From: Streptacidiphilus rugosus AM-16
GTDB lineage: Bacteria > Actinomycetota > Actinomycetes > Streptomycetales > Streptomycetaceae
NCBI RefSeq assembly: GCF_000744655.1
Contig: NZ_JQMJ01000004.1
Span: forward strand, 5,456,001-5,520,000
DNA length: 64,000 bases
Direction of reading: 5' to 3'
The notes beneath the pieces are model-generated. The model was not told where the DNA came from, did not search any database, and was given only the letters and a program-made list of their open reading frames with translations. Of this stretch, positions 1 through 64,000 are shown piece by piece. The number at the start of each line of letters is the position of its first letter. Position 1 is the stretch's first letter. The translations under genes were made by a program, and so were the position numbers.

Positions 1-524
1 GCCTGGGCGGGGTCGGCCTGGCCGTGCTGCAGTCGCTGCGGATCGCCGGGGCCGGGCCGATCGTCGCGGTGGACGTCACGCCCGAGAAGGAGGAGCTGGC
101 CCGCCGCCACGGTGCGACGGACTTCGTCCTGGCCGACGAGCAGACCCCGAAGGCGGTCCGCAGGCTGACCGGCGGCCACGGCGCGGACCACGCCTTCGAG
201 TGCGTGGGCCGCAGCAGCACCATCCGCGCGGCCTGGGGCTCGACCCGCCGCGGCGGCCGGACCACGGTGGTCGGCATCGGCGGCAAGGACGACCAGGTGT
301 CGTTCTCGGCGCTGGAGGTGTTCCACTTCGCCCGCACCCTGACCGCCTGCGTCTACGGCAACGGCGTTCCCGAGCGCGACCTGCCGATCCTGGCCGAGCA
401 CGTCCGGGCGGGCCGCCTCGACCTGGAGGCGCTGATCACCGACAGGATCACCCTGGACGAGATCCCGGCCGCCTTCGACCGGATGGCCAAGGGCCAGGGC
501 GGCCGTTCGCTGGTGGTGTTCTGA
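1..524 (+). CDS. Zinc-type (MDR family) alcohol dehydrogenase, C-terminal part
   Basis: The gene enters from the left edge and 173 codons are visible in frame from base 3, so only the cofactor-binding half and C-terminus are seen. The visible part opens inside the Rossmann nucleotide-binding loop (LGGVGLAVLQ), followed by an acidic strand end (VAVDV) expected for NAD(H) preference. It continues with the family segments GADHAFECVG and GGRTTVVGIGG and ends in LVVF. Spacing fits class III-type or benzyl-alcohol-type dehydrogenases. The catalytic and structural zinc ligands lie upstream of the window, so the substrate cannot be judged. The stop TGA is at 522-524. Confidence 0.85.
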   Translation, partial: LGGVGLAVLQSLRIAGAGPIVAVDVTPEKEELARRHGATDFVLADEQTPKAVRRLTGGHGADHAFECVGRSSTIRAAWGSTRRGGRTTVVGIGGKDDQVSFSALEVFHFARTLTACVYGNGVPERDLPILAEHVRAGRLDLEALITDRITLDEIPAAFDRMAKGQGGRSLVVF

Positions 525-618
525 CCCCCGGTGACGTGCGATGATCACGCGGCACCGTCTGCTGCGCCGCAGCGTCCGATCATCGCGCGTCCCTGGCGCG
601 CCACGGGGGAATCGTTCC

Positions 619-1167
619 ATGGCCTCACTCCGCGCCGCCGCACCCGCGCTCGCGCTCGCCGCCGCCCTGCTCACCGGCTGCTCCACAGCGGCCGGCTCCG
701 CCCCCGCGAAGCCGGCCGCTTTGCCCTCGGCGTCCGCCGCGGTCGCGGCGCTGCCCACCTGCCGCCCCGCCGAGCTGGGGCTGACCGTGACCCCGCTCAG
801 GGCGGCGTTCCCCGCGGGCGGCTTCGCCGTCTTCAAGCTGGTGCTCAGCCACCGGGGTGACGGGCTCTGCAAGGTCGACCTGAGCTTCCGCGGCGGTCCG
901 GCCACCGTGCGCACCGCGGCCGGGGCCCGGGTCTGGTCCAACGGGGACTGCCCCGCCCGCACCGAGCCCGAGTGGCACCCGCTGGCCGCCCGCGGCACCG
1001 CGCCGTACCAGGTCTACGTGCTGTGGAACCACGACCGCTCCAAGCCCGACTGCTCCCCGGGCGCGGCCCCCTCGGTCCAGGCCCCGCCAGGCCGCTACAC
1101 CCTCACCGTGACCGTGGCGGGGTCGGTGGTCTCGGCCCCGGCGGCGTTCGCGCTGAGCGCCTCGTAG
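619..1167 (+). CDS. Secreted lipoprotein, DUF4232-like
   Basis: Predicted 182-residue exported lipoprotein of unknown function. The ATG at 619 is chosen over an upstream in-frame ATG at 541 because it follows a GGGGGA ribosome site by about 8 bases and gives a clean lipoprotein signal: Arg5, a hydrophobic Ala/Leu stretch, and lipobox LLTGC with Cys21 as the lipidated residue. An Ala/Pro/Ser-rich linker follows. The folded part (about residues 47-180) has four cysteines (CRP, GLC, GDC, PDC) that could form disulfides and an immunoglobulin-like beta pattern, as in the DUF4232 family common in Streptomyces. It probably sits on the outer face of the membrane. It stands alone, 15 codons after the dehydrogenase stop. 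Confidence 0.75.
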   Translation: MASLRAAAPALALAAALLTGCSTAAGSAPAKPAALPSASAAVAALPTCRPAELGLTVTPLRAAFPAGGFAVFKLVLSHRGDGLCKVDLSFRGGPATVRTAAGARVWSNGDCPARTEPEWHPLAARGTAPYQVYVLWNHDRSKPDCSPGAAPSVQAPPGRYTLTVTVAGSVVSAPAAFALSAS

Positions 1168-1211
1168 GACCGTCCCGGAGATCGTCTTCCGGGTCGGGCC
1201 CGTCCGAACGG

Positions 1212-1217
1212 TAGAGT
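1212..1217 (+). promoter_or_regulatory. Possible -10 box for prfC
   Basis: TAGAGT lies about 65 bases before the GTG start of the release-factor gene and resembles a Streptomyces housekeeping -10 (TAgnnT). No convincing -35 hexamer is seen. This is pattern matching only. Confidence 0.3.
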
Positions 1218-1280
1218 GGTGCGGTTGCCCCGATTGCCCCGCATCACCGCGGACGACCGCCGAAGGACCTGAGGACCGAC

Positions 1281-2894
1281 GTGAGCACCGACTCCCCCGC
1301 CACCGCCGCCCACGTCCTGCAGGAGGCCTCGCGCCGCCGCACCTTCGCGGTGATCTCGCACCCCGACGCCGGTAAGTCGACGCTGACCGAGGCGCTGGCC
1401 CTGCACGCGCAGGCGATCACCTCCGCCGGCGCGGTCCACGGTAAGGGCGGCCGCCGCGGCGTCACCTCCGACTGGATGGAGCTGGAGCGCGACCGCGGCA
1501 TCTCGGTCACCTCCGCCGCACTGCAGTTCGGGCACCGCGACCACGTGATGAACCTGGTCGACACCCCCGGTCACGCCGACTTCTCCGAGGACACCTACCG
1601 CGTCCTGTCGGCCGTCGACTGCGCGATCATGCTGGTCGACGCGGCCAAGGGCCTGGAGGAGCAGACCCGCAAGCTCTTCTCCGTCTGCCGCCACCGCGGC
1701 GTCCCGGTGATCACCTTCATCAACAAGTGGGACCGCCGGGGCCGCGAGGCGCTGGAGCTGCTGGACGACATCCAGAACATCCTGGAGATCACCCCGGTCC
1801 CGCAGGTCTGGCCGGTCGGCAACGCGGGCAACCTGCGCGGCCTGGTCCAGGCGGACAACACCGACGAGTACCTGAAGTACACCCGCGTCCCCGGCGGCAC
1901 CCACGAGGCCGAGGAGGAGCGGATGGACGCCGCCGCGGCCGGGACCGTCGAGGGCGAGCTGTGGGACACCGCGCTGGAGGAGCTGGAGCTGGCGCTCGAC
2001 TCCGGCCCCGGTTGGGACCCGCAGGCCTTCCGCGAGGGCAAGATCACCCCGGTCTTCTTCGGCTCCGCGCTGACCAACATCGGCGTCCGGCTGCTGCTGG
2101 ACTCCGTGGTCGACCTGGCCCCCTCCCCCGACGCCCGCGAGCTGGCCAACGGCGGCTCGCGCCCGGTCGAGGACGAGTTCTCCGGCGTGGTCTTCAAGAT
2201 CCAGGCCAACATGGACCCGGCGCACCGCGACCGGATCGCCTTCGTCCGCGTCTGCTCCGGCGTGTTCGAGCGCGGCATGAACGTCACCCGCGCGGCCAGC
2301 GGCCGCTCGCTGGCGACGAAGTACGCGCACACGGTCTTCGGCGCGGAGCGGACCGTCGCCGACACCTGCTACCCGGGCGACGTGGTCGGCCTGATCAACG
2401 CGACCGCGCTGCGCGTCGGCGACACCCTCTACGTGGGCAGGAAGGCCGAGTTCCCGCCGCTGCCCGCGTTCGCCCCCGAGCACTTCGCGGTCGCGCGGCC
2501 GAAGGACATCAGCCGCTCCAAGCAGTTCCGCAAGGGCATCTCGCAGCTGGACGAGGAGGGCGTCGTCCAGGTGCTCACCTCGGACCGACGCGGCGACCAG
2601 GCCCCCGTCCTGGCGGCCGTCGGCCCGATGCAGTTCGACGTCGTGCTGCACCGGATGGAGCACGAGTTCTCCTCCCCGATCGCCCTGGACCGGCTGCCCT
2701 ACTCGCTCGCACGCGTCACCGACGCCGAGGGCGCGGCCGTGCTCGACAAGACCCGCCTGGTCACCGGCGAGCCGCTGACCCGCCGCTCGGACGGCGCGAT
2801 CCTGGCGCTCTTCGGCGACAAGTGGCAGCTCAACAGCTTCCTGCGGGGCAACCCCGACGTGCACCTGGAGACCCTGATCGCCACGGCGGACTGA
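1281..2894 (+). CDS. prfC: Peptide chain release factor 3 (RF3)
   Basis: GTPase of 537 residues that removes RF1/RF2 from the ribosome after peptide release. The GTP-binding motifs are all present: HPDAGKSTLTE (G1, residues 27-37), the effector region DRGISVTSAA, DTPGHADF (G3, about residue 94) and NKWDR (G4, about residue 148). A translational-factor domain 2 and the RF3 C-terminal domain (MQFDVVLHRMEHEF) follow. Length fits the RF3 family and is too short for EF-G. The GTG start follows a GAGGACC site. It is monocistronic and ends at a strong hairpin shared with the convergent hydrolase gene. High confidence. Confidence 0.97.
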   Translation: MSTDSPATAAHVLQEASRRRTFAVISHPDAGKSTLTEALALHAQAITSAGAVHGKGGRRGVTSDWMELERDRGISVTSAALQFGHRDHVMNLVDTPGHADFSEDTYRVLSAVDCAIMLVDAAKGLEEQTRKLFSVCRHRGVPVITFINKWDRRGREALELLDDIQNILEITPVPQVWPVGNAGNLRGLVQADNTDEYLKYTRVPGGTHEAEEERMDAAAAGTVEGELWDTALEELELALDSGPGWDPQAFREGKITPVFFGSALTNIGVRLLLDSVVDLAPSPDARELANGGSRPVEDEFSGVVFKIQANMDPAHRDRIAFVRVCSGVFERGMNVTRAASGRSLATKYAHTVFGAERTVADTCYPGDVVGLINATALRVGDTLYVGRKAEFPPLPAFAPEHFAVARPKDISRSKQFRKGISQLDEEGVVQVLTSDRRGDQAPVLAAVGPMQFDVVLHRMEHEFSSPIALDRLPYSLARVTDAEGAAVLDKTRLVTGEPLTRRSDGAILALFGDKWQLNSFLRGNPDVHLETLIATAD

Positions 2895-2900
2895 GCCACG

Positions 2901-2940
2901 CCGCCTCCGTCGCCGGCCCGGGGACCGGCGACGGAGGCGG
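2901..2940. terminator. Bidirectional terminator between prfC and hydrolase
   Basis: Perfect 16-bp inverted repeat: left arm 2901-2916, 8-base loop, right arm 2925-2940. It lies 6 bases after the prfC stop and 37 bases after the end of the convergent hydrolase gene. There is no T-tract, which is usual for actinobacterial hairpin terminators. Confidence 0.85.
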
Positions 2941-2977
2941 AGGCGCGGGCGGAGCGAGCGCCGGGTCAGGACCGGGC

Positions 2978-3832
2978 TCAGCGGCCGTGGCGGTCCAGGA
3001 ACTCGGCGACGGTGCGGGCGAAGAACGCCGGGTCGTCGATCCAGGGGTAGTGACCGGTGGCCGGCTGGACCACGTGCTCGCCGCGCGGGAAGACCGCCGC
3101 GACCTCCGCCGCCACCACCGGACGCGGGCCGCCGTCCAGCTCGCCGGAGAGCACCAGGACCGGGGCGTCGAGCTTCGCGAGCACCTCCCGCACCGCGGCC
3201 GCGTCGGCGAAGGCCTCGGGGGCCGGGTAGGCGTCGGCCGCCTCGTCGTTGCCCAACTCCTCGTTCTCTGCGTCGAAGGCCGCCGCCGCCTCGTCCCAGC
3301 GTCCGAAGCCGAGCCGGGAGAACAGCTCCCACTGCTCGTCCGTGGCCGTCCCCTCGACCACGGCGTCGAACGCCACCACGGCCTCGGGGTACCAGGGCTC
3401 GCGGCTGCGCAGCTCCAGCGCCTCGCGGCGGTGCTCGGGCGTGAAGTCGATCCCGACGGCACGGGCCCGCGAGGTCACCAGCACCAGGGCGCTGATCCGC
3501 TCCGGGTACCGCGCCGCGTAGAGCAGGGCGAGATCGCCGGCCGCGGAGTGCGCCAGCACGTCGAGGCGCTCCAGGCCCAGTGCGGCCCGGAGCGCCTCGA
3601 CGTCGTCGACCTGGCGGTCGACGCGGTAACTGCCGGTGTCCGACGGCTCCTCGGAATCGCCCGTGCCGCGCAGGTCGAGCAGCACGAGCGAGCGTTGCGC
3701 GGTCAGACCGCCGAGGTCGCGCAGATAACTGGACGGCAGCATCGGTCCCCCGGGGAGGCAGACCAGGGGAGCTCCCCTGCCCTCGACGCGGTAGGAGAGG
3801 CGGGTTCCGTCGGATGCGGGAAACGTAGGCAT
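2978..3832 (-). CDS. Alpha/beta hydrolase (proline iminopeptidase-like)
   Basis: Cytoplasmic hydrolase of 284 residues. The oxyanion region is CLPGGPM (residues 25-31), the strand-4 motif is DLRGTGDS (53-60), and the nucleophile elbow is AHSAAGD with Ser96, in the place of the usual GxSxGG. A late Asp lies in SGELDGG and the catalytic His in ATGHYPW near the C-terminus, so the triad looks complete. The overall pattern is closest to proline iminopeptidase or haloalkane-type hydrolases of Streptomyces. The substrate is unknown. It is a single gene, convergent with prfC. Confidence 0.85.
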   Translation of the reverse strand: MPTFPASDGTRLSYRVEGRGAPLVCLPGGPMLPSSYLRDLGGLTAQRSLVLLDLRGTGDSEEPSDTGSYRVDRQVDDVEALRAALGLERLDVLAHSAAGDLALLYAARYPERISALVLVTSRARAVGIDFTPEHRREALELRSREPWYPEAVVAFDAVVEGTATDEQWELFSRLGFGRWDEAAAAFDAENEELGNDEAADAYPAPEAFADAAAVREVLAKLDAPVLVLSGELDGGPRPVVAAEVAAVFPRGEHVVQPATGHYPWIDDPAFFARTVAEFLDRHGR

Positions 3833-3889
3833 GACGGTGATCGTTCCAGTGCGCGGACCGGGCCCGCCACGGATTATCGCCGCGTCGGC

Positions 3890-4261
3890 CTACTGCTTCG
3901 GCAGCACCTGCGCCAGCGCCTCCTCGGTGCGGCCCACGACCGTGGTGCCGTCGTCGGCCGTGATGATCGGACGCTGGATCAGCACCGGGTGCTCCGCGAG
4001 CGCGGCGATCCACCGGCCGCGCGCCGTCTCCTCGCGCGGCCATGCCTGACGGTCCTTCATGCCGAGCTCCCTGGCCACCTCCTCGTCGGTACGGGTGATG
4101 TCCCACGGCTCCAGACCGAGCCGTCCGAGCACCTCCTCCAGCTCCGCCTCGGTGGGCGGCTCCTCCAGGTAGCGGCGGACGGTGTACTCCGCTCCGGCCT
4201 CGTCCAGCGCGCCGACGGCGACGCGGCACTTGCTGCACCGGGGGTTGATCCAGATCTCCAT
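3890..4261 (-). CDS. ArsC/Spx-family reductase-like protein
   Basis: Thioredoxin-fold protein of 123 residues of the ArsC/YffB/Spx family. It begins with NPRCSKCR, where the first Cys matches the catalytic Cys of glutaredoxin-linked arsenate reductases. This copy also has a second Cys three residues later. The family motif QRPIITADDG, which carries the conserved Arg near residue 95, is present. No arsenite pump or ArsR gene is adjacent, so a role in arsenate reduction is uncertain. It may be a general thiol reductase. The start ATG is at 4261 and the gene is divergent from pnuC with an 88-base gap. Confidence 0.8.
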   Translation of the reverse strand: MEIWINPRCSKCRVAVGALDEAGAEYTVRRYLEEPPTEAELEEVLGRLGLEPWDITRTDEEVARELGMKDRQAWPREETARGRWIAALAEHPVLIQRPIITADDGTTVVGRTEEALAQVLPKQ

Positions 4262-4349
4262 GCGGCCAGCCTACGCGCGGCCCGACCAGGGACTTGCCCG
4301 TGGTCGCGGCGACCGTTATCGTCACTCTGACATTAATCGGAGGACCGTC

Positions 4350-4994
4350 ATGGACGTGCTCAACCACGTGCTCTTTCATCTCGGACAGGACGCCGTCACC
4401 TGGGCCGAACTGCTCGGCTTCGTGACCGGCGCGGTCTGCGTCTGGCTCTGCGTCCGGGCCACGATCTGGAACTTCCCGATCGGCATCGCCAACAACGTCT
4501 TCTTCCTCGCGCTGTTCTGGAACGCCGCGCTCTACGCGGACGCGGTGCTGCAGATCGTCTACCTGCTGCTCGGGGCCATCGGCTGGTGGCAGTGGCTGCA
4601 CGACGGCGGCCGGCGCACCCGCCGCGCCATGGGCCACGCCGCGCCGCGCACCCTGCTGGTGCTGCTCGCCCTGGTCGTCCCCGCCACCTGGGGACTGACC
4701 CTCGTCCTGGAACGGGCGCACGACATCGCGCCCTTCTGGGACGCCCTCACCACCGCGCTGTCGCTGGCCGCGCAGTGGCTGCTGAACGCCAAACAGCTGC
4801 AGAACTGGTACTTCTGGATCGCCGCCGACCTGGTCTACATCCCCCTCTACGCCGTCAAACGGCTCGACCTGACCGCCGTCGTCTACGTGCTCTTCCTGGC
4901 CCTGTGCCTGGTCGGGCTGCGCGACTGGCGGCGCGAGCTGCGCGGCGCGCCGGCGGCGGGCCTCGCGGCGACCGGAGCGGCGGTCCGGGCATGA
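4350..4994 (+). CDS. pnuC: Nicotinamide riboside transporter PnuC
   Basis: Membrane protein of 214 residues with about seven hydrophobic helices. It carries the PnuC signatures WNFPIGIANNVFF and YLLLGAIGWWQW, plus a late NWYFWIAADLVYIPLY. PnuC mediates facilitated uptake of nicotinamide riboside, which is trapped by phosphorylation inside the cell. The ATG at 4350 was chosen because CGGAGGACC precedes it at the right distance. Upstream in-frame codons overlap the promoter region. Its TGA overlaps the ATG of nadR by 4 bases, so kinase and importer are translationally coupled, which matches substrate trapping. Confidence 0.93.
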   Translation: MDVLNHVLFHLGQDAVTWAELLGFVTGAVCVWLCVRATIWNFPIGIANNVFFLALFWNAALYADAVLQIVYLLLGAIGWWQWLHDGGRRTRRAMGHAAPRTLLVLLALVVPATWGLTLVLERAHDIAPFWDALTTALSLAAQWLLNAKQLQNWYFWIAADLVYIPLYAVKRLDLTAVVYVLFLALCLVGLRDWRRELRGAPAAGLAATGAAVRA

Positions 4995-6106
4995 CCGAGC
5001 GCTTCCGGCACGGACTGGTCATCGGCAAGTTCTATCCCCCGCACGCGGGCCATCACTTCCTGATCCGCAGCGCCGCCGACTCCTGCGCGTCCGTGACCGT
5101 CGTGGTGATGGCCGCGGACGTCGAGTCGATCCCGCTGCACGAGCGCGTCTCCTGGATCGCCGAGCACTGGGCCGGGGAACCGCAGGTCCGGGTGGCAGGC
5201 GTGGTGGACAACCTCGACGTGGACTTCGACAGCGAGGAGATCTGGGCCGGGCACGTGGCGCTGATGCGGGAAGGGGTCCGGCTGGCCGGTCACCCCGCGC
5301 CGGTGGACGCCGTGTTCAGCTCGGAACCCTACGGGTCCGAACTCGCCGACCGCTTCGACGCCGCCGCCGTGCTGCTCGACACCGGCAGGGACACCTTCCC
5401 GGTCTCCGGCACCAAGGTGCGCGCCGACCCGGTCGCCGCCTGGGACCAGATCGAACCGCCGGTCCGGGCCTGGCTGGCCCGGCGCGTGGTGGTCCTGGGC
5501 GCGGAGTCGACCGGCACCACCACCCTCTCCCGCGACCTGGCCGCCGCGCTCAGGACCAGGGGCGGCGCCCACGGCGGCACCCGCTGGGTGCCCGAGTACG
5601 GCCGCGAACTGACCGCGGCCAAGCTGGCCTCGGCACGGGGGCGCGCCCGCGGCCTGGGCCTCCCCGAGCCCAGCGTCTTCGACATCGACTGGGACGACAG
5701 CGACTTCGACCTGGTCTGCCGCCGCCAACTGCAGGCCGAGCAACGGGCCGCCCGCGACGGCGGACCGGTGCTGGTCTGCGACACCGACGCGCTGGCCACC
5801 ACGGTGTGGCAGGAGCGCTACCGCGGAGCGGTCACCGACTCCGTCCGGGCCTTCGCCGCCGCCGTGCCGCCCCGGGCGCTGTACCTGCTGACCTCGCCCG
5901 AGGGCGTCGCCTTCGACGACGACGGCCTGCGCGACGGCGAGGAACTGCGCCCGTGGATGACCGGCCGCTTCCGCGAGGTCCTGGCCGCGCAGGACGTCCC
6001 GTGGCTGGAGCTGACCGGCGACCGCGAGCAGCGGCTCACCGCCGCGCTGGCGGCCGTGGACCGGATCCTCGCGGACGGCCGGCGGCTGGCCGACCCGCTC
6101 GGCTGA
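4991..6106 (+). CDS. nadR: NadR-like NMN adenylyltransferase / ribosylnicotinamide kinase
   Basis: Bifunctional NAD-salvage enzyme of 371 residues. The N-terminal nucleotidyltransferase domain has GKFYPPHAGHH (residues 12-22) with the HxGH signature, and FPVSGTKVRAD (about 136-146), matching the ISGTxIR motif. The C-terminal half is the kinase-like domain with GAESTGTTTL (about 173-182), LVCDTDA and LLTSPEG. The Walker A lysine is replaced by Thr, which is unusual. There is no N-terminal helix-turn-helix, unlike the enterobacterial NadR repressor. ATG overlaps the pnuC stop. Expected reactions: nicotinamide riboside to NMN, then NMN plus ATP to NAD. Confidence 0.9.
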   Translation: MTERFRHGLVIGKFYPPHAGHHFLIRSAADSCASVTVVVMAADVESIPLHERVSWIAEHWAGEPQVRVAGVVDNLDVDFDSEEIWAGHVALMREGVRLAGHPAPVDAVFSSEPYGSELADRFDAAAVLLDTGRDTFPVSGTKVRADPVAAWDQIEPPVRAWLARRVVVLGAESTGTTTLSRDLAAALRTRGGAHGGTRWVPEYGRELTAAKLASARGRARGLGLPEPSVFDIDWDDSDFDLVCRRQLQAEQRAARDGGPVLVCDTDALATTVWQERYRGAVTDSVRAFAAAVPPRALYLLTSPEGVAFDDDGLRDGEELRPWMTGRFREVLAAQDVPWLELTGDREQRLTAALAAVDRILADGRRLADPLG

Positions 6107-6193
6107 GACGGGCCGGTGGCGGGCGTGGGAACAGCCGCGGTGCGGAGCCGGTTGCCAGAGGGCAGGAGAACCTGATCATCGAAGGAGCGTCAG

Positions 6194-6508
6194 ATGTCCG
6201 TCGTCGTCACCGCCGTCGTCCACCCCAGGCCGGGGCTGCTGGAGGAGGCCCTGGCCACCTACGCCCGCCACATCGACGCGGTCCACGCCGAGCCCGGCTG
6301 CGAGCTGTACGCGCTGCACACCGACGGCGCCTCGATCGTCATCATCGAGAAGTGGGCGAGCCAGGCGGACCTGGACGCGCACGCCACCGGTGAGGTGATG
6401 GCGCAGCTGGGCCCTGAGCTGAACGCCCTGCGCGACCGGCCCGCCGACGTGGCCGTCCTGGAGCCGCGCCCGGCGGGCTCGGACGCCGGCGGCAAGGGCG
6501 CGCTGTAG
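6194..6508 (+). CDS. Antibiotic-biosynthesis-monooxygenase (ABM) domain protein
   Basis: Small 104-residue ferredoxin-fold dimeric protein of the YgiN/ABM superfamily. Visible pattern: VTAVVHPRPGLLEEALATYA, then EPGCELYALH and a mid-protein SIVIIEKWASQADLDAH, which is the characteristic core of these proteins. Members include quinol monooxygenases and polyketide tailoring enzymes. Here there is no biosynthetic neighbour, so a housekeeping quinone or redox role is as likely. A GAAGGAG site sits 6 bases before the ATG. Seven bases separate its stop from the convergent LysR gene. Confidence 0.85.
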   Translation: MSVVVTAVVHPRPGLLEEALATYARHIDAVHAEPGCELYALHTDGASIVIIEKWASQADLDAHATGEVMAQLGPELNALRDRPADVAVLEPRPAGSDAGGKGAL

Positions 6509-6515
6509 GGCGGCC

Positions 6516-7403
6516 TCACACCCGGGCCGGTTCCCTGAGCGGGGCGCAGTGGCGCAGCAGTTCGCGCAGGGCCGGGCCGACGGTGGTGGGCCAGAGGAGC
6601 GCCAGCAGGGCGGGCGTGTCCGCGTCGGCGATCGGCAGGACCCTGAGTCTGCCCTCGCAGAGCCCGCTCAAGGACTCCGAGAGGACGGCCGCGCCGAGGC
6701 CCCGCTGGGCCAGGTCGGCGATCGCCGGGGGCGCGCTGGCCTGCATCGCGACGAGCGGGCGCAGGCCGCGGGCCGCGCAGGCCTCGTCCAGCGCGGCGCG
6801 GATGCCCGTCCCCTGCGGCATGCAGACCAGCGGGTAGCCGCAGAGTTCGTCGAGGGTCACCCCGTCGCGCTCCGCCAGCGGATGGCCCGGCGGGACGGCG
6901 GCGATCAGCCGTTCGTCGACGAGGGCGTGGCCGCCGAGGCCGGCCGGCAGCGCTCCCACCAGACCGGTCAGCGCCAGGTCCAGCTCCCCTGCTCTGACCC
7001 GTTCGACCAGGCGGTCGGAGGCGTCCTCCACGAGCGAGACCTCGATGCCCGGGTGCGCCCGGTGGAACGAGGCCAGCGCCTCGAAGAACGGCGTGATGGT
7101 GCAGCCGCCGACCATGCCGACCAGCAGGCGGCCCCGCAGCAGGCCGCTGACCTCGTCCACGGACTGCCGCAGCGCGTCCGCCCCGGCGAGCACGGCCCGC
7201 GCGTGGACGAGCGCGGCCCGACCGGCGTCGGTGAGCGCGGCCGCGCGGGCCGAGCGGTCGAAGAGCTGCGCGCCGAGGTCCTGCTCCAACTGCCGGATCT
7301 GCGCGCTCACGCCCGACTGGCTGATGTGGACGCGCTCGGCGGCCCGGGTGAAGTTGGCCTCCTCGGCGACCGCGACGAAGTACTCGAGCTGCCTCAGTTC
7401 CAT
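6516..7403 (-). CDS. LysR-family transcriptional regulator
   Basis: Regulator of 295 residues. The N-terminal winged helix-turn-helix spans residues 1-60 (LRQLEYFVAVAEEANFTRAA, then SQSGVSAQIRQLE), followed by a periplasmic-binding-like effector domain (about 90-290) with GMVGGCT and FEALASFHRAHPGIEV. It is divergent from the NTF2-like gene across a 103-base gap containing an inverted repeat, so it most likely controls that gene and itself. The effector is unknown. Confidence 0.92.
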   Translation of the reverse strand: MELRQLEYFVAVAEEANFTRAAERVHISQSGVSAQIRQLEQDLGAQLFDRSARAAALTDAGRAALVHARAVLAGADALRQSVDEVSGLLRGRLLVGMVGGCTITPFFEALASFHRAHPGIEVSLVEDASDRLVERVRAGELDLALTGLVGALPAGLGGHALVDERLIAAVPPGHPLAERDGVTLDELCGYPLVCMPQGTGIRAALDEACAARGLRPLVAMQASAPPAIADLAQRGLGAAVLSESLSGLCEGRLRVLPIADADTPALLALLWPTTVGPALRELLRHCAPLREPARV

Positions 7404-7424
7404 GACTGAAGATTCTAGCTCTCA

Positions 7425-7440
7425 CAACAACCAGCTGTTG
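7425..7440. promoter_or_regulatory. Candidate LysR operator
   Basis: CAACA-N6-TGTTG, a perfect 5-bp inverted repeat, lies in the short gap between the LysR gene and the divergent NTF2-like gene, 22 bases from the LysR start codon. LysR proteins usually bind such interrupted dyads (T-N11-A type) in the shared promoter. The assignment is inferred from position and symmetry. Confidence 0.4.
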
Positions 7441-7506
7441 GACTTCTGATCGACACCGCTCGAGAATGGAAGCAGAGCAAGAGACCCCAGTTCACAGGGA
7501 GTTGTG

Positions 7507-7872
7507 ATGACCGACCGCGAGCGCGCCCACCGCCCCGAGGACCTGACCCGCCTCTTCGTCGAGCGGGCCAACGCCGGCGACGCGGCCGGCATCGCCGCCC
7601 TCTACGAGGAGGACGCCGTGATGGCCTACCCGGCCGGCAGCCTGACCGTGGGCCGCGCGGCGATCCAGGCGCTGTGGGAGAAGGTGCTGGCCCACGCCCC
7701 GACCTTCCAGCCGGAGACGCCCCTGCCCACCCTGGTGAGCGGCGACCTCGCGCTCACCTCCACGCCGCCGCGCGACGGCAGCGGGGCCCGCGCCCAGGTG
7801 GTGCGCCGGCAGCCGGACGGCACCTGGCTCCGGGTGCTCGACCAGCCGGAGTTCGTCACCCCGCAGCGGTGA
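7507..7872 (+). CDS. SnoaL/NTF2-like protein (DUF4440 type)
   Basis: Protein of 121 residues with the cone-shaped SnoaL/NTF2 fold pattern: an N-terminal helix with DLTRLFVERANAGDAAGIAA, YEEDAVMAYP, GRAAIQALWEKVL, then beta strands ending VRRQPDGTWLRVLDQPE. Such proteins are small-ligand binders, isomerases or detoxification factors. No catalytic assignment is possible. ATG at 7507 follows AGGGAG; an adjacent in-frame GTG at 7504 is possible. It is divergent from the LysR gene, and its last 17 bases overlap the end of the convergent MprF-like gene. Confidence 0.85.
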   Translation: MTDRERAHRPEDLTRLFVERANAGDAAGIAALYEEDAVMAYPAGSLTVGRAAIQALWEKVLAHAPTFQPETPLPTLVSGDLALTSTPPRDGSGARAQVVRRQPDGTWLRVLDQPEFVTPQR

Positions 7873-10480
7873 ACTGCCGACTGAGGCGCAGCATCTGGCT
7901 CGGCGTGGTGTGCGGCAGATAGGCCTTGCCGATCGCCGAGCCGATCGCCGGCAGCTGCGCCGGGTCCGGGTAGGCCATGTAGAGCGGCAGGTACTCCGGC
8001 TGGAACTTGGCCTTGAAGGCCAGCAGCGAACGGAAGCCGTAGACCGGCTCCAGTGCCTTGCCGGCGATGTCGAGGACGCGCTGCAGCGGCACCGCCTGCT
8101 CGCCCCGGTCGATCCTGGCCAGCGGCGCGCCGGAGAGGCTGAGGAACTCCGCGCCCTCCTCCTTGAAGCCGAGCGCCGCCGTGGCGATCAGGAACTCCAT
8201 GACGCCGCGGAAGCCCTCGCCGCTGCGCCGCATGAAGTCGAGGGTCCAGCCCACCGGTTCGCCGTCGCGGTAGCAGGGCAGCCAGCTGGTGATGCCGTGC
8301 AGGCCCCCCTCCTCGTCCACGGCCGCCAGGATGCGCACCCTGGCGTCGTCCAGTTCCTTCAGGCCGCCGAGGGTGAAGCCCATCTCCGGCAGGCCCTTGT
8401 CCGCGACCCACTCCTCCGACAGCGCCCGCACCTGCTCCTGGATCGCGACGGGCGCGGTGGGCCAGGTGTACCAGTGGGCGGTGATCCCCGCCTTGCCGGC
8501 CTTGTTCAGCGCGGTCCTGACGTCCTGCCACTTCTTGCCGGTGAAGGCGAGGTCGGGCAGGAGCAGCAGGGTGTCCTCGGCCACCTGCACGGCGGACCAG
8601 TCGAGCCGGTCGCAGGCCTGCTTGGTCTCGCCGGTCACGCTGTAGAAGCAGGGCGACCAGCCCTGGGCGTCGCAGTACTCGGTGAACTCCGCGACGGCGG
8701 CGTGCCGGGCGTCGGGCTCGCCGTAGGGGTCGCCCATGGTCAGCGCGGTGGTGCCGATGACGCGGTAGGCCACCGCCGCGCGCCCGTCCGGGCTGATCCA
8801 GTACTCGTTGCCGGGCCAGGTCGTCATGTAGGCGAGCGTCGACCCGCCGTTCTTCAGCAGCAGGGCCTCCGCCTGCCCGGAGTTGTCCACCTTGCGGCGT
8901 GCGCCCGCCTGCCAGAAGGCGACGAAGAGGCCGCCGAGCACGATCAGCCAGAACACCGGCCCGGTCAGCTCGTACAGCGCCTTCGCCCAGCCGCCGACGG
9001 GGACGAAGTCGGCGGTCGTGGTGCCGAAGACCGCCAGGTAGGGCGCGGGCACCAGCCGCTTGGGATAGTCGGCGACGATCTGCTGGAAGGTCGGCTCCGG
9101 GGCGAACTGGTCCCTGGCGTCGTAGCCGAGCTTGATGTAGGCCGCGCCGACGATGAGGAAGGCCAGCACGGCGATGGTCCAGAAGGTCAGCGCGGTGCCC
9201 TTCTCGGCGCGGACCTGGAAGTGGCTGCGCGTCAGGAACAGTGCCGCCAGCACGGCGACGGGTACCAGCAGCAGCCCGACGGAGTAGACCGTCAAGGCCG
9301 TGACCACGTCCCTGGAGGTCGGGTCGTTCACGAAGATGTGCCGGGTGTAGAGGAAGTAGCGCAACGTCATCGCGAAAAGGCAGACCTCGAACAGCACCGC
9401 CGCCCACCAGGCCATCCGCCGCCCGCGCCACAGTCCCACCGCGACGACGGCCAGGATCAGCACCGGGACGAAGAGGACCACCACCCCGACACTGTTGTTG
9501 ATCAGGTACTCGGCGCGGAACTGGTGGCACAGAACCGGGGTGGACTGCGGCCCGCTGCACGCGCCGCTGACGTCGTCCGCGGTGATGGTGTCGCCGACGA
9601 AGAGATCCTTGTAGATCGCCAGCGGCCCGCTCTGCGAGTCGGTGAACCAGGTGATGGCCGGGCCCAGCGCCGAGGTGGCGGCGAAGATCGCGACCAGGAC
9701 CCTGGTCTCGGCATGGGACGAGGGCCTGATCCTGACGTCCCTCAGCGACCTGCGGCCGCCGATGACCACCGCCCCGCCGACCAGGCCGACGAAGGCCGCC
9801 CCGGCCCGCATGATGTCGAGCACCTCGCCCGCGTAGAAGAGGAAAAGCACCGTGCCGATGAGCAGCAGCAGCCTGGTCCGCCGCCGCCACAGCGCGGTCA
9901 GCGAGGCGCTCATCGCCAGGCCGACGCCGGTCAGCCCCACGCTCGGACCGACGGAGAGGCCGTCGACCGCGGTCCGCGTCACCGTGGTGACCGCCTCCTG
10001 CAACCAGAGGTCTCCGGCGGTCGCGCCGATCTCCATCGCCGCGATCCCCAGCAGCGCTCCGAGTACCTGACTGCCGAGGAAGAACACGGCGGTCCGCAGC
10101 GCGCCGATGCGCCGCTCCGCGGGCAGCATGGTCACCATCGCCAGCAGGGTGCTGACGACGTAGGGGGTCCATCCCGAGGCCCAGAACCCGTAGCTGAACA
10201 GGGTCCACCAGCGCCCCGCGGTCACCGAGGCGGTGCCCGCCCCCACGTCGACCAGCAACCGGTTGCTCGGACCGTGCGTGACGCTCCCCGTGGTCAGCCC
10301 GACCACCCAGAACACCACCAGAAAGGTCACCGTCAGCGGCGCCTTGGCCAGCAGCCGCGGCACGGTCGCCAGTCCCGCCAGCCAGGCCCGCACCCGGTCC
10401 AGCGACCGGCGGCTCCAGCCGGGTTCGCGCGGAGCGGCGGGTTCGGCGGTGGTCGAGGGCGGGGCGGCGGGCGACGTCAT
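7856..10480 (-). CDS. MprF-like lipid aminoacyltransferase (rhomboid-like membrane domain plus DUF2156)
   Basis: Large membrane protein of 874 residues. After a short cytosolic tail there are about a dozen hydrophobic helices: a first rhomboid-like bundle (about 50-230) and a second bundle (about 290-500). The cytosolic C-terminal DUF2156 domain (about 530-860) shows LTMGDPYGEP and MGFTLGGLKELDD. This domain transfers amino acids from aminoacyl-tRNA to membrane lipids (Lys- or Ala-phosphatidylglycerol, Ala-diacylglycerol in Corynebacterium). There is no lysyl-tRNA synthetase fusion, unlike mycobacterial LysX. The start ATG overlaps the stop of the upstream esterase gene by 4 bases, so the two are co-translated. 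Amino acid and lipid specificity cannot be read from sequence. Confidence 0.85.
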   Translation of the reverse strand: MTSPAAPPSTTAEPAAPREPGWSRRSLDRVRAWLAGLATVPRLLAKAPLTVTFLVVFWVVGLTTGSVTHGPSNRLLVDVGAGTASVTAGRWWTLFSYGFWASGWTPYVVSTLLAMVTMLPAERRIGALRTAVFFLGSQVLGALLGIAAMEIGATAGDLWLQEAVTTVTRTAVDGLSVGPSVGLTGVGLAMSASLTALWRRRTRLLLLIGTVLFLFYAGEVLDIMRAGAAFVGLVGGAVVIGGRRSLRDVRIRPSSHAETRVLVAIFAATSALGPAITWFTDSQSGPLAIYKDLFVGDTITADDVSGACSGPQSTPVLCHQFRAEYLINNSVGVVVLFVPVLILAVVAVGLWRGRRMAWWAAVLFEVCLFAMTLRYFLYTRHIFVNDPTSRDVVTALTVYSVGLLLVPVAVLAALFLTRSHFQVRAEKGTALTFWTIAVLAFLIVGAAYIKLGYDARDQFAPEPTFQQIVADYPKRLVPAPYLAVFGTTTADFVPVGGWAKALYELTGPVFWLIVLGGLFVAFWQAGARRKVDNSGQAEALLLKNGGSTLAYMTTWPGNEYWISPDGRAAVAYRVIGTTALTMGDPYGEPDARHAAVAEFTEYCDAQGWSPCFYSVTGETKQACDRLDWSAVQVAEDTLLLLPDLAFTGKKWQDVRTALNKAGKAGITAHWYTWPTAPVAIQEQVRALSEEWVADKGLPEMGFTLGGLKELDDARVRILAAVDEEGGLHGITSWLPCYRDGEPVGWTLDFMRRSGEGFRGVMEFLIATAALGFKEEGAEFLSLSGAPLARIDRGEQAVPLQRVLDIAGKALEPVYGFRSLLAFKAKFQPEYLPLYMAYPDPAQLPAIGSAIGKAYLPHTTPSQMLRLSRQFTAAG

Positions 10481-11829
10481 GAGGTGAGTCCGTCCTGCTT
10501 GGCGATCCACGGAAGCTCCTGCTGCAGGCCGACCTTCCACACTCCCCAGCTGTGCCCGCCGGGGATGGTGACGAAGGTGACGTTCATGCCGGCGGCCTGG
10601 CAGGCGGCGAAGACCTGACGCTGCTCCGGGCCGTAGGTGCCGTCGCTGTCCCCGACCAGGATCACCCCCGCGGTGTCGGGGAACTTCTTGCGCGCCATCA
10701 CACTGAGCGGGTTCACCGCCTCGAAGGCGGCCGTGCTGCCGCCGAAGACGTCGTTCACGGTCTTGCTCCGGCTGCCGAGCGTCGGCTCCACCTGGCCGGA
10801 CATGTCCACGAAGGACGCGAACTCGTTCGGCGCGTTGACCGCGAACTGGAGCGCGCAGGTTCCGCCGAAGGAGAGACCGGCCACCGTCCACGCCTTGCGC
10901 CCCGAGCCGACCTGCAGATTGGTCTGGATCCAGGTGGGCACGTCCTTGGTGACGTAGGTCTGCACCTTGCCCAGCTGGGAGTCGACGCAGAGCGTGTTGG
11001 CGAACTGCGAGCCGAGCGTGTCGATGGAGACGACGACCGGGGCGAGCCCGTCGTGGGCCGAGGCGTAGGCGTTCATCGTGGACTCGAGCTGGCCGCCGGT
11101 CGTCCAGTCCTCCGGACCGCCGGGCTGGCCGGGGAGCAGCACCAGCACCGGCAGCAGCGGCCGTTGCTTGGCCGCGTAGGCCGGCGGCAGCCAGATGTAG
11201 GCGTCCCTGGTGGTGAAGCCGCTCAGCTTGCCCGGGATGTTCGCCTTGGCGAGGGTGCCGCGGGCCGGCAGGTTGGCCGGCTTGTGCCAGACCTCCGCGA
11301 TGGTCTTGCCCTCGGGCACGTGCAGCGTCGGCTCCTTCTGGCCGATCGCCAGCGCGCCCGGCTGGGCCTGCCACGGGCCGGGCAACGTGCTCAGCGTCGG
11401 GTACTCCTGGAACTCCTGGTTCACCTTGTTGCCCGCGTAGGCGAAGACCAGCGCCGCGCAGACCAGCCCGAGGATCCATCCGCGCCAGCGCAGGAACGGC
11501 AGCCGGAAGAGGAAGAGCACCACGCCCAGGACCGCGACGCCGATCCAGATCGCCGAGGTCGTCGGCAGTCCGTCGGGGAACGGCTGCCACCAGTCGTCGA
11601 CCCAGACGGTGATCAGGTAGGCCAGCCCCGCGCTGACGAGCAGCGCGAGCGGCAGCCAGCGCAGCCACCAGGTACGGCGACGCGAGAACAGCAGCCAGGC
11701 CAGCGACAGCACACCGAGGACGGTCAGCACGATCGGCAGCGGTCCGGTCAGCAGCGACCAGTCACCGGGCCCCGCGAGCTGGCGCGGCCCTGCTCCCGGG
11801 GGCCGGACGCCCACGGCCCGGAATCCCAT
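10477..11829 (-). CDS. Membrane-anchored esterase (alpha/beta hydrolase) coupled to the MprF-like gene
   Basis: Protein of 450 residues. Three to four hydrophobic helices occupy about residues 24-130 (for example GVLSLAWLLF and LGVVLFLFRL), followed by an esterase-D/Fes-type hydrolase domain (about 185-445) facing outside. The nucleophile motif is GLSFGGTCAL, an acid lies in LVGDSDGTYG, and the His in PGGHSWGVWK, so the triad is complete. The ATG at 11829 follows AAAGGGGGCG, which decides the start against upstream in-frame codons. Coupling to an MprF-like synthase resembles the Corynebacterium aminoacyl-lipid synthase/esterase pair, in which the hydrolase removes the amino acid again. That function is inferred from context. 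Confidence 0.82.
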   Translation of the reverse strand: MGFRAVGVRPPGAGPRQLAGPGDWSLLTGPLPIVLTVLGVLSLAWLLFSRRRTWWLRWLPLALLVSAGLAYLITVWVDDWWQPFPDGLPTTSAIWIGVAVLGVVLFLFRLPFLRWRGWILGLVCAALVFAYAGNKVNQEFQEYPTLSTLPGPWQAQPGALAIGQKEPTLHVPEGKTIAEVWHKPANLPARGTLAKANIPGKLSGFTTRDAYIWLPPAYAAKQRPLLPVLVLLPGQPGGPEDWTTGGQLESTMNAYASAHDGLAPVVVSIDTLGSQFANTLCVDSQLGKVQTYVTKDVPTWIQTNLQVGSGRKAWTVAGLSFGGTCALQFAVNAPNEFASFVDMSGQVEPTLGSRSKTVNDVFGGSTAAFEAVNPLSVMARKKFPDTAGVILVGDSDGTYGPEQRQVFAACQAAGMNVTFVTIPGGHSWGVWKVGLQQELPWIAKQDGLTS

Positions 11830-12012
11830 ATCGGCGCCCCCTTTCGTGATCAATCCCTGCTGGCGATTCCAGGACAGATCCGGGGGGTGCGCATGTCGAT
11901 CTTCATTCCGGAGGCGGTTCCCGGCGACGCCCGCCAAGGGGGGCGCGGCCTCGGACGACGTCACCCGTTCGCGCGGCGCGTCGCCCACGTCGGGCCGGTC
12001 GGGGGCGGAACG

Positions 12013-12045
12013 CCGCGACCCCCGGCCGGGGGCCGGGGGTCGCGG
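12013..12045 (-). terminator. Terminator downstream of sixA
   Basis: Perfect 15-bp inverted repeat (12013-12027 and 12031-12045) with a 3-base GGG loop, 21 bases beyond the sixA stop. It is very GC-rich and lacks a T-tract. It also closes the region before the esterase promoter. Confidence 0.8.
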
Positions 12046-12066
12046 GGTGGCTGCGGGAGGGACCGG

Positions 12067-12591
12067 TCAGGCCTGGTCCTTCGGGGTGTAGAAGGCCTTG
12101 AGCCGGCCGACGCCGGGCTCCAGCGCCTTCCACGGTCCGGTGAAGTCGATCAGCGCGATCGCCGCGGTCGGGAAGCCCGTGGACCGCAGGCGGGTCAGGG
12201 TGTCGCCTTCGGACTCGCCGGAGACGATCTCGGCCAGGCCCTGCACGCCGGGGTTGTGCCCGACCAGCAGGACGGTGCGGACCTCCTCGGGCAGCTCCTG
12301 GAGCACCTCGATCAGCTGACCGGGGGCGGCCTCGTAGAGCCGGTCCTCGTAGACCGTGCGCGGGCGCTCCGGCAGCTCGTGGGCGAAGAGCTTCCAGGTC
12401 TCGCGGGTCCGCGCGGCGGTCGAGCAGAGGGTCAGGTCGGGGACGACACCGGCGACGGCCAGCCAGCGGCCGGCGTTCGGGGCGTCCCTACGGCCCCGGT
12501 CGGCGAGCGGCCGCTCATGGTCGGGCACGGAGGGCCAGTCGGCCTTGGCGTGCCGGAGAACGATGATCGTGCGGGACGTGTCGACGCTCAT
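12067..12591 (-). CDS. sixA: SixA-type phosphohistidine phosphatase
   Basis: Protein of 174 residues in the histidine phosphatase (RHG) superfamily. The catalytic loop appears as VLRHAKADWP (residues 11-20) and the second catalytic His in LVGHNPGVQGLAE. SixA enzymes remove phosphate from histidine phosphotransfer proteins, and actinobacterial homologues may act on other phosphohistidine substrates. It is the last gene of a probable operon after the NimT-like transporter and its 40-residue partner (40-base gap). A strong terminator follows. Confidence 0.92.
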   Translation of the reverse strand: MSVDTSRTIIVLRHAKADWPSVPDHERPLADRGRRDAPNAGRWLAVAGVVPDLTLCSTAARTRETWKLFAHELPERPRTVYEDRLYEAAPGQLIEVLQELPEEVRTVLLVGHNPGVQGLAEIVSGESEGDTLTRLRSTGFPTAAIALIDFTGPWKALEPGVGRLKAFYTPKDQA

Positions 12592-12631
12592 GCCTGCCAG
12601 CTTCGCAGAATCCGGACGAAGTGGCAGGAGC

Positions 12632-12754
12632 TCACCCGAAGTTCGCGCCGATCGTGGCGACGATCGCGATCACGACCAGGATCGCGCCGATCAGCGCGAA
12701 CATCTGGAGCAGCTTCTTGTTGCCGTCGGTGGGGTTCGGTTCAAGTACGGGCAT
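12632..12754 (-). CDS. 40-residue membrane peptide, SGM_5486-type transporter-associated protein
   Basis: Very small protein. A hydrophilic N-terminus (MPVLEPNPTDGNKKLLQ) precedes one transmembrane helix (LIGAILVVIAIVATIGANF). The conserved Pro-rich start, single helix and position directly behind a CynX/NimT-family transporter match the Streptomyces family annotated as SGM_5486 transporter-associated protein. Its start lies 17 bases after the transporter stop. It may be a small accessory subunit or stabiliser of the transporter. No function has been shown. Confidence 0.8.
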   Translation of the reverse strand: MPVLEPNPTDGNKKLLQMFALIGAILVVIAIVATIGANFG

Positions 12755-12771
12755 GGACCGAAGTCTGCCAC

Positions 12772-14043
12772 TCACATGTCGTCCTCGATCTGGCGGGGTC
12801 GCCCGGCCCGCAGGCCGACCACCAGCTGGATGGTCATCAGCGCGGCCAGCAGGGCCAGCGGCCCGTACCAGCCGTGCTCGCGCTGGTAGAGCACACCGAT
12901 CAGGACCGGCCCCGGCACCGAGATCAGGTAGCCCAGGCCCTGCACGAAGGCGGAGAGCTTGGCGACGCCCTCGCTGGTGCGGGAACGCAGCCCGATCATG
13001 GTCAGCACCAGCGGGAAGGCGCAGTTCGCGACGCCGAGCAGCAGCGCCCAGGCCCAGGGCGCGGCGGCCGGCGCGAAGGCCAGGCCCCCGTAGGCCACCA
13101 GTCCGCAGGCGGCGAGCACCGCGGCGACCGGCCCCTGGTGCGGCAGCCGGGCGGCGAGCGAGGGGATGACGAAGCCGAGCGGCGCGCTGACCGCCATCGT
13201 CACGGCGAGCAGCACCCCCGACCGGGCGGCGGAGACGCCCGCGTCCTGGAAGATCTGCGGGATCCAGCCCAGGGTGGCGTAGGCGGCGGTGGCCTGCAGG
13301 CCGAAGAAGACTCCGAGCAGCCAGGCGGTCCGACTGCGGGTGATCCGGATCCGGCTGCGCCCGGCGGCCGGGGCGCCGGCGCCGTCCCTGCGCAGCGTCG
13401 CGGCCTGGACCAGCCACAGCGCCAGCGCGAGCGCGCCTGCCCCCGCCCAGACCCCGAGCCCGACCCGCCAGCCGCCGCCGAGCGCGGTGGTCAGCGGCAC
13501 GGCGACGGCCGCGGCGACGGAGGTGCCGAGGGCCAGCGACATCGAGTAGAGGCCGGTGATCGGGCCGATTTTGTCCGGGAAGTAGCGCTTGACCAGCACC
13601 GGCATCAGCACGTTCGACACCGCGATGCCGGCCAGGGCGAGCGCGCTGAGCAGCAGGAAGACGGCGCTGTTCGGGGCGAACGAGCGGGCCGCGACACCAA
13701 GGGTGATCGCCGCCATGCCCAGGCACACGGTGATCGCCGGACCGAGCCGCCGCGCCAGCCCCGGCGCGGCGAAGCCGACCAGCGCGAAGCAGAGCGAGGG
13801 CAGCGCGGTGAGCAGGCCCGCGACGGCGGCGTTCATGTGCAGGGTCTGCCTGACCTGCTCCAGCTGCGGCCCCAGCGCGGCCACGGCCGGCCGCAGGTTG
13901 AAGGCGGCGACGGCGAGGGCCACGGCCAGCAGCCAGCGCGCGCGGACGCGGGTGCGGCCGTCGGAGGCGGCGACTTCGGCGGGGGCGGGGGCGCGAAGGT
14001 CCGTGGCGGATTCCCGGGTCTCGGTGGCATGGTCGGCAGGCAT
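12772..14043 (-). CDS. NimT/CynX-family MFS transporter
   Basis: Membrane protein of 423 residues with about 12 helices. The conserved CynX/NimT opening AVAAFNLRPAVAALGPQLEQ is followed by VAGLLTALPSLCFALVGF, a second half starting GVFFGLQATAAYATLGW, and EGVAKLSAFVQGLGYL. Relatives move cyanate, 2-nitroimidazole or other small polar compounds; the substrate here is unknown. ATG at 14043 is preferred over a TTG at 14058, although neither has a good ribosome site. It is divergent from the GntR gene at 14148 and heads an operon with the 40-residue peptide and sixA. Confidence 0.9.
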   Translation of the reverse strand: MPADHATETRESATDLRAPAPAEVAASDGRTRVRARWLLAVALAVAAFNLRPAVAALGPQLEQVRQTLHMNAAVAGLLTALPSLCFALVGFAAPGLARRLGPAITVCLGMAAITLGVAARSFAPNSAVFLLLSALALAGIAVSNVLMPVLVKRYFPDKIGPITGLYSMSLALGTSVAAAVAVPLTTALGGGWRVGLGVWAGAGALALALWLVQAATLRRDGAGAPAAGRSRIRITRSRTAWLLGVFFGLQATAAYATLGWIPQIFQDAGVSAARSGVLLAVTMAVSAPLGFVIPSLAARLPHQGPVAAVLAACGLVAYGGLAFAPAAAPWAWALLLGVANCAFPLVLTMIGLRSRTSEGVAKLSAFVQGLGYLISVPGPVLIGVLYQREHGWYGPLALLAALMTIQLVVGLRAGRPRQIEDDM

Positions 14044-14049
14044 GAGGGG

Positions 14050-14062
14050 ATCATACAATGAT
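14050..14062. promoter_or_regulatory. Candidate GntR/FadR operator
   Basis: ATCAT-ACA-ATGAT, a perfect dyad, overlaps the start region of the NimT-like transporter and faces the divergent GntR gene. FadR-subfamily regulators bind short AT-containing dyads of this kind. The site would repress the transporter operon and possibly the regulator gene. Inferred from symmetry and position. Confidence 0.45.
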
Positions 14063-14147
14063 GGGATGAATTAAGGGAGAGGTTTTCCCCGTCCCGCGGA
14101 CGCGGGATGATGTTCGGCAACCGAGACACGGCAGGAGCGACAACCAC

Positions 14148-14813
14148 ATGGCACTCACCTCGCCCCGGCGCGAGCCGCTGGCCGATCAGGTGATCGCGCA
14201 GCTGCGCACCCAGATCACCTCGGGCGAGTGGCCGGTCGGCTCACGCATCCCGACCGAGGCGGAGCTGGTGGAACGCCTCGGCGTCGCCCGCAACACCGTC
14301 CGAGAGGCGGTGCGGGCGCTGGCCCACAACGGGCTGCTGGACATCCGTCAGGGCTCGGGCACCTACGTGCTCGCCACGAGCGAGCTGGCGGGCGTCATGC
14401 ACCGCCGCTTCGCGGAGGCGGACAAGTCGGAGGTGACCGAACTCCGCCTGGCCCTGGAGGCGGCGGCGGCCCGCCTGGCGGCGACCCGCCGGACGGCACA
14501 GGACCTGCGCCTGCTGCAGACGGCGCTGGCGCGCCGCGAGGACGCCTGGCACTCGGGCGACGCGGAGGCGTTCGTCCTGAACGACGCGGCGTTCCACCAG
14601 GCGGTGATGGCCGCCTCCCACAACGCGGTCCTGGCCGCGCTCTACGCCGACCTCGGCGAGGTCATGCGCGCGGAGCTCCGCGAGGTGGTCGGGCCGGTCC
14701 TGGAACAGCACAAGTACGTGAGCCACGACGGCATCCTCACCGCCATCCGCGACCACGACCCCGACACCGCCGCCCGCGAAGCCGCCGACGCCCTGACGGG
14801 CTGCCGCAGCTGA
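14148..14813 (+). CDS. GntR/FadR-family transcriptional regulator
   Basis: Regulator of 221 residues. The N-terminal winged helix (residues 8-75) carries PLADQVIAQLRTQITSG, then LGVARNTVREAVRALAHNGL and RQGSGTYV. The C-terminal all-helical FCD domain (about 95-215) carries the metal-ligand pattern ELRLALE, NDAAFHQAV and YVSHDGILTAIRD with His in the expected places. Ligands of this family are usually small carboxylates or sugars acids. A GGAG site precedes the ATG. Most likely target: the divergent transporter operon. Confidence 0.92.
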   Translation: MALTSPRREPLADQVIAQLRTQITSGEWPVGSRIPTEAELVERLGVARNTVREAVRALAHNGLLDIRQGSGTYVLATSELAGVMHRRFAEADKSEVTELRLALEAAAARLAATRRTAQDLRLLQTALARREDAWHSGDAEAFVLNDAAFHQAVMAASHNAVLAALYADLGEVMRAELREVVGPVLEQHKYVSHDGILTAIRDHDPDTAAREAADALTGCRS

Positions 14814-15018
14814 GCCTGCCGACAGCGGGTCACTTGCAGCACGCAAAGGGGCGCGGGGCTCTGCTGATATGCGCCTCCGGCGCGTGGGCGCGAGCCTGCC
14901 GACGGCGGGTCACTTGCAACACGCAAAGGGGCGCGGGGCTCTGCTGATATGCGCCTCCGGCGCGTGGGCGCGAGCCTGCCGACAGCGGGTCACTTGCAAC
15001 ACGCAAAGGGGCGCGGGG
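14813..15018. repeat. Tandem array A, 80-bp period, about 2.6 copies
   Basis: Copies begin at 14813, 14893 and 14973. The first two differ at two positions only; the third runs into the hairpin arm at about 15018. Each unit contains GCGCCTCCGGCGC, able to fold as a small hairpin, and ends in a stretch identical to the hairpin arm that follows. On the reverse strand, 45 bases of each unit match array B at 28.1-28.5 kb with two differences, while the other 35 bases are specific to this locus. It fills the space between the convergent GntR and fabI genes. Confidence 0.9.
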
Positions 15019-15109
15019 AACTGCGCGACAAGCCACCCGCGCAGGTGGTTCGCCGAACGAGCAGGGCCATCCGCACTGGGTGGTTGCTCGCGCAGTTCCT
15101 CGCGCCCCT
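15007..15109. repeat. Dispersed hairpin element, copy 1
   Basis: Inverted arms 15007-15028 and 15088-15109 (22 bases, one mismatch) starting AGGGGCGCGGGG and ending CGCGCCCCT, enclosing about 59 bases. The enclosed bases, read on the reverse strand, closely match those of copy 3 at 49.3 kb. It resembles the palindromic intergenic element common in Streptomyces genomes. It ends 14 bases from the fabI stop, where it could act as a terminator. Confidence 0.85.
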
Positions 15110-15123
15110 GGAGCGCTACGCGC

Positions 15124-15891
15124 TCAGGCGCCGATGGCGTGGAGGCCGCCGTCGACGTGGATGATCTCGCCGGAGGTCTTCGGGAACCAGTCGGACAGCA
15201 GGGCGACGACGCCGCGGCCGGCCGGCTCGGGGTCCGTCACGTCCCAGGAGAGGGGCGAGCGGTGGTTCCAGGTGTCCGCCAGCTGGTCGAAGCCCGGGAT
15301 CGACTTCGCGGCCATGGACTTGATCGGGCCCGCCGAGATCAGGTTGCAGCGGATGCCCTGCTTGCCCAGGTCGCGGGCCAGGTAGCGCGACGTCGCCTCG
15401 AGCGCGGCCTTCGCCGGGCCCATCCAGTCGTACTGCGGCCAGGCCAGCTGCGCGTCGAAGGTCAGACCGACGATCGCGCCGCCCTCGGACATCATCGGCA
15501 GGCAGGCCATCGACAGCGACTTCAGCGAGAACGCGCTGACGTGCATCGCCGTGCCGACCGACTCCCACGGCGTGTTGAGGAAGTTGCCGCCGAGCGCGTC
15601 CTGCGGGGCGAAGCCGATCGAGTGGACGACGCCGTCGAGGCCGCCCAGCTCGGCGCGGACCTGCTCCTCCAGGCCGGCCAGGTGCTCGGCGTTGGTGACG
15701 TCCAGCTCCAGGACCTTCGCCGGCTTCGGCAGCTTCTTCGCGATGCGCTCGGTCAGGCTGGGGCGGGGGAACGCGGTCAGGATGACCTCGGCGCCCTGCT
15801 CCTGGGCCAGCTTCGCGGTGTGGAAGGCGATGGAGGACTCCATCAGCACGCCGGTGACCAGGACGCGCTTTCCGTCGAGGATTCCACTCAT
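15124..15891 (-). CDS. fabI: Enoyl-[acyl-carrier-protein] reductase
   Basis: NADH-dependent reductase of 255 residues for the last step of each type II fatty-acid elongation cycle. It is InhA-like: VLVTGVLMESSIAFHTA near the N-terminus for dinucleotide binding, LDVTNAEHL, the segment VHSIGFAPQDALGG, and the FabI active-site spacing YDWMGPAKAAL (Tyr-x6-Lys). A late NLISAGPIKSMAAKSIPGF is the substrate-loop pattern. It lies 5 bases behind fabG in the same operon, so the two reductases of the cycle are made together. Confidence 0.96.
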   Translation of the reverse strand: MSGILDGKRVLVTGVLMESSIAFHTAKLAQEQGAEVILTAFPRPSLTERIAKKLPKPAKVLELDVTNAEHLAGLEEQVRAELGGLDGVVHSIGFAPQDALGGNFLNTPWESVGTAMHVSAFSLKSLSMACLPMMSEGGAIVGLTFDAQLAWPQYDWMGPAKAALEATSRYLARDLGKQGIRCNLISAGPIKSMAAKSIPGFDQLADTWNHRSPLSWDVTDPEPAGRGVVALLSDWFPKTSGEIIHVDGGLHAIGA

Positions 15892-15896
15892 GGTGA

Positions 15897-16601
15897 TCAG
15901 TGACCCATTCCCAATCCGCCGTCCACGGGGATGACGGCTCCGGTGATGTATGCGGCCTCGTCCGAGGAGAGGAAGCGCACGGCGGAGGCGATCTCCTCCG
16001 GCGCGGCGTACCGCGCGAGCGGCACCTGCGAGACGATCTGGGCGCGGCGCTCCTCGCTGAGCACCCCGGTCATGTCGGTGTCGACGAAGCCGGGCGCCAC
16101 CACGTTGACGGTGATGTTGCGCGAGCCGAGCTCACGCGCCAGCGAGCGGGCGAAGCCGACCAGGCCGGCCTTGGAGGCGGCGTAGTTGGCCTGGCCCGCC
16201 GAGCCCAGCAGGCCGACGACCGAGGAGATCAGCACGACGCGGCCCTTGCGGGCCCGCAGCATCGCCTTGCTGGCGCGCTTGACGACCCGGAAGGTGCCGG
16301 TGAGGTTGGTGTCGAGGACGGAGGTGAAGTCCTCCTCGGACATGCGCAGCAGCAGCGTGTCGCGGGTGATGCCGGCGTTGGCGACCAGGACCTCGACGGG
16401 ACCGTGGGCCGCCTCGACCTCCTTGAACGCCTGCTCGACCTGCTCGGCGTCGGTGATGTCGCACTTGACGCCCAGCAGCCCCTCCGGCGGCTCGCCGGAG
16501 CGGTAGGTGACGGCGACCTTGTCGCCCGCCTCGGCGAAGGACCGGGCGATGGCGAGGCCGATGCCCCGATTGCCTCCGGTGACCAGAACCGACCGGCTCA
16601 C
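15897..16601 (-). CDS. fabG: 3-oxoacyl-[acyl-carrier-protein] reductase
   Basis: NADPH-dependent SDR of 234 residues catalysing the first reduction of fatty-acid elongation. The cofactor motif is VTGGNRGIGLA (residues 7-17), the ANAG motif appears as VANAGITRD, the catalytic Ser in LISSVVG and the Tyr-x3-Lys in ANYAASKAGLV. PGFVDTDMT is also typical. The start is GTG at 16601 with GAGAGG upstream. It is the first gene of the fabG-fabI pair and is divergent from tldD across 201 bases, which must contain both promoters. Confidence 0.95.
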   Translation of the reverse strand: MSRSVLVTGGNRGIGLAIARSFAEAGDKVAVTYRSGEPPEGLLGVKCDITDAEQVEQAFKEVEAAHGPVEVLVANAGITRDTLLLRMSEEDFTSVLDTNLTGTFRVVKRASKAMLRARKGRVVLISSVVGLLGSAGQANYAASKAGLVGFARSLARELGSRNITVNVVAPGFVDTDMTGVLSEERRAQIVSQVPLARYAAPEEIASAVRFLSSDEAAYITGAVIPVDGGLGMGH

Positions 16602-16802
16602 AGGCGTACCTCTCTCAACTGCTGCGATCTCCTCAGGACGGACAGTGCGACGCTATCCGCTGTAAAGGGGACTGGGCGAATCGACCCTCCACAGCGAGGC
16701 GGGGGTGTATCTGTCGGGTCCGGACAGTTTCGCGCGTCGGCCGCCCTCTTCAGGGCAGGATGCTGACCAGCACCTCTCTCACGATCCCCTCCAAGGAGAC
16801 CG

Positions 16803-18323
16803 ATGTCGCCGTCAGCGCCAGAAGTGGACGCCACCTTCCTCGCCCTGCCGCTGCGCCTGCTGGCCGACGCGGCACTCGGCCGCGCCCAGGCCCTCGGCGC
16901 GGGCCACGCCGACTTCCGCCTGGAGCGGGTGCGCAGCGCCTCGCTGCGGCTGCGGGACGCGCGGCCCGCCGGGGGCTCGGACTCGCTGCAGCTCGGGTAC
17001 GCGGTGCGGGTCGTCGTGAACGGCGCCTGGGGCTTCGCCGCCGGGGTCGATCTGACGGCCGAGGCGGTGGCCCGGGTCGCCGAGCAGGCCGTTGCCGTGG
17101 CCCGGTTGTCCGGCGGCCTCAGCGAGGAGGTCGTCGAGCTGGCCGAGGAGCCGTCCTACGGCGAGGTCACCTGGGTCTCCTCGTACCGGGAGAACCCGTT
17201 CGACGTGCCGGACGCGGAGAAGGCCGCGCTGCTCGCCGACTGGAGCCGCAGGCTGCTGGACGCGCAGGGCGTCTCGCACGTGACCGCCTCCCTGCTGTCG
17301 GTCCAGGAGAACAAGTTCTACGCGGACACCGCGGGCACCGTCACGACGCAGCAGCGGGTCCGGCTCCACCCGGAGCTTGAGGCCGTCTCCGTCGACGAGG
17401 CGAGCGGCGCGTTCGACTCGATGCGCACCCTGGCCCCGCCGGTCGGCCGCGGTTTCGAGTACCTGCGCGGCACTGGCTGGGACTGGGACGCGGAGCTCGC
17501 CGAGCTGCCGGAGCTGCTCGCCGAGAAGATGAAGGCCCCCGGCGTCGAGGCGGGCCGCTTCGACCTGGTCATCGACCCGTCGAACCTCTGGCTCACCATC
17601 CACGAGTCGATCGGCCACGCCACCGAGCTGGACCGGGCCCTGGGCTACGAGGCCGCTTACGCGGGCACCTCCTTCGCGACCTTCGACAAGCTCGGCTCGC
17701 TGCGCTACGGCTCCGACCTGATGCATGTCACCGGCGACCGCACGGTCGAGCACGGACTGGCCACCATCGGCTACGACGACGAGGGCGTGCAGACCCAGCA
17801 GTGGGACCTGGTCAAGGACGGCACCCTGGTCGGCTACCAGCTGGACCGGCGGATCGCGAAGCTCAAGGGTCTGGGCCGCTCCAACGGCTGCGCCTTCGCC
17901 GACTCCCCCGCGCACGTGCCGGTGCAGCGGATGGCCAACGTCTCGCTCCAGCCGTCCGCGGCCGGCCCGGACACGGACGGGCTGATCGCCGGGGTCGAGG
18001 ACGGCCTCTACATCGTCGGCGACCGCTCCTGGTCCATCGACATGCAGCGGTACAACTTCCAGTTCACCGGGCAGCGCGCCTACCGGATCCGCTCGGGGAA
18101 GCTGGCCGGTCAGGTGAAGGACTTCGCCTACCAGGGCACCACCACGGACTTCTGGGGCTCCATGGAGGCCGTAGGCGGCCCGCAGACCTACGTCCTCGGT
18201 GGTGCCTTCAACTGCGGCAAGGCCCAGCCCGGCCAGGTCGCGGCCGTCTCCCACGGCTGCCCCTCGGCCCTGTTCCGCGGCGTCAACGTCCTCAACACCA
18301 CGGAGGAGTCCGGCCGCTCCTGA
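16803..18323 (+). CDS. tldD: TldD-family zinc metalloprotease
   Basis: Catalytic subunit (506 residues) of the TldD/TldE protease, which trims unfolded peptides and matures some modified peptides such as microcins. The active-site motif HESIGHATELD (about residue 265) has the HExxxH zinc site, and the C-terminal Cys region AAVSHGCPSALFRG is in place. AAGGAG lies 5 bases before the ATG. In many genomes tldE follows directly; here a reverse-strand five-gene operon of 3.4 kb lies between the two subunit genes. Confidence 0.94.
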   Translation: MSPSAPEVDATFLALPLRLLADAALGRAQALGAGHADFRLERVRSASLRLRDARPAGGSDSLQLGYAVRVVVNGAWGFAAGVDLTAEAVARVAEQAVAVARLSGGLSEEVVELAEEPSYGEVTWVSSYRENPFDVPDAEKAALLADWSRRLLDAQGVSHVTASLLSVQENKFYADTAGTVTTQQRVRLHPELEAVSVDEASGAFDSMRTLAPPVGRGFEYLRGTGWDWDAELAELPELLAEKMKAPGVEAGRFDLVIDPSNLWLTIHESIGHATELDRALGYEAAYAGTSFATFDKLGSLRYGSDLMHVTGDRTVEHGLATIGYDDEGVQTQQWDLVKDGTLVGYQLDRRIAKLKGLGRSNGCAFADSPAHVPVQRMANVSLQPSAAGPDTDGLIAGVEDGLYIVGDRSWSIDMQRYNFQFTGQRAYRIRSGKLAGQVKDFAYQGTTTDFWGSMEAVGGPQTYVLGGAFNCGKAQPGQVAAVSHGCPSALFRGVNVLNTTEESGRS

Positions 18324-18338
18324 GCGGGGCCGGGGCCT

Positions 18339-18767
18339 TCAGCGGGTCAGGACGTGGACCAGGGCGGCGAGGAAGACGCCCGTCACCCAGGTCCACAGCA
18401 GGGAGAAGGCGACGTGCCCGGCCGTGCGGAAGCGGTCGCCGCGCCAGAGGCGGGGGGAGAAGACCGCGAACTGGAAGAGCCAGCGGGCGCCCCAGAAAAG
18501 CGTCTGGCCGACCAGCAGGGCGGTGGCGAGCGGGCCGCCGGCCAGCAGTTGCGGAGCCAGGGTCAACGGCAGCAGGCCCAGCAGGACGCAGGTCAGGGCG
18601 ATGAAGAAGAGGTGCGCGAAGGAGACCTGACGGGTGAGCAGCGTGGTGCCCGCCAGGTCCTTCGGCCAGCCGATCAACCGGGGCAGCAGCGCGTGGAACA
18701 GCCCCACGCCGATCAGGGCTGCGCCGACCAGCGGCAGTTGGAGGTCCAGGGCGAGCAGGCCGTTCAC
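18339..18767 (-). CDS. Four-helix membrane protein of unknown function
   Basis: Hydrophobic protein of 142 residues, not recognised as a named family. About four transmembrane segments are visible: PLVGAALIGVGLFHALL, FAHLFFIALTCVLLGLLPL, a segment ending TALLVGQTLFWGARWLF and a C-terminal SLLWTWVTGVFLAALV. The GTG start overlaps the stop of the methyltransferase gene by 4 bases (GTGA), which fixes it as the last gene of the DoxX/BtaA-like operon. It ends 15 bases from the convergent tldD stop. A role as membrane partner of the lipid-type enzymes upstream is a guess from context. Confidence 0.75.
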   Translation of the reverse strand: MNGLLALDLQLPLVGAALIGVGLFHALLPRLIGWPKDLAGTTLLTRQVSFAHLFFIALTCVLLGLLPLTLAPQLLAGGPLATALLVGQTLFWGARWLFQFAVFSPRLWRGDRFRTAGHVAFSLLWTWVTGVFLAALVHVLTR

Positions 18768-19513
18768 GGGAGCTCCTTGTGGAAGGCGAAGGCGGTGACC
18801 AGTCCGGCGATCCGCCGCTCGGGGCCGTGGCGCAGGCCCGCCCGCTCCGCGAGGCGCAGCCACTCGGCGCGCGGCAGGAAGTGCCAGGCACCCGGGCCGT
18901 AGGCGGCGGTGTTCGCGGCGTCGCGCAGGTGCTCGACGAGTACCAGGGTGCCGCCGGGGCGCAGCACCCGGGCACACTCGGCGAAGAGCGCCTCCCGGTC
19001 GGCCGCGCGCCGCAGTTCGTGCGCCGCGAAGACCGCGAAGACCGTGTCGTGCGCGCCGGACCGAGCCGGCAGGGCGTCGGGCCGGGCGGGCAGCGTGCCC
19101 GGCGCGGGGGCGACCCGCCGTCGGGCGCGGCGGATCGAACCCTCGGTCATGAGCCGCGGATCGTAGAGGTCGACGACCCGCTGCGCCACGTCCGGATGGC
19201 GGGCCGCGAGAGGTCGGCTGACCTCGTCGAGTCCGGCCGAGACGACGAGGTGATCCCCCGGCCCCGCGGGCAGCAGCGCGCCGAGCCAGCCGAGGGCGAA
19301 GGGCCGCCCGCGGTCGTAGACCCACCAGGTGGCCGCGCTGCTGCCCAGCAGCAGGCCCGCCGCCGCCAGCCCTCCCGCGCGGGCGAGCAGCGCCGGTCCC
19401 CCGTGCAGCCGCCGCGAGAGCGCCCAACCCGCGGCCGCCGCACCACAGCCCGCGGCGTACATCGGCCAGTTGAAGAGGGCGACCTCACGCACCCCTGACG
19501 GTCGGTCGGTCAC
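18764..19513 (-). CDS. Membrane-anchored class I methyltransferase-like protein
   Basis: Protein of 249 residues. Two hydrophobic stretches near the N-terminus (about 14-28 and 42-60) suggest membrane anchoring. A SAM-methyltransferase-like domain follows (about 85-245): the motif I position reads HLVVSAGLDE instead of a GxGxG loop, an acidic motif II reads VVDLYDPR, and post-motif strands are AVFAAHEL and RVLRPGGTLVLVEHL. The C-terminal EWLRLAERAGL is typical. It overlaps both neighbours by 4 bases. Given the BtaA-like gene in the same operon it might methylate the amino group of a lipid head group, as BtaB does, but this is inference. Confidence 0.72.
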   Translation of the reverse strand: MTDRPSGVREVALFNWPMYAAGCGAAAAGWALSRRLHGGPALLARAGGLAAAGLLLGSSAATWWVYDRGRPFALGWLGALLPAGPGDHLVVSAGLDEVSRPLAARHPDVAQRVVDLYDPRLMTEGSIRRARRRVAPAPGTLPARPDALPARSGAHDTVFAVFAAHELRRAADREALFAECARVLRPGGTLVLVEHLRDAANTAAYGPGAWHFLPRAEWLRLAERAGLRHGPERRIAGLVTAFAFHKELP

Positions 19514-20370
19514 CGCTCGGCCCCGTTCCTGGCGCGGCGGCTGCCGGCCTCCCAGCCGTACTGCACGCCCGCGACGTGGAAGGCGTTGGCGAGGCGGGGC
19601 CGGGCGCCCGCGAAGGGCCCGTGGTCGAAGAAGGTCAGCGTGGGGACCTCCACGGCGACGGGCACCGGGTCCCAGGTCGTCCTGGTGGCCTTGACGACGA
19701 TCACGGAGTCCGTCTGCGGCTCGTAGTCGAAGGTGTAGGGCAGCGGGCCGGCGAAGCGCCGGGCGTCCTTGGCGTTCGCGAACGAGCTGCCGTGCGGCAG
19801 CGGGGCCGGCGTTCCGTCACCGATCGCGGCCCGGACGGCCAGGTCGGCCCTGCCGTCGGCGCTGTCCACGCGGAAGGAGAGGGTGTCGCCCTCGACGCCG
19901 GTGGCGATCCGCGCCCGGCGGTAGTGGTAGCGGGTGAGCAGGTTCCCGCCCAGCACCATGAGCCGGTCGTCGGTGTCGCTGCGCAGGATCTGCAGGCCGC
20001 GCATGGTGCGGCCGCCCGGGGTCGGGAAGCGGGTGAAGATCCGGTACCCGGTCAGCACGTGGTCCGCGCCGAGCCGTGCGGGGAGGAAGGAGGGACGCAG
20101 CGCCCTGGCGTCCACGACGGCCACCGCGACGAAGCCGTGCTCGACGCCGTCCGCGTCGGTGTAGGTGTCCAGCGCCAGGCCGGGCAGCACGAGCGGGGCG
20201 AGCACGCTCGGCGGCAGCGCGTAGGTGAGGACGAGCGAGTGCGCGAACCAGGTCCGCATCGGCAGCGGATGCCGCTGCAACCGGTGACGCGGCGACAGCC
20301 GGCTGAGGGCGGACAGACCCGGGGTCCGGCGATTCGGGGCCGGACGGTTCACGGTGTGACGGATCGGCAT
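19510..20370 (-). CDS. DUF2071-family protein
   Basis: Protein of 286 residues. It shows the DUF2071 (acetoacetate-decarboxylase-like) pattern: ALPPSVLAPLVLPGLALDTY, then FVAVAVVDARALRPSF, GYRIFTRFPTPGG and LLTRYHYRRARI. The last third (SSFANAKDARRFAGPLPYTF onward) is less familiar. ATG at 20370 follows AAGGGAG. The start overlaps the end of the BtaA-like gene by 22 bases, and the stop overlaps the methyltransferase start by 4 bases. Biochemical function of the family is unknown. Confidence 0.75.
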   Translation of the reverse strand: MPIRHTVNRPAPNRRTPGLSALSRLSPRHRLQRHPLPMRTWFAHSLVLTYALPPSVLAPLVLPGLALDTYTDADGVEHGFVAVAVVDARALRPSFLPARLGADHVLTGYRIFTRFPTPGGRTMRGLQILRSDTDDRLMVLGGNLLTRYHYRRARIATGVEGDTLSFRVDSADGRADLAVRAAIGDGTPAPLPHGSSFANAKDARRFAGPLPYTFDYEPQTDSVIVVKATRTTWDPVPVAVEVPTLTFFDHGPFAGARPRLANAFHVAGVQYGWEAGSRRARNGAER

Positions 20371-21305
20371 GACGGTGCTCCCTTCCCGGCGTCGCCGAGT
20401 CGGAGGACCCGGACCACGCCCCACAGCATCGATCGGTCGTCGGCCGCCGAGCCGGGCCCGGCGGGGCCCGGTCGGCGGACGCTGCGCAGCACGGCCACCC
20501 CGCCCGGCCGCACCGCGTGGTCGACGGCGGCGCGCAACCGGCGGGCGAACGCCGGTCCCGGGCCGTCGACGACGTTGGACAGGGTGACCGCGTCGTAGGC
20601 GCCGCGCGGTGCCCGCTCCAGGTGCTCGACGACGTCACCGAGCACCAGTCGCACGCGGGCGCCGGCCGCGGGCAGGCCGCCCCCGGCGGTTCCCTGCGGC
20701 TCCGTGCCTGCGAGCAGCCGCCAGGCCCAGGGGTTCGCGGAGTTGGGATGGCGACTCACCGTCCGCTCGATCCTGCGGCGCAGGACGACGTCGAACCCGC
20801 TGGGCACGACGCCGCGGAAGGCCGGCCGCAGGGCGAGCGCGAGTGCGCCGGCCGGGCGCAGCATCAGGGCCATCAGTCGCCGCAGTGCGGCGCTGTCGAG
20901 TTCGTCCCGCCACCGGCGGGCCTGCTCGGCGGGATCGTCCAGCCGCAGGAAGCGGCCGAGCTCCGGGGCACGCCAGGCGGGCGTGACGCCGCGCGCGGCG
21001 GAGCGGCCCAGCGCGAGCAGGCGTTCGGCGGAGCCCGCCACGGCCGGTGCGCCGTCCTCCAGCCGACCGCGGGCGTAGGCGAGTTGTACGGGGTTCAGGT
21101 CCACGGCGGTGACCTCGTACCCGGCGGCGGCCAGGGCGGCGGCCGTGTCCCCGGCCGAGGCGATGCACAGCACCCGCGCACCGGGCGGCGGAAACGCCGC
21201 CAGCTCGATTCCCGTGTCCTCGTACATCCGGCCGAAGAGCACGCCGGGCCGCCGGGACGGTCCGACGGACAGCAGGCGTCCCTCGGCCCAGGGGGTGCCG
21301 CTCAT
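20349..21305 (-). CDS. BtaA-like (DUF3419) SAM:diacylglycerol 3-amino-3-carboxypropyltransferase family protein
   Basis: Protein of 318 residues. The segment ARVLCIASAGDTAAALAAAG followed by EVTAVDLNPVQLAYARGRL matches the DUF3419/BtaA cofactor region, where a non-classical SAM-binding fold transfers the 3-amino-3-carboxypropyl group to diacylglycerol as the first step of betaine-lipid synthesis. FGRMYEDTGIELAAF near the N-terminus also fits. The C-terminal part contains DAVTLSNVVDG and a carboxyl arm typical of the family. It overlaps the DoxX-like gene (4 bases) and the DUF2071 gene (22 bases). It is a family-level assignment; whether it makes a lipid is untested. Confidence 0.68.
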   Translation of the reverse strand: MSGTPWAEGRLLSVGPSRRPGVLFGRMYEDTGIELAAFPPPGARVLCIASAGDTAAALAAAGYEVTAVDLNPVQLAYARGRLEDGAPAVAGSAERLLALGRSAARGVTPAWRAPELGRFLRLDDPAEQARRWRDELDSAALRRLMALMLRPAGALALALRPAFRGVVPSGFDVVLRRRIERTVSRHPNSANPWAWRLLAGTEPQGTAGGGLPAAGARVRLVLGDVVEHLERAPRGAYDAVTLSNVVDGPGPAFARRLRAAVDHAVRPGGVAVLRSVRRPGPAGPGSAADDRSMLWGVVRVLRLGDAGKGAPSCRSVTP

Positions 21306-21721
21306 GCCGCGGCCGCCGGACGCGGGCCCGCCGCCGGGACACCGCTGCCGCGCCGCGCCGTCGCCACCGTCCAGACCAGGGCGATCAGTGCGAGGTCCTG
21401 GACGACCAGACGACCCGGCTCGGGGATCCGGCCGGAGGCGAAGAGCAGGCCACCGGTGTTGAAGCCGACGATCAGCCCGGTCTGCACGGCCGCCGCGAGC
21501 AGCGGCCTGTGACCGCTGAGCACCCACAGCCCGACGGCGATCTCGACCAGCCCGATGCCGACGAGCACCGCGGCGACGGCCCCGGCGGGCAGCAGCGGCA
21601 CGCTTCCGACGATGGCGTGCTGATCCGCCCGCCCCGGCCAGATCTTGCACCACAGGCCCTCGTAGAACCAGGTCGCCGCGACCGCCGCAGCCGGCGCGGC
21701 GGTCCGCCAGGAACGTGCCAT
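21302..21721 (-). CDS. DoxX-like membrane protein (DoxX_3 type)
   Basis: Membrane protein of 139 residues with four helices. The N-terminal WFYEGLWCKIW, then VPLLPAGAVAAVLVGIGLVE, VGLWVLSGH and FNTGGLLFASGRIPEPGRLV match the DoxX-like PF13781 pattern. Such proteins often sit in short operons with soluble enzymes and have no fixed function. ATG at 21721 follows GGGGGAGAGGA. It is the first gene of the five-gene reverse-strand operon between tldD and tldE, about 100 bases after a candidate promoter. Confidence 0.8.
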   Translation of the reverse strand: MARSWRTAAPAAAVAATWFYEGLWCKIWPGRADQHAIVGSVPLLPAGAVAAVLVGIGLVEIAVGLWVLSGHRPLLAAAVQTGLIVGFNTGGLLFASGRIPEPGRLVVQDLALIALVWTVATARRGSGVPAAGPRPAAAA

Positions 21722-21827
21722 CGGATCGTCCTCTCCCCCGGCCCGCGGGCGAAGGACGCCGCGCGGACGGCATGACGGAGTACCCCCGGTCGACGCCGTG
21801 CGCCCCGGGCTTCCCTCTGTGCGCCTC

Positions 21828-21856
21828 ATCATGGCGCACATTTTGAACATGTTCAA
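21828..21856 (-). promoter_or_regulatory. Promoter of the DoxX/BtaA-like operon with palindromic operator
   Basis: On the minus strand, -35 TTGAAC (21856-21851) and -10 CATGAT (21833-21828) are separated by exactly 17 bases. The -35 is the left half of a perfect 14-bp palindrome, TTGAACATGTTCAA (21843-21856), so a repressor bound there would block RNA polymerase. The palindrome also fits the TnnAACnnGTTnnA pattern known for KstR-type TetR repressors. Which regulator binds cannot be told. Confidence 0.55.
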
Positions 21857-21997
21857 TACTTGCTTCGCCGCTGGTCACAGCCTTGGCGCCATTCCACGGG
21901 CCGAACAGGGAAGCAGCCGGACCCCGGTCGGGGCGGGCGCGGCGACGGCGCGGTCGTGGTTACGTCGCACCCGGGTCGGGCCCTACCTTTGATCCCA

Positions 21998-22036
21998 TGA
22001 CGACCGATACGGGCCAGCAGGAAGCGGGCCGCTGAT
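21998..22036 (+). other. Possible 12-codon leader ORF before tldE
   Basis: ATG at 21998 opens a 12-codon frame (MTTDTGQQEAGR) whose TGA overlaps the tldE ATG (TGATG). The AGCAGGAAG stretch inside it also serves as the tldE ribosome site. It could couple translation or be a chance frame. Low support. Confidence 0.25.
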
Positions 22037-23441
22037 GAGCAACCAGAACACCGGGCCCCACGAGCTCGTCGAGCGTGCCCTGGAGCTGTCCCGCGCGGAC
22101 GGGTGCGTCGTCATCGCCGACGAGGAGTCGACCGCCAACCTCCGGTGGGCCGGGAACAGCCTGACCACCAACGGCGTCACCCGCGGGCGCACGCTCACCG
22201 TGATCGCCACCGTCGACGGCCAGGAGGGCACCGCCGCCGGGGTCGTCTCGCGGGAGGCGGTGACCGCCGACGACATCGAGTCGCTGGTGCGCGCGGCCGA
22301 GGCCGCCGCGCGGGCGGCGGGTCCGGCCGAGGACGCACAGCCGCTGCTCGCCCCGAGCGGGCCGGTCTCCGCCGACTTCACCGATGCCCCGGCCGAGACC
22401 TCCGTCGAGGTCTTCTCCGCCTTCGCGCCCGCGCTCGGGGAGGCCCTCGGCCTGTCCCGCAAGAGCGGCCGGCTGCTCTACGGCTTCGCCAACCACATGG
22501 TGACCTCCAGTTACCTGGGCACCTCCACCGGCGTCCGGCTCCGGCACGACCAGCCGACCGGCACGCTGGAGCTGAACGCCAAGACCGCGGACCTTTCCGC
22601 CTCCGCCTGGGCGGGCGCGGCCACCCGCGACTTCCGCGACGTGGACCCCGAGGCGCTGGAGGCGCAGCTCGCGCAGCGTCTGGCCTGGGCCGAGCGGAAG
22701 GTCGACCTGCCGGCCGGGCGCTACGAGACGCTTCTCCCGCCCTCGGCGCTGGCCGACCTGATGATCAACCTGGCCTGGTCGGCGGGCGGCCGGGACGCCA
22801 AGGAGGGACGCTCGGTCTTCTCCAGGCCCGGCGGGAAGACCCGTCTCGGCGAGCGGCTCTCGCCGCTGCCGCTGACGCTGCGCAGCGACCCGGCCCACCC
22901 GGGCCTGGAGTGCGCGCCCTTCGCCCTCGCGCACGCCTCGGGCGGCGACAGCTCCGTCTTCGACAACGGCCTGCCGCTGGCTCCCACCGACTGGATCCGT
23001 GACGGCGAGCTCACCAACCTGCTGACCACGCGTCACTCGGCGGGACTGACCGGTCTTCCGGTCCGGCCCGAGATCGACAACCTGGTCCTCGAGGGCGCGG
23101 ACCCGACGTCGGGCCCGACGTTGGAGGAGATGGTCGCCCGCACCGAGCGCGGGCTGCTGCTCACCTGCCTCTGGTACATCCGCGAGGTCGACCCGGCGAC
23201 GCTGCTGCTGACCGGCCTCACCAGGGACGGCGTCTATCTGGTGGAGAACGGCGAGGTCACCGGGGCGGTGAACAACTTCCGCTTCAACGAGTCCCCGGTC
23301 GACCTGCTCGGCCGGATCACCGAGGTGGGACGCACCGAGCGCTGCCTGCCGCGCGAGTGGAGCGACTGGTTCACCCGGGCCGCCATGCCGCCGGTGCGGG
23401 TCGCCGACTTCCACATGAGCTCGGTGAGCCAGGCCTCCTGA
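22035..23441 (+). CDS. tldE: TldE/PmbA-family protease subunit
   Basis: Non-catalytic partner (468 residues) of TldD; the two form the heterodimeric protease. There is no HExxxH motif, as expected for this subunit. Family segments include EESTANLRWAGNSLTTNGV near the N-terminus, FSRPGGKTRLGERLSPLPL and the C-terminal GLTRDGVYLVENGEVTGAVN followed by NNFRFNESPVDLL. The ATG at 22035 follows GGAAGCGGG. It lies 3.7 kb from tldD, with a reverse-strand operon between, and must have its own promoter in 21860-22030. A hairpin terminator follows. Confidence 0.92.
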   Translation: MSNQNTGPHELVERALELSRADGCVVIADEESTANLRWAGNSLTTNGVTRGRTLTVIATVDGQEGTAAGVVSREAVTADDIESLVRAAEAAARAAGPAEDAQPLLAPSGPVSADFTDAPAETSVEVFSAFAPALGEALGLSRKSGRLLYGFANHMVTSSYLGTSTGVRLRHDQPTGTLELNAKTADLSASAWAGAATRDFRDVDPEALEAQLAQRLAWAERKVDLPAGRYETLLPPSALADLMINLAWSAGGRDAKEGRSVFSRPGGKTRLGERLSPLPLTLRSDPAHPGLECAPFALAHASGGDSSVFDNGLPLAPTDWIRDGELTNLLTTRHSAGLTGLPVRPEIDNLVLEGADPTSGPTLEEMVARTERGLLLTCLWYIREVDPATLLLTGLTRDGVYLVENGEVTGAVNNFRFNESPVDLLGRITEVGRTERCLPREWSDWFTRAAMPPVRVADFHMSSVSQAS

Positions 23442-23475
23442 GCGAACCGGCCGAAGCCGGACGACACGGCGTCTT

Positions 23476-23511
23476 CGCGGGCACCCCCCTCTCCTCGGCG
23501 GGGTGCCCGCG
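23476..23511 (+). terminator. Terminator of tldE
   Basis: Perfect 12-bp stem (23476-23487 with 23500-23511) and a 12-base loop, 34 bases after the tldE stop and 40 bases before the DUF3099 start. Confidence 0.75.
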
Positions 23512-23551
23512 GCGTACCGTGGTCGGAGAGCTGGGTTGAGGGCGGTGGAGT

Positions 23552-23866
23552 GTGGGCAAAGCGAAGGCGGTTCGGATCACCGGCGCACGGTCGAGCCTGA
23601 CCGAGGACGTCAGGGGCCGGCAACGCCGCTACATGATCTCGATGGCGGTCCGGACGGTCTGCGTCATCCTGGCCGTGGTGCTCTGGCAGGAGTCACGGAT
23701 AGCGGCGATCATCGCCCTCGTCGGCGGGACGGTCATCCCCTATTTCGCGGTGCTGTTCGCCAACGCGGGCCGCGAGGGGGCGCCGACGATGCCGGAGACC
23801 TTCGTCGGCTACCAGCCGCCGCCTGCTCTCGGTCCCGGCGGCAACGCCCCGGCCGAGGAAAGTTAG
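23552..23866 (+). CDS. DUF3099-family membrane protein
   Basis: Small protein of 104 residues conserved in actinobacteria. The hydrophilic N-terminus has ITGARSSLTEDVRGRQRRY, then two transmembrane helices (about 31-46, VRTVCVILAVVLW, and 50-69, IAAIIALVGGTVIPYFAVLF), then a Pro/Gly-rich cytosolic tail. Function is unknown. Start GTG at 23552 with GGCGGTGGAG upstream. It lies directly before the 6C-type RNA on the same strand. Confidence 0.88.
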   Translation: MGKAKAVRITGARSSLTEDVRGRQRRYMISMAVRTVCVILAVVLWQESRIAAIIALVGGTVIPYFAVLFANAGREGAPTMPETFVGYQPPPALGPGGNAPAEES

Positions 23867-23881
23867 GGCAGCCTTAACCAA
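23863..23881. promoter_or_regulatory. Candidate DtxR/DmdR-type iron box
   Basis: TTAGGGCAGCCTTAACCAA overlaps the DUF3099 stop and agrees with the DtxR-family consensus at about 14 of 19 positions. The inner 17 bases form a near-perfect dyad (GTTAGGGC-A-GCCTTAAC). It sits about 75 bases before the 6C RNA and could control it. Pattern evidence only. Confidence 0.4.
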
Positions 23882-23939
23882 GGATCAAGACGATTCGCCG
23901 GATCCCTGGACGTGGGCACAGGCTCGCATGCCATACTGC

Positions 23940-24012
23940 AGACGCGCTCCGCATCCCCCGTCGGAGCGACGGACTGATGCCGGGCGGCTCCCCCCGTGGC
24001 TGCCCGGCATCG
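23940..24012 (+). ncRNA. 6C-type small RNA
   Basis: Two successive hairpins with C-rich loops, the hallmark of the actinobacterial 6C RNA. Hairpin 1: 7-bp stem 23945-23951 with 23962-23968, loop with five C. Hairpin 2: 10-bp perfect stem 23976-23985 with 24002-24011, extendable by three pairs, loop with six C. A -10-like CATACT at 23932 lies just upstream. In mycobacteria the homologue (B11/6C) binds mRNAs through its C-rich loops. Exact ends are not known from sequence. Confidence 0.82.
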
Positions 24013-24029
24013 CCCTGTGCACCGGGCAC

Positions 24030-24055
24030 CGCCGGTCCGTCCGAGGGGACCGGCG
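24030..24055 (+). terminator. Hairpin after the 6C RNA
   Basis: Perfect 9-bp stem (24030-24038 with 24047-24055) and 8-base loop, 18 bases after the second 6C hairpin and 15 bases before the next gene. It may end the small RNA or lie in the leader of the following mRNA. Confidence 0.5.
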
Positions 24056-24070
24056 CTTAGGGTGGCCGGT

Positions 24071-24316
24071 ATGAGCTGGATGAGCACCGAAGAAGCCGCA
24101 GACGCCCCCGAGACCCCCATCTGTTCGGGCAAGGGCTGTCGCGCCGCCGCCGTCTGGGTCCTCGCGTGGAACAACCCGAAGATCCACACCCCCGAGCGCC
24201 GCAAGACCTGGCTCGCCTGCGACGAGCACCGCGACCATCTGACGCTCTTTCTGGACGCCCGCGGCTTCCTCAAGGACGTCGTCAAGCTCGAGGACTGGGA
24301 GGAGCCGGGCTCCTGA
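24071..24316 (+). CDS. Small Cys/His protein of unknown function
   Basis: Soluble protein of 81 residues, conserved-looking but not recognised as a named family. It has CSGKGC near the N-terminus and CDEHRDH later, a spacing compatible with a single zinc knuckle. Aromatic and charged segments VWVLAWNNPKIHTPERR and DHLTLFLDARGFLKDVV lie between and after. The ATG at 24071 was chosen as the first with plausible spacing after the hairpin. It is convergent with moaA. Confidence 0.75.
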   Translation: MSWMSTEEAADAPETPICSGKGCRAAAVWVLAWNNPKIHTPERRKTWLACDEHRDHLTLFLDARGFLKDVVKLEDWEEPGS

Positions 24317-24349
24317 GCGTTCGGCCGCGGAGGCTCCGCCGCGGGGCGG

Positions 24350-25375
24350 TCAGCCGCCGATCGCCGACATCGGGCGGTCGGGCTGGTGGAAGCCGGGCGC
24401 GTCGATCCCGGCCGGGGCGTCGACGCCCGCGCCGGCCTTCTTGCCCCACATCGCCTTGCGCCACAGCTCCGCGATCTCCGCGTCGGAGCCGCCGCCGCGC
24501 AGGGCGCCACGCAGGTCCGTCTCGCCGGTGGCGAAGAGGCAGTTGCGGACCTGGCCGTCGGCGGTGAGCCGGGTGCGGTCGCAGGCGCGGCAGAACGGGC
24601 GGGTGACACTGGCGATCACGCCGACCTTGGCCGGGCCGCCGTCGACCAGCCAGCGCTCGGCCGGGGCCGCACCGCGGCGGGCGTCGGGCTCGGGGGTCAG
24701 CGAGAAGCGGGCGGAGAGCCGGTCGAGGATCTCCTCCGCGGTGATCATCGAGGCGCGGTCCCAGCCGTGCTGGGCGTCGAGCGGCATCTGCTCGATGAAG
24801 CGGAGCTCGTAGCCGCGCTCCAGCGACCACTCCAGCAGGTCGGCCGCCTCGTGGTCGTTGACGCCGCGCATCAGCACCGCGTTCAGCTTGACCGGCAGCA
24901 GGCCCGCCGCGTCGGCCGCGGCGAGCCCGGCCTGCACGTCGGCGAGCCGGTCGCGGCGGGTGAGGGTGCGGAAGGTCTCCGGGTCGAGGGTGTCGACGGA
25001 GACGTTCACCCGGTCCAGGCCCGCGTCGCTCAGCGCGGCGGCCGTACGGGCCAGGCCGATGCCGTTGGTGGTCAGCGACAGCTCCGGGCGCGGCGCGAGC
25101 GCGGCGCAGGCGGCGACGATGCCCACGACGCCGGGGCGCAGCAGCGGCTCGCCGCCGGTGAACCTGACCTCACGCACCCCGAGGTCGGTGACCGCGATCC
25201 GCACCAGGCGGACGATCTCCTCGTCGGTGAGCAGCGTCTCCTTGCCCAGCCACTGCATGCCCTCCTCGGGCATGCAGTAGGTGCAGCGCAGATTGCACCG
25301 GTCGGTCAGCGAGACGCGCAGGTCGACGGCTCGCCGCCCGAAGGTGTCGAGCAGACCGTTCTCCGCCGCCGTCAC
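24350..25375 (-). CDS. moaA: GTP 3',8-cyclase (molybdenum cofactor biosynthesis)
   Basis: Radical-SAM enzyme of 341 residues that converts GTP to 3',8-cyclo-GTP with MoaC in the first step of molybdopterin synthesis. The N-terminal iron-sulfur motif is CNLRCTYC, followed by [12 protein letters not shown]. The C-terminal second cluster is in [10 protein letters not shown] followed by a later NCLF cysteine. The protein ends in the conserved Gly-Gly tail. The GTG at 25375 has GGGAAGG at ideal distance; an in-frame GTG at 25411 is the alternative. No other moa gene is adjacent. Confidence 0.94.
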
Positions 25376-25563
25376 ACGTACCGCCTTCCCGCTGTGCCTG
25401 TCCTCACTCACCAGACTAGTGCCCCGCTCCGACAATCCGAGGAGACCGAGGTCCCGGGCCCGCCGTCGGCGCGGAGGGGCCGCCGCCATGGACACTGAGG
25501 AGTGTCCAGGTGGGCGATCTCACCACCGGGGCCACTTCCTCGTCCTGTTTGGATCTTGCAAGC

Positions 25564-26772
25564 ATGGCTGACATGCCACCCACACCACCGCCCGCCGCAG
25601 CACCCCTGGACGGCGTGCTCGTGGCCGACTTCAGCCGCGTGCTGGCCGGTCCGCTGGCCGCGGCGACGCTCGCCGACCTCGGCGCGACCGTGGTCAAGGT
25701 CGAACGGCCGGGGGCCGGGGACGACACCCGCGCCTGGGGACCCCCCTTCGTCGAGGGGACCGCCGCCTACTTCGACGCCGCCAACCGCTCCAAGCAGGGC
25801 GTCACCCTGGACCTCGGCGACCCGGACGACGCCGCGCTCGCCAGGGAGCTCGCCGCCCGCGCCGACATCCTGATCGAGAACTTCAAGCCGGGCTCCCTCG
25901 GCCGCTACGGGCTGGACCACGGCACGGCCCTGGCCGCCAATCCCGGCCTGGTCTACTGCTCGATCACCGGCTTCGGCACCGGCAGCGCGCTGCCCGGCTA
26001 CGACTTCGTGGTCCAGGCCGTGGGCGGCCTGATGAGCATCACCGGCGATCCCGACGGGGAGCCGCACAAGGTCGGCGTCGCCCTCGTCGACGTGCTCACC
26101 GCGAAGGACGCCGTGGCCGCGATCCTCGCCGCGCTGCGGCACCGCGACCGCACCGGCCAGGGCCAGCACGTCGAGGTCAACCTGCTCTCCAGCCTGCTCG
26201 GCTCGCTGGCCAACCAGGCCTCCGGCTACCTCGCGACCGGCCGCCCGCCGGGCCGGATGGGCAACCAGCACCCGAGCATCGCCCCCTACGAGACCCTGCA
26301 CTGCGGCCCGGAGGGCACCGACCTGCTCGCCGTGGCCTGCGGCAACGACGGCCAGTTCGGCGCGCTGACCAAGACCCTCGGCGTCCCCGCCCTCGCCGAG
26401 GACCCCCGCTTCGCCACCAACGCCGCCCGGGTCCGCAACCGGCCCGCGCTGATCACCGCGCTGGAGACCGCGCTGGACAGCCGCTCCGCGGCGGAGTGGC
26501 AGACCCTGCTGACCGCGGCCGGCGTCCCCTGCGGCCAGGTCAACGACCTCGCGGGCGCGCTCGCGCTGGCCACCGGGCTCGGCCTCGACCCGGTGGCGGA
26601 CGTCGGCGCGGGCCGGGTCCCGCAGGTTCGCAGCCCGCTCACACTCACCGCGACTCCGGTCCGCCCGCCCGTCGCGCCGCCGCGCCTGGGCGAGCACAAT
26701 GACGCCGTGCGCGCCTGGCTTTCCCTGCCCCGCTCCACTCCCCTCCCACGCACCGACGAGGAATCTGCATGA
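25564..26772 (+). CDS. Family III CoA-transferase (CaiB/BaiF)
   Basis: Enzyme of 402 residues moving CoA between acyl groups. Family features: VLVADFSRVLAGPLAAATLA near the N-terminus, GATVVKVERPGAGD, then LDLGDPDD, a catalytic-Asp region VALVDVLTAKDAVAAILAAL, and HLxxNxxSS-type EVNLLSSLLG. An in-frame GTG at 25510 has a GAGGAG site and would add 18 residues; the ATG at 25564 matches the usual family start. Its stop overlaps the acyl-CoA dehydrogenase start (ATGA), suggesting it activates the acid that the dehydrogenase then oxidises. Confidence 0.9.
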   Translation: MADMPPTPPPAAAPLDGVLVADFSRVLAGPLAAATLADLGATVVKVERPGAGDDTRAWGPPFVEGTAAYFDAANRSKQGVTLDLGDPDDAALARELAARADILIENFKPGSLGRYGLDHGTALAANPGLVYCSITGFGTGSALPGYDFVVQAVGGLMSITGDPDGEPHKVGVALVDVLTAKDAVAAILAALRHRDRTGQGQHVEVNLLSSLLGSLANQASGYLATGRPPGRMGNQHPSIAPYETLHCGPEGTDLLAVACGNDGQFGALTKTLGVPALAEDPRFATNAARVRNRPALITALETALDSRSAAEWQTLLTAAGVPCGQVNDLAGALALATGLGLDPVADVGAGRVPQVRSPLTLTATPVRPPVAPPRLGEHNDAVRAWLSLPRSTPLPRTDEESA

Positions 26773-27944
26773 GCCCCGCACTCGACCCCCGCGACCCCCT
26801 CGGCATCGACGACCTGCTCAGCCCCGAGGATCTCGCTGTCCGCGACACCGTCCGCGACTGGTGCGCGGACCGCGTCCTTCCGCACATCGCCGACTGGTAC
26901 GAGGCCGGCGAGCTGCCGACCGTCCGCGAGCTGGCCCGCGAGCTCGGCTCGATCGGCGCGCTCGGCATGCACCTGGAGGGCTACGGCTGCGCGGGCGCGT
27001 CCGCGGTGCAGTACGGCCTGGCCTGCCTGGAGCTGGAGGCGGCCGACTCGGGCCTGCGCTCGCTGGTCTCGGTACAGGGCTCGCTGGCGATGTACGCGAT
27101 CCACCGCTGGGGCTCGGAGGAGCAGAAGCAGACCTGGCTGCCGCGGATGGCCGCGGGCGAGGTCATCGGCTGCTTCGGCCTGACCGAGCCTGACCACGGC
27201 TCGGACCCGGCGTCGATGCGGACCACCGCGAAGCGGGACGGCTCCGACTGGGTGCTGAACGGCCGCAAGATGTGGATCACCAACGGCTCGGTGGCCGGCG
27301 TCGCGGTGGTCTGGGCGCAGACGGAGGACGGCATCCGGGGCTTCGTCGTCCCGACGGACACGCCGGGCTTCTCCGCCCCGGAGATCAAGCACAAGGGCTC
27401 GCTGCGGGCCTCGGTCACCTCGGAGCTGGTCCTGGACGAGGTCCGGCTTCCCGCCGACGCGGTCTTCCCCGAGGCCCGCGGCCTGGGCGGCCCGCTGTCC
27501 TGCCTGAACCAGGCCCGCTACGGCATCGTCTGGGGCGCGCTGGGCGCTGCGCGCAGCTGCCTGGAGACGGCGCGGGAGTACAGCATCACCCGCGAGCAGT
27601 TCGGCCGCCCCCTGGGCGGGTTCCAACTCACCCAGGCGAAGCTCGCCGACATGTCGCTGGAGCTCAACAAGGGCCTGCTGCTGGCCTGGCACCTGGGCAA
27701 CCGGATGGACGCGGGGACGCTCCGTCCCGAGCAGGTCAGCTACGGCAAGCTCAACAACGTCCGCGAAGCGATCGAGATCGCGCGGACCTCGCGGACGATC
27801 CTGGGGGCGAACGGGATCAGCTTCGAGTACCCGATCATGCGTCACGCCAACAACCTGGAATCGGTGTTGACGTACGAGGGCACGGTCGAGATGCACCAAC
27901 TCGTCATCGGCAAGGCCCTCACCGGGCAGGACGCCTTCCGCTAG
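26769..27944 (+). CDS. Acyl-CoA dehydrogenase, glutaryl-CoA dehydrogenase type
   Basis: FAD enzyme of 391 residues. Family segments: CFGLTEPDHGSDPASM, MWITNGSVAGVAVVWAQ, KGSLRASVTSELVLDEV and the C-terminal ILGANGISFEYPIMRHANNL. The segment TYEGTVEMHQLVIG holds the catalytic Glu. The KGSLRASVTS pattern and FEYP are typical of the glutaryl-CoA dehydrogenase branch, which oxidises and decarboxylates glutaryl-CoA to crotonyl-CoA in lysine and tryptophan breakdown. Coupled to the CoA-transferase gene, which could make the glutaryl-CoA. Confidence 0.9.
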   Translation: MSPALDPRDPLGIDDLLSPEDLAVRDTVRDWCADRVLPHIADWYEAGELPTVRELARELGSIGALGMHLEGYGCAGASAVQYGLACLELEAADSGLRSLVSVQGSLAMYAIHRWGSEEQKQTWLPRMAAGEVIGCFGLTEPDHGSDPASMRTTAKRDGSDWVLNGRKMWITNGSVAGVAVVWAQTEDGIRGFVVPTDTPGFSAPEIKHKGSLRASVTSELVLDEVRLPADAVFPEARGLGGPLSCLNQARYGIVWGALGAARSCLETAREYSITREQFGRPLGGFQLTQAKLADMSLELNKGLLLAWHLGNRMDAGTLRPEQVSYGKLNNVREAIEIARTSRTILGANGISFEYPIMRHANNLESVLTYEGTVEMHQLVIGKALTGQDAFR

Positions 27945-27953
27945 TCGCCCCCG

Positions 27954-28039
27954 GCGCGGGGTTTCCGCAGGCGGGCAACCCGGCAGTGCCTCGGGGGCGC
28001 GGGGTCTCTGCAGGCGAGCAACCCGGCAGTGCCTCAGGG
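27954..28039. repeat. Tandem 43-bp repeat, two copies
   Basis: Copies start at 27954 and 27997 and end in the arm of hairpin copy 2 at about 28040. Each has GCGCGGGGT, a GCAGGCG segment and CAACCCGGCAGTGCCTC, with few differences. It begins 10 bases after the gcdH-like stop. Confidence 0.8.
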
Positions 28040-28138
28040 GCGCGGGGAACTGCGCGGGCAATCACCGTGTGCGGATGGCCCTGTTCAGAGAGGACCATCC
28101 GCTCATCGGTGGCTTGTCGCGCAGTTCCTCGCGCCCCT
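28036..28138. repeat. Dispersed hairpin element, copy 2
   Basis: Inverted arms 28036-28056 and 28118-28138, with an inner 8-bp stem (GCGGATGG with CCATCCGC). Same element as at 15.0 and 49.3 kb, in the orientation of copy 3. It is flanked on the left by the 43-bp repeat and on the right by array B. Confidence 0.85.
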
Positions 28139-28525
28139 GGGAGAGTGCACCTCACCTCTGCTCCGAGGTGTCGCGCCCACGCGCCGGAGGCGCAAATCAG
28201 CAGAGCCTCGCGCCCCTGGGAGAGTGCACCTCACCCTCTGCTCCGAGGTGTCGCGCCCACGCGCCGGAGGCGCAAATCAGCAGAGCCTCGCGCCCCTGGG
28301 AGAGTGCACCTCACCCTCTGCTCCGAGGTGTCGCGCCCACGCGCCGGAGGCGCAAATCAGCAGAGCCTCGCGCCCCTGGGAGAGTGCACCTCACCCTCTG
28401 CTCCGAGGTGTCGCGCCCACGCGCCGGAGGCGCAAATCAGCAGAGCCTCGCGCCCCTGGGAGAGTGCACCTCACCCTCTGCTCCGAGGTGTCGCGCCCAC
28501 GCGCCGGAGGCGCGCAGTTCCTCGC
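28127..28525. repeat. Tandem array B, 79/80-bp period, five copies
   Basis: Units begin at 28127, 28206, 28286, 28366 and 28446; the first is one base shorter, the others look identical. Forty-five bases of each unit match array A (reverse complement) with two differences; the remaining 35 bases, including GTGCACCTCACC, are unique to this array. After the last unit the sequence returns to the hairpin arm. It fills the space between the convergent gcdH-like and adh genes. The near-identity of copies means recent amplification or an assembly-sensitive region. Confidence 0.9.
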
Positions 28526-28554
28526 GCCCCCAGATGGTGCAACTGCTCCTGCGA

Positions 28555-29598
28555 CTAGAACTTGATCTTGACCTTGAGGGCGGTGCGGTCGTCCATCGAC
28601 TTGTAGCCGGCCGGGACGCCGTCGAGGGCGACCTCGGCGTCGAAGACCGGGGAGGGGTCGATGGTGCCGTTGAGGACGTCCGCGAGGAGCGCGGGGATGT
28701 AGGCGCGGGCCGGGGCGACGCCGCCGCGGAGGGCGACGTTGCGGTTGAACATCTGGCCGATGTCGACGCCCGCGCTGCCGCCGTGGGGGACGCCCACGTA
28801 GCCGACCGCGCCGCCGTCGCGCGCGACGGAGAGCGCCGTGCGCATGGACTGCTCCGTGCCGACGGCCTCCAGGACCGCGTGCGCGCCCACGCCGCCGGTC
28901 AGCTCGCGGACCGCCTCCACCGCCTCGTCGCCGCGCTGCGCCACCACGTCCGTCGCACCGAAGGTGCGGGCGATGGCCGTGCGGGCCTCGTGCCGGCCGA
29001 GGGCGATGATGCGCTCCGCGCCGAGCCGCTTCGCGGCGAGCACGCCGCACAGGCCGACCGCGCCGTCGCCGACCACGGCGACCGTCGCGCCAGGGCGCAC
29101 GCCCGCCGCGACCGCGGCGTGGTGGCCGGTGGACATGACGTCGGAGAGCGCGAGGAGCGCGGTCAGCAGGCGCTGATCCGACGCCGCGTCAGCGGGGAGC
29201 TTGACCAGGGTGCCGTCGGCGAAGGGGACCCTGACCGCCTCGCCCTGGCCGCCGTCGGAGCCGGGCTCGCCCCAGAAGCCGCCGTGCGGGCAGGAGGTCT
29301 GCAGGCCCTCGGCGCAGAACTCGCAGACGCCGTCCGACCAGACGAAGGGCGCGACCACCAGGTCGCCCGGCTTCACGTCGCGGACGTCAGCACCGACCGC
29401 CTCGACCACGCCCAGGAACTCGTGCCCGATCCGCTGCCCGGGCTCGCGCGCGGCGACGCCGCGATAGGCCCACAGGTCGCTGCCGCAGATGCAGGCGAGG
29501 ACGGTGCGGACCACGGCGTCGGTGGACTTGCGGACGACCGGGTCTGGAACCTCCTCGACGCGGATGTCGTTCGGACCGTGGATCACTGTGGCGCGCAT
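28555..29598 (-). CDS. Zinc-dependent alcohol dehydrogenase (MDR family)
   Basis: Oxidoreductase of 347 residues. Catalytic-zinc ligands are in CICGSDLWAYRG (about residue 36) and GHEFLGVVEAVG (about 58). A structural-zinc lobe with clustered cysteines (CEFCAEGLQTSC) follows. The cofactor loop is AVVGDGAVGLCGVLAAK (about 174), where GDGAVG replaces the usual GxGGxG. The C-terminal VKIKF end is typical of a Streptomyces subgroup of unknown substrate. It is divergent from the exonuclease gene across 87 bases. Confidence 0.9.
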   Translation of the reverse strand: MRATVIHGPNDIRVEEVPDPVVRKSTDAVVRTVLACICGSDLWAYRGVAAREPGQRIGHEFLGVVEAVGADVRDVKPGDLVVAPFVWSDGVCEFCAEGLQTSCPHGGFWGEPGSDGGQGEAVRVPFADGTLVKLPADAASDQRLLTALLALSDVMSTGHHAAVAAGVRPGATVAVVGDGAVGLCGVLAAKRLGAERIIALGRHEARTAIARTFGATDVVAQRGDEAVEAVRELTGGVGAHAVLEAVGTEQSMRTALSVARDGGAVGYVGVPHGGSAGVDIGQMFNRNVALRGGVAPARAYIPALLADVLNGTIDPSPVFDAEVALDGVPAGYKSMDDRTALKVKIKF

Positions 29599-29685
29599 GG
29601 ATGTCTCTCTCTGTCAGGCGCCCCCGGGTGTCGGGCGCCTCTCGCGGTCAGGCACTGTCAGCCTCTCACCGTATTGTGGTCCACC

Positions 29686-30666
29686 GTGCTTCCTGGGACT
29701 GACATCGACGACTGGCCACGCGAGTACCCGGACGCCGGCTGGGCCGTCGTCGACGTGGAGACCACCGGGCTCGGGCGCAGCGACCGGGTGATCTCGGTGG
29801 GCGTCTACCGGCTCGACCCCCGGGGCGCCGTCCAGGACCACTGGTACACGACCGTCAATCCCGAGCGGGACCCCGGTCCGACCTGGATCCACGGGCTCAC
29901 CAGCGAGGTGCTGGAGGGGTCGCCCACCTTCCCCGAGATCGCCGGGGAGCTGACCCGGCGTCTGGACGGCAGGGTGCTGGTCGCGCACAACGCGCTCTTC
30001 GACTGGTCGATGATCTCCCGCGAGTACGCCCGGATGGAGGACCGGGCCCCGATCGAGCAGCGGCTGTGCACCATCGTGCTCTCCCGCGATCTGGGCCTGC
30101 CGCTCCCCAACCACAAGCTCGGCACCCTCGCCGCGCACTTCGGCGTCGAGACCCGGCAGGCGCACCACGCCCTCGACGACGCCCGGGTGCTGGCGGAGAT
30201 CTTCCGGCCCAGTCTGCACCTGGCAGCGGAGGCGGGCCTGCGGCTGCCGCTGGTCACCTGCGTGCCGATAAGCGACCTCGGGACGGAGAGCCACGCCGTG
30301 ATCCCGTCGCAGACCACCCGGCGCGCCGGGAGCTGGGGCGGCTACCGCCCGGCCAGGAAGCGGCCCGCCTGCCCGTACCCGAACCCGGGTCGGTGGGAGC
30401 CGGAAGGCCCGCTGGTCCAGGGGATGCGGGTGGCGATCACCGGGGACACCGCCACCGAGCGCGAGGTGCTGGAGGACCGGCTCACCGAAGCCGGCCTGCA
30501 CGTGGCGAGCTCGGTCAGCAGCAGGACCAGCCTGCTGGTCACCAACGATCCGGCCGGCTGGTCGTCCAAGGCGCGCAAGGCCCGCGAGGTCGGCACGCCG
30601 GTCGTGGACGAGGCCGCGTTCCTGCAGCTGCTGCAGCGGGTGGCACCCCCGGGCGGGGAGCGCTGA
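29686..30666 (+). CDS. DEDDh 3'-5' exonuclease with C-terminal BRCT domain
   Basis: Protein of 326 residues. The exonuclease domain (about 15-180) has the DEDDh motifs WAVVDVETTGLG (Asp and Glu), VAHNALFDWSMISRE (second Asp) and ARQAHH-type AHHALDDARVLAEI (His and last Asp). This is the DNA polymerase III epsilon fold. A linker is followed by a BRCT domain (about 243-318) with MRVAITGDTATEREVLEDRL and SRTSLLVTNDPAG, as in ligase and repair proteins. Start GTG at 29686; a TATTGT box only 9 bases upstream suggests leaderless transcription. It probably works in DNA repair or proofreading. Confidence 0.9.
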   Translation: MLPGTDIDDWPREYPDAGWAVVDVETTGLGRSDRVISVGVYRLDPRGAVQDHWYTTVNPERDPGPTWIHGLTSEVLEGSPTFPEIAGELTRRLDGRVLVAHNALFDWSMISREYARMEDRAPIEQRLCTIVLSRDLGLPLPNHKLGTLAAHFGVETRQAHHALDDARVLAEIFRPSLHLAAEAGLRLPLVTCVPISDLGTESHAVIPSQTTRRAGSWGGYRPARKRPACPYPNPGRWEPEGPLVQGMRVAITGDTATEREVLEDRLTEAGLHVASSVSSRTSLLVTNDPAGWSSKARKAREVGTPVVDEAAFLQLLQRVAPPGGER

Positions 30667-30689
30667 GACGGCGGAGGTACCGTCATGGG

Positions 30690-31478
30690 GTGTTCCGCAT
30701 CCTGCTCACCCGGCGCTGGCTGGTACTGACCCTGGTCTTCCTCGCCCTGATCCCCGCCATGATCTGGCTGGGCTCCTGGCAGTACCACCGCTACCAGCAG
30801 ACCAACGCGGGCAACGCGGTCACCGACGCCAACCTGCGGGCCGGGGCCGTCGCCATGGAGACGCTGTCGCGGCCCGGCGGGTCGGTCCCGCAGGGCGAGA
30901 CCTACCGGACGGTGACGGCCAGCGGCCACTTCGATCCGGCGCACGAGTTCGTGGTCCGGCACCGCACCGACGCCTCCGGCGACAACATCGGCTTCTACCT
31001 GGTGACCCCGCTGATCACGGACAGCGGCAAGGCGGTGCTGGTCAACCGGGGCTGGATCTCCCCCGGCAACACCAGCGGCACCGCCTTCCCCGCCGTGCCC
31101 AGCACACCCACCGGTGAGATCACCGTCACGGGGCGGCTCCGTCCCGACGAGACCACCGCCCTGACCGGCATCCGCAACCCCGGCGGCATGCCCGACCGGC
31201 AGTTCATGCTGATCAACAGTCAGGAGCAGGCCAAGCGGCTGACCGAGCCGGTCCTGGCCGGCTACCTGGAGCTGACCGGCTCCTCCCCCGCGCTGCCCGC
31301 CGCAGCCCAGGCCGAACCGGTGCCGAACCCGAACGACAGCTCCAACGGCGGCATGGCCGTGGTCGGCAAGGGCGTGCACCTGCCCTACGCGATCCAGTGG
31401 TGGCTCTTCGCCGCGCTGATCCCGGTCGCCTGGTGGTTCCTGTTCCGACGCGAAGCGAAGCAGGCCCGAAAGGCCTGA
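30690..31478 (+). CDS. SURF1-family cytochrome oxidase assembly protein
   Basis: Membrane protein of 262 residues. One N-terminal helix (about 9-27) ends in the signature LGSWQYHRYQQ, an extracytoplasmic domain with YRTVTASGHFDP and VLVNRGWISPG follows, and a C-terminal helix (IQWWLFAALIPVAWWFLFRR) anchors it. SURF1 proteins help insert haem a into the aa3-type oxidase. The GTG start at 30690 lies 12 bases after GGAGG and 23 bases after the exonuclease stop, so both may be co-transcribed. Confidence 0.93.
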   Translation: MFRILLTRRWLVLTLVFLALIPAMIWLGSWQYHRYQQTNAGNAVTDANLRAGAVAMETLSRPGGSVPQGETYRTVTASGHFDPAHEFVVRHRTDASGDNIGFYLVTPLITDSGKAVLVNRGWISPGNTSGTAFPAVPSTPTGEITVTGRLRPDETTALTGIRNPGGMPDRQFMLINSQEQAKRLTEPVLAGYLELTGSSPALPAAAQAEPVPNPNDSSNGGMAVVGKGVHLPYAIQWWLFAALIPVAWWFLFRREAKQARKA

Positions 31479-31509
31479 TTTCGTTCGGCGGTGCGGGCAG
31501 GATGGCCCC

Positions 31510-33306
31510 ATGCCCGGACGCATCGAGGACTACGCCCTCATCGGAGACCTGCAGACCGCCGCTCTGGTGGGCAGGGACGGTTCGATCGACTGGCTCTGCC
31601 TGCCCCGCTTCGACTCGGCCAGCTGCTTCGCCGCACTGCTCGGCGGCGAGGAGCACGGCCACTGGCGGATCGCCCCCGCCTCAGACGGTCAGGCCCCGCG
31701 CCGCTCCTACGTCGGCGACAGCCTGGTGCTGCAGACGGAGTGGACCACCTCGACGGGGACCGTCCGCGTGATCGACTTCATGCCGCAGCGCGATCGCACC
31801 CCGGACGTGATGCGGATCGTGGAGGGCGTCAGCGGCCACGTGAAGATGACCGGCGAACTGCGGCTGCGCTTCGACTACGCCCGGATCATCCCGTGGATGC
31901 GCCGCACCGACCACCACCGCGTCGCGGTCGCCGGGCCCGACGCCGTGTGGTTGCGCTGCGGCGAGGGGGTGCGCACCTTCGGGCGGGACTTCGCGACGGT
32001 CTCGGAGTTCACCGTCCACGCCGGCGACCGGGTGCCCTTCGTGCTGAGCTGGGCCCCCTCGCACCACAAGCAGCCGCCGCGCCAGGACGCCGAGGCGGCG
32101 CTCAAGGCGACGCTGGCCGACTGGGAGGCCTGGTCCGCGCGCTGCTCGACCCAGATGGCCGACCGGGACCGGGCCGCCGTACGACGCTCGCTGATCACCC
32201 TCAAGGCGCTGACCTACCAGCCGACCGGTGGCATCGTCGCGGCCGCGACGGCGGGCCTGCCCGAGCAGATCGGCGGCGCACGGAACTGGGACTACCGCTT
32301 CTGCTGGCTGCGCGACTCGACGATGACGCTCTCGGCGCTGCTGGGCGCGGGCTACCGTGCGGAGGCCGAGGCCTGGCACGGCTGGCTGCTGCGGGCGATC
32401 GCCGGGGACCCGGCCGACCTGCAGACCATGTACGCGGTCGGCGGCGAACGGCGGCTGCCGGAGACGGTCGCCGACTGGCTGCCGGGCTACGAGGCCTCGC
32501 GGCCGGTCCGCTTCGGCAACGCCGCGGTGGACCAGCTCCAGCTGGACGTCTACGGCGAGGTCCTGGACACCCTCTACCTCGCCCACCAGCACGGCATCCG
32601 GATAGAGCGCCACGTCTGGGGTCTGCTGCGCAAGTTCCTCGAGTACCTGGAGGAGCACTGGTCCGACCCGGACGAGGGCCTGTGGGAGGTGCGCGGCCCG
32701 CGCCGGCACTTCGTCCACTCGAAGATCATGTGCTGGGTCGCCTTCGACCGTGCGGTCAAGCTCGCGGACGACACCGGGATGCCCGGCCCCACGGAGCGCT
32801 GGCGCGAACTGCGGGACCTGATCCACGCCGACGTCTGCGCCCGCGGCGTGGACCCGAGGACCGGCGTCTTCACCCAGTACTACGGCGGAGCCGCGCTGGA
32901 CGCCTCGGCGCTGTTCGTGGTGAAGACCGGCTTCCTGCCGCCGGAGGACGTGCGGGTCGTGGCCACCGTCGAGGCGATCCAGCGCGAGCTGGACCACAAC
33001 GGCTTCGTGCGCCGCTACTCCACACCGGACGCGGCGGACGCCACCGACGCGGTCGACGGCCTGGCCGGCACCGAGGGCGCGTTCCTGGCCTGCTCGTACT
33101 GGCTGGCCGACGCGCTGCTCGCGATCGGAAGGAGCGAGGAGGCGCGGGCCCTCTTCGACCGGGTCTCCGCCCTGGCGAACGACCTCGGCCTGATCTCGGA
33201 GGAGTGGGATCCGCACAGCGGCCGCCAGCTCGGCAACACCCCCCAGGCGTTCACCCACGTCGCCCTGGTGAACACCGCGTTCCAGCTCGCACGAGCAGAA
33301 GGCTGA
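31510..33306 (+). CDS. Glycoside hydrolase family 15 protein (glucoamylase/trehalase type)
   Basis: Cytoplasmic enzyme of 598 residues without signal peptide. The N-terminal beta domain opens IEDYALIGDLQTAALVGRDG followed by SIDWLCLPRFDS, which is diagnostic of the bacterial GH15 group. The (alpha/alpha)6 catalytic domain has NWDYRFCWLRDSTMTLSALL and the later EEWDPHSGRQLGNTPQAFTH, which holds the catalytic base Glu region. Actinobacterial members of this size act as trehalases or glucoamylases. It has no sugar transporter nearby, so it likely handles internal trehalose or glucan. Confidence 0.93.
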   Translation: MPGRIEDYALIGDLQTAALVGRDGSIDWLCLPRFDSASCFAALLGGEEHGHWRIAPASDGQAPRRSYVGDSLVLQTEWTTSTGTVRVIDFMPQRDRTPDVMRIVEGVSGHVKMTGELRLRFDYARIIPWMRRTDHHRVAVAGPDAVWLRCGEGVRTFGRDFATVSEFTVHAGDRVPFVLSWAPSHHKQPPRQDAEAALKATLADWEAWSARCSTQMADRDRAAVRRSLITLKALTYQPTGGIVAAATAGLPEQIGGARNWDYRFCWLRDSTMTLSALLGAGYRAEAEAWHGWLLRAIAGDPADLQTMYAVGGERRLPETVADWLPGYEASRPVRFGNAAVDQLQLDVYGEVLDTLYLAHQHGIRIERHVWGLLRKFLEYLEEHWSDPDEGLWEVRGPRRHFVHSKIMCWVAFDRAVKLADDTGMPGPTERWRELRDLIHADVCARGVDPRTGVFTQYYGGAALDASALFVVKTGFLPPEDVRVVATVEAIQRELDHNGFVRRYSTPDAADATDAVDGLAGTEGAFLACSYWLADALLAIGRSEEARALFDRVSALANDLGLISEEWDPHSGRQLGNTPQAFTHVALVNTAFQLARAEG

Positions 33307-33316
33307 GGCCGAACCG

Positions 33317-34078
33317 ATGGATCTGGGACTGGACGGCCGCGTCTACGTCGTCACCGCCGCCACCCGCGGCCTGGGCCTCGCCGCGGCGAAGGAGCTGGTC
33401 TCCGACGGGGCGCGGGTGGTGGTCACCGGCCGCGCGAAGGAGTCGGTGGCCGAGGCCGTGGACGCGCTGGGCGGCCCGGAGCGCGCGGAGGGCGTGGTCG
33501 CCGACAACGCCGCGCCGGACACGGCCGCGCGACTGGTCGGCGCCGCGCTGGAGCGCTTCGGCCGTCTGGACGGCGTCCTGATCAGTGTCGGCGGCCCGGC
33601 CGCCGGCACCGCGCTGGGCACGCCGGAGTCGGCGTGGCGGGAGGCGTTCGAGTCGGTCTTCCTCGGCGCGCTGCGGATCGCCCGCGCGGCGGCGGACGTG
33701 CTGGGGGAGGGCGGTGCGATCGGCTTCGTGCTGTCGGGCTCCGCGCGCGAGCCGATCGCCGGTCTGGCGGTCTCGAACGGCCTGCGGCCCGGGCTGGCGA
33801 TGGCGGCCAAGACGCTGGCGAACGAGCTGGGCCCGGAGGGCATCCGGGTCTTCGGCCTGCTGCCGGCCAGGATCGAGACGGAACGTGTCCGCCACCTGGA
33901 CTCCCTGGCAAAGGACCCGGACGCGGCGCGGGCCGCCGCGGAGGCGGCGATCCCGCTGCGCCGCTACGGCCTGGCGGAGGAGTTCGGCAGGGTCGCGGCG
34001 TTCCTGCTGTCGCCCGCGGCGTCGTACCTCACCGGCGTGATGATCCCGGTGGACGGCGGCGCGCTGCACGGCCTGTAG
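33317..34078 (+). CDS. SDR-family oxidoreductase with atypical active site
   Basis: Protein of 253 residues with the SDR fold: cofactor loop TAATRGLGLAAA (residues 13-24), an adenine-binding VVADNAAPD, and the late TGVMIPVDGGALHG. The catalytic Ser is present (FVLSGSAREP), but the expected Tyr-x3-Lys is absent. At its place is LAVSNGLRPGLAMAAKTLA, where an SN-x2-R segment replaces it, as in a known SDR branch. Reaction therefore uncertain. It starts 10 bases after the GH15 gene and is probably co-transcribed with it. Confidence 0.85.
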   Translation: MDLGLDGRVYVVTAATRGLGLAAAKELVSDGARVVVTGRAKESVAEAVDALGGPERAEGVVADNAAPDTAARLVGAALERFGRLDGVLISVGGPAAGTALGTPESAWREAFESVFLGALRIARAAADVLGEGGAIGFVLSGSAREPIAGLAVSNGLRPGLAMAAKTLANELGPEGIRVFGLLPARIETERVRHLDSLAKDPDAARAAAEAAIPLRRYGLAEEFGRVAAFLLSPAASYLTGVMIPVDGGALHGL

Positions 34079-34088
34079 GCCGGACCTC

Positions 34089-34164
34089 CGGGAGCCGCAT
34101 GCATTTTTTCGTCTAACCGGTCAGGGCGCAGAACCGGATAGACGAAGAAATGCATGCCCTCCCG
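34089..34164. terminator. Very long bidirectional hairpin after the SDR gene
   Basis: The core arms GCATGCATTTT... (34097-34121) and ...AAATGCATGC (34133-34157) pair over 25 bases with two mismatches; flanking CCGGGAG/CTCCCGG extends the stem beyond. It contains a T6 run, out of keeping with the GC-rich surroundings. It lies 11 bases after the SDR stop. It could be an efficient terminator or the remains of a small palindromic element. Confidence 0.7.
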
Positions 34165-34373
34165 GACAGCGAGCGGGTTCGGTGTGGAGATCGCGGCTCG
34201 GAGGCTGTCGACAGGGGCCGAGGCGTGATTCTGCGCGGAGCCGCAGCGGATGAGCCGCGGAAAAGCCCTGCATGGAGAGCGTGAGGCGGGGCGGCCTGCG
34301 GGCGGCCGGTCCGGGTCGGCCGAACCGACGCCCGGACCGGACCGCGCCGGCAGCGCACCGGAGTTCGGCGCGG
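34165..34373. other. Gap without a supported gene
   Basis: The stretch between the long hairpin and the convergent enoyl-CoA hydratase gene holds no reading frame with recognisable features, and I see no repeat or RNA in it. Confidence 0.5.
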
Positions 34374-35168
34374 CTACTCCCCGACGCCCGCGAGGTCCTT
34401 CAGGCGGCGCAGCTGGGCCGCGCGCTCGGTGGCGCGCTGCTCCTCGAGGGTGCGTGCGGACGCGCCCTGGAGCAGGGCCTTCGTTTCGATCAGGGCGTTG
34501 CGCGGCGACGCCAGCAGGGCGGCGGCCAGGTCGGATGCGGCCGCGTCGAGCTCCGCGGCGGGGACGACCAGGTTGGCCAGGCCGAGGCGGGCGGACTCCT
34601 CCGCGCCGACCCAGCGGCCGGTGCCGCAGATCTCCAGGGCGCGGGCCGGGCCGACCAGGTCGACCAGCGGCTTGGTGCCGGTCAGGTCGGGGACCAGGCC
34701 CAGCGCGGTCTCCTTCATCGCGAACTGGACGTCCTCGGCCACGACCCGCAGGTCACAGGCCAGCGCCAGCTGGAACCCGGCGCCGACGGCGTGGCCCTGG
34801 ACAGCGGCGATGCTGACCAGGTCGGGGCGGCGCCACCAGAGGAAGCCCTCCTGGTACTCGGCGATGACCTCGTCCGCGTCCTCGCTCTTGGCCAGGTCGA
34901 CGAAGGAACGCTCGCCGGGGATGCCCTCCAGGGTGAACGCCTGCCGGTTCAGGCCGGCGGAGAAGGAGACGCCGTCGGCGCGCAGCAGCACGACCCTGAC
35001 CGCGCCAGGCAGCTCACGGCCGATCGCCGCGAGGGCGCGCCACATCGCGGGCGACTGCGCGTTGCGCCGCTCGGGGCGGCAGAGCGTCACCGTGGCGAGC
35101 TCGCCCGCCACCTCCAGGCTGACTCCGGCCTCGGCCCATTCGGCGGCGTTGTCGGCATTGGCAGTCAC
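34374..35168 (-). CDS. Enoyl-CoA hydratase/isomerase family protein
   Basis: Crotonase-fold enzyme of 264 residues. Oxyanion-hole segments are FSAGLNRQAF (first) and AVQGHAVGAGFQLALACDLR (second), the most conserved crotonase motif. MKETALGLVPDLTGTKPLVD carries the usual Gly and the position of the second catalytic acid, here Asp. Either hydration or another crotonase reaction is possible. The start is GTG at 35168, fixed by GGAGG 5 bases upstream. It is a single gene. Confidence 0.92.
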   Translation of the reverse strand: MTANADNAAEWAEAGVSLEVAGELATVTLCRPERRNAQSPAMWRALAAIGRELPGAVRVVLLRADGVSFSAGLNRQAFTLEGIPGERSFVDLAKSEDADEVIAEYQEGFLWWRRPDLVSIAAVQGHAVGAGFQLALACDLRVVAEDVQFAMKETALGLVPDLTGTKPLVDLVGPARALEICGTGRWVGAEESARLGLANLVVPAAELDAAASDLAAALLASPRNALIETKALLQGASARTLEEQRATERAAQLRRLKDLAGVGE

Positions 35169-35330
35169 AGGTACCTCCGGCGATCGCAGAACTTAGCTAC
35201 CGAAGAGTAACCTCACCGCACCGCCAGGGCCAGACACGGGCCGGAGCGGGGCCGGACGTGCCCGGACGCGACGAACGACGGTCGGGGGGAGGTGACCCGG
35301 ACCGCCGTGTCGTCAAGAGCAGGTGGTGTG

Positions 35331-35564
35331 TCAGGAACCGGTTGCGGCGACGGCCTTGGCCTTGCCGCGAGTGGCTCCGCCACGGCCGCGCAGGGAAACT
35401 CCGGACTCGCTGAGCATGCGGTGAACGAAGCCGTAGGAACGACCCGTCTCCTCCGCCAGCGCGCGGATACTCGCACCGGAGTCGTACTTCTTCTTGAGCT
35501 CGGTCGCGAGCTTCTCCCGTGCGGCACCAGTCACCCGGCTGCCCTTTTTCAGAGTCTCGGCCAC
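35331..35564 (-). CDS. Small helix-turn-helix protein
   Basis: DNA-binding protein of 77 residues, highly basic. After MAETLKKGSRVTGAAREKL it has a homeodomain-like helix-turn-helix, KYDSGASIRALAEETG then SYGFVHRMLSESGV, and ends with a basic RGRGGATRGKAK tail. The pattern matches the HTH proteins of about 70-80 residues conserved in Streptomyces, whose targets are unknown. GTG at 35564 follows GAGGAGG, which settles the start; longer upstream frames are rejected. Confidence 0.85.
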   Translation of the reverse strand: MAETLKKGSRVTGAAREKLATELKKKYDSGASIRALAEETGRSYGFVHRMLSESGVSLRGRGGATRGKAKAVAATGS

Positions 35565-35914
35565 CCGTGCCTCCTCGTAGCAGTGCTCTGTCGGAATCCC
35601 ATGATCACCCATGGGGGGCTCCATGGCCACCCATTCGACAAGGTCGATACCGGGAATCCCGGGATGAAGTGGTGCTGCCGCGCACACGGGGAGCGTGCGC
35701 CACCTGGCCGCACGCCCCCGGCAAGGGACTGCCGTTCTCGCGAAAATGCTGATCAGCAGCGGTAATTGAGCAATGCGACGGAATCCGGAATCCGGAGAAT
35801 CCAGCCGGTCACCAGGGCAGGACGAAGCGCCACGCGATATGAACTCTTCTGGTCCAGATGCATGATCCCCCGCCTAGTCCAACAGTTCCGACGACGGGCT
35901 TTGCTACTGATATT
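35565..35914. other. Intergenic region without a supported gene
   Basis: This 350-base stretch upstream of the small HTH gene and downstream of the ABC-F gene has lower GC than its surroundings. It contains CCATGG palindromes near 35610-35625 and GCTGATCAGC at 35748-35757, plus a short GAATCCG direct repeat near 35780. It probably holds the HTH promoter and control sites. No coding frame is convincing. Confidence 0.45.
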
Positions 35915-37513
35915 TCACGCCAGCGTCACGAGATCCGCGTATCCCTCGTTCCACAGGTCCTCGACGCCGTCCGGAAGCAGAATGATCCGCTCGGGCTGGA
36001 GGGCCGTGACGGCCCCCTCGTCGTGGGTGACCAGGACCACCGCACCGGCGAAGGACCGCAGCGCGCCGAGGATCTCCTCGCGGCTGGCCGGGTCGAGGTT
36101 GTTGGTCGGCTCGTCCAGCAGCAGCACGTTCGCGCTGGAGACGACCAGGGTGGCCAGCGCCAGCCGGGTCTTCTCGCCGCCGGAGAGGACCCCGGCGGGC
36201 TTGTCGACGTCGTCGCCGGTGAAGAGGAAGGATCCGAGGATCTTGCGGACCTCCACCAGGTCCATGTCCGGCGCGGCCGAGCGCATGTTCTCCAGGATCG
36301 TCCGGTCCGCGTCCAGGGTCTCGTGCTCCTGGGCGTAGTAGCCGATCTTCAGCCCGTGGCCGGGGACGACCGAGCCGGTGTCCGGCTCCTCGACGCCCGC
36401 CAGCATCCGCAGCAGCGTGGTCTTGCCCGCGCCGTTGAGGCCCAGCACGACGACGCGCGAGCCCTTGTCGATGGCCAGGTCGACGTCGGTGAAGATCTCC
36501 AGCGAGCCGTAGGACTTCGACAGGCCCTCCGCCGTCAGGGGGGTCTTGCCGCAGGGGGCCGGCTCGGGGAAGCGCAGCCGGGCGACGCGGTCGTTCTGGC
36601 GGACCGCCTCCAGGCCGGAGAGCAGCTTCTCTGCGCGGCGGGCCATGTTCTGCGCGGCCACGGTCTTGGTCGCCTTGGCACGCATCTTGTCGGCCTGGGC
36701 GTTGAGCTGCGAGGCCTTCTTCTCGGCGTTCGCGCGCTCGCGCTTGCGGCGCTTCTCGTCGGCCTCGCGCTGCTGGAGGTAGAGCCGCCAGCCCATGTTG
36801 TAGACGTCGATGCAGGTGCGGTTGGCGTCCAGGTAGAAGACCTTGTTGACGACCTCGTCGACCAGGTTGATGTCGTGCGAGATGACGATGAAGCCGCCCT
36901 TGTAAGACTTCAGGTAGTCGCGCAGCCACAGGATCGAGTCGGCGTCGAGGTGGTTGGTCGGCTCGTCCAGCAGCAGCGTGTCCGAGTCGGAGAAGAGAAT
37001 GCGGGCGAGCTCGACACGGCGGCGCTGACCGCCGGAGAGGGTGTGCAGCGGCTGCCCGAGGACCCGGTCCGGCAGGCCCAGGCTGGCGGCGATCGTCGCG
37101 GCCTCGGCCTCGGCGGCGTAGCCGCCCTTGGTGAGGAAGGTGGTCTCCAGGTTGGAGTACTTCTTCATGGCCTGCTCGCGGGTCGCCCCCTTGCCGTTGG
37201 CCATCTTCTCCTCGTTGATGCGCATCTTGCGCAGCACCTCGTCGAGGCCACGGGCGGAGAGGATGCGATCCCTGGCGAGCACGTCGAGGTCGCCGGTGCG
37301 CGGGTCCTGCGGGAGGTAGCCGATCTCGCCGCTGCGGGTGACCGTGCCGCCGGCCGGCTGGCCCTCGCCCGCGAGGACCTTGGTGAGCGTCGTCTTGCCC
37401 GCGCCGTTGCGGCCGACCAGGCCGATGCGGTCCCCGGCGGCGACGCGGAAGCTCGCCGACTCGATCAGGATGCGCGCGCCCGCGCGCAGTTCGATGTCAT
37501 TGGCGGCGATCAT
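35915..37513 (-). CDS. ABC-F family ATPase (ribosome-associated type)
   Basis: Soluble protein of 532 residues with two ATP-binding cassettes and no membrane domain. Domain 1: GLVGRNGAGKTTLTKVLAG, LSGGQRRRVELARILF and LLLDEPTNHLDADS. Domain 2: VLGLNGAGKTTLLRMLAGVE, LSGGEKTRLALATLVV and LLLDEPTNNLDPAS. Between them is the helical P-site tRNA interaction linker, rich in Lys and Arg (KRRKRERANAEKKASQ). Such proteins act on stalled ribosomes or protect them from antibiotics. It is not clearly EttA. ATG at 37513. Single gene. Confidence 0.93.
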   Translation of the reverse strand: MIAANDIELRAGARILIESASFRVAAGDRIGLVGRNGAGKTTLTKVLAGEGQPAGGTVTRSGEIGYLPQDPRTGDLDVLARDRILSARGLDEVLRKMRINEEKMANGKGATREQAMKKYSNLETTFLTKGGYAAEAEAATIAASLGLPDRVLGQPLHTLSGGQRRRVELARILFSDSDTLLLDEPTNHLDADSILWLRDYLKSYKGGFIVISHDINLVDEVVNKVFYLDANRTCIDVYNMGWRLYLQQREADEKRRKRERANAEKKASQLNAQADKMRAKATKTVAAQNMARRAEKLLSGLEAVRQNDRVARLRFPEPAPCGKTPLTAEGLSKSYGSLEIFTDVDLAIDKGSRVVVLGLNGAGKTTLLRMLAGVEEPDTGSVVPGHGLKIGYYAQEHETLDADRTILENMRSAAPDMDLVEVRKILGSFLFTGDDVDKPAGVLSGGEKTRLALATLVVSSANVLLLDEPTNNLDPASREEILGALRSFAGAVVLVTHDEGAVTALQPERIILLPDGVEDLWNEGYADLVTLA

Positions 37514-37605
37514 GGCGAAGCTACTCCCGGAACGGTACGTGCCGTACGTGCTGGATGCCGACACGACCGACCGGAGGGGGGCCATGCTGCAGGATTCAAG
37601 CAATT

Positions 37606-38355
37606 CTAACGGGCCGTGCAAACGCGTTCTGCGACGGAATGCCCGGTGGCCGGATCCAGGGGGTCCGGCTCGCGCGCGGGCACGGCCAGCAGGCCGACCC
37701 CGTCCCCCGCCGCGGCCAGCCGGAGCGCCGTCCCCGGGCGCTGCCAGCGGCGGCCGTCGGGACTGAAACCCTCCAACCGGTCGCCGTCGCCGTCGGCGCA
37801 GACGCGCTGGACCACCACCCAGCCGCCGAGGTGCACCGGCGCGTCGAGACCGGACGCGGCGTAGGAGCAGCCGGGCGGCGGCAGCGTCGAGGTGCGGATG
37901 GTGCCGTCGCCCGTGTTGTAGGTCATCACCAGCTCGGAGGTCATCACCAGGAACGTTTCTCCCGCGCCCAGCGGCACCAGCAGCAGCGGCGTCCTGGCTT
38001 GCACCCCCGGCAGGAACCGGTGCCAGCGGACGGCCGCCGGCTCCGGCAGCATCCCGGTCAGCATGCCGTCGTCCCAGACCGCGACGGTGGTGCCGGCCAC
38101 CGGCACCAGCCGGCGCGGCAGGACGCCGGCCCTGCGGTAGCTCCACGCGGCCAGCCCGCTGCGCCGGTCGTACGCCTGCACCTCGCCCCCGGGCCCGGTC
38201 CGCAGCGCGTCCGCGGCGACGGCCCGCGCCCGCGGGTCGGACGACGCCGCGACGGTGTCACCGAACGGCGCCGGCCGATGCTCCCTCGCTGCCGCGCCCA
38301 GCAGCGCAAGCCCCACGACCAGCAGGGCCGACAGGGCTTTGACGGCGGAACGCAT
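37606..38355 (-). CDS. Secreted beta-propeller-like protein of unknown function
   Basis: Protein of 249 residues with a Sec signal peptide: MRSAVKA, a hydrophobic core (LSALLVVGLALLGAAA) and a likely cleavage after Ala. The mature part has repeats of the PQQ/propeller kind, such as VQAYDRRSGLAAWSYRRAG and TTVAVWDDGMLTG, and two cysteines (PPPGCSYAA and VQRVCADG) that may pair outside the cell. It is too short for a full propeller. Not linked to a named family. ATG at 38355. Confidence 0.7.
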   Translation of the reverse strand: MRSAVKALSALLVVGLALLGAAAREHRPAPFGDTVAASSDPRARAVAADALRTGPGGEVQAYDRRSGLAAWSYRRAGVLPRRLVPVAGTTVAVWDDGMLTGMLPEPAAVRWHRFLPGVQARTPLLLVPLGAGETFLVMTSELVMTYNTGDGTIRTSTLPPPGCSYAASGLDAPVHLGGWVVVQRVCADGDGDRLEGFSPDGRRWQRPGTALRLAAAGDGVGLLAVPAREPDPLDPATGHSVAERVCTAR

Positions 38356-38618
38356 GCACGTCACCGTAAGCGCTGGGGCCACTCACAGCGTGACAGCACG
38401 ACCACGGCGCGTGTCCGTGTCGCACGCTGCCCGGCCCCGGCGGCCGAGCGCCCCCCGCGATCCGGAACACAGGGCTGCTCGGCGCCCGGACGGGCGGGAC
38501 GACGAGGTGGGAGGGCGCCGTCCGCCCGGCGCGGAGCCAGGGGCGCGGAGGCCGCGTCGCGGCCCGTCCCGCGGCAGGTGGGTCGCTCGGGGGCCTGCGG
38601 ATCCGTCCCGGCCGGGGG

Positions 38619-38954
38619 CTACCGCCCGCGGGGGGCGTACATGATGAGGCCGACGCCGACGAGGCAGACCAGGGCGCCGATGACGTCGAAGCGGTCGGGG
38701 CGGTAGTGGTCGAAGACCATGCCCCAGGCCAGGGAGCCGGCCACGAAGACGCCGCCGTAGGCGGCCAGGATGCGGCCGAAGTGGGAGTCGGGCTGGAGGG
38801 TGGCGACGAAGCCGTACGCGCCGAGGGCGATGACCCCCGCGCCGATCCAGGCCCAGCCGCGGTGCTCACGCACGCCCTGCCACACCAGCCACGCCCCGCC
38901 GATCTCCAGGACGGCGGCGAGCAGGAACAGCGGGACAGAGCGTGCGATCGTCAT
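38619..38954 (-). CDS. YnfA/UPF0060-family membrane protein
   Basis: Integral membrane protein of 111 residues with four helices. The UPF0060 pattern is clear: [59 protein letters not shown] and the last helix [18 protein letters not shown]. The family resembles small multidrug-resistance proteins, and its function is not settled. It starts 11 bases after the stop of the BcsL-like acetyltransferase gene, so it may ride on the exopolysaccharide transcript. Confidence 0.93.
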
Positions 38955-38965
38955 GAGGCAGCAGC

Positions 38966-40162
38966 CTAGGCAGTCCGCGACCCGGAATCCGCACCGGACG
39001 CGGCCCGGCCCTGGGCCAGGACGCGGAGCCTGGAGCGCACCGACCTGAGCCACGGCAGGCGGGTCCGGGCGAAGGCCTTGGCGCGGGCCGTGGCCCGCGC
39101 GGCCGCCGCCACCGGGACCACCGCCGTCGTCGAGCCGAGCAGCAGCCGCTCGTTGCGCGTCGGGTCCGGGCGCCAGCGCTGCTTGTACGGCTCGTCGCCG
39201 CGCAGCAGGCTCAGCTCCGCGCAGCCGGTGCGGACGGCCTGGGCGAGCGACTCGCCGAACAGCATCCCGGCGATGTCGACCCGCTCCCGTGCCTCGGGGT
39301 GCACGCCGTAGACGTAGAGCGCGGCCATGGCGTGGCTCTGCAGCATCAGGTCGCAGGCGATCAGCCGTCCGTCGAGCCGGTACTCCCGCAGCGTGGCCCG
39401 CCCGCTCGCGGCCATGCCGGTGGCCGCCGCGCGCAGGTGCCTGGCGAAGCGTTCGCGCATGTGCTCGGGCGTCGCGCCGCGCTCGCGCCACTGCAGGGCG
39501 TGCAGCGCGAGCATCCGGTCGACGGCCTCGGGCGCCTCCCACGGCGGCACGCTGCGCACCTCGACGCCCGCCGCGGCGAGCTTGCGGAGCTTCACCTTGG
39601 TGCGCTGCGCGGTCCGGCCCGGCAGTCGCGTCAGCAGCTCCTCCATCGGGACCCCGGGCAGGTGCTGGACCAGCGACGCGGGCAGCTGCCGCCGCGCGCG
39701 CGGCCAGTGCGGGGCCAGCCGGTGGACCGCCGCGTCCGCGCGGACCTCGCCGAGGTCGAGCCGGGAGAAGGGCGCACGCAGCTCCTCGGCCAGCGCGGCG
39801 GCGAGCGCGGCGGCGGCCTCGTCCAGGTGGTCGGCGTCGAGCAGCACGTCGTGGAAGTCGGTCAGCTCCGCGCCGAGCGGGCGCAGGGCCACGCCGTCCC
39901 GGTACAGCGGGGCGAGCGCGATCAGCCTCCCGTCCCGACGGACCGTCACCAGCCGCAGCCGGCCCGGCCGCCCGTAGCTGTGCCACCAGGAGGAGAGCCA
40001 GGCGTGGCACTGGAAGGGCGTCGCCCCCGGGCTGTGCTCCTGGAGCTCGTCCCACTCCTCCGCGAGGACGTCCAGGGCACGCTCGTCGCGCAGCACCACC
40101 GTCTCCACGGCCGGGGGCGCCCCGGCCGCGCCGGACGCCTCGGACCGGACGACCGTGGTCAT
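38966..40162 (-). CDS. BcsL/CelD-like GNAT-family acyltransferase
   Basis: Protein of 398 residues with the double-GNAT (FemAB-like) arrangement. [18 protein letters not shown] near residue 50, [20 protein letters not shown] and, in the second half, [20 protein letters not shown] and [16 protein letters not shown] are typical of the BcsL/CelD acetyltransferases of polysaccharide operons. It probably adds an acyl or aminoacyl group to the polymer or its lipid-linked unit. Its ATG overlaps the stop of the Wzz-like gene by 4 bases, so it is co-translated with the exopolysaccharide operon. Confidence 0.88.
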
Positions 40163-40890
40163 GCGCCCGCCCCGGCCTTCTCGCGCTGCTGCTCGGGCAG
40201 GGGCGCACCGTCGGCGCGCTCGCGGCCGGCCGGCTCCTCGCGCTCGCGCGCGGTGCGACCGGTGCCGCCGGCGCCCGGCCGGGCCAGCAGGGCGAGGCTG
40301 CCGAGCAGCACGCCCGCCGCTCCGCCGACGGCGACGTCGAGGCTGCGGGAGGGGGTGGACGCCGTGGCCGGCGCGGCGGCCTGGGCGAAGGCCATCATCC
40401 GCACATGCGTCTGCTTCGTCGTCGCGTTGCCGAAGGCGACCAGCGAGCGGGCCACCGCGTTGGCCTCCCTCGCCGCCGCCCCGGCGCCGGTCGCGGTTCC
40501 GGTGATCTGGATCATCGGCGCGTCCGGCGAGGTCTGCGCCTGGACCTGCGCGGTCAGCTCCCTGACCGGGACGCCGGTCTCGGCCGCCGCGGCGGCCAGG
40601 ATCTCCGGCTGCGCCACGACCCGGCCGTACGCCTGGGCGAAGCTGACCGCGGTCGCGCTGTCCGCGCCCTGGTCGGCCACCACCATCACGTAGGCGTCCG
40701 CCTGGTACTGCGGCGTGGCCACGAGGGCGTAGCCGCCGCCCGCCACGGCGCCCGCGGGCACCGCCACCAGCAGCGGCCACCACTTGCGCAGGGCCGCCCG
40801 CAGGACGGTGCTGCGCCGTTCCGCCGACGCGGACGAGGGGGCCGCGGGTGCTGCGTGTGCGGGCGCGCTCTGCTTCTCGCTATCGGGCAC
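40159..40890 (-). CDS. Wzz-like polysaccharide chain-length / co-polymerase protein
   Basis: Membrane protein of 243 residues. Helix 1 is near residue 37 ([20 protein letters not shown]), then [10 protein letters not shown] starts the extracytoplasmic part, and helix 2 is near 190 ([17 protein letters not shown]), followed by an Arg/Glu-rich cytosolic tail without a kinase domain. This is the two-helix Wzz/PCP topology that sets polymer length. Start GTG at 40890, overlapping the end of the upstream glycosyltransferase by 11 bases. Confidence 0.82.
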
Positions 40891-42154
40891 GGGTCATCTC
40901 CTTCGGGTGTGCCGCGCGTTGACGTCGGGACAGTTCGGTCACGACGGGCGGTGACGGCTGGGTCAGTTCCGCGTAGATCGAGGCGACGCGCGGGGCGATC
41001 CTGGCGATGTCGTAACGGGCCGGGAAGGGCAGCGGGTCGGCGGGGAGGCTGTCGTCGCCGGCCGCCAGCGCGGCCAGGGCGGCGGCGTAGGCCTCGGGCT
41101 CCGGCGCGGTCCTGGCGGTGCCGCGCCGGGCCAGGGCCCGCAGCTCCCTCGTCGGAAGCTCCGCCAGGGCCGGTCCGGACGACCAGAGCACCGGCAGTCC
41201 TGAGGCCAGGCCCTCGATCAGGGCCAGTCCGAAGGTCTCCCCGGCCGACGGGGCGGCCAGCACGTCCATCGCGCCCAGCAGGGCGGGGACGTCCTCCCTC
41301 TCCCCGGTGAAGTGCACGCGCTCCGACACGCCGCGCTCGCGCGCCCGCGCCTCCAGCGCCGCCCGCTCGGGTCCTGCGCCGACGATCAGCAGGTGGGGCG
41401 GGCCCCCCGGGACGGCCGGAGTGGCGAGCGGCGGCAGGGCGAGGGCGTCGACGAGGACGTCGAACCGCTTGCCGGGCACCAGGCGGCCGACCGCGCCGAC
41501 CACGAAGGCGTCCTCGGGCAGCCCGGCCAGGCCCAACTCCCTCCGCGGCCGGGTGGGCGCCCGGTAGGCGGCGGGCTCGATGCCGTTGGGCACCACCCTG
41601 ATCCGCTCGGCGGGCACGCCCCAGCCGCGCAGCTGGGCGGCGACCGCCTCGGAGACGGCGATCGTCGCCCGGCCGAGCCGCTCGGTGGCCAGGTAGAGCC
41701 GCCGCACGCCCGGCCCGGTGCGCCGGCCCTCCAGCACGCCGGGCTGGAGCGAGTGCTCGGTCGCGACCACGGCCCGCACCCCGGCGAGCCTGGCCGCGAT
41801 CCTGCCGTAGACGCAGGCCCGGTAGAGGTGACAGTGCACCAGGTCGTAGCGCCCGGCGCGGATCAGCCTGACCAGCCGCGGCAGCGCGGCCAGGTCCCTG
41901 TTGCCGCGCATGCCGAGCTCGTGCACCCGCACGCCGTCCGCCCGCAGCCCCTCGGCCACCGCGCCCGCCTCGCACAGCGCGACGACCTCGCACTCCACCG
42001 AGGTGGGCAGATGCCGCAGCAGCAGCCGCAGTTGCTGTTCGGCGCCACCCGCGTGCAGACCGGTGACGACGTGCAGCACCCGGAGCCGGGTCTGCCGCGA
42101 CCCGGTGGCCCGGACCGGCGGCTCGGACCCGCCGGGCGGCACGGGCGGGTTCAC
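40880..42154 (-). CDS. Glycosyltransferase family 4 (GT4)
   Basis: Enzyme of 424 residues with the GT-B fold. N-terminal acceptor domain: VLHVVTGLHAGGAEQQLRLL; inter-domain VVPNGIEPAAY; donor domain with VGAVGRLVPGKRFDVLVDAL, and the catalytic ExxxxxxxE region GETFGLALIEGLASG. It transfers a sugar from a nucleotide or lipid donor in building the repeat unit. The GTG at 42154 overlaps the deacetylase stop (GTGA), which fixes the start. Confidence 0.9.
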   Translation of the reverse strand: MNPPVPPGGSEPPVRATGSRQTRLRVLHVVTGLHAGGAEQQLRLLLRHLPTSVECEVVALCEAGAVAEGLRADGVRVHELGMRGNRDLAALPRLVRLIRAGRYDLVHCHLYRACVYGRIAARLAGVRAVVATEHSLQPGVLEGRRTGPGVRRLYLATERLGRATIAVSEAVAAQLRGWGVPAERIRVVPNGIEPAAYRAPTRPRRELGLAGLPEDAFVVGAVGRLVPGKRFDVLVDALALPPLATPAVPGGPPHLLIVGAGPERAALEARARERGVSERVHFTGEREDVPALLGAMDVLAAPSAGETFGLALIEGLASGLPVLWSSGPALAELPTRELRALARRGTARTAPEPEAYAAALAALAAGDDSLPADPLPFPARYDIARIAPRVASIYAELTQPSPPVVTELSRRQRAAHPKEMTRAR

Positions 42155-43005
42155 GATCTCCACCCCCGCAGCGTGTGCCGGAGGCGCTTGGCCCGCAGGC
42201 GCAGTCCACCGTCGCGCTCGCCGACGTAGCAGCGCGGCAGCGCCCAGCGGCTGGGCGTGGCCGGGTGGGCGATGCCCACGCCGTAGTCGTATCCGGACCC
42301 GCCGACGGCCGCCTCGGCCGCGGCGTCCAGGGCCCCGTAGGGGTAGCAGAAGCCGGTCACCGGCGCGTCGACCACCGCTTCCAGCAGTTCCTTGCTGCGC
42401 CTGGTCTCCAGGGCCAGATCCTCCTCGGACAGGCCGACCATCCGCCGGTGGCTGAGCGAGTGCGAGCCGATCTCGACCCCGGCGGAGGCCAGTTGGCGCA
42501 CCTGGGCGATGGTCAGCAGCGGCTTGCGCGGTCCGTCGGCGTCCCAGGCGTTGTGGCCGCCCATCCGGCCGGCCACGATGTAGGCGGTCGCGTTGAAGCC
42601 GTGGCGCAGCAGCACCGGCAGCACCTCCCGGGGGAAGTCCGCATAGCCGTCGTCGAAGGTCAGCCCGACCAGTCCGGCGGCGCTGCCGCGCTCGTGGGCG
42701 AGCAGCAGTTCGCGCATGGAGACCCCGCGCCTGCCGGTCCGGCGCAGCCACTCCATCTGCCGGGCGAAGCGCTGGGGGCTCACCGTCACCAGGTACGGGT
42801 CGTCCGGTTCGACGTCGACCGAGTGGTACATCAGCGTCCACGGCGCCCTGCCGGTGAACGTCCCGTCCGGACGGGCCGCGTGGGCCACGTCGGGCGGCCC
42901 GGCCTGGGCCGCCGTGTCCGCTGCTCCGTCCGGCGTCGCCTGCTGCGTGAGTCTGACCAACTCGCCCGGCGCACTGCGCTCACCCTGGAGCGGTTCAGCA
43001 GCCAT
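42151..43005 (-). CDS. Polysaccharide deacetylase (NodB homology domain)
   Basis: Protein of 284 residues. After a variable 50-residue N-terminus comes TLMYHSVDVEPDDPY, then the NodB motifs: motif 1 LVGLTFDDGYADFP with the catalytic Asp and metal Asp, motif 2 SHSLSHRRM supplying metal His residues, and FCYPYGALDAA as motif 3. It removes N-acetyl groups from amino-sugar residues of a polymer. There is no signal peptide, so it may act on the cytosolic repeat unit. It overlaps both neighbours. Confidence 0.9.
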   Translation of the reverse strand: MAAEPLQGERSAPGELVRLTQQATPDGAADTAAQAGPPDVAHAARPDGTFTGRAPWTLMYHSVDVEPDDPYLVTVSPQRFARQMEWLRRTGRRGVSMRELLLAHERGSAAGLVGLTFDDGYADFPREVLPVLLRHGFNATAYIVAGRMGGHNAWDADGPRKPLLTIAQVRQLASAGVEIGSHSLSHRRMVGLSEEDLALETRRSKELLEAVVDAPVTGFCYPYGALDAAAEAAVGGSGYDYGVGIAHPATPSRWALPRCYVGERDGGLRLRAKRLRHTLRGWRS

Positions 43006-44770
43006 CGGCTTCTCCCGTCGCCTGTTCGTTCGTTGCGCCGCGCTGACTGATGACGGCCGACCGGGCGGCCAGGCGGCCGTGCAGTCCGGCGAGCACGTCG
43101 CTCACTCCTGGCGCGCGCAGCGCTCCGGCCAGGGCGAGGAAGGAGAGGAGTCCGGCGGCCGTGCCCGCGAGCAGCGACGGCAACGGCCCGATCGCGTCGA
43201 TCCCGGGGATGCCCGCCGCCAGCCAGGCCGGGACGGCCGCGCCGGTCGCGGCGAGCAGCAGCTGGGCCTGACCGCCGAGGACCGCACGGACCCGGACCGG
43301 GATGCCGCGGGTGCGGAGTGCGAGCAGCAGCAGCATCGCGGTCACGCTGATGCCGACCGCGTTCCCCGCCGCCAGGCCCAGGGCGCCGACGAAGGGCGTG
43401 CTGCCCGCCGCGACGACCACGGTCACCAGCAGTCCCAGCCCCATGGCGCCGATCGGGTACCAGTCGGTCCGGTCCAGCGGCCTGGCCGCGCCGTCCCGGC
43501 CGAAGCCGACCGCGGGCCGGGCGGCGAGGAAGGGCCTGATCAGGGCGCCGACCAGCCCCTGGGCCAGCAGGCCGAGGCAGTAGACGCGCATCAACTGGGC
43601 CGTGGCCGCGGTGTCGGCGCCGGTGAACTCGCCGCGCTGGAAAAGGACCGCCACCAGCTGCGGGGCGCAGGCGAACAGCACGACCGTCCCGGCCAGCACC
43701 ACCGCGCCCACGAAGCCGAGATCCTTCTCGACGCGCAGGCGCGCGCCCCTGGTGTCGCCCTCGGCGAGCGCCCTGGCGATCAGCGGGAAGGTCACCGTGC
43801 AGACCAGGATCCCGATGATCATCACGTTCTGGGCGACCTTCTCGGCGTAGTTGAGGTGCGAGATGGTGCCCGGCGGAAGGCTGGAGCCGATGAAGCGCTC
43901 GACGAAGACCTGCGCCTGCCGGGTCAGCGTGAACAGCACGACCGGCAGCAGCGCCACCGGACTGAGCACCGGAGCTCCGGCCCGGCCGCGCTGGCGCCCG
44001 GCCTGACGCACGGTCGGTCGAGTGTCCTTCAGCCCGGTGACGTGGCGGGCGAACGGCGGCAGCAGCACCGCGGTCATCAGCAGGCTGCCCAACGCCACTC
44101 CCCCGGCCGCCGCCCGCACGCCCAGGCTGCCGTGCAGCAGCAGCATCACGCCGAGGATCCCGGAGTTGTAGGCGATGTAGACGGCCCCCGGCCCGGTGAA
44201 ACGGTGGTGCGCGCGCAGACCGGCGCTGAAGTAGCCGGTGAGGCCGAAGGGCAGCACGGTGACGGCGGTCAGCCGGGTGCAGACGACGGCGAGCTGAGGG
44301 TCGGCGAGTCCTGGCGCCAGCAGACGCACCAGCAGCGGTGCACCCAGCGCGGTCAGCGCCGCCAGCAGGGCCAGCCCGAGCGCGAGCGGCGGCAGCGTGG
44401 CCGCGACCAGCGCCCGGACCGGGTCGTCCGGCCCCTCCGGCTCCCGGTCCGCACGTCCGCGGGCCGCGAGAGCCGCGCTGAAGGCGGGGACGGTCAGGAA
44501 GGCCATCCCGTCCTCGATCAGCAGCGGGGCTGCGGTCTCGGGGACGGTCCAGGAGACCAGGAAGGCGTCGGTCGCCGAGCCCGCGCCGTAGAAGCGGGCC
44601 AGCAGCAGGTCGCGCACCAGCCCGAGGACCGAACCGCCCGCGCTGAACAGCGCGGTGACCCCGAAGGCCTTGGCGACGAAGCCATGGGCGGGCGCGGCCG
44701 ATGCGGCGGCTCCGGAAGAGACGGCGGGCGCCTCCCTCCGGGGTGGGACGTTCTCGGTGGCCAGAGTCAC
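42995..44770 (-). CDS. MurJ/Wzx-type lipid-linked oligosaccharide flippase
   Basis: Membrane protein of 591 residues with 13-14 helices. It opens TALFSAGGSVLGLVRDLLLA followed by RFYGAGSATDAFLVS, the MviN/MurJ signature, and includes HLNYAEKVAQNVMIIG and FQRGEFTGADTAATAQLMR, also diagnostic. Because it lies inside a polysaccharide operon with a Wzy and an initiating transferase, its job is more likely export of the polymer unit than lipid II. Start GTG at 44770 overlapping the upstream stop (GTGA). Confidence 0.88.
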   Translation of the reverse strand: MTLATENVPPRREAPAVSSGAAASAAPAHGFVAKAFGVTALFSAGGSVLGLVRDLLLARFYGAGSATDAFLVSWTVPETAAPLLIEDGMAFLTVPAFSAALAARGRADREPEGPDDPVRALVAATLPPLALGLALLAALTALGAPLLVRLLAPGLADPQLAVVCTRLTAVTVLPFGLTGYFSAGLRAHHRFTGPGAVYIAYNSGILGVMLLLHGSLGVRAAAGGVALGSLLMTAVLLPPFARHVTGLKDTRPTVRQAGRQRGRAGAPVLSPVALLPVVLFTLTRQAQVFVERFIGSSLPPGTISHLNYAEKVAQNVMIIGILVCTVTFPLIARALAEGDTRGARLRVEKDLGFVGAVVLAGTVVLFACAPQLVAVLFQRGEFTGADTAATAQLMRVYCLGLLAQGLVGALIRPFLAARPAVGFGRDGAARPLDRTDWYPIGAMGLGLLVTVVVAAGSTPFVGALGLAAGNAVGISVTAMLLLLALRTRGIPVRVRAVLGGQAQLLLAATGAAVPAWLAAGIPGIDAIGPLPSLLAGTAAGLLSFLALAGALRAPGVSDVLAGLHGRLAARSAVISQRGATNEQATGEADGC

Positions 44771-46245
44771 AGCGCGGAGGCCTCCCGCCGGGACGACTCC
44801 GTACGCGGGGCCGGGATCGTCAGCAGCCCGGTGCGCGCGAGCGCGCTGGCGCACAGGCCGAGCACCACGGAGATCAGCACCGTCGTCGTGCCGCCGATGT
44901 CGGCGTAGAGGAAGTCCACCGTCTGCCAGACCAGCAGCCCGACCACGACCGGTGTCCGCCACGCGCCGAGGGCGGTACCGAGCAGCAGCGTGGCGAAGGC
45001 GGTGAGGCCGAGCAGGCCCTGCTCGCTCAGCACCAACATGTACATGTTGTGCGGCGAGAGCAGCGGTTCGCGCGAGAAGCCCGCGCCCGCACCGGCCGTG
45101 TCGCTGCCGGAGGAGAGCCGCAGCGGCGCGTGGGCGTCGCGGTAGACGGGGAACTCCTTGGGTCCGACCCCCGTGAGCGGATGCTCGCGCCAGATCCTTC
45201 CGGCGGTGGTCCACAGGTCGTAGCGGTCGGTGACGGAGTGGTCCGCCGCGCCGGTGACCGAGCCGATGCTGGTCAGCCGGGCGGTCACCGATCCCTCGCC
45301 GCCCGAGCCCGCTCCCGCGCCGACCGTCCCGGCCGCCGTCAGCCCGCCCAGCGCCACCACGCCGACGGCGGCGAGCACCACCCCGACCCGCAGCAGCAGC
45401 CGCACGTCGGTCAGCAGCAGCACGACGGTGGCGGCGACGGCGGTGGCGATCCAGCTGCCCCGGCTGAACGAGAGCGCCAGCGGCGCGGCCAGGGCCGCGG
45501 TCGCCAGCGCCCACCCGCGCATCGCCCCGGTCCGCCGCTCCCTGCGCGCCTCCAGGGCCAGGCCCAGCGAGGCCAGCAGGCCGAAGCTGACGACGACGGA
45601 CATCGCCATCACGTCCTGGGCCCCGAAGGTGCCGACCGCCCGCTGCGAGCCGCCCGCGAAGGAGGCGCCGGTGCCGGTGACGTACTGGTAGACGCCGACC
45701 GTGCCCTCCAGCAGCGCGGCCGCCGCGAACGCCGCCAGCAGCATCCGCAGGTCGCGCCGGTCGCGCACGGCGTACAGCACGGCCGAGGGCACGATGACGA
45801 AGATCTGCACGAATCGGACGAAGCCGGAGAGGCTCTGCTGCGGGTCCATCGAGGCCGCGGTCGCCACGCCGACGGCGACCAGCACCCCGGCGAAGAGCAG
45901 GGCGGTGGTGGGCGAGAGGGCCGCGCCGGTCCTGGGCGTGCGGGTGCGCCGCCAGAGCGCGAGCGGCAGGGTGACCGCCACCAGCACGAGCGAGCCGACG
46001 TCCGCCGGAGTGACGTGCACCGCGGCGGTCACGTCCTGGTCGCCCAGCGGCACGCAGACCAGCAGCACCGTCAGCGCGGCCAGATGCGCCGGCCGCGCGA
46101 AGGCCCGAAGGGCCGTCAGGAGCCGGCCCAGGGGGCCGGCTGCGGCCGTCCCGACCCACCCGGCGCGTCCCTCCGGCCTCTCGCCAGGCTCGTCCTGCTC
46201 GGGCCCGCCCTGTCCGGGCCTGCCCTGTCCCAGTCGTGGGGACAC
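44767..46245 (-). CDS. O-antigen ligase/polymerase family (Wzy-like) protein
   Basis: Membrane protein of 492 residues with about 11 helices. The Wzy_C region shows ALSFSRGSWIATAVAATVVL, then ENHPLTGVGPKEFP-type REHPLTGVGPKEFPVYRDAH and the signature HNMYMLVLSEQGLLGLTAFA in the C-terminal half. Such proteins polymerise or ligate lipid-linked repeats on the outer face. Start GTG at 46245, four bases after the sugar-transferase stop at 46250. It fits the Wzx/Wzy route with the flippase downstream. Confidence 0.88.
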   Translation of the reverse strand: MSPRLGQGRPGQGGPEQDEPGERPEGRAGWVGTAAAGPLGRLLTALRAFARPAHLAALTVLLVCVPLGDQDVTAAVHVTPADVGSLVLVAVTLPLALWRRTRTPRTGAALSPTTALLFAGVLVAVGVATAASMDPQQSLSGFVRFVQIFVIVPSAVLYAVRDRRDLRMLLAAFAAAALLEGTVGVYQYVTGTGASFAGGSQRAVGTFGAQDVMAMSVVVSFGLLASLGLALEARRERRTGAMRGWALATAALAAPLALSFSRGSWIATAVAATVVLLLTDVRLLLRVGVVLAAVGVVALGGLTAAGTVGAGAGSGGEGSVTARLTSIGSVTGAADHSVTDRYDLWTTAGRIWREHPLTGVGPKEFPVYRDAHAPLRLSSGSDTAGAGAGFSREPLLSPHNMYMLVLSEQGLLGLTAFATLLLGTALGAWRTPVVVGLLVWQTVDFLYADIGGTTTVLISVVLGLCASALARTGLLTIPAPRTESSRREASAL

Positions 46246-46249
46246 CCCG

Positions 46250-47749
46250 TCAACTCCCGTCGGTCCGCAGCACCGCGAGCACCGTGCGGAGCAGGATCTT
46301 GACGTCCTGCCACAGGCTCCAGCTGTCGATGTAGTAGTTGTCGAACCGCGTCCTGTCCTCGATGGACGTGTCCCCGCGCAACCCGTTGACCTGGGCGAAG
46401 CCCGTCAGTCCGACCGGCACGCGGTGACGCTCGCGGTAGCGCGGGTAGGCCTGCGCGAAACGCATCACGAAGTACGGACGCTCGGGGCGCGGACCCACCA
46501 GGCTCATCTCGCCGCGGAGCACGTTCCACAGCTGCGGCAGCTCGTCCAGCGAGGTGCGACGCAGGAAGCGCCCGACCGGCCCGAGCCGGTCGTCGTGGGC
46601 GATGTTCCAGCGGGTCGCCGCCTCGTGCTCGTCGACCGGGCGCAGGGTGCGGAACTTCAGCACCGTGAACGTCAGCCCGTCCAGGCCGACCCGCTCCTGA
46701 CGGAAGATCACCCCAGGCCCGCCCTCCAGCCGCACCGCGACGGCGCAGAGCAGCAGCACCGGCGAGAGCAGCAGCAGGCCGGCGCCGGCGAAGCAGGCGT
46801 CGCCCGCACGCTTCACCGCCCAGCTGGGCCGGTTCATCGGGTTGCTGCCGAGTCGCAGACAGGGGAAGCCCCAGAGGTGGTCGCCGACGGCGGTGCGCCG
46901 GCCGTTGTGCTCGAACGCCCCGTAGTCGGGGAAGCCCGGCACGAACCAGACGTCGCAGCCGAAGTCGGTGCTGGTGCGCAGCATCTGCGCGGTCCGCTCG
47001 TCGTCCACCCCGCCGCTGGTCAGGATGACGTCCCTGATCCCGCGCCGGGGCAGCTCGCGGACCAGGACGCCGGGCCCCCCGAGCACCGGCACGGAGAAGT
47101 CCGCGGGCAGGAAGATCGGGTCGGGGTCGATGAAGCCGACCGGCCGCAGTCCGTACTCGGGGTGCTCCAGCAGCGCGGCGGCGATGCGCTGTCCCACGTG
47201 GCCGGCCCCGGCGATCAGGGTGGGACGGGGCGCGCGGCGGCGGTTGGCGCGCACGGCGGAGTAGACGAGGGCGCGGCCGATCCCGTCCAGGGTGAGGTGG
47301 CAGGCGAGCAGGGCGACCAGGACCCTGATGTCGGCCGGGATCGAGGTCGGCAGCGCGAAGGGCAGCAGAAAGGTCTGCAGGCAGCGTTCCAGGGTGAGCG
47401 CGAAGGAGATCGCGATGGTCGCCCGGCCCGCCAGCCCCGGCAGTTCGTCCAGGACGGAGGGGGCCAGCCGCAGCCGGTACTGCCCTCCCGAGGAGTACAT
47501 CAGCACCATGACGGGCAGCAGGCCGCAGGCCGCCCGCAGCGCGACGGCCGGGCCGCCGGGAAGCACCACGGCGAGTGCGCCGAGCGCGGCCACCACGTCG
47601 ACACCGAGCAGGGAGGCGGGGATTCCGGTGCCGCCGCGGACGGCGGGGGTGTTCGCGGCGGAGGACAGGCCGGAGGCGTGCGCCCGGGCGGGGGCGAGGC
47701 CGACCGCCCGCACGCCCGTGGGCAGTTCCTCGTTGTCGATGGTGGTCAT
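46250..47749 (-). CDS. Polyprenyl-phosphate sugar-1-phosphate transferase (exopolysaccharide initiating enzyme)
   Basis: Membrane protein of 499 residues. The N-terminal half has several helices and a CoA-binding-like Rossmann part (LIAGAGHVGQRIAAALLEH). The C-terminal catalytic bacterial sugar transferase domain has KRAGDACFAGAGLLLLSPVL, FRQERVGLDGLTFTVLKFRT, RFLRRTSLDELPQLWNVLRG and MSLVGPRPERP, all hallmark segments. It loads the first sugar phosphate on undecaprenyl phosphate. It is the first gene of the operon, with an AT-rich promoter region upstream. Confidence 0.94.
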   Translation of the reverse strand: MTTIDNEELPTGVRAVGLAPARAHASGLSSAANTPAVRGGTGIPASLLGVDVVAALGALAVVLPGGPAVALRAACGLLPVMVLMYSSGGQYRLRLAPSVLDELPGLAGRATIAISFALTLERCLQTFLLPFALPTSIPADIRVLVALLACHLTLDGIGRALVYSAVRANRRRAPRPTLIAGAGHVGQRIAAALLEHPEYGLRPVGFIDPDPIFLPADFSVPVLGGPGVLVRELPRRGIRDVILTSGGVDDERTAQMLRTSTDFGCDVWFVPGFPDYGAFEHNGRRTAVGDHLWGFPCLRLGSNPMNRPSWAVKRAGDACFAGAGLLLLSPVLLLCAVAVRLEGGPGVIFRQERVGLDGLTFTVLKFRTLRPVDEHEAATRWNIAHDDRLGPVGRFLRRTSLDELPQLWNVLRGEMSLVGPRPERPYFVMRFAQAYPRYRERHRVPVGLTGFAQVNGLRGDTSIEDRTRFDNYYIDSWSLWQDVKILLRTVLAVLRTDGS

Positions 47750-47848
47750 CCGCGCACGTACTCCCCAGATGGAGGTAGCACCTGCCGCCGCGGTCGGCAC
47801 CGATGCCGTCTCACGGGGAAAGGAATGAAGCAGGCAAATAGGACATTA

Positions 47849-47859
47849 CAGAATTTCTG
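47849..47859 (-). promoter_or_regulatory. Dyad in the AT-rich promoter region of the exopolysaccharide operon
   Basis: CAGAA-T-TTCTG, a perfect 5-bp dyad, sits in a locally AT-rich stretch 100 bases before the sugar-transferase start. A weak minus-strand promoter (TGAAAA, 17 bases, TAATGT) overlaps it. It may be an operator. Confidence 0.3.
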
Positions 47860-47903
47860 CTGGGATTTTCACTGGATCGGGCGGTGTCACACTCCGGTGA
47901 CCA

Positions 47904-49100
47904 TTAGTCAGACTTTCCGGCCCGATGATCATTTGTTGCGACCGGAGCGGCGGGCGCGGGAATCCGCCGCGACTGGATCACCGCGTCGTAGGTCTGTGCC
48001 ATCAACATCCGTGTGGCGCGCAGGTCGTGACGCTCCATGGTGCGCACGCGGGAACGACGTCCGAGCTCCGCGCAGAGCTCCTGGTCGGCGAGAAGACGCA
48101 TCAGCGAGGTCGCGAGCGTCCGGGTGTCGCCGACCGGAACCGGGAATTGCTGATCGCCCAGGCACTCCCGCGCCCCGGCGACATCGGTCAGCACCACCGG
48201 CCGCCCGCAGGCCATCGCCTCCAGCGGCGACAGCGCCATGCCCTCCCACCGGGAGGGCAGCACCATCAGGTCGCCCGCCGCGTACCAGGGACGCGGGTCG
48301 TCCACCCGCCCGGCGAAGACCACGCTCTCCGGCACCGGCAGCGCCGCCGCCTGCTCCTCCAGCGCGCCCCGGTCGGGCCCGTCGCCGACCAGCGCGAGCC
48401 GCGCGTGCGGCAGTTCGGCCAGCACCTCGCCCCAGGCCCGCAGCAGCAGATCCTGCCCCTTCTGCCGGCACAGCCGTCCGACGCAGACCGCCAGCGGGGC
48501 GTGCTGGGACAGGCCCAGCGAGGCGCGTGCCTTCGGTCGCGGCAGCAGCCGCGCCGGGTCGAAGCGGTCCAGGTCGACGCCGTTCGGCACCAGCGCCCAG
48601 CGCCCGCCGAGGCCCGCGGCCTGCCCGCGGGCGCGCTCCGCCGCGCTGACGCAGACCAGCCGGTCGCTCCAGCGGGTCGCCCAGCGCTCCCACCGCTCGA
48701 TCATCCGTGCGGACGGCCCGCCGACCGCCTCGAACGACCACGCGTGCGGCTGGAACACGGTCGCGATCCGCCCGCGGATCGCGAGTCGGCCCGCGAGGCC
48801 CGCCTTGGAGCTGTGCAGGTGCACCAGGTCCGGCCGGGTCTCGGCGAGGATCCGCCGCAGCTCCGTCACCTCGTGCGGCAGCCCGGGCCCCGGCGCGCGG
48901 TCCGCGCCCCACGGCGCGATCCTGGCTCCGCCGGCGCCGGCGTCCCGCGACAACCGCCCGCCCTCCGGACACGGACACGCGACCACCACCTCGTGCCCGT
49001 CCCCGACCTGACCCCGCGCCAGGTCGGCCACGACCTGGGCGACGCCGCCGTCTACAGGCTGCGATACGTGAAGAATGGTCAAGGATTCACAACTGGGCAC
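47904..49100 (-). CDS. Glycosyltransferase family 4 (GT4), second copy
   Basis: Enzyme of 398 residues, GT-B fold. N-terminus SLTILHVSQPVDGGVAQVVAD; ALVPNGVDLDRF between domains; donor domain with VGRLCRQKGQDLLLRAWGEV, and the GT4 acidic motif in RWEGMALSPLEAMACGRPVV. The GTG at 49100 was chosen because the family start (LTILHVSQP) follows at once; upstream frame is within a repeat. It is separated from the sugar transferase by 154 bases with its own promoter but belongs to the same polysaccharide locus. Confidence 0.9.
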   Translation of the reverse strand: MPSCESLTILHVSQPVDGGVAQVVADLARGQVGDGHEVVVACPCPEGGRLSRDAGAGGARIAPWGADRAPGPGLPHEVTELRRILAETRPDLVHLHSSKAGLAGRLAIRGRIATVFQPHAWSFEAVGGPSARMIERWERWATRWSDRLVCVSAAERARGQAAGLGGRWALVPNGVDLDRFDPARLLPRPKARASLGLSQHAPLAVCVGRLCRQKGQDLLLRAWGEVLAELPHARLALVGDGPDRGALEEQAAALPVPESVVFAGRVDDPRPWYAAGDLMVLPSRWEGMALSPLEAMACGRPVVLTDVAGARECLGDQQFPVPVGDTRTLATSLMRLLADQELCAELGRRSRVRTMERHDLRATRMLMAQTYDAVIQSRRIPAPAAPVATNDHRAGKSD

Positions 49101-49277
49101 GTCGCGCAACCTATGTCGGTGGGCGGGGCGCACGAGACTCGCGCTCACCCGCGCGGTGGATTCTTCTACCTGCTTGGGTGAGCCTGCGTCACCCCGACCC
49201 TCCCCCGACCGTTGGACCAACCGGGATCGCACAGTTGCGGTCCTCGCCTCCCGACGACGCGCCAGTGGCACCACCCC

Positions 49278-49381
49278 AGGGGCGCGAGGAACTGCGCGAG
49301 GAACCACCGGCGTGCGGATGGCCCTGCTCGTTCGGCGCGCCATCTGCGTGGGTGGCTTGTCGCGCAGTTCCTCGCGCCCCT
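49278..49381. repeat. Dispersed hairpin element, copy 3
   Basis: Perfect 22-bp inverted arms (49278-49299 and 49360-49381) around about 60 bases that match copy 1 (reverse strand) closely. No tandem array is attached here. It lies in the 309-base gap between the GT4 start and the end of the exporter gene. The rest of that gap holds only a GTTGGACCAAC dyad (49211-49221). Confidence 0.88.
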
Positions 49382-49409
49382 GATGGTGCAACTGCACGAG
49401 CGCGCCACC

Positions 49410-51830
49410 TCAGTCGTCCAGCCGATGCGACAGGTGGAGGTCCCGCTCCGTGTGGCCGTCCTCCAGGCGGAGGGCCGTCGCCACCGGCGGGTAGCCCGCG
49501 GCGATGACGGTGTACTCGCCCGGCTCCAGGTCGGTGAAGCGGAACGCGCCGTCCTCCCCCGTCGTCGCGGCGGCGACCACCGCGCCGGCCGCGTCGAGGA
49601 GGGTGACCCTGGCCTCCGCCACCGGACGGCCCAGCGTGGTCCTGACCGTGCCGCGCAGCGTCCCGCTGCCGGCGAGGGTGACGTCCTGGCGGTTCTCGCC
49701 GCTCGGCGCGACGTCCACGGCGAGCGCCGTCGGCCGGTAGGCCCGCGCGCTGACCGTCAGCGTGTAGACGCCGGAGACCAGGTCGCGGAACGCGTACGCG
49801 CCGTCCACGTCCGCCTGCGCCGCGGCGACGACCTCGCCGTGGAGGTCCGTCAGCGTCACCGACGCGCCCGACACGGGCGCGCCCTCCGCGCTGCGGATCG
49901 CACCGGCCAGCCGGCCCGTGCCGCCGAGCACGACGTCCAGTTCGACCGGGCGGCCGCCCACCGTCACCGTGACCGCCTGCGGCTGGTGACCGGGGGCCGC
50001 CGCGATCAGGACGTAGTTGCCGCTGCGGGGCGCGGCCAGCGCCCAACGGCCGTCCCCGCCGCTGCCGGTCCGTGCGATCTGCCGGCCCTCCAGGTCCACC
50101 AGGGTCAGCACCGCGCGCGGCACGCCCGCACGGTCCGCCTGGAGCACCGCCCCCGTCACCGGCGTCCCGTTCGAGCCGTTCGGACCGTTCGAACCCTGCG
50201 CCACCTGGTGCAACGGCTGTTGCGGGATGGGCGACTCGGTGAAGTCCTCCGGTCCGTGATGGCCGACCAACGGTTTCTCCTTCAGCACGAAACCCAACAG
50301 GAAGCCCAGCGCCAGCACCGGCGCCAGACAAAGGAAGACCCGCGGCATCGCCGTCGCGAACGCGTCCACGTACCCGGCGCGCAGCGGCGCGGGCAGGGCG
50401 CGGACGAGGGCCGGGGTGATCGAGTCGTTGCGCGGCAGGCCGCGCTGCGCGAGCTGGTGCGCGAAGCGTGAGGCGAAGAGCGTGCCGAAGACCGCCGCGC
50501 CGATCGAACCGCCGATCTGCCGCAGGTAGTTGTTGGCCGAGGTGGCCGCGCCGATGTCGCCGGGGGCGACGGAGTTCTGCACGGCCAGGACCAGCACCGG
50601 CAGCACCAGGCCGACTCCGAGGCCCAGGACCGCCATCGCCGCGCTCTGCTCCAGGTAGGAACTGCCGGCGTCCAGGCGGCCCAGCAGCGCCATGCCGACC
50701 GTCGCCAGGGCGCCGCCGACGATCGGGTAGGGCTTGTAACGGCCGGTGCGGCTGATCAGTTGGCCGGTGCCGATGGAGGCCAGCACGATGCCGGCCATCA
50801 TCGGCAGCATCTTCAGCCCCGAGTCGGTGGCGCTGGCCCCGTCGACCATCTGCAGGAAGCTGGGCAGATAGCTGGCCGCGCCGAACAGCGCGACGCCGAC
50901 GACCACGCCGATCAGGCCGGCCACGGTGAAGACGCCGTCACGGAAGAGCCGCAGCGGGACGACGGGCGCGACGCCACGACGCTCGACCAGGAGCTCGACC
51001 GGCGCGAAGAGCGCCAGCGCCAGCACCGCGCCGCCGATCAGCCCGAGGATCACCGGCGAGCCCCAGGCGTACCGGCTGCCGCCCCAACTGGTCGCCAGCA
51101 CCAGGCAGGTCCCGACGACGGCGAGCAGCAGCGCGCCGAGCCAGTCCAGCCTGGCCCGCTCCCGGTTCGCCCGGTCGGGCCGGGGCAGGACCAGGGTGAC
51201 CACCAGCAGCGCCAGCGCGCCCACCGGCAGGTTGACCCAGAAGCACCAGCGCCACCCGGGTCCGTCGGTGAACCAGCCGCCCAGCAGCGGGCCGGCGACG
51301 GAGGAGAGTCCGAAGACGGCCCCGATCAGGCCCATGTACCGGCCGCGCTCACGCGGCGACACGACGTCGGCGATGATCGCCTGCACGCCGATCATCAGCC
51401 CGCCGCCGCCGATGCCCTGGATCGCCCGGTAGGCGATCAGCTCGACCATGCTGTGGGCGAAGCCCGCCAGCGCGGAGCCGATCAGGAAGACCACGATGGC
51501 GAACTGGAAGACGGGCTTGCGCCCGAGCAGGTCGCCGAGCCTGCCGTAGAGGGGGAGGCCGACGGTGGAGGCCAGCAGGTAGGCGGTGACCACCCAAGAC
51601 ATCCGGCTGAGGCCGTGCAGTTCGCCGACGATGCGCGGCAGGGCGGTGGCCACGATCGTCTGGTCGAGCGCGGCCAGCAGGAGGGCCAGCATCAAACCGG
51701 CGAAGACCAGCCGGATCCGCACCGAGGCGGCTCCCCCTGTCCCGGTGGCCCTCGCCCCCACCGCCGTTGCGGCGGTGGGGAGTTCCGGTGCGTCGACCGC
51801 TTCGGGCGGGGCCGTGTCCATCACTGGCAT
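49410..51830 (-). CDS. DHA2-type MFS drug exporter with C-terminal carboxypeptidase-regulatory-like repeats
   Basis: Protein of 806 residues. The first 540 form a 14-helix EmrB/QacA-type exporter: LAALDQTIVATALPRIVGEL (motif D1), GRLGDLLGRKPVF (motif A), AIQGIGGGGLMIGVQAIIAD (motif C region) and GPLLGGWFTDGPGWRWCFWV. A Gly/Asn/Ser linker with NGPNGSNG follows, then three beta-sandwich repeats of about 80 residues with motifs GAVLQADRAGVPRA, GAIRSAEGAPVSGASVTL and GTVRTTLGRPVAEARVTL. The carboxypeptidase-regulatory (CNA-B-like) fold of the tail is rare on transporters. Start ATG at 51830 after AAGGAT. Confidence 0.88.
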   Translation of the reverse strand: MPVMDTAPPEAVDAPELPTAATAVGARATGTGGAASVRIRLVFAGLMLALLLAALDQTIVATALPRIVGELHGLSRMSWVVTAYLLASTVGLPLYGRLGDLLGRKPVFQFAIVVFLIGSALAGFAHSMVELIAYRAIQGIGGGGLMIGVQAIIADVVSPRERGRYMGLIGAVFGLSSVAGPLLGGWFTDGPGWRWCFWVNLPVGALALLVVTLVLPRPDRANRERARLDWLGALLLAVVGTCLVLATSWGGSRYAWGSPVILGLIGGAVLALALFAPVELLVERRGVAPVVPLRLFRDGVFTVAGLIGVVVGVALFGAASYLPSFLQMVDGASATDSGLKMLPMMAGIVLASIGTGQLISRTGRYKPYPIVGGALATVGMALLGRLDAGSSYLEQSAAMAVLGLGVGLVLPVLVLAVQNSVAPGDIGAATSANNYLRQIGGSIGAAVFGTLFASRFAHQLAQRGLPRNDSITPALVRALPAPLRAGYVDAFATAMPRVFLCLAPVLALGFLLGFVLKEKPLVGHHGPEDFTESPIPQQPLHQVAQGSNGPNGSNGTPVTGAVLQADRAGVPRAVLTLVDLEGRQIARTGSGGDGRWALAAPRSGNYVLIAAAPGHQPQAVTVTVGGRPVELDVVLGGTGRLAGAIRSAEGAPVSGASVTLTDLHGEVVAAAQADVDGAYAFRDLVSGVYTLTVSARAYRPTALAVDVAPSGENRQDVTLAGSGTLRGTVRTTLGRPVAEARVTLLDAAGAVVAAATTGEDGAFRFTDLEPGEYTVIAAGYPPVATALRLEDGHTERDLHLSHRLDD

Positions 51831-51919
51831 GGCCGGGATCCTTGCAGGCTGCACCCATCGGCGCGGACCGGTCCGATCATCGCAACGGCCGCGCCGATCG
51901 GGCTTCACCTGCGGAGATG

Positions 51920-51948
51920 TGACGCCATGTCGACATTGTCGGGCGTCA
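51920..51948. promoter_or_regulatory. Inverted repeat upstream of the DHA2 exporter
   Basis: TGACGCC-N15-GGCGTCA, with a smaller ATGTCGACAT palindrome inside, lies 90-118 bases before the exporter start and 31 bases after the SRPBCC gene. It could be a TetR-type operator or a terminator of the SRPBCC gene. Confidence 0.35.
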
Positions 51949-51979
51949 ATCCCCCGCCAGAATCACCCGGAGGGGCGAG

Positions 51980-52420
51980 TCAGACCGCGGTGGCGGCCAG
52001 CTTGTCGAGCACCGCGTCGTGGATCCGGTTCAGGCCCTTGGGGGCGAAAGTGCGCTCGAAGAACCCGCCGATGCCGCCCGCGCCCTGCCAGGTGGTCTCG
52101 ATCACGACCTTGGACCTGCCCTCCCCCGCCGGAGTGACCGTCCAGGTGATCACCATCGAGGAGTTGGCGTCCGTCTCGACCAGGCGCCCGGGGGTCGGCT
52201 CGGTCACGGTGAACAGGCAGTCGCGCACCCGCTTCTCGGTGGCCTGCAGCTTCCAGTGCACGACGGTGCCCGCGCCACGGCCGCCCTGACGCACCTCGTA
52301 CTCGCTGTACTGGGCCGGCAGCAGGGTGGGGCGGACCTTCTCGTAGTCGGCGACGGCGTCGAAGACCTGCTCGGGCGAGGCGTCCAGGACTCGCTCGGTG
52401 ACGGCGTAGACCTGACCCAT
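51980..52420 (-). CDS. SRPBCC-family protein
   Basis: Protein of 146 residues with the START-like hydrophobic-ligand fold: VTERVLDASPEQVFDAVADY, GAGTVVHWKLQATEKR, and the long C-terminal helix RTFAPKGLNRIHDAVLDKLA. No catalytic residues are visible. Such proteins bind lipids, polyketides or hormones. It is divergent from the formamidase gene (117-base gap), and points toward the exporter gene on the same strand. Confidence 0.85.
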   Translation of the reverse strand: MGQVYAVTERVLDASPEQVFDAVADYEKVRPTLLPAQYSEYEVRQGGRGAGTVVHWKLQATEKRVRDCLFTVTEPTPGRLVETDANSSMVITWTVTPAGEGRSKVVIETTWQGAGGIGGFFERTFAPKGLNRIHDAVLDKLAATAV

Positions 52421-52537
52421 GACGTGCTCCTTGGCTGATTGGACGGTGCGGATGACGACCGCGGACGTTCCCCCGGGGTCCAGCCAACCACATGCGGCCT
52501 CTGGCGGGCCGCGCGAGCCCGGTGCCATGGTGTGGTC

Positions 52538-53554
52538 ATGACCGAACCACGTGTACTGACCGTCCGCCCCAAGCCCGACGAGTACGCGTGGACCTTCGGC
52601 GGAGCCCCGCCGGTGGCCCGCGTGGCGCCGGGGACGGTGCTGGACCTGACCACGGAGGACTGCTTCGCCGGCCGGGTCACCTCCGAGCGGACCCTGGTGT
52701 CCGAGGTCTGCGAGTTCCCCTTCCTCAATCCGCAGACCGGCCCGTTCTGGATCGAGGGGGCGGAGCCGGGGGACACGGTGGCGGTCCACTTCGTCTCGGT
52801 GGAGCCGAGCCGCGACTGGGCCGCGTCGACGACGGTTCCCCTGTTCGGCGCACTGACCTCCACACACGCCACCGCGTCGCTGCAGGAGCCGCTGCCTGAG
52901 CGGGTCTGGATCTGGGAACTCGACCGCGCCGCACGCCTGTGCCGCTTCACCGCCAGGGACAGCGAGCTCGTGCTCGACCTGCCGATGGCCCCGATGCACG
53001 GGACGGTCGGCGTGGCCCCCGCCAACCTGGAGGTCCGCTCCGCCCTGGTCCCCGACGCCCACGGCGGCAACCTGGACACCCCGGAGATGCGCGCGGGGGT
53101 GACCTGCTACCTGGGCGTCAACGTCGAGGGCGCGCTGCTGAGCCTCGGTGACGGGCACGCCCGCCAGGGCGAGGGCGAGACCTGCGGGGTGGCGGTGGAG
53201 TGCGCGATGCACACGGTGGTGGTCGTCGAACTGCTCAAGGGCCTGGCCACCCCCTGGCCGAGGATCGAGTCCGACACCCACCTGATCTCGACCGGCTCCG
53301 CCCGCCCGCTCGAGGACGCCTTCCGGATCGCCCAACTCGACCTGGTGCAGTGGCTGGTGCGCGACTACGGCTTCTCCGCCATGGACGCCTACCAGTACCT
53401 CTCGCAGGCCGTGGAGTCCCCGCTGGCCAATGTCTGCGACACCAACTACACCTCGGTGGCGAAGGTGCGGAAGGAGTGGCTCCCCGGGGGCCGGACCACG
53501 TACCGCGGTCTGCACGACCGGCTGCGGGGAACAGCGGCATCATGGCTCGCATGA
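52538..53554 (+). CDS. Acetamidase/formamidase-family protein
   Basis: Enzyme of 338 residues. It carries the family segments LDLTTEDCFAGRV, GPFWIEGAEPGDTVAVHFVS, LPMAPMHGTVGVAP and DLQVVLGDGHA-type LLSLGDGHARQGEGETCG, with late VCDTNYTSVAKVRKEWL. Members release ammonia from formamide or acetamide using a metal site formed by the Asp/His residues seen here. ATG at 52538. Its stop overlaps the NUDIX-VOC gene start (ATGA), and both proteins begin with the same four codons. Confidence 0.88.
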   Translation: MTEPRVLTVRPKPDEYAWTFGGAPPVARVAPGTVLDLTTEDCFAGRVTSERTLVSEVCEFPFLNPQTGPFWIEGAEPGDTVAVHFVSVEPSRDWAASTTVPLFGALTSTHATASLQEPLPERVWIWELDRAARLCRFTARDSELVLDLPMAPMHGTVGVAPANLEVRSALVPDAHGGNLDTPEMRAGVTCYLGVNVEGALLSLGDGHARQGEGETCGVAVECAMHTVVVVELLKGLATPWPRIESDTHLISTGSARPLEDAFRIAQLDLVQWLVRDYGFSAMDAYQYLSQAVESPLANVCDTNYTSVAKVRKEWLPGGRTTYRGLHDRLRGTAASWLA

Positions 53555-54750
53555 CCGAACCACTGATCCCTCTCAGCCAGGACGAGGTCCTGGACGTCGT
53601 CGACGACCAGGACCGTGTCGTCGGTCGGGCCAGGCGCGCCGAGGTGATGGCCGAGGGGCTGCTCCACCGGTGCGTCTTCGTCCTGGCCACCGACCCGGAC
53701 GGCCGGATCTTCGTGCACCGCCGCACCCCGGAGAAGATCGTCTTCCCGTCCCTGTACGACGTCTTCGTCGGCGGCGTCGTCGGCACGGGCGAGTCCTACG
53801 ACGAGGCCGCGAAGCGGGAGGCGGAGGAAGAGCTGGGGGTGACCGGGATCGAGCCCGAGCACCTGTTCACCTTCCGCTACGAGAGCGCCGAGCACCGCTG
53901 GTTCTCCGCCGTGTACCGGGCCCGCACCCCGGTCGAGGTGAACCCGCAGGCGGAGGAGGTCTCCTGGCACGCGTTTCTGACGGAGCAGCAGCTGACGGAA
54001 GCGCTGCCCGACTGGGAGGTGGTGCCCGACGGCCTGGAGGCGTGGCGCAGGCTCGCCGCCTGGCGGAACGCCATGGCCGAGCCGCTCGGCCGCCCTGCCG
54101 CGTCTGCGGCCGTCGCCGACCTGGGCTGGCGCTATCTGCTGGGCACGCTGCGCACGGCCGTCCCGGTCTCCTCGCTGGCCCGGGCGGCCGAGGTCGCCGC
54201 CCGCGCCGTCGCCGTCTGCGGCCAGGACGCCGACCGGAACCTGCGGGTGGACCTGCGGCCCGACCAGGTGGTGCTCACCCTGCAGTCCGCGGACCAGGCC
54301 GACGTCACGGTGCGCGACGCCGAGCTGGCGGCGCGGATCAGCTCCGCACTGCGGGAGTCGGGGCTCACGCCCGGCTGGGAGGGCGTGCGGTCGGTGCAGA
54401 TGCTGGAACTCGCCATCGACGCCCTGGACATCCCCGCGATCCGTCCCTTCTGGAAGGCCGTCCTCGGCTACGCCGACGAACCCGGCCGCACCGACCCGAC
54501 GGACGCGGTGGTCGACCCGCTCGGGCAGGGGCCGGCGATCTGGTTCCAACAGATGGACGAGCCCCGCCACCAGCGCAACCGGATCCACTTCGACATCTGC
54601 GTCCCGCACGACGAGGCCCCGCGCCGGATCGCGGCCGCCCTCGCGGCCGGAGGCCGCCTTCTCGACGAGACCCCGGCCCCCGCGTTCTGGATCCTGGCCG
54701 ACGCCGAGGGCAACGAGGCCTGCATCACCACCTGGCAGGGCCGCGACTGA
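53551..54750 (+). CDS. NUDIX hydrolase fused to a pterin-dehydratase-like and VOC domain
   Basis: Protein of 399 residues with three parts. NUDIX (about 10-165): GVVGTGESYDEAAKREAEEE then LGV matches Gx5Ex7REUxEExGU, in the isopentenyl-diphosphate-isomerase-like / YfcD branch. A middle part (about 180-275) with LGWRYLLGTLRTAVPVSSLA resembles the pterin-4a-carbinolamine dehydratase fold. VOC (about 278-399): QMLELAIDALDIPAIRPFWK then AVLGY, and RIHFDICVPHDEA with the metal His. The last two parts usually form a separate protein in Streptomyces, so this is a fusion. Start is ATG at 53551, overlapping the formamidase stop; 53542 is an alternative. Confidence 0.85.
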   Translation: MTEPLIPLSQDEVLDVVDDQDRVVGRARRAEVMAEGLLHRCVFVLATDPDGRIFVHRRTPEKIVFPSLYDVFVGGVVGTGESYDEAAKREAEEELGVTGIEPEHLFTFRYESAEHRWFSAVYRARTPVEVNPQAEEVSWHAFLTEQQLTEALPDWEVVPDGLEAWRRLAAWRNAMAEPLGRPAASAAVADLGWRYLLGTLRTAVPVSSLARAAEVAARAVAVCGQDADRNLRVDLRPDQVVLTLQSADQADVTVRDAELAARISSALRESGLTPGWEGVRSVQMLELAIDALDIPAIRPFWKAVLGYADEPGRTDPTDAVVDPLGQGPAIWFQQMDEPRHQRNRIHFDICVPHDEAPRRIAAALAAGGRLLDETPAPAFWILADAEGNEACITTWQGRD

Positions 54751-54753
54751 CGT

Positions 54754-55635
54754 TCAGTGGGATCCGAGCGCGTCGACGAAGGTCCTCGCCGCGCCGGTGA
54801 GGGTCCCGGCCCACAGCGCCTCGGTGCGGTGCAGCAGACCGGGGTCGGCGAGCGGGACCGCGGCGACGTCCGGCGGCAGCGGCGTGCCCGCGGGGACGGC
54901 GGCGAGGCCGAGGCCGGCGGCCACGCAGGCCGTCACGGACCGGAGGTCGGGACCGGTGAGGGTCAACGTCGCGGGGAAGGCCTCGGATCCGGTCGCGGCC
55001 CGGAGCTCGGCCAGGGGGACGGCCGCCTCCGGGGCGTCGAGCCAGCGGGCGTCGCTCAGCGCGGCGAGCGGGACGCGGTCCCGGCGTGCCAGCGGATGGC
55101 CGGCGGGCAGCAGGACGCCGAGTCCGCGTTCGGCGATACGGGTGGCCGAGACCGGCGCGGAGGCCGGCAGCGCGAGCGGGTCGCTGGGCGCGGCCAGGCC
55201 GTCGACCACGGCGACGTCTGCCTCTCCCGAAGCCACGGCCGCGACCGCCGCGGCTCGGCCGAGGACGGCGACGGCGATGTCGGCGCGCGGCAGTTCACGG
55301 CGGGTCAGGGCCAGGGCCCGCGCCGTGCCTTCCGGGACCGCAAGGGCCGTCACCGCCAGTCGGAGGCGGCCGCGCGCGGACCGGCCCAGCCTGGCGACGT
55401 CGGCACGGGCCGCGTCCAGGCGGAGCAGGATGCCGGGGGCGTGCTCCAGGAGTCGCGCGCCCGCCTCGGTAGGGACGACCGGGCGGCGCAGCAGCAGCGG
55501 GGTGCGCAGGTCCTGCTCCAGCGCGGCGATCTGCTGGGAGATCGCGGACTGGGTGTAGCCCAGCTCCCTCGCCGCCGCCGAGAAGGAGGCGAGCCCGGCG
55601 ACGGCCACGAAGGTGCGCAGGTGCTGGGGATCCAT
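54754..55635 (-). CDS. LysR-family transcriptional regulator
   Basis: Regulator of 293 residues. The N-terminal DNA-binding domain has LRTFVAVAGLASFSAAAREL, GYTQSAISQQIAALEQDL and RRPVVPTEAGARLLEHA. The effector domain (about 88-290) shows weaker conservation and is Ala-rich. It is divergent from the amidotransferase gene with a clear dyad between. Only three bases separate its stop from the convergent NUDIX-VOC stop. Confidence 0.92.
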   Translation of the reverse strand: MDPQHLRTFVAVAGLASFSAAARELGYTQSAISQQIAALEQDLRTPLLLRRPVVPTEAGARLLEHAPGILLRLDAARADVARLGRSARGRLRLAVTALAVPEGTARALALTRRELPRADIAVAVLGRAAAVAAVASGEADVAVVDGLAAPSDPLALPASAPVSATRIAERGLGVLLPAGHPLARRDRVPLAALSDARWLDAPEAAVPLAELRAATGSEAFPATLTLTGPDLRSVTACVAAGLGLAAVPAGTPLPPDVAAVPLADPGLLHRTEALWAGTLTGAARTFVDALGSH

Positions 55636-55636
55636 C

Positions 55637-55655
55637 CCATCAGTATCTCTGATGG
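55637..55655. promoter_or_regulatory. LysR operator (T-N11-A dyad)
   Basis: CCATCAG-TATCT-CTGATGG, a perfect 7-bp dyad containing the T-N11-A layout typical for LysR proteins, begins 2 bases outside the LysR start codon and precedes the divergent amidotransferase gene. Likely the autoregulatory site. Confidence 0.65.
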
Positions 55656-55711
55656 AGACTGCACTCATCATCGTTGGACGTGAACGAGGGCCCGGGACCA
55701 GCATGGAGGAC

Positions 55712-56455
55712 ATGACGACGCACCCCGCTCTCCCCGCGCCCCGGATCGCCCTGGTCGGCGACCGCTCCCCGCAGGTCCGCTCGCACCGCCGCATCCCGCG
55801 GCTCGCCGCGGCACTGCTGGAGCGCGACTCGCTCCCGCTCGACCTGTACTGGATCGGTACCGACGAGATCGACTCGCCGGAGGACCTGCACGGCTTCGAC
55901 GGAATCTGGCTGCTGCCCGGCAGCCCCTACCGCTCCGAGGCGGGCGCGTTGCACGCGGTGCGTGCCGCGCGCGAGCACGGCACCCCGTTCCTCGGCACCT
56001 GCGGCGGCTTCCAGCACGCGCTGCTGGAGTACGCCCGGGACGTCTGCGGGCTGCCCGAGGCCGCGCACGCCGAGAACGACCCCGAGGCGGAGCGCCCGCT
56101 GATCGCACCGCTGGCCTGCTCACTGGTCGGCCACGAGCTGCCGATCGCCGTCGTGCCCGGCACCCTCGCGGAGCGGCTGCTCGGCGCGGAGCGCACCGTC
56201 GAGCGCTACCACTGCTCCTACGGCCTGCACCCCGACTTCCCCGCCCTGCTCACGGCCCACGGCCTGGTCTTCAGCGGCCACGACGCCGAGGGCGCGCCGC
56301 GCGTCGCCGAGCTGCCGGCCGAGCGGCACCCGTTCTTCCTGGCGTCCCTCTTCCAGCCGGAGCTCGCGGGCGACGGCTCCCGCCCGCACCCCTTCGTCCG
56401 CGGCTTCGCCGAGGCGGCCACCCATTGCTACCCGGGGGTAGCGCGGGTACAGTGA
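55712..56455 (+). CDS. Orphan class I glutamine amidotransferase (CTP-synthase C-terminal-like)
   Basis: Protein of 247 residues consisting only of a class I GATase domain. WLLPGSPYRSEAG, nucleophile FLGTCGGFQHALLEYA with Cys in the elbow, and HPFFLASLFQPELAGDG with the His/Glu pair complete the triad. The pattern matches the family described as CTP synthase C-terminal region-related (seleno)protein; the active residue here is Cys, encoded by TGC. There is no synthase domain. Start ATG 55712, or 55703 three codons upstream. Likely controlled by the divergent LysR gene. Confidence 0.85.
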   Translation: MTTHPALPAPRIALVGDRSPQVRSHRRIPRLAAALLERDSLPLDLYWIGTDEIDSPEDLHGFDGIWLLPGSPYRSEAGALHAVRAAREHGTPFLGTCGGFQHALLEYARDVCGLPEAAHAENDPEAERPLIAPLACSLVGHELPIAVVPGTLAERLLGAERTVERYHCSYGLHPDFPALLTAHGLVFSGHDAEGAPRVAELPAERHPFFLASLFQPELAGDGSRPHPFVRGFAEAATHCYPGVARVQ

Positions 56456-56648
56456 CGCCACCACCTCTGTCGGCGTTGGGAGCCGCCGCGACGGAGGGTT
56501 CGGTTTCTTTTACGCTGAGCCTGCGCCCTCGGCGTCCTCTCTTCCTTTCTCACGGTCCTCAGTCGCGCCGTGTGCTTTCTCCCTCATCCGCCGTCGCGTC
56601 GGAGCGGACCGACGACACGGCGGACTCCCCTCGACGAGGACTCACGCC
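56456..56648 (+). promoter_or_regulatory. Upstream region of the 3-hydroxyacyl-CoA dehydrogenase gene
   Basis: This 193-base stretch is pyrimidine-rich on the plus strand (TTTCTTTTACGCTGAG and CTCTCTTCCTTTCTC) and ends with GACGAGGACTCACGCC before the ATG. It probably contains the promoter. No clear dyad or -35/-10 pair stands out. Confidence 0.35.
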
Positions 56649-58445
56649 ATGACTGAATCCACGCCCCTGTCCGCCGTCCCCTTCGCCACCGTCGCCGTCG
56701 TCGGCCTGGGCACCATGGGCGCCGGGATCGCCGAGCTCGCCGCCCGCAGCGGGCGGCAGGTGATCGGCATCGAGGCCACCCCCGCCGAGGCGCACGCCGC
56801 CCGGACCAGGATCGAGGAGGCCACCGCGCACTCGGTCGCCCGCGGCCGGCTGACCAAGGCCGAGCGCCAGGAGCTGCTCTCCCGACTGCAGGTCACCCAC
56901 GAGCTCACCGCCGCCGCAGAGGCGGAACTCGTGATCGAGGAGGTCCCGGAGAACCTGGAGCTCAAGCGCGAGATCTTCGCCGAGCTGGACAAGATCTGCC
57001 CGCCGGAGACCGTGCTGGCCACCGGCACCACCGCCCTGTCGGTGACCCGGATCGCCGCCGCGACCACGCGCCCGGAGCGGGTGCTCGGCCTGCACTTCTT
57101 CAACCCGGCCCCGGTCATGCAGCTGGTCGAGGTGGTCCGCACCGTGCTGACCGGCCCCCAGGCCGCCGAGGACGCCGCCGCGTTCGCACGGTCGCTCGGC
57201 AAGAGTCCGGTCGCCGCCGGGGACCGGGCCGGGTTCATCGTGAACGGGCTGCTGTTCGCCTACCTGAACCAGGCCGCCGCGATGTTCGAGTCGCGCTACG
57301 CCAGCCGCGAGGACATCGACGCCGCCATGCGCTTCGGCTGCGGTCTGCCGATGGGCCCCCTCGCCCTGCTGGACCTGATCGGCATCGACACCGCCAAGAC
57401 CGTGCTGGAGGCCATGTACGCGCAGTCGCACGACCGGCTGCACGCGCCCGCCCCGATCCTCGGCCAGTTCGCCGCGGCCGGCCTGCTGGGCCGCAAGAGC
57501 GGGCGCGGCTTCTACAGCTACGCCGCCCCCGGCTCCTCCCAGGTCGTCGCCGAGGAGGGCGCGAGCGCCAAGGTGCGCGTCGCGGGCCGCGAGATCCGCA
57601 GCGTCGGCGTCTGCGGCTCGGGCACCATGGCCAACGGCATCGCCGAGGTCTTCGCCAAGGCGGGCTACACGGTCACCCAGGTCGCCCGCAGCCAGGAGAA
57701 GGCGGACCGGTCCAAGGCCGCGATCCAGAAGTCCCTGGACCGCATGGTGAGCAAGGGCCGCCTCTCCGCGGAGGACCGCGACGCCACCCTGGCCAGGGTC
57801 ACCCCGAGCGGCGCCTACGAGGACCTGCACAGCGTCGACCTGGTGCTGGAGGCCGTCGCCGAGGACCTGGCCGTCAAGCGCGAGCTGTTCGCCACGCTGG
57901 ACAAGATCTGCAAGCCGGGCGCGGTGCTCGCCACGACCACCTCCTCGCTGCCGGTGATCCAGTGCGCGACCGCCACCGGCCGCCCGCAGGACGTGATCGG
58001 GATGCACTTCTTCAACCCGGCCCCGGCGATGAAGCTGGTCGAGGTCGTCTCCACGGTGCTGACCGCCGAGGACGTCACCGCGACCGTGCTCGACCTGTGC
58101 GCCACGGTGCGCAAGCACCCGGTGGAGTGCGGCGACCGCGCCGGGTTCATCGTGAACGCACTGCTCTTCCCGTACCTGAACGACGCCGTCCGGATGATCG
58201 AGGAGCACTACGCCTCGGTCGACGACGTGGACACCGCGATGAAGCTCGGCTGCGGCTACCCGATGGGCCCGTTCGAGCTGCTGGACGTGGTCGGCCTGGA
58301 CGTCTCGCTGACGATCGAGAAGGTGCTGCACGCCGAGTTCCGCGAGCCCGGCCTGGCGCCCGCGCCGCTGCTCGAGCACCTGGTGACCGCGGGCTGCCTG
58401 GGTCGCAAGACCGGCCGCGGCTTCCGCGACCACGCGCGGCGATGA
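56649..58445 (+). CDS. Two-domain 3-hydroxyacyl-CoA (3-hydroxybutyryl-CoA) dehydrogenase
   Basis: Protein of 598 residues made of two tandem copies of the 3-hydroxyacyl-CoA dehydrogenase unit. Copy 1 (about 12-295): VAVVGLGTMGAGIAELAARS, GLHFFNPAPVMQLVEVV, GDRAGFIVNGLLFAYLN. Copy 2 (about 312-595): VGVCGSGTMANGIAEVFAKA, GMHFFNPAPAMKLVEVVSTV, GDRAGFIVNALLFPYLN. Both retain the catalytic His and the NPAP motif. It interconverts acetoacetyl-CoA and (S)-3-hydroxybutyryl-CoA. It stands 20 bases upstream of the tetR gene and near ccr, matching a supply role for the ethylmalonyl-CoA route. Confidence 0.92.
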   Translation: MTESTPLSAVPFATVAVVGLGTMGAGIAELAARSGRQVIGIEATPAEAHAARTRIEEATAHSVARGRLTKAERQELLSRLQVTHELTAAAEAELVIEEVPENLELKREIFAELDKICPPETVLATGTTALSVTRIAAATTRPERVLGLHFFNPAPVMQLVEVVRTVLTGPQAAEDAAAFARSLGKSPVAAGDRAGFIVNGLLFAYLNQAAAMFESRYASREDIDAAMRFGCGLPMGPLALLDLIGIDTAKTVLEAMYAQSHDRLHAPAPILGQFAAAGLLGRKSGRGFYSYAAPGSSQVVAEEGASAKVRVAGREIRSVGVCGSGTMANGIAEVFAKAGYTVTQVARSQEKADRSKAAIQKSLDRMVSKGRLSAEDRDATLARVTPSGAYEDLHSVDLVLEAVAEDLAVKRELFATLDKICKPGAVLATTTSSLPVIQCATATGRPQDVIGMHFFNPAPAMKLVEVVSTVLTAEDVTATVLDLCATVRKHPVECGDRAGFIVNALLFPYLNDAVRMIEEHYASVDDVDTAMKLGCGYPMGPFELLDVVGLDVSLTIEKVLHAEFREPGLAPAPLLEHLVTAGCLGRKTGRGFRDHARR

Positions 58446-58465
58446 GGCCGGGTAGCCTTCCGGTC

Positions 58466-59278
58466 ATGACCACGGAAGAGCAGCTGCTGGAGCAGGTGGC
58501 CGGCGCGGGCGCGTCCGGAGCCGAAGGACCGGCCGGTGGCCCGGCGCGCCGGGCCACCGCCCAGCGACAGCTGATGCGTCAGGAACTGGCCTCCGCGGCG
58601 ATGGAGCTCTTCGCCGGCCAGGGCTACGAGGAGACCACGGTCGACCAGATCGCGGCCGCCGCGGGCGTGGCCCGGCGCACCTTCTTCCGGTACTTCCGGT
58701 CCAAGGAGGAGGCGATCTTCCCGGACCACGACGACACCCTGGTCCGGGTGGCCGACCTGCTGGCCAGCGCGGAGCCCGCCGAGCACCCGCTGGACGTGGT
58801 CTGCCGGGGCATCAAGGAGGTGCTGCGGATGTACGCGGCCACCCCCTCGGTCTCGGTGGCCCGCTACCGGCTGATCCGCCAGGTGCCGACGCTGCGCGAG
58901 CGCGAGATCGCCGTGGTCGCCCGATACGAGCGGCTGTTCACCCGCTACCTGCTCGGGCGGTTCGACACCGACCAGGGCGACGACGCGATGCTGGCCGAGG
59001 TCTCGGCCGCGGCCGTGGTCGCCGCCCACAACCACGTGCTGCGGCGCTGGCTGCGGGCCGGCGGCCGGGGCGAGGTGGAGACCCAGTTGGACCATGCGTT
59101 CGAGGCGATCCGCCGCACCTTCTGGGGCGACCTGACCACCAAGCGCTCGGCACTCCCACTGGCACCCAGTGCCAGCAGCTCGGGGGAGATCGTCATCGCC
59201 GTCACCCGGACGGACGCGCCCCTCGACGAGGTCATGGCCAGCATCCGCACCGCGCTGACCCGGCCGGACGAGTCGTAA
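58466..59278 (+). CDS. TetR-family transcriptional regulator
   Basis: Repressor-type protein of 270 residues, longer than usual because of N- and C-terminal extensions. The helix-turn-helix (about 45-90) is AAMELFAGQGYEETTVDQIA then AGVARRTFFRYFRSKEEAIF. The rest is the helical ligand domain. It lies directly upstream of ccr in the ethylmalonyl-CoA locus, where a TetR gene occupies the same position in other Streptomyces. The likely target is the ccr operon promoter and possibly its own operon. Confidence 0.9.
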   Translation: MTTEEQLLEQVAGAGASGAEGPAGGPARRATAQRQLMRQELASAAMELFAGQGYEETTVDQIAAAAGVARRTFFRYFRSKEEAIFPDHDDTLVRVADLLASAEPAEHPLDVVCRGIKEVLRMYAATPSVSVARYRLIRQVPTLREREIAVVARYERLFTRYLLGRFDTDQGDDAMLAEVSAAAVVAAHNHVLRRWLRAGGRGEVETQLDHAFEAIRRTFWGDLTTKRSALPLAPSASSSGEIVIAVTRTDAPLDEVMASIRTALTRPDES

Positions 59279-59312
59279 TCGCAGGTCAGCACCGCCGAAA
59301 ACCTTCATATGC

Positions 59313-59346
59313 AAGAGCCCCTCGCCCCATTCGGCGAGGGGCTCTT
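59313..59346 (+). terminator. Terminator after tetR
   Basis: Perfect 14-bp stem (59313-59326 with 59333-59346), 6-base loop CCATTC, followed by TTGTGT. It lies 34 bases after the tetR stop and separates it from ccr. Confidence 0.9.
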
Positions 59347-59359
59347 GTGTCGTGTTGCG

Positions 59360-59377
59360 ACGTGATGACGCTCACGT
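59360..59377. promoter_or_regulatory. Dyad 1 in the ccr upstream region
   Basis: ACGTGA-TGACGC-TCACGT, 6-bp arms, lies 283 bases before the ccr start, just after the tetR terminator. Possible regulator site. Confidence 0.35.
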
Positions 59378-59417
59378 GACACTCGATGCAATTGGTGGCA
59401 CGCAGTGTCTTTACGAG

Positions 59418-59432
59418 TGGCACAGGGTGCCA
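59418..59432. promoter_or_regulatory. Dyad 2 in the ccr upstream region, possible TetR operator
   Basis: TGGCAC-AGG-GTGCCA, a perfect dyad, lies about 230 bases before ccr and immediately before TACGTT/GTTACC, which could serve as a -10. The 380-base gap 59279-59660 holds no gene apart from these sites and the terminator. Confidence 0.42.
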
Positions 59433-59660
59433 GTACGTTGTTACCCACTGGTCGCGGCGCCGCGGCTCCCCACCCCGGCGCGCCGCATCCACAGCCCGCG
59501 CGCCACCCCTGCACAGGCTGCAAGCTCGAACCGAAGACCACGCTTCACCCGCTCCACCGCAGCGACTGAACCGACCGGTGTCCGCTCCCGGTACCCCCTC
59601 GTCATCACGTCCACAGACGCACCCTGCATCCCTCAGCAGGTACGCCGCCGGAGGCCAGCC

Positions 59661-60998
59661 ATGAAGGAAATCCTCGACGCGATCCTCAACCCGGGGACCA
59701 GCGCCGCCGAATACGCAGCGCTGAAGCTCCCCGAGTCGTACCGGGCGATCACGCTCCACAAGGACGAGCAGGACATGTTCGCCGGCCAGGAGAGCCGCGA
59801 CAAGGACCCGCGCAAGTCCCTGCACCTGGACGAGATCGCCCTGCCCGAGCTCGGCCCGGGCGAGGCCCTGGTCGCGGTGATGGCGAGCGCGGTCAACTAC
59901 AACACCGTGTGGAGCTCGATCTTCGAGCCGGTCTCCACCTTCGGATTCCTGGAGCGCTATGGACGCCTCTCGCCCGAAACGGCGCGCCACGACCAGCCCT
60001 TCCACGTCCTCGGCTCCGACCTGGCGGGCGTGGTGCTGCGCACCGGGCCGGGCGTGCACGCATGGAAGCCCGGCGACAAGGTGGTCGCCCACTGTCTCAG
60101 CGTCGAGCTGGAGAGCGCCGACGGCCACAACGACACCATGCTGGACCCCGAGCAGCGCATCTGGGGCTTCGAGACCAACTACGGCGGCCTGGCCGAGATC
60201 GCGCTGGTCAAGTCCAACCAGCTGATGCCCAAGCCGGAGCACCTCACCTGGGAGGAGGCCGCCTCCCCCGGCCTGGTGAACTCCACCGCCTACCGGCAGC
60301 TGGTCTCCCGCAACGGCGCCGGCATGAAGCAGGGCGACAACGTGCTGATCTGGGGCGCCTCCGGCGGCCTCGGCTCCTACGCCACCCAGTACGCGCTGGC
60401 CGGCGGCGCCAACCCGATCTGCGTCGTCTCCAGCCCCGCCAAGGCGAAGATCTGCGAGGAGATGGGCGCCGAGGCGATCATCGACCGCTCCGCCGAGGGC
60501 TACACGTTCTGGAAGGACGAGCACAACCAGGACCCGCGCGAGTGGAAGCGCTTCGGCGGCAAGATCCGCGAGCTGACCGGCGGCGAGGACGTCGACATCG
60601 TCTTCGAGCACCCGGGCCGGGAGACCTTCGGCGCGTCCGTCTACGTCACCCGTAAGGGCGGCACCGTCGTGACCTGCGCCTCCACCTCCGGCTACATGCA
60701 CCAGTACGACAACCGCTACCTGTGGATGTCGCTCAAGCGCATCGTCGGCTCGCACTTCGCCAACTACCGCGAGGCCTGGGAGGCCAACCGCCTCATCGCC
60801 AAGGGCAAGATCCACCCGACGCTGTCGAAGACCTACACCCTCGCCGAGACCGGCCAGGCCTCGCTCGACGTGCACCAGAACAAGCACCAGGGCAAGGTCG
60901 GCGTCCTCTGCCTCGCGCCCGAGGAGGGTCTCGGCGTCACCAACCCGGAGCTGCGCGCCAAGCACCTGCCCGCCATCAACCGCTTCCGCGGCGAATAA
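59661..60998 (+). CDS. ccr: Crotonyl-CoA carboxylase/reductase
   Basis: Enzyme of 445 residues that reductively carboxylates crotonyl-CoA to (2S)-ethylmalonyl-CoA using NADPH and CO2. It is an MDR-family protein with the Ccr-specific opening MKEILDAILN, AVNYNTVWSSIFEPVSTFGF, then GSDLAGVVLRTGPGVHAWKP and the NADPH loop IWGASGGLGSYATQYALAGG. EHPGRETFGASVYVTRKGG is also characteristic. GGAGG sits 8 bases before the ATG. First gene of ccr-ecm-mcl. The product feeds both acetate assimilation and polyketide extender units. Confidence 0.97.
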   Translation: MKEILDAILNPGTSAAEYAALKLPESYRAITLHKDEQDMFAGQESRDKDPRKSLHLDEIALPELGPGEALVAVMASAVNYNTVWSSIFEPVSTFGFLERYGRLSPETARHDQPFHVLGSDLAGVVLRTGPGVHAWKPGDKVVAHCLSVELESADGHNDTMLDPEQRIWGFETNYGGLAEIALVKSNQLMPKPEHLTWEEAASPGLVNSTAYRQLVSRNGAGMKQGDNVLIWGASGGLGSYATQYALAGGANPICVVSSPAKAKICEEMGAEAIIDRSAEGYTFWKDEHNQDPREWKRFGGKIRELTGGEDVDIVFEHPGRETFGASVYVTRKGGTVVTCASTSGYMHQYDNRYLWMSLKRIVGSHFANYREAWEANRLIAKGKIHPTLSKTYTLAETGQASLDVHQNKHQGKVGVLCLAPEEGLGVTNPELRAKHLPAINRFRGE

Positions 60999-61016
60999 CA
61001 AGGGCGGCTCGGGGAC

Positions 61017-63071
61017 ATGACGACTCATCGGGACCGGCCGTGGCTGATGCGGACCTACGCGGGGCACTCCTCCGCGGCCGCGTCGAACGAGCTGTACCGG
61101 AAGAACCTGGCGAAGGGTCAGACGGGCCTCTCCGTCGCCTTCGACCTGCCGACGCAGACGGGCTACAACCCCGACCACGTCCTCGCCCGCGGCGAGGTCG
61201 GCCGGGTCGGGGTGCCGGTCAGCCATGTGGGTGACATGCGGGCCCTGTTCGAGGGCATCCCGCTGGAGCGCACCAACACCTCGATGACCATCAACGCCAC
61301 GGCCATGTGGCTGCTGGCGATGTACCAGGTGGTCGCCGAGGAGCAGGGCGCGGACATCGCCAAGCTCACCGGGACGACGCAGAACGACATCGTCAAGGAG
61401 TACCTGTCGCGCGGGACGCACGTCTTCCCGCCCGGCCCCTCCGTCCGGCTGACCACGGACATGATCGCCTACACGGTCGCCAACATCCCCAAGTGGAACC
61501 CGATCAACATCTGCAGCTACCACCTGCAGGAGGCCGGGGCCACGCCGGTGCAGGAGCTGGCCTTCGCGATGTGCACGGCGATCGCCGTGCTCGACGCGGT
61601 CCGCGACAGCGGGCAGGTCAAGCCGGAGCAGATGGGCGAGGTCGTCGCCCGGATCTCCTTCTTCGTCAACGCCGGCGTGCGCTTCGTCGAGGAGATGTGC
61701 AAGCTGCGCGCCTTCTCCCAGCTCTGGGAGAAGGTCACGCTGGAGCGCTACGGCGTCACCGACGCCAAGCAGCGCCGGTTCCGCTACGGCGTCCAGGTGA
61801 ACTCCCTCGGCCTGACCGAGGCGCAGCCGGAGAACAACGTCCAGCGCATCGTGCTGGAGATGCTCGCCGTCACCCTCTCCAAGGACGCCCGCGCCCGCGC
61901 CGTGCAGCTGCCCGCCTGGAACGAGGCGCTGGGCCTGCCCCGGCCCTGGGACCAGCAGTGGTCGCTGCGGATCCAGCAGGTGCTGGCCTTCGAGTCGGAC
62001 CTGCTGGAGTACGGGGACCTGTTCACCGGCAGCGTCGTGGTCGAGGGCAAGGTCGCCGAGCTGGTCGAGGGCGCCGAGGCGGAGATCGCCAAGGTGCTCG
62101 GGATGGGCGGGGCGATCCCGGCCGTCGAGTCCGGCTACATGAAGGCGGCCCTGGTCGCCTCGCACGCCGAGCGCCGGGGCCGGATCGAGTCCGGTGAGGA
62201 CAAGGTCGTCGGCGTCAACTGCTACGAGACCACCGAGCCGAGCCCGCTGACGGCCGACCTGGACACCGCGATCATGGTCGTGGACGGGGACGCCGAGCGC
62301 GCCGTCGTCGAGGCCTTCGCGGGCTGGCTGGCCGAGCGGGACGAGGCCGCCGCGCAGGCGGCGCTGGCGGAGCTCAGGGCGCAGGCGCAGACCGACGTCA
62401 ACCTCATGCCGGCCACCCTCGCCTGCGTCCGCGCGGGCGTGACCACCGGCGAGTGGGCGCAGGCGCTGCGCGACGTCTTCGGCGAGTACCGGGCGCCCAC
62501 CGGCGTCGGCGGCGCGCCGATCACCGGCGTGATCGACCCGGACTCCGGCAGCGAGCTGCTGACGGTCCGTGCGGCGGTGGACCGGACGGCGCAGGAGCTG
62601 GGCAGCGGCAAGCTGCGGCTGCTGGTCGGCAAGCCCGGCCTCGACGGCCACTCCAACGGCGCCGAGCAGATCGCCGTCCGGGCCCGCGACGCCGGCTTCG
62701 AGGTGGTCTACCAGGGCATCCGGCTGACGCCCGAGCAGATCACCGCCGCGGCCGTGGCCGAGGACGTGCACTGCGTGGGCCTGTCGATCCTCTCCGGCGC
62801 GCACGCCGAACTGGTCCCCGACGTGCTCCGCCGCCTGCGCCGCGCGGGCGTGGAGGACGTGCCGGTCGTCGTCGGCGGGATCATCCCGGCCGCCGACGAG
62901 CAGGTGCTGCTTGCCCAGGGCGTGGCGGCGGTGTTCACTCCGAAGGACTTCGGGATCACCGCGATCATCGGCCGTATCGTCGACGAGATCCGTCTGGCCC
63001 ACGGGCTGGACCCGATCTTCGCCAAGACTGCCCCCACCACGGACATCAAGGAAGAGACCCTCGCCTCATGA
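61017..63071 (+). CDS. ecm: Ethylmalonyl-CoA mutase (B12-dependent)
   Basis: Protein of 684 residues that rearranges (2R)-ethylmalonyl-CoA to methylsuccinyl-CoA. The N-terminal mutase barrel starts MRTYAGHSSAAASNELYRKN and carries GLSVAFDLPTQTGYNPDH and RTNTSMTINATAMWLL. The C-terminal cobalamin-binding domain (about 545-675) has the ligand motif KPGLDGHSNGAEQIA (DxHxxG, with the cobalt-binding His) and VVVGGIIPAADEQVLLAQGV. Length fits ecm/meaA rather than the longer methylmalonyl-CoA mutase subunits. It begins 18 bases after ccr and overlaps mcl by 4 bases. Confidence 0.95.
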   Translation: MTTHRDRPWLMRTYAGHSSAAASNELYRKNLAKGQTGLSVAFDLPTQTGYNPDHVLARGEVGRVGVPVSHVGDMRALFEGIPLERTNTSMTINATAMWLLAMYQVVAEEQGADIAKLTGTTQNDIVKEYLSRGTHVFPPGPSVRLTTDMIAYTVANIPKWNPINICSYHLQEAGATPVQELAFAMCTAIAVLDAVRDSGQVKPEQMGEVVARISFFVNAGVRFVEEMCKLRAFSQLWEKVTLERYGVTDAKQRRFRYGVQVNSLGLTEAQPENNVQRIVLEMLAVTLSKDARARAVQLPAWNEALGLPRPWDQQWSLRIQQVLAFESDLLEYGDLFTGSVVVEGKVAELVEGAEAEIAKVLGMGGAIPAVESGYMKAALVASHAERRGRIESGEDKVVGVNCYETTEPSPLTADLDTAIMVVDGDAERAVVEAFAGWLAERDEAAAQAALAELRAQAQTDVNLMPATLACVRAGVTTGEWAQALRDVFGEYRAPTGVGGAPITGVIDPDSGSELLTVRAAVDRTAQELGSGKLRLLVGKPGLDGHSNGAEQIAVRARDAGFEVVYQGIRLTPEQITAAAVAEDVHCVGLSILSGAHAELVPDVLRRLRRAGVEDVPVVVGGIIPAADEQVLLAQGVAAVFTPKDFGITAIIGRIVDEIRLAHGLDPIFAKTAPTTDIKEETLAS

Positions 63072-64000
63072 GCAACGTCAACCGGCTCCGTCCGCGCCGT
63101 TCCTGCCTGGCGGTGCCGGGCTCCAACCCGCGCTTCCTGGAGAAGGCCCAGGGCCTGCCGGCCGACCAGGTCTTCCTGGACCTGGAGGACGCCTGCGCGC
63201 CGCTGGCCAAGGAGGGCGCCCGCCACACCATCGTCGACTTCCTGAACAAGGGCGACTGGACCGGCAAGACCCGGGTCGTCCGGGTGAACGACTGGACCAC
63301 CCACTGGACCTACCGCGACGTGGTCACCGTCGTCGAGGGCGCGGGCCAGAACCTGGACTGCATCATGCTGCCCAAGGTCCAGGACGCCCAGCAGATCGTC
63401 GCGCTGGACCTGCTGCTGACCCAGATCGAGAAGACCATGGGCTTCGAGGTCGGCAAGATCGGCATCGAGGCGCAGATCGAGAACGCCAAGGGCCTGATCA
63501 ACGTCGACGCGATCGCCGAGGCATCGCCGCGCCTGGAGACCATCATCTTCGGCCCGGCCGACTTCATGGCCTCCATCAACATGAAGTCCCTGGTCGTCGG
63601 CGAGCAGCCGCCCGGCTACCCGGCCGACGCCTACCACTACATCCTGATGCGCATCCTGATGGCCGCCCGCGCCAACGACCTGCAGGCCATCGACGGCCCC
63701 TACCTGCAGATCAAGAACGTCGACGGCTACCGCGAGGTCGCCGGCCGCAGCGCCGCGCTGGGCTTCGACGGCAAGTGGGTGCTGCACCCCGGCCAGGTCG
63801 ACGCCGCCAACGAGGTCTACTCCCCCTCCCAGGAGGACTACGACCACGCCGAGCTGATCCTGGACGCCTACGACTGGTGCACCAGCGAGGCCGGCGGCAA
63901 GAAGGGCTCCGCGATGCTCGGCGACGAGATGATCGACGAGGCCTCCCGCAAGATGGCCCTGGTCATCTCCGGCAAGGGCCGCGCCGCCGGCATGCAGCGC
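63068..64000 (+). CDS. mcl: HpcH/HpaI aldolase family: malyl-CoA / beta-methylmalyl-CoA lyase, partial
   Basis: 311 codons are visible and the gene runs off the right edge, probably lacking only a few residues. It starts RLRPRRSCLAVPGSNPRFLE, then LPADQVFLDLEDACAPLAKE (metal Asp/Glu), CIMLPKVQDAQQI, IGIEAQIENAKGLINVD and IIFGPADFMASINMKSLVVG. These are the CitE-like lyase motifs. It cleaves beta-methylmalyl-CoA to glyoxylate and propionyl-CoA, and malyl-CoA to acetyl-CoA and glyoxylate. ATG overlaps the ecm stop. It places the window in the middle of the ethylmalonyl-CoA operon. Confidence 0.93.
   Translation, partial: MSNVNRLRPRRSCLAVPGSNPRFLEKAQGLPADQVFLDLEDACAPLAKEGARHTIVDFLNKGDWTGKTRVVRVNDWTTHWTYRDVVTVVEGAGQNLDCIMLPKVQDAQQIVALDLLLTQIEKTMGFEVGKIGIEAQIENAKGLINVDAIAEASPRLETIIFGPADFMASINMKSLVVGEQPPGYPADAYHYILMRILMAARANDLQAIDGPYLQIKNVDGYREVAGRSAALGFDGKWVLHPGQVDAANEVYSPSQEDYDHAELILDAYDWCTSEAGGKKGSAMLGDEMIDEASRKMALVISGKGRAAGMQR

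Follow-up and report, generated by a model that had tools for sequence, protein, structure and literature searches.

A cassette of five overlapping genes lies between tldD and tldE in Streptacidiphilus rugosus AM-16, and the same genes recur in the same order at differing places in other Actinomycete genomes. We conclude that the cassette is a horizontally moving, apparently undescribed gene set. Our best explanation for it as a whole, held tentatively and with somewhat less than even confidence, is a membrane-bound lipid-modifying module in which BtaA-family and DoxX proteins add an optional aminocarboxypropyl step, and which is held back by a TetR regulator.

Organization of the cassette

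In the window, the 64,000-nucleotide stretch of DNA that was analysed, the genes run on the minus strand in the order DoxX_3, DUF3419/BtaA-like, DUF2071, membrane-anchored methyltransferase-like (MT-like) and small membrane protein (gene 5). Re-reading the five open reading frames confirmed this arrangement, including the overlaps of 4, 22, 4 and 4 nt given in the preliminary description. Two of its details were corrected. The source genus is Streptacidiphilus rather than Streptomyces, and the DoxX gene, placed at a TTG at 21856 that falls on a palindrome, fits its homologues when begun at the ATG at 21721. The start of the DUF2071 protein is uncertain, as most homologues match only from residue 23–28. 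None of the five proteins matches an NCBIfam entry above a cut-off.

Table 1. Features of the cassette and its flanks in the window
Feature	Position	Strand	Evidence
tldD (flank)	16803..18323	+	PF19289, PF01523
Membrane protein (gene 5), 142 aa, predicted helical bundle	18339..18767	-	model pLDDT 93.5
MT-like protein, N-terminal hydrophobic segment, motif I = G-[LF]-D-E	18764..19513	-	PF08241 Methyltransf_11 34.7 bits (cut-off 21.2), alignment
DUF2071 protein, 286 aa	19510..20370	-	PF09844 38.6 bits (cut-off 27)
DUF3419/BtaA-like SAM-binding-fold protein, 318 aa, divergent short clade	20349..21305	-	PF11899 46.6 bits (cut-off 28.2), hhalign, model, tree
DoxX_3 family membrane protein, 139 aa	21302..21721	-	Pfam PF13781 43.9 bits (cut-off 25)
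-10-like CATGAT, 17 nt after TTGAAC	21828..21833	-	read from sequence
Operator-like palindrome TTGAACATGTTCAA; first six bases = -35-like element	21843..21856	-	0 matches in 100 shuffles
12-codon mini-ORF (MTTDTGQQEAGR) overlapping tldE start, holds former tldD tail	21997..22035	+	read from sequence
tldE/pmbA (flank)	22035..23441	+	PF19289

Two sets of loci were compared: 25 loci fetched from Streptomycetaceae genomes, selected for holding a BtaA-like gene, and the named Actinomycete loci, found via the fifth protein, of which the scan lists 48 relatives among 80 pattern-matching stretches. All five genes are recognisable in order in 20 of the 25 fetched loci and in 35 of the 48 named loci, although in a few of the latter one gene is truncated or disrupted (e.g. 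L103, L110). The gene order is thus kept, and the set is not a chance grouping. With start codons picked by script, an overlap of exactly 4 nt was found in the named loci for DoxX/BtaA (30/35), DUF2071/MT (31/42) and MT/membrane protein (39/45); BtaA/DUF2071 overlap by exactly 4 nt in 5/35 and by any length in 32/35.

The cassette occupies different genomic sites

The tldD and tldE genes had been described as usual neighbours. Among the 13 other searched genomes of the genus, 11 have only 3–30 nt between the ends of the two matches; the distance is 14.8 kb in G004 and 87 kb in G006. Two sister genomes have the gap occupied by other DNA. The claim of an insertion between the two genes therefore needs modification: the gap does hold the cassette here, but it is a variable region in the clade and was not opened by the cassette alone.

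Elsewhere the cassette is always found at sites other than tldD/tldE, linear plasmids included. It is present in G006 and on NZ_FOAZ01000022.1 of Streptacidiphilus jiangxiensis, and its order is kept in at least four Actinomycete families (Streptomycetaceae, Nocardiopsidaceae, Glycomycetaceae and Pseudonocardiaceae). Because the same five genes sit at differing places, plasmids among them, we regard the cassette as scattered, which supports its description as a transferable five-gene unit. The DUF2071 comparison matched six plasmid records at E 1e-5, all from Streptomyces. Flanking ORFs, predicted with a filter on composition that misses some genes, were clustered and gave no companion regulator or mobile-element gene widely shared beyond the Streptantibioticus syntenic group. 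One short-chain-dehydrogenase-like flank cluster occurs in 6 loci, two of these from one genome. The available open-access text on DUF3419/DUF2071, BtaA, betaine lipids or aminocarboxypropyl chemistry, a scope with most subscription journals outside it, yielded no description of the cassette, and no open-access paper was found on a 'BtaA family protein' in Streptomyces.

Spread among the searched genomes is patchy, some genomes carry decayed copies, and the plasmid copies are headed by an ArsR gene. Together with the TetR-type operator described below, these features would fit an operon for detoxification or self-protection. Its target would be a toxic lipophilic compound, the cell's own or foreign, that is chemically altered or sequestered and that also serves as the ligand of TetR or of the plasmid ArsR. 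By Pfam and NCBIfam, however, none of the five is a transporter or falls in a resistance family already known, and no antibiotic-cluster gene is conserved alongside in the compared flanks. We consider such a role rather unlikely.

The BtaA-like protein belongs to a separate, shorter clade

The BtaA ancestry proposed for the second protein is supported by PF11899 and by hhalign, which aligned residues 21–281 with four canonical-type BtaA proteins over 257 columns (probability 97.3%, E 2e-11). In the tree, a branch with support of 100/99 separates 34 operon rows from the 4 canonical rows, and branches are long; two further DUF3419 rows lie one on each side. DUF3419 score or database similarity guided the choice of the canonical rows, which are not known to include an assayed enzyme. 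Operon members are 268–347 aa long and canonical ones 404–433 aa, so that the cassette protein is about 100 residues shorter than alphaproteobacterial BtaA. By sequence, then, it is genuinely homologous to DUF3419 proteins but falls in a distinct clade of shorter members. It stands outside the four canonical rows, but motifs of the SAM site remain, of the (Y/W)EDP, IAS-G and VD-NP types. Alignment A1 holds 14 of the 25 fetched copies (those running past a stop and L059–L061 were left out), A2, A3 and A4 hold 16, 18 and 16 fetched copies, and A5 and the tree use 33 of the 35 named copies (L103 and L110 out).

In the model of the protein (pLDDT 87.1), a helical part is inserted into a class I SAM fold, and the structures that match it are those of class I methyltransferases at large (best Z 12.7). 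Foldseek gave weak fold matches including spermidine synthases and the nocardicin 3-amino-3-carboxypropyl transferase (8zhv; 296 columns, TM-score 0.32); the latter is not among the 16 PDB sequence matches of the BtaA-like protein (E up to 0.1).

Some loci lack both DoxX and BtaA

Six loci keep DUF2071, MT-like and membrane protein and lack both DoxX and BtaA, and a full-length BtaA-like gene is present in none of the six genomes. These three genes can thus do without BtaA. S. neutrinimicus L068 still has the promoter, the beginning of DoxX and two small pieces of BtaA ahead of an open DUF2071-MT-membrane protein set, and in L070, L075 and L093 the promoter and leader remain directly upstream of DUF2071. 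L071 and L076 have no remnant, so deletion is documented in four of the six. The pairing of DoxX and BtaA is not strict, as L058/L084 and L059/L103 retain DoxX with a partial BtaA.

The joint absence of DoxX and BtaA bears on whether the BtaA-like enzyme acts on a lipid at all. Its use of SAM could instead be internal to the enzyme or directed at a small molecule (azetidine-carboxylate, homoserine lactone, a natural product), consistent with its class I fold and the weak matches to many small-molecule enzymes, the nocardicin transferase among them, and with another DUF3419 protein, L213, which precedes a gene read by eye as heme-oxygenase-like. Against this stand the membrane-linked partners and the absence of DoxX together with BtaA from six loci, and we regard a small-molecule reaction as improbable.

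The partner proteins and the betaine-lipid reading

The fourth protein had been called a SAM-methyltransferase with a membrane anchor. Its Methyltransf_11 profile match and hydrophobic N-terminus agree with this, but motif I, placed by eye, reads G-[LF]-D-E and lacks GxGxG in 31/31 aligned rows, and the protein may not use SAM. Alignments A7 (30 of 45 named MT-like copies) and A6 (41 of 48 named copies) were picked for completeness and spread. For the MT-like protein, scores drop sharply between operon members and the other matches listed. For gene 5, no Pfam family and no PDB sequence relative was found (both E up to 1). Its model matched only common helical bundles among solved folds (best Z 10.9), tetraspanins and VKOR-like proteins included, and assignment of a fold identity was dropped. 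The hydrophobic N-terminus of the MT-like protein, the predicted bundle and DoxX_3 give the cassette its membrane character. DUF2071 is related to the ADC-like fold, with the Schiff-base lysine not conserved, according to PMC4520260. The cassette protein scores above the Pfam cut-off for DUF2071 but is set among membrane, MT-like and DoxX proteins.

Phosphate control was evaluated with a PHO-box consensus that we assumed. No repeat above background was found upstream of DoxX, where the best score was 10 of 14; scores of at least 10 occur in 61 of 300 random window pieces and upstream of DoxX in 7 of 36 named loci. Phosphate control of the cassette was rejected on this ground.

These observations bear on the betaine-lipid reading, under which the BtaA-like protein would produce diacylglyceryl homoserine and the MT-like protein would add three methyl groups, giving a phosphorus-free membrane lipid. 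The DUF3419 homology, the SAM-site motifs and the methyltransferase-fold neighbour resemble alphaproteobacterial BtaA/BtaB, and the presumed btaA and btaB genes of Rhizobium (L222, annotated as DUF3419 and class I methyltransferase) likewise share 4 nt. Several features differ. The BtaA-like protein lies outside the canonical rows, the MT-like motif I is altered, and the MT-like protein does not specifically resemble the single BtaB-position protein compared, L222 (BLASTP E 0.41; hhalign probability 5.7%). The cassette adds DoxX, DUF2071 and a membrane protein, and three of its genes are retained without BtaA. It has no PHO box above background, whereas Sinorhizobium btaAB is PhoB-regulated according to PMC3972451. 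Ornithine lipids are the commonest phosphorus-free lipids in Streptomyces according to PMC7937720. A betaine-like lipid is a possible product, in keeping with the DUF3419 ancestry; a true betaine-lipid pathway, though, appears quite unlikely.

A promoter palindrome and a possible TetR regulator

The palindrome TTGAAC-RY-GTTCAA, which overlaps the -35 box, precedes the operon in 18 of the 25 fetched and 18 of the 48 named loci, about half of all; it is absent from 7/25 and 30/48, some of the named ones being cut by a contig end or holding only one or two genes. Of the 18 named loci that have it, 13 show CATGAT or CATGCT at a distance of 17 or 18 nt. Genome-wide, 48 sites occur in 11 genomes versus 0 for the reversed control, and in 8 of the 11 genomes the palindrome precedes a membrane protein of about 200 aa. 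A TetR gene lies within 1.5 kb of the palindrome in 12 of 16 loci, with paired palindromes 43–46 nt apart in 8 of 16. Its recurrence close to a TetR gene and to further membrane genes suggests that the palindrome marks a small regulon; among the 35 stretches read, many other sites precede unlike genes or no clear gene. The operator is absent before the ArsR-led plasmid versions, which have a different palindrome.

Three searched genomes have the TetR but no cassette (G001, G003 and G021), and G191 and G220 have it with a cassette that has no palindrome; at E 1e-60 it was not found in three genomes with a palindrome-free cassette. The co-occurrence of TetR and cassette therefore says little. 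The conserved TetR, encoded in the source genome at G000:C4:7037618-7038541, has a relative of solved structure, 3c07, from which we presume its name, SCO4850; a paper search gave no confirmation. The retrieved text of open-access papers mentioning SCO4850 gives no function for it. Operator strings also occur in six open-access papers, one of them on Rex in S. avermitilis.

Discussion

In the lipid-modifying module that we tentatively favour, the core would consist of the DUF2071 protein, probably binding the substrate, the membrane-anchored MT-like protein and the small integral membrane protein, perhaps in a complex, and would modify a lipid or other lipophilic substrate at the membrane. The optional BtaA-family enzyme would transfer the 3-amino-3-carboxypropyl part of SAM onto an acceptor that is presented together with DoxX. 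In the palindrome lineages, a TetR encoded elsewhere would bind TTGAAC-RY-GTTCAA over the -35 box and hold expression back until released by a signal, probably lipophilic. If right, this explanation would add a second gene-defined route by which the aminocarboxypropyl part of SAM could be attached to lipids in Gram-positive soil bacteria, and would assign roles to an unnamed membrane family as well as to DUF2071 and DoxX_3. As the palindrome links the cassette with a conserved TetR that has a solved relative, the inducing signal can be sought directly. Naturally occurring three-gene versions offer strains in which the BtaA/DoxX step is already separated from the remainder.

A more specific and speculative proposal, which we rate as somewhat unlikely, is an undescribed aminocarboxypropylated Actinomycete membrane lipid. 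The divergent BtaA and DoxX would make it, the DUF2071 protein, the MT-fold protein (its SAM loop rebuilt, and perhaps no methyltransferase) and the new membrane protein would process it, and a TetR sensing membrane state would switch it on.

Layout of the tldD/tldE junction

In the window (G000:C4:5456001-5520000, from a genome of 9.0 Mb), five minus-strand genes lie between tldD and tldE, with successive overlaps of 4, 22, 4 and 4 nt. They encode a DoxX_3 protein, a BtaA-like protein, a DUF2071 protein, a methyltransferase-like (MT-like) protein and a membrane protein, the fifth protein. The G+C content of this cassette in 500-base steps is 0.72–0.78, mostly above 0.74, slightly higher than the 0.70–0.76 of tldD and tldE. 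The upstream DoxX start chosen in the preliminary description sits on a palindrome, TTGAAC-RY-GTTCAA, and is abandoned here; homologues fit a start at 21721.

Features at the tldD/tldE junction of the window
Feature	Position	Strand	Remark
tldD	16803-18323	+	one flank of the cassette
mini-ORF	21997-22035	+	12 codons; holds what was the tldD tail; shares bases with the tldE start codon
tldE	22035-23441	+	other flank of the cassette

The cassette had been proposed to be inserted between tldD and tldE. The ends of the tldD and tldE matches are 3–30 nt apart in 11 of the 13 other genus genomes. In G004 and G006 the two genes are separated by 14.8 and 87 kb, and the stretches read (14.5 and 13 kb, respectively) hold other genes. 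The G006 cassette is located elsewhere (stretch L037). The junction is thus filled differently in each of three Streptacidiphilus genomes (3.7 kb at window 18323-22035; 14.8 and 87 kb in stretches L214 and L215), the cassette being the content in the window. All three (the window, G004, G006) have a common tldD tail with ESGRS at its end, and the mini-ORF directly before tldE is kept in the window and G004. Given the shared tail, the kept mini-ORF and the differing contents, tldD and tldE were probably split before the present gap content arrived, or in a separate event. Through the mini-ORF, translation may have stayed coupled despite the split. Neither tldD nor tldE was found in the DNA retrieved around any of the 25 family loci or 48 named loci described below.

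Distribution of the cassette

At E 0.001 the BtaA-like query matches 3/14 genus genomes and 63/297 family genomes, the majority of matches being short and generic. Matches above 100 bits occur in two genus genomes (own and G006) and 26 family genomes, own included. The remaining long matches led to 25 fetched loci, in 20 of which the five genes are recognisable in order; the last gene is absent from L051, BtaA is partial in L058 and L059, and the cassette is decayed in L060 and L061. Among 48 named loci found with the fifth protein, 35 have five genes, 6 have only the trio of DUF2071, MT-like and membrane protein genes, and 7 are others, some cut by contig ends. These loci come from Streptacidiphilus, Kitasatospora, Streptomyces, Streptantibioticus, Nocardiopsis, Glycomyces, Fodinicola (in broken pieces) and Amycolatopsis. 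Glycomyces falls among Nocardiopsis rows in the BtaA tree, in keeping with transfer. DUF2071 also matches six plasmid records, all from Streptomyces; the three opened are linear, one carrying five genes and two an ArsR gene followed by the trio.

The fifth protein occurs in 3/296 sampled genomes of the class, own counted. The MT-like profile exceeds 100 bits in 4/394 genomes, three with a known cassette (G000, G478, G501) and G1020; no other listed match scores above 51 bits. PF11899 is above cut-off in 3/396 genomes of the phylum, own counted; DUF3419 is therefore rare in the phylum. In G501 (L116 7860-10258), the MT-like gene is in two pieces with about 1.4 kb between them.

Joint loss of DoxX and BtaA

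No full-length BtaA-like gene was found in the six genomes with trio-only loci; three have short matches, one within the L068 cassette remnant. Ahead of DUF2071, L068 retains the promoter, the leader and the first DoxX bases, followed by BtaA pieces of 61 and 46 nt. In L070, L075 and L093, promoter and leader run directly into DUF2071. These remnants indicate that DoxX and BtaA were deleted together in four loci; the breakpoints in L068 differ from those in the other three, and the trio stayed open in all four. No promoter, leader, DoxX or BtaA remnant was seen before the trio in L071 and L076, the latter being plasmid pSA3239, with an ArsR gene in front. The pairing is not strict: DoxX is kept with partial BtaA in L058/L084 and L059/L103.

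Palindrome and candidate regulator

The palindrome lies upstream of the operon in 18/25 fetched and 18/48 named loci, many genomes being in both sets. In 13 of the 18 named loci with it, the -10-like CATGAT or CATGCT follows 17–18 nt past TTGAAC; the palindrome thus covers a -35 box. Eleven genomes, picked for holding a cassette, contain 48 sites versus 0 for the reversed control. In 35 further stretches around other sites, the palindrome is followed in 8 of the 11 genomes by a membrane protein of ~200 aa and in two by an epimerase carrying DUF1731; in three a TetR gene is nearby, which in G006 follows a DCC1-like thiol-disulfide oxidoreductase gene. Most of the remaining sites are followed by dissimilar genes or by no evident gene. 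The Streptantibioticus group (L054-L057, L059) has no palindrome at the cassette. Its cassette adjoins parS-like GTTTCACGTGAAAC repeats.

The TetR protein is closely related to PDB 3c07 (E 9.7e-78), presumably SCO4850; SCO4848 and SCO4849 would, by their numbering, be its neighbors. A site (≤2 mismatches) lies within 1.5 kb in 12/16 TetR loci, compared with ~0.16 expected per locus from 0.042 sites/kb in the 25 cassette loci, a rate that corresponds to 18 sites, as many as there are palindromes at the cassettes themselves. Pairs 43–46 nt apart occur in 8/16. Such pairs next to a 3c07-like TetR gene were noted in L148, L152 and L181-L196. TetR is present in 16/19 genomes searched (E 1e-60). At that threshold it was not found in G025, G039 and G045, where the cassette has no palindrome and adjoins parS-like repeats; it is present in G191 and G220, though the palindrome is absent there too, and in three genomes without a cassette. 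We infer that TetR is a candidate binder of the palindrome. According to PMC7460540, SCO4848 contains the phiBT1 attB site, and SCO4849 loss may delay spore germination.

Proteins of the cassette and their possible function

Pfam and profile comparison assign the BtaA-like protein to DUF3419. It keeps the motifs YEDP, IAS-G, VD-NP and a C-terminal DR, but has AGDT where canonical BtaA has GGCN, and canonical BtaA is ~100 residues longer in the middle. The predicted structure shows a class I SAM fold plus a helical insert (pLDDT 87.1); VIA-align gives mostly methyltransferases among the 50 matches listed (Z up to 12.7), and Foldseek also matches spermidine synthases and 8zhv (TM 0.32). In the BtaA tree, 34 operon rows group on one side of a 100/99 branch, whose depth is unsure given long branches on three outgroup rows. 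A second kind of DUF3419 protein occurs in another Actinomycete family (L213 1291-2469, L216); the product of the gene after it appears heme-oxygenase-like by eye.

In alignment, the MT-like protein has an invariant NWP followed by a hydrophobic stretch and then by a SAM-fold domain in which G-[LF]-D-E replaces GxGxG; HELR and EH-R...N...GPGA-HF are also invariant. The fifth protein, a predicted helical bundle, has invariant H25, R46, H52, R95 and H118. DUF2071 is linked to an ADC-like fold without conservation of the catalytic lysine, according to PMC4520260.

No description of the cassette was found in the open-access literature searched. The betaine lipid originally proposed as its product is possible, but nothing specific now speaks for it, neither the clade nor a BtaB partner, control by phosphate or a need for BtaA. 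Based on the BtaA chemistry in PMC3972451 and PMC10491745, the BtaA-like protein would transfer an aminocarboxypropyl group to a membrane-bound acceptor. The core work of the cassette seems to fall to the trio, with DoxX and BtaA an optional addition.
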